DNA from: JBFJWU01 sp041623475 [NCBI: bacterium] | Lineage (GTDB): Bacteria; J088 | DNA length: 5,299 bases | Reading direction: 5' to 3' | Assembly (NCBI GenBank): GCA_041623475.1 | Contig: JBFJWU010000255.1 | Coordinates: 1 to 5,299 of the forward strand | Part shown: positions 1 to 5,299 of the stretch, one piece after another | How positions within the stretch are numbered: the first letter of the stretch is position 1 | Layout of the letters: every line of letters starts with the position of its first letter | Translations under genes and position numbers: made by a program | Notes under the pieces: model-generated | What the model was told of the DNA's origin: nothing | Database searches by the model: none | Seen by the model: the letters and a program-made list of their open reading frames with translations, nothing else

Positions 1-43
1 CCCCGATCGCGCCGCCAACGGCTATGGCCAACAATGAATTCAT
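1..43 (-). CDS. crcB: CrcB/Fluc-type fluoride channel, N-terminal fragment (runs off the left edge)
   Basis: The complement of positions 43 down to 2 reads MNSLLAIAVGGAIG and stays open to the window edge. CrcB (Fluc) proteins are small four-helix membrane channels that export fluoride as dual-topology dimers. They typically begin with a hydrophobic stretch directly followed by a GGxxG element, as here (VGGAIG, residues 9-14). Only 14 residues are visible, so the call rests on that N-terminal signature. The gene is divergent from arsS, with 125 bp between the two starts. No clear Shine-Dalgarno sequence precedes the ATG; the leader reads GTGCCTGCC. No crcB-type fluoride riboswitch motif is recognisable in the upstream strand. 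Another small hydrophobic membrane protein is possible. Confidence 0.68.
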   Translation of the reverse strand, partial: MNSLLAIAVGGAIG

Positions 44-52
44 GGCAGGCAC

Positions 53-81
53 ATTCAAACATGGCCAATCCGTGCGGTCAA
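53..81 (-). promoter_or_regulatory. Candidate sigma70 promoter for the leftward crcB gene
   Basis: On the minus strand, a TTGACC -35 box (76-81) is separated by 17 nt from a TTGAAT -10 box (53-58). A TG one base upstream of the -10 gives an extended -10. The -35 matches consensus at 5 of 6 positions and the -10 at 4 of 6. Transcription would start near 46, only a few bases before the ATG at 43. The message would then be nearly leaderless, which agrees with the missing Shine-Dalgarno sequence. Inferred from motifs only. Confidence 0.35.
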
Positions 82-114
82 AATGAATTGAAAGAATTTG
101 AATCGCTGCGCGAC

Positions 115-120
115 TAAAAT
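115..120 (+). promoter_or_regulatory. Possible -10 box for the arsS operon
   Basis: TAAAAT at 115-120 matches the sigma70 -10 consensus at 5 of 6 positions and is the best candidate in the gap before arsS. There is no good -35 at the normal distance. TTGAAA at 88-93 is a fair -35 sequence, but the spacer would be 21 nt, so the promoter may be weak or activator dependent. The start would fall near 127, inside the dyad at 122-146. Confidence 0.3.
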
Positions 121-121
121 G

Positions 122-149
122 ACACTGGGATTTCAGATCCCGGTGTTTT
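122..149 (+). promoter_or_regulatory. Strong hairpin/dyad with T-run upstream of arsS (operator or attenuator-like)
   Basis: Positions 122-131 (ACACTGGGAT) pair with 137-146 (ATCCCGGTGT) around a 5-nt loop, TTCAG. All ten positions pair: nine Watson-Crick and one T-G (126 with 142). The 3' arm runs into TTTT (146-149). The shape is that of an intrinsic terminator, yet no rightward gene precedes it and the arsS ATG lies only 19 nt downstream. It could be a transcription attenuator in the operon leader. If transcription starts near 127, it could instead be a repressor operator over the start site. The class of regulator cannot be told from sequence. Confidence 0.5.
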
Positions 150-168
150 GCAAGGAAACCGATCAACA

Positions 169-1155
169 ATGAGCGAACCGATTCATATACAGACAGACGA
201 ACCCCAGCCGTTCGCCGAGCGGGTTCTCCGCGAGACCGGGCGGCCATTGATGTCTGCAGGAATAGAGGTGGTGCAGGTCAATATTGGCCTGCGGTGCAAT
301 CTGGAATGTGAGCACTGCCATGTCGTTTCTTCGCCAAAGCGAACCGAGCAGATGGACTGGTCGACAATGGAACAGGTTGTCGGAGTGGCAAACACGGTCC
401 AACCGTCCGTTGTTGACATTACCGGCGGGGCGCCGGAGATGCACCCCCGGTTCCGGGAGTTTGTCGAACTGCTTCATGCCAGCGGGCACCACGTCCAGGT
501 CCGGACGAACCTGACTATTTTCTATGAGCCCGGATATGATTGGTTGCCCGGTTTTTTCCGAGATCACCAGGTCGAACTGGTTGCGTCAATGCCCTGTTAC
601 CTGAAGGACAACGTCGACAGACAGCGGGGTACAGGCACTTTTGACAAAAGCGTTGAGGCCTTGCGCTGGCTGAATTCGCTGGGTTACGGGCGCGACTCGG
701 CATTGCCGCTGCACCTCGTTTACAACCCGACCGGCGTTCACCTTCCCCCGGACCAGGCCGGTCTGGAAGCTGACTATCGGCAGCGCCTGGCCGATGACCA
801 TGACATTTATTTCACCGGATTGTTTACGATCACCAATATGCCGATCGGTCGTTGGCGGGCGGATTTGCAGCGCGAAGGCCGACTGGACGATTACCTGGGG
901 TTGTTGGCCTCGGGTTTCAATTCCGAAACCGTGCCCGCGTTGATGTGTCGTCACCAGATCGAAATTGGCTGGGATGGCACGTTGTACGACTGTGATTTTC
1001 ACCTGGCGCACAGATTGGGCCTTCACGAATCGGTTCCCGGACACGTTCGTGATTTTGATCCGGACGTGCACAGCGTCCGGACCATTGTTACCCGTGATTA
1101 CTGTTACGGATGTACGGCCGGCGCAGGGTCTTCGTGCGGCGGGGCGCTGGCTTGA
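169..1155 (+). CDS. arsS: Arsenosugar biosynthesis radical SAM protein ArsS
   Basis: This is a 328-residue cytosolic radical SAM enzyme. The family cleaves SAM and joins its 5'-deoxyadenosyl group to a dimethylated arsenical made by ArsM, the committed step toward arsenosugars. Visible here are the [4Fe-4S] motif CNLECEHC (Cys43, Cys47, Cys50), the SAM-binding GGAPE (86-90), the family blocks ASMPCYL (139-145), LVYNPTG (183-189) and FTITNMPIGR (219-228), and IGWDGTLYDCDF (266-277) with Cys275. A Cys-rich tail, CYGCTAGAGSSCGG (312-325), holds Cys312, Cys315 and Cys323. Some relatives carry selenocysteine in this tail; here all three tail cysteines are TGT or TGC. ATG 169 is chosen over an in-frame TTG at 148 because AAGGA (152-156) precedes it, though the 12-nt spacer is long. 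It heads a coupled operon: its TGA stop shares a base with the next start. Confidence 0.93.
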   Translation: MSEPIHIQTDEPQPFAERVLRETGRPLMSAGIEVVQVNIGLRCNLECEHCHVVSSPKRTEQMDWSTMEQVVGVANTVQPSVVDITGGAPEMHPRFREFVELLHASGHHVQVRTNLTIFYEPGYDWLPGFFRDHQVELVASMPCYLKDNVDRQRGTGTFDKSVEALRWLNSLGYGRDSALPLHLVYNPTGVHLPPDQAGLEADYRQRLADDHDIYFTGLFTITNMPIGRWRADLQREGRLDDYLGLLASGFNSETVPALMCRHQIEIGWDGTLYDCDFHLAHRLGLHESVPGHVRDFDPDVHSVRTIVTRDYCYGCTAGAGSSCGGALA

Positions 1156-2006
1156 TGACCGCCCGCCTTGTCTCACCAGGCCTGTGCCTGCTGGCGATGG
1201 CTGCAGTCCTGCATTCGCCTGCCGACGCAAACGAGAGCTGTTCGGATTTCAGTCGGTACGGCCAGGTCCTGACGGTTTCTGTCAATCAGGAGGGCCTTGT
1301 CGACTACGCGGGCCTCAAAGCTGATCGATCAGGCCTGGACGACGCGATCAATGAATTTGCCAACTGCCTGCCTGGTGTTCTCGACAAATTGACCGAGGAC
1401 GGGCAGATCGCGTTTTGGATCAACGTCTACAATGCTTTTACCCTGCAGGTCATCATTGACCACTATCCGATAGCCGGTGGACTGCTTGGTCGGCTGGCTT
1501 GGCCGGAAAACAGTATTCGCCAGATTCCACGTGTATGGAAGTCGTTCCGGGTCCACACTTATGCCCGGCAGCTGTCGCTGAATGACATCGAGCATGAGAT
1601 CCTGCGGAAAAAATTTGATCGGCCCGAAATTCATATGGGACTCGTGTGCGCCTCGTTGGGGTGTCCGGTTCTTGCCACTACGCCGTACACAGGCCCAACG
1701 CTGAGGGCTCAGCTGCGCTCGCAGGCGATACAGTTTTTGTCGCGGCCAGCAAATTTCGCATTTGGCCCCGAGGATAATACGCTGTCGGTATCCAGTATTT
1801 TTGACTGGTTCGGCGAGGATTTTTCCGGCTATCCAGGAGCGATGACGATGCCCACCGACGTTCGTGGTACCACGCCAGGTGTGCTGGCATATTTGCATGA
1901 CCACGTCGACGCTGATGCCGCCGAACGAATCCGGGCAGGCGGATTCAAAGTCCAGTTTTCTGACTATGACTGGGGCTTGAACGATCAGGCGACCGCCGGT
2001 GAATAA
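1155..2006 (+). CDS. Exported DUF547 domain protein
   Basis: This is a 283-residue protein with an N-terminal signal peptide: a hydrophobic core LCLLAMAAVL (about 10-19) and a likely signal peptidase I site after ADA (23-25). It should act in the periplasm. The rest is a DUF547 domain with its usual blocks: FWINVYNAFTLQVII (87-101), SLNDIEHEILR (141-151), MGLVCASLGCPVL (161-173) with Cys165 and Cys170, SSIFDWFGEDF (213-223) and YDWGLND (271-277). The biochemical role of DUF547 is not established. The conserved His160 and the two nearby cysteines could bind a metal or metalloid, but that is inference. The start at 1155 overlaps the arsS stop in TGATG. An in-frame ATG at 1110 would add 15 basic residues before the signal peptide and lies inside the arsS tail, so it is not preferred. 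Confidence 0.88.
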   Translation: MTARLVSPGLCLLAMAAVLHSPADANESCSDFSRYGQVLTVSVNQEGLVDYAGLKADRSGLDDAINEFANCLPGVLDKLTEDGQIAFWINVYNAFTLQVIIDHYPIAGGLLGRLAWPENSIRQIPRVWKSFRVHTYARQLSLNDIEHEILRKKFDRPEIHMGLVCASLGCPVLATTPYTGPTLRAQLRSQAIQFLSRPANFAFGPEDNTLSVSSIFDWFGEDFSGYPGAMTMPTDVRGTTPGVLAYLHDHVDADAAERIRAGGFKVQFSDYDWGLNDQATAGE

Positions 2007-2013
2007 TTCAAGA

Positions 2014-2754
2014 ATGGATATCGAACGCGGACCTGCGACCGAGGAAAACCCGACCCGGAGCTCGCGAACCCGCGTAATCGTCTTTGCCGGTGTTGTCATG
2101 ATCCTGTTCCTGATCGGAACGCAGATCGATGCGGGCCACGAGATCGAACGGTTGAAATCATTTATCCGAGGGCTGGGGCCAGTGGGACCGGCTGCCTTTG
2201 TCGCGATCTATGTTGTCGCGACGGTGACGGCTATGCCGGGTTCCATCCTGTCAATTGTTGCCGGTGTCCTGTTCGGAACCTTGTGGGGTACCGTGATCAT
2301 CAGCATTGGCTCGACGCTTGGAGCAGCGGCCTCGTTCCTGATTGCCCGATACATTGCTCGCGATGCCGTCCGGCAGTGGCTGTCCGGGAAGCCGGCCTTC
2401 CAGCGACTGGAAACCCTTTCTGCGAACCGGGCAGCGCTGATCGTCGGAATTACACGGCTTGTCCCGTTGTTTCCGTTCAATCTGTTGAACTACGGTTTCG
2501 GGTTAACCAATATTCCGTTTCGAACGTACCTGTTCTGGTCCTGGTTGGGAATGTTGCCCGGCACCATTCTCTACGTTGGTGGATCGGATGCGGTTGCCCG
2601 TTCTGTGGCAGGAGATTCGTCGGTGGCCGTGATCGCTGTTGTCGGGATAATTCTTGTCCTGCTGTTGGTCCTGGGTCGAATCGGTCGCAGGAAACTGAAT
2701 GAACTGGACGCAGAGGCCGGCGAGCCGCAGGTCAATGGCGAGGTCACGACATGA
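2014..2754 (+). CDS. TVP38/TMEM64 family (VTT/DedA-like) inner-membrane protein
   Basis: This 246-residue integral membrane protein has hydrophobic segments near residues 21-37, 57-75, 76-114 (two spans), 137-156, 170-190 and 203-222. VTT-domain hallmarks are clear: AMPGSILSIVAGVLFG (73-88), then small residues GSTLGAAASFLIARY (99-113), and the second half GITRLVPLFPFNLLNYGFGLT (145-165) with the conserved Arg and PFN, followed by GMLPGTILYVGG (179-190). Family members are thought to move lipids or small solutes across the membrane; the substrate here is unknown. The start is uncertain. ATG 2014 leaves a 7-nt gap after the DUF547 stop and has only GGTGA (1998-2002) far upstream. An in-frame GTG at 1999 would add five residues and overlap that stop by 8 nt. 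Its end overlaps the next start by ATGA, and related proteins are known fused to the same oxidoreductase type. Confidence 0.9.
   Translation: MDIERGPATEENPTRSSRTRVIVFAGVVMILFLIGTQIDAGHEIERLKSFIRGLGPVGPAAFVAIYVVATVTAMPGSILSIVAGVLFGTLWGTVIISIGSTLGAAASFLIARYIARDAVRQWLSGKPAFQRLETLSANRAALIVGITRLVPLFPFNLLNYGFGLTNIPFRTYLFWSWLGMLPGTILYVGGSDAVARSVAGDSSVAVIAVVGIILVLLLVLGRIGRRKLNELDAEAGEPQVNGEVTT
2740..2744 (+). promoter_or_regulatory. Ribosome binding site for the oxidoreductase
   Basis: GAGGT lies 6 nt before the ATG at 2751, inside the end of the VTT gene. It is the clearest Shine-Dalgarno sequence in the operon. It fixes this start and allows independent re-initiation at the ATGA junction. Confidence 0.6.
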
Positions 2755-4274
2755 CGCGGCCAATTCCCCGTTCCGGCAGTCCTTACGATGTTGAACGCCT
2801 GCGGCACGTGGCGCCCGATGACTGGACCAATCCTGAACCCGCCGAGTTGTATGACCTGGTCGTCATCGGCGCCGGGTCCGGTGGCCTGGTGACTGCGGCA
2901 GGCGCGGCCGGACTGGGCGCGCGCGTTGCCCTGGTCGAGGCCGCAGAAATGGGCGGTGACTGCCTGAATGTGGGCTGTGTTCCGTCAAAGGGGCTGATAT
3001 CTGCGGCGCGGGTTGCCGCTGCAGCGCGATCTGCCGGCACCTATGGGATAACCGCCCCCGATGTAACCGTCGAATTTGCCAGAGTTATGGAACGCATGCG
3101 GTCCATTCGAGCCGAGATCAGTCCGGTGGACGGTGCGGCGCGTTTCCAGAACGAGCTGGGCGTCGACGTCTTTCTGGGCAGGGGTCGTTTCGTTAAGGAC
3201 GGGCGCGTAGACGTTGCAGGGCAGCACCTCAACTGGCGACGAGCAGTGATTGCAACCGGTGCAAGGGCGGCATTGCCTCCGGTGGATGGACTTGCAGAAT
3301 CTGGCCCGTTGACCAATGAAACTGTTTTTGACCTGGTTGAAGCGCCTGGACGGTTATTTGTGATCGGTGCGGGGCCGATCGGTTGCGAACTGGCCCAGGC
3401 GTTTGCCCGCCTGGGCAGCAAGGTGACACTTGCCGACATCAGCGAGCGCGTCCTGCCACGCGAGGATCCAGAGGCTGCTGAACTGATTACGAACCAGCTG
3501 CGAGTTGATGGTGTGAACCTGGTTCTTGGAAGCCAGATCAAGAAAGTAAACTGCCGGGGAGAAACGCGAACGATTGTGCTGGACGGTGGGAACGGTGAGC
3601 AGGCAATCGAAGCGGACCATATCCTGGTCGCTGCCGGGCGCATTCCAAACGTCGATGACCTGGGACTGGAGTACGTACAGGTTGACTATGATCACCGGAC
3701 CGGTGTTGTGGTTAATGACCGGCTGCAAACCAGCAATCCGAAGATCTTTGCTGTGGGTGATGTCGCCGTCCCGTATCAATTCACCCACATGGCCGATGCA
3801 ACGGCCCGGATCGTGATCCAGAATGCCTTGTTTTTCGGCCGCAAGAAATGGACAGACCTGGTTGTGCCATGGGTTACCTACACGGAGCCGGAAGTCGCCC
3901 ACGTGGGTATCAGCAAGGCAGAGGCCAGCAGCAACGGAATCGAGATTGATGAATACCGGGTTGATCTGAATGATGTGGACCGGGCGATGCTGGACGGCGA
4001 GCGCGAAGGCTATGTATCGATCCTGACCGAAAAAGGTCGTGACCGGATCCTGGGCGCGACAATAGTGGCCAGCCACGCTGGCGAAATGATCGGGGAAGTG
4101 ACCACCGCAATGACGCACGGTATCGGTCTGGGGGGCCTTGGTTCAGTGATCCATCCGTACCCGACACAGGCCGAGGCAGTTCGTAAAGCCGCCGATGCCT
4201 ACAGTCGAACTCGATTGACCCCGTTTGCTGCCCGCCTGCTGGCATTCCTGATCAAGCTTCGTCGGCGATTATGA
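2751..4274 (+). CDS. FAD-dependent pyridine nucleotide-disulfide oxidoreductase, mercuric reductase-like
   Basis: This 507-residue class I flavin disulfide reductase has a 33-residue N-terminal extension. Next come the FAD fold VVIGAGSGG (37-45), the redox-active disulfide CLNVGC (Cys71, Cys76) followed by VPSK, and ATGARAALPP (168-177). The NAD(P) fold GAGPIG (206-211) has Asp229 at the end of the second strand, which favours NADH. The second FAD motif is IFAVGDV (332-338), and the dimerization domain carries HPYPTQAE (468-475). Much of it resembles MerA (ELAQAFARLGSKVT, 213-226), and homologues are often called mercuric reductase. However, there is no N-terminal metal-binding GMTCxxC domain and no C-terminal Cys-Cys pair; the protein ends in LIKLRRRL. 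A tyrosine (Tyr470) replaces the catalytic histidine of lipoamide dehydrogenase. The substrate is unknown; a disulfide, an arsenical-thiol adduct or a membrane-linked partner is possible. Confidence 0.9.
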   Translation: MTRPIPRSGSPYDVERLRHVAPDDWTNPEPAELYDLVVIGAGSGGLVTAAGAAGLGARVALVEAAEMGGDCLNVGCVPSKGLISAARVAAAARSAGTYGITAPDVTVEFARVMERMRSIRAEISPVDGAARFQNELGVDVFLGRGRFVKDGRVDVAGQHLNWRRAVIATGARAALPPVDGLAESGPLTNETVFDLVEAPGRLFVIGAGPIGCELAQAFARLGSKVTLADISERVLPREDPEAAELITNQLRVDGVNLVLGSQIKKVNCRGETRTIVLDGGNGEQAIEADHILVAAGRIPNVDDLGLEYVQVDYDHRTGVVVNDRLQTSNPKIFAVGDVAVPYQFTHMADATARIVIQNALFFGRKKWTDLVVPWVTYTEPEVAHVGISKAEASSNGIEIDEYRVDLNDVDRAMLDGEREGYVSILTEKGRDRILGATIVASHAGEMIGEVTTAMTHGIGLGGLGSVIHPYPTQAEAVRKAADAYSRTRLTPFAARLLAFLIKLRRRL

Positions 4275-4332
4275 GTTCGTCGAATCCTCGCATTACCCGG
4301 TATCCTTGATTTCCGCCACCTGACGCGGGACC

Positions 4333-4352
4333 GGGAATGTGGTTCAATTCCC
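4333..4352 (+). promoter_or_regulatory. Small inverted repeat just upstream of the SDR start
   Basis: GGGAAT (4333-4338) and ATTCCC (4347-4352) form a perfect 6-bp stem with an 8-nt loop, GTGGTTCA, ending 4 nt before the ATG at 4357. The purine-rich left arm is the nearest Shine-Dalgarno-like sequence, so the stem could mask ribosome entry at 4357. It may also be chance. The rest of the 82-nt gap (4275-4356) shows no clear terminator or promoter. Confidence 0.3.
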
Positions 4353-4356
4353 ATTC

Positions 4357-5157
4357 ATGGCAAAGAATTTTTCTGATACATACGGCCCGTGGGCGATCGT
4401 GACTGGTGCCAGCTCCGGAATCGGGATGGAATTTGCAACAATCCTGGCCGGACGCGGCCTGAACTGCGTGCTGGTCGCTCGCCGTCAGGACAACCTGCAG
4501 AAACTTGCCGCGGAACTCGCAAATGCACACGGTGTACAGACCAAGGTAGTGGCATTGGACCTTGGGCAGGACGATGCTGCGGTTGTCCTGGATCGCGCAA
4601 CCGAAGAACTGGATGTTGGCTTATTGATCAATAATGCCGGCTTCGGGCACAGTGGCATGTTCCTGGATCTGGAACTGGACCAGCAAATCGAGTGTGTCGA
4701 TGTCAATCTGCGGACGCCAGTGGCCTTGACGTATCTGTTTGGTCGTCGCTTTCGTGCCCGCGGTCGCGGCGGGATTATCCTTGTTGGTTCGACCGTTTCG
4801 TTTTTGCCGGTTCCGGGGTTATCGATTTACGCCGGCACGAAAAGTTTTCACACATTTTTCGGCCAGAGCATTCGCCACGAGATGAAACAGCACAATATTG
4901 ATGTTCAGGTGCTTTGTCCAGGAACGACCCGAACGGGATTCCAGGAGGTGTCCGGGACGCGTAACTTCCTGGCCATGTCGCCCCGAACCGTCGCCGAGAT
5001 TTCGATCCGCAAGCTGGGACGGCAGACGGTCGTGGTGACTGGAATTGTCAACAAGGCCGTGGCTTTTCTGACGCGGATTGCTCCCCGGTCGATCGCAACC
5101 AGTTTGTCAGCATTTGTCATGCGTATGATGCGCGTCAAGGCGTTACCGCGAACGTAA
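4357..5157 (+). CDS. Short-chain dehydrogenase/reductase (classical SDR)
   Basis: This 266-residue Rossmann-fold NAD(P)(H) oxidoreductase has the cofactor motif TGASSGIG (16-23), NNAG (92-95), Asn117, and the catalytic set Ser145, Tyr158 and Lys162 in YAGTK, followed by the PGTTRTGF region (188-195). Arg42 and Arg43 after the second strand favour NADPH. It resembles the YqjQ/DltE group of broad SDRs, whose substrates are mostly unknown. The C-terminal part (224-258) is rather hydrophobic and may touch membrane or lipid. ATG 4357 gives the usual short lead before the glycine motif. An in-frame GTG at 4339 would add six residues (MVQFPF) and has GGGA 8 nt upstream, so it cannot be excluded. It sits 82 nt after the operon and may be co-transcribed or separate. 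Its 3' end overlaps the convergent DUF2914 gene by 23 bp. Confidence 0.9.
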   Translation: MAKNFSDTYGPWAIVTGASSGIGMEFATILAGRGLNCVLVARRQDNLQKLAAELANAHGVQTKVVALDLGQDDAAVVLDRATEELDVGLLINNAGFGHSGMFLDLELDQQIECVDVNLRTPVALTYLFGRRFRARGRGGIILVGSTVSFLPVPGLSIYAGTKSFHTFFGQSIRHEMKQHNIDVQVLCPGTTRTGFQEVSGTRNFLAMSPRTVAEISIRKLGRQTVVVTGIVNKAVAFLTRIAPRSIATSLSAFVMRMMRVKALPRT

Positions 5158-5299
5158 CCACACCGATCAACTGGTCGTGACGTGTGCGCACCTCAACCCG
5201 CCAACGTCCTTCCGACTCTTTCGGAAACGCCCTTTTTCGACTCCAGGTACGAAAGCCGTCCTGACGACCGCCGCTGATTTCCAGCGGTATTCGGTCAAC
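5135..5299 (-). CDS. DUF2914 domain protein, C-terminal fragment (runs off the right edge)
   Basis: The complement from 5299 is open for 54 codons and ends in TGA at 5137-5135. No start codon is needed inside the window. The residues give a recognisable DUF2914 ending: VDRIPLEISGG (1-11), GFRTWSRKR (15-23), GRWRVEVRT (31-39), then QLIGVVTFAV (43-52) and a final Thr-Pro. DUF2914 domains have this RTWS/GRWRV pattern of short beta strands and usually end very near the protein's C-terminus; their function is not known. The upstream part of the protein, which may include a membrane anchor, is outside the window. The last codons and stop lie inside the end of the SDR gene on the other strand. Confidence 0.78.
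   Translation of the reverse strand, partial: VDRIPLEISGGRQDGFRTWSRKRAFPKESEGRWRVEVRTRHDQLIGVVTFAVTP

Follow-up and report, generated by a model that had tools for sequence, protein, structure and literature searches.

The best explanation of the 5,299-nt stretch of DNA analysed here (the window) is that arsS is linked to a membrane redox module of three parts, which is found both inside and outside organoarsenical (arsenosugar-type) gene clusters. Four genes follow each other on the forward strand between positions 169 and 4274: arsS, encoding the radical SAM enzyme of arsenosugar biosynthesis (169-1155, 328 aa), a gene for a DUF547 protein (1155-2006, 283 aa), a gene for a VTT/DedA membrane protein of the TVP38/TMEM64 type (2014-2754), and a gene, termed OXR, for an FAD/NAD(P)H two-dinucleotide-binding reductase of the flavin disulfide-reductase type (2751-4274). 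The ATG of DUF547 overlaps the arsS stop codon in a TGATG junction (1153-1157), VTT and OXR share an ATGA overlap (2751-2754), and VTT starts either at ATG 2014, leaving a 7-nt gap, or at the alternative GTG 1999, overlapping DUF547 by 8 nt. This arrangement, described in an earlier note on the same DNA, was confirmed from the sequence and the family scores. A short-chain dehydrogenase gene (4357-5157, same strand; PF00106, 132.7 bits) starts 82 nt 3' of OXR and is, as its same-strand neighbour, a putative member of the unit at most.

Pattern scans of the window returned two promoter-like matches (2.1 expected by chance) and six terminator-like matches (5.3 expected); being at chance level, they show no internal break, yet cannot prove an unbroken unit. 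An Rfam search of the window gave no match, and family profile searches detected no ArsM, TIGR04282 or TIGR04283 gene within its 5,299 bases. We regard the tight junctions of the window as more than chance, because genes of these families follow each other closely on one strand at other loci too. A VTT-OXR fusion gene followed by DUF547 showed a 4-nt overlap in five of six such junctions, in a survey biased towards tight junctions by its use of the in-frame start closest to the stop. The junction survey of other loci contained no second arsS-to-DUF547 junction, and the exact order arsS-DUF547-VTT-OXR had no second case in the surveyed loci; the closest arrangement (locus L008) has 4.3 kb between arsS and DUF547-VTT-OXR.

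ArsS of the window was assigned by TIGR04167 (410.4 bits, cut-off 300), scored 163.9 bits against PF12345, and carries the CxxxCxxC cysteines C43, C47 and C50, which were invariant among six aligned sequences. The DUF547 protein passed PF04784 (77.5 versus 27 bits), and its invariant residues in a seven-sequence alignment include E146, H147, H160, C165, C170, W218 and D222, while its hydrophobic N-terminus was judged by eye to be a putative signal sequence. Its AlphaFold2 model reached a pLDDT of 82.8. Comparison of its sequence with solved structures produced a single chance match (E 0.46), and fold searches with Foldseek (lowest E 1.3) and VIA-align (highest Z 4.8 in 556 chains) yielded no usable match, which does not demonstrate a new fold. 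Open-licence literature on DUF547 consists mostly of plant work. The VTT protein passed PF09335 (98.9 versus 33.9 bits); with an E limit of 0.001, no NCBIfam model matched it or the DUF547 protein. From the fusions of its relatives and the YdjX/YdjZ matches among VTT loci we assume that it belongs to the COG0398 DedA subfamily.

OXR passed NF004991 (FAD-containing oxidoreductase, PRK06370.1-3; 741 versus 620 bits), and its best 25 NCBIfam matches included no arsenosugar model. Its redox cysteines sit in the motif GGDCLNVGC. The His of the HPHPT motif is catalytic in dihydrolipoyl dehydrogenase; at the position of this lipoamide dehydrogenase His, OXR has a Tyr (HPYPTQAE). Of 91 OXR-clade rows, 90 had Tyr at this site, as did the window protein, and the remaining row is truncated; all five lipoamide dehydrogenase (LPD)-like rows had His. 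Two mercuric reductases of solved structure also carry Tyr there in the alignment. An assignment as dihydrolipoyl dehydrogenase was rejected on its score (373.5 versus 408.8 bits) and the replacement of the HPHPT His by Tyr, and one as mercuric reductase MerA on its score (404.9 versus 454.45 bits) and the missing C-terminal CysCys. C-terminal vicinal cysteines are a MerA feature, and none occurred in the last 12 residues of any of 62 rows, window included, some of which are partial.

Neighbourhoods were surveyed in multi-phylum arsS loci (set A, the best 80 of at least 589 confirmed ArsS relatives), in 60 gammaproteobacterial arsS loci (set B) and in 60 OXR loci away from listed arsS (set D), the latter two hand-picked, chiefly from contigs long enough to include flanking genes; the genomes of set B supplied 40 control regions. 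The neighbourhood rates exclude a "short" set (30 loci of up to 3.9 kb) and five loci on plasmids. One set D locus (L227) turned out to have ArsS nearby, leaving 59 without it. VTT was found near arsS in 14/80 set A and 21/60 set B loci versus 0/40 controls, and OXR at 510 bits or more in 11/80 and 16/60 versus 0/40; set A rates are low estimates because its contigs are often short, and all counts treat loci as independent of kinship. The OXR threshold was moved up from 450 bits, at which 2/40 controls matched, after both matches, carrying the lipoamide dehydrogenase His, proved LPD-like; one early locus census still counts LPD-like rows as OXR (two control loci). In Gammaproteobacteria, a listed arsS place was no more than 10 kb away for at least 31 of the 150 listed OXR places, against an expectation of 0.66; such co-location counts are lower bounds, as about 149 of 180 ArsS genomes have a listed arsS place. 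The 8 of 87 cyanobacterial OXR places near arsS are in line with this.

The proposal that all three families recur beside arsS thus held for VTT and OXR, across phyla and above controls; the weak case is DUF547, which occurred in 8 of 140 arsS neighbourhoods versus 0/40 controls (p 0.13, not significant). DUF547 places lay within 10 kb of OXR in at least 19 of 103 cases (0.52 expected) and within 10 kb of ArsS in at least 6 of 103 (0.42 expected); OXR, rather than arsS, is the main genomic partner of DUF547. Labelled with HMMs built in this analysis, one locus carries OXR-VTT-ArsS-ArsM-TIGR04283-sterol desaturase-TIGR04282 on one strand (L124) and another DUF547 and ArsM-ArsS-VTT-OXR-TIGR04283-TIGR04282, also on one strand (L076). 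The AhpD-like TIGR04169 (25/80) and OXR (11/80) never occurred together in set A (0/80; p 0.014). The OXR tree required 17 changes of the linkage label (11 of them forced by starred branches) versus 27-30 in shuffles, with set D chosen to be unlinked, which suggests that linkage to arsS is partly inherited.

The module also exists away from arsS. VTT was fused to or adjoined OXR in 55/60 set D loci, and the two were fused in 44 of these 55 VTT proteins, 5 of 21 in set B and 3 of 15 in set A. In Neptunomonas marina (L015) a VTT-OXR fusion gene comes directly after arsS. A VTT-rhodanese fusion was present in 9 of 21 VTT proteins of set B, 0/15 of set A and 0/55 of set D, with the rhodanese active-site Cys kept in all ten aligned sequences; fusions of VTT to DUF547 (L009) and of a Fer4/CCG (Fe-S) domain to VTT (L010) were each seen once. 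ArsM-like genes lie near VTT-OXR in four loci devoid of ArsS (L225, L229, L231 and L248), three of which also carry a different radical SAM gene; the L248 gene scores 548 bits against NF038099, the arsenosugar ArsM model, whose cut-off is 400. Most "ArsM" labels denote similarity: the L225 and L231 genes, like the set representative, score below the curated ArsM cut-offs. ArsM-like, TIGR04282-like or TIGR04283-like genes were found in only 6 of the 59 set D loci without ArsS. Among Gammaproteobacteria, ArsS was absent from 33 of 154 genomes with OXR, and OXR from 59 of 180 genomes with ArsS. The trio is not ArsS-specific, and a tie to the ArsS product, as the earlier note had it, found no support in these mismatched genomes or in set D, where most VTT-OXR loci have, by choice of the set, no arsS nearby. 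A redox or membrane role is plausible.

From gene context alone, we consider that, in clusters of the window type, the module probably takes a functional part in organoarsenical metabolism. The same context gives tentative backing, short of making it probable, to a mechanism in which a membrane-docked reductase keeps methylarsenicals reduced. OXR would be a cytosolic NAD(P)H-FAD-dithiol reductase docking on the VTT membrane protein; many bacteria make both as a single polypeptide. It would most likely re-reduce methylated arsenicals, for instance DMAs(V) to DMAs(III), or the thiol adducts of such compounds, keeping the oxygen-labile trivalent substrate available to ArsM and ArsS; VTT may serve as membrane anchor or as a path for reduced arsenical species, and DUF547 as its putative outward-facing partner. 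The available part of one study describes ArsM substrates and products as trivalent, with pentavalent forms arising by air (PMC8552651). In Synechocystis, neither arsenite nor arsenate induced arsM (PMC4010505), which counts against the proposed reading. Also on that side are the genomes with OXR or ArsS but not both, the scarcity of ArsM-like, TIGR04282-like or TIGR04283-like genes in set D loci without ArsS, the "ArsM" labels that denote similarity, the partly inherited linkage, the missing C-terminal CysCys of OXR, the rarity of DUF547 near arsS, and the nearest ArsS relative (L006, 58%), which has ArsM-ArsS and none of DUF547, VTT or OXR in its 7.4-kb contig.

The strongest competing explanation, which we consider somewhat unlikely, is a general thiol or envelope-stress module that lies near arsS as stress genes cluster, with no arsenical contact. 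Up to 119 of the 150 listed OXR places with no listed arsS place inside 10 kb, the self-standing VTT-OXR pairs of set D and the ynjB/C/F-type genes beside a few VTT-OXR loci are consistent with it, whereas the one-strand sets with ArsM-like, ArsS, TIGR04282 and TIGR04283 genes, the repeated association in Cyanobacteria, the four loci with ArsM-like genes but no ArsS nearby and the VTT-rhodanese fusions, present in arsS loci and absent from set D, argue against it. That the four genes came together by accident in this genome only is highly improbable in view of the survey counts for VTT and OXR and the linkage of DUF547 to OXR, even though the exact order is unrepeated and its closest match has the 4.3-kb gap after arsS.

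Two further readings keep the arsenical and change the chemistry. By analogy with other DedA relatives thought to move lipids, VTT might move arsenosugar phospholipids across the membrane, with OXR and a sterol-desaturase-like enzyme modifying them; sterol-desaturase-like genes in 7/80 set A and 14/60 set B arsS loci versus 1/40 controls, and a ynjF-like CDP-alcohol phosphotransferase in 5/60 set D loci, point that way. We hold this to be unlikely, as the fusions seen join VTT to a redox or sulfur domain or to DUF547 and to no lipid enzyme, and ynjF-type matches occurred in set D only, none in arsS loci. Thio-arsenosugars exist as a class of arsenicals, and VTT, together with a rhodanese, AhpD-like or reductase partner, could deliver sulfane sulfur to arsenicals or remove it. 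The set B rhodanese fusions with their conserved Cys and the ynjE-like stretches in L084, L120, L123 and L149 speak for such a role, but the window contains no rhodanese and the fusion is missing from the VTT proteins of sets A and D, which leaves it still less likely than lipid handling.

Beyond the preferred reading of a reductase module in organoarsenical metabolism, a broader and doubtful one would treat VTT proteins of the YdjX/YdjZ branch as membrane-borne platforms for exchangeable dithiol or sulfur redox partners (FAD reductase, Fe-S/CCG, rhodanese, perhaps AhpD-like) acting on soft species bound by thiols, arsenicals or others. One version would serve arsenosugar clusters; clusters without arsS would pair VTT with an ArsM-like and a second radical SAM enzyme, which may make another organoarsenical, and E. 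coli ydjXYZ-ynjABCDEF would be an anaerobic cousin. DUF547, the VTT branch of the window and the OXR clade gain a testable chemical context in organoarsenical metabolism. If true, a reductive step would be supplied for arsenosugar synthesis in air, a substrate class suggested for a branch of DedA proteins with human TMEM41B among its relatives (PMC7818093), and a handle provided on the unexplained E. coli K-12 operon. The VTT-reductase fusion is already in print; in the open-licence literature we found neither an arsS or organoarsenical association of the trio nor a link of VTT, TMEM64 or DUF547 to arsenosugars or ArsS, which may exist elsewhere.

Compared with known systems, OXR shares with MerA the fold family, the redox Cys pair and the Tyr at the LPD His site, but is below the MerA cut-off and without the C-terminal CysCys. 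The E. coli K-12 stretch ydjXYZ-ynjABCDEF, which appears in an FNR regulon table (PMC3688515, in the part available), has two VTT genes (ydjX, ydjZ). Homologues of ynjA, ynjB, ynjC, ynjD and ynjF are present in some VTT-OXR or arsS loci, ynjD-type ABC matches occurring also in 7/40 controls, whereas no ArsS, OXR or DUF547 is annotated in the E. coli stretch. In Synechocystis, slr0304, which we take to be ArsS, lies between slr0303 and slr0305. The accessible parts of two papers identify slr0303 as arsM (PMC4010505) and slr0305 as a VTT protein clustering with YdjX/YdjZ (PMC3836016). Synechococcus elongatus gave matches to both TIGR04167 and NF004991. With the arsenosugar gene set (ArsM, ArsS TIGR04167, TIGR04282, TIGR04283, TIGR04169) the window shares ArsS, and relatives hold VTT and OXR inside the set, but ArsM and the glycosyltransferases are absent from the 5.3-kb window, and no arsenosugar model is among the matches of VTT and DUF547 (E limit 0.001) or the best 25 of OXR. 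According to the available part of PMC10127716, which names no arsenic link for the fusion, COG0398 DedA proteins track aerobic metabolism, have re-entrant tips that lack the acidic and basic residues, and are unfused in 90% of cases, the commonest fusion being of the pyridine-nucleotide-disulfide reductase type. This bifunctional TVP38/TMEM64-FAD oxidoreductase has the domain pair found here, which many relatives carry as one fused protein, whereas in the window VTT and OXR are two overlapping genes accompanied by DUF547 and arsS.

The earlier note had claimed a coupled unit of arsS (169-1155), a DUF547 gene (1155-2006), VTT (to 2754), encoding a DedA/TVP38-type membrane protein (PF09335), and OXR (2751-4274), encoding an FAD/NAD(P)H disulfide-reductase-type protein, all on the forward strand; these genes and their junctions were borne out in the window sequence. 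ArsS, a radical SAM enzyme of arsenosugar synthesis, scored 410.4 bits against a curated model cut-off of 300 and OXR 741 bits against 620 for NF004991, while DUF547 and VTT lay above their Pfam cut-offs. Curated models of mercuric reductase and lipoamide dehydrogenase (LPD) were not passed by OXR. Promoter-like and terminator-like matches in the window stayed at chance level. A short-chain dehydrogenase gene (4357-5157) starts 82 nt 3' of OXR; when this one sequence was searched against ORFs from 275 loci, only 7 distant matches came up (best E 2e-14). On the minus strand, divergent from arsS, positions 2-49 carry MNSLLAIAVGGAIG, whose motif resembles that at the start of CrcB/FluC fluoride channel genes; the surrounding 82-aa ORF had no Pfam match.

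Neighbourhoods were surveyed with HMMs built in this analysis in 80 arsS loci of many phyla (set A, the best 80 of at least 589 ArsS relatives), 60 gammaproteobacterial arsS loci (set B) and 40 control regions of 16 kb from elsewhere in 40 set B genomes. For the TIGR04282, TIGR04283 and TIGR04169 groups, one representative per group exceeded its NCBIfam cut-off; the ArsM-like representative fell below. VTT occurred near arsS in 14/80 set A and 21/60 set B loci, OXR (at least 510 bits) in 11/80 and 16/60, and DUF547 in 5/80 and 3/60; for comparison, TIGR04282-like genes were present in 27/80 and 46/60, TIGR04283-like genes in 29/80 and 42/60, and ArsM-like genes in 24/80 and 21/60, with 0/40 controls for every family. 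One or more of the VTT, OXR and DUF547 families occurred in 18/80 set A loci, from nine named phyla and unassigned ones, and in 25/60 of set B. The guess that VTT and OXR recur around arsS therefore holds, and the association is broader than the earlier note thought. When neighbour groups were ranked by set A plus set B loci in a clustering census, OXR came fourth and standalone VTT fifth. TIGR04169 (AhpD-like, 25 loci) and OXR (11 loci) shared none of the 80 set A loci (p 0.014), avoiding each other as though interchangeable; taxonomy may lie behind part of this exclusion. Side observations were a sigma-70-type (ECF-like) factor in 11/60 set B loci versus 0/40 controls, a sterol-desaturase-like gene in 14/60 versus 1/40, and, in the cyanobacterial locus L039, consecutive ArsM-like, PiT transporter-like, ArsS and VTT genes on one strand.

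VTT-OXR is a module with an existence of its own apart from arsS. In set D, 60 OXR loci selected at a distance from arsS (L227 proved to contain ArsS), VTT was fused to OXR or at most 300 nt away in 55, and DUF547 lay within 1 kb in 8. Single VTT-OXR ORFs accounted for 44/55 VTT genes of set D, 5/21 of set B and 3/15 of set A. A C-terminal rhodanese domain, with the active-site Cys retained in 10/10 (L108, L125, L129, L133, L135, L136, L140, L155, L164 and L175), was fused to 9/21 VTT of set B and 1/9 of the short set (loci of at most 3.9 kb), versus 0/15 of set A and 0/55 of set D; since set D was picked for OXR, the contrast between B and D carries selection. Fusions seen once were VTT-DUF547 (L009) and, adjoining in L010 (6779-8512 and 8523-10376), DUF2064(TIGR04282-like)-ArsS and Fe-S(Fer4)/CCG-VTT.

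Genome-wide counts were made in 369 Gammaproteobacteria, with ArsS above cut-off and OXR at E <=1e-140, as raw counts ignoring kinship. ArsS was present in 180 and OXR in 154 genomes (both 121, ArsS only 59, OXR only 33, neither 156). Among the matches listed, 31/150 OXR places lay within 10 kb of an ArsS place versus 0.66 expected from random placement of the 99 OXR places of genomes with listed ArsS in 3-Mb genomes. DUF547 (83/369 genomes, 103 places) lay, among the matches listed, within 10 kb of OXR at 19/103 places (0.52 expected) and of ArsS at 6/103 (0.42 expected). DUF547 is thus primarily a partner of OXR rather than of arsS. Of 145 cyanobacterial genomes, 108 had ArsS and 84 OXR above cut-off; 8/87 OXR places were within 10 kb of ArsS, and VTT, located with one cyanobacterial query, was within 10 kb of 16/111 ArsS and 27/87 OXR places.

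In a 96-row alignment, both redox cysteines were retained in all OXR and LPD-like rows. The LPD catalytic-His position held Tyr in 90/91 OXR-clade rows (one truncated) versus His in 5/5 LPD-like rows, and two solved mercuric reductases also align with Tyr there. The other member of the former His-Glu pair, Glu in the window OXR, was Gln in 10/31 readable arsS-linked rows versus 2/59 unlinked ones. An enzyme with such an active site may differ from ordinary disulfide reductases, and a soft metal or metalloid could be a fitting substrate. The window OXR falls in a starred 14-row group with arsS-linked OXRs of Planctomycetota, Poribacteria, Nitrospirota and Myxococcota and six unlinked gammaproteobacterial OXRs. 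ArsS linkage required 17 changes on the OXR tree, 11 forced by starred branches, versus 27-30 in shuffles, indicating several gains or losses together with partial inheritance. The structure of the window DUF547 protein was predicted fairly confidently (pLDDT 82.8, pTM 0.83), and comparison with solved structures gave no convincing relative; residues invariant in seven aligned sequences include E146, H147, H160, C165, C170, W218 and D222, a possible Cys/His site.

The role of the module near arsS is inferred: a membrane-docked NAD(P)H reductase would hold methylarsenicals trivalent. This is compatible with passages of PMC8552651 stating that ArsM takes trivalent substrates and gives trivalent products, pentavalent species arising in air, and that ArsS works together with ArsM in Synechocystis, and with passages of PMC10127716 linking COG0398 DedA proteins to aerobic metabolism and naming an OXR-type reductase as their commonest fusion (90% being unfused). 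It is likewise compatible with Fe-S or AhpD-like genes in loci lacking OXR (L010, L040, L084) and with VTT-OXR next to ArsM-like genes without ArsS. It does not explain the 59/180 ArsS genomes without OXR or the role of DUF547.

ArsM-like, TIGR04282-like or TIGR04283-like genes occurred in 6/59 ArsS-less set D loci (L219, L225, L228, L229, L231, L248) versus 0/40 controls. L248 has the order [VTT-OXR]-DUF547-ArsM, its ArsM passing the arsenosugar ArsM model. L219, L225, L229 and L231 encode a radical SAM protein, undescribed and about 305-320 residues long; the two scored examples came to about 100 bits where the nearest model has a cut-off of 380, and the other loci surveyed held no homologue at E <=1e-30. 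Its gene follows OXR-TIGR04283 in L219; in the other three it separates VTT-OXR from the ArsM-like gene, taking the position held elsewhere by ArsS. These loci possibly represent a second organoarsenical pathway.

The unexplained E. coli K-12 operon ydjXYZ-ynjABCDEF (L276), with two VTT genes, an AhpD-like gene and ynjB, ynjC, ynjD and ynjF, shares part of its gene content with some VTT-OXR loci and Bacillota arsS loci (L040, L084, L228, L266, L267, L269, L272). Beside arsS, L040 encodes a YdjZ-like protein (232 bits) and has a YdjY-like gene (169 bits), and L084 encodes a YdjZ-like protein (275 bits). Homologues of YnjB, YnjC, YnjD and YnjF accompany VTT-OXR in L266, L267 and L269, three of the four do so in each of L228 and L272, and L271 has a weak YnjF match; ynjD-type ABC matches also occurred in 7/40 controls. 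We propose, as a proposal only, that the K-12 operon acts in arsenic or related chemistry.
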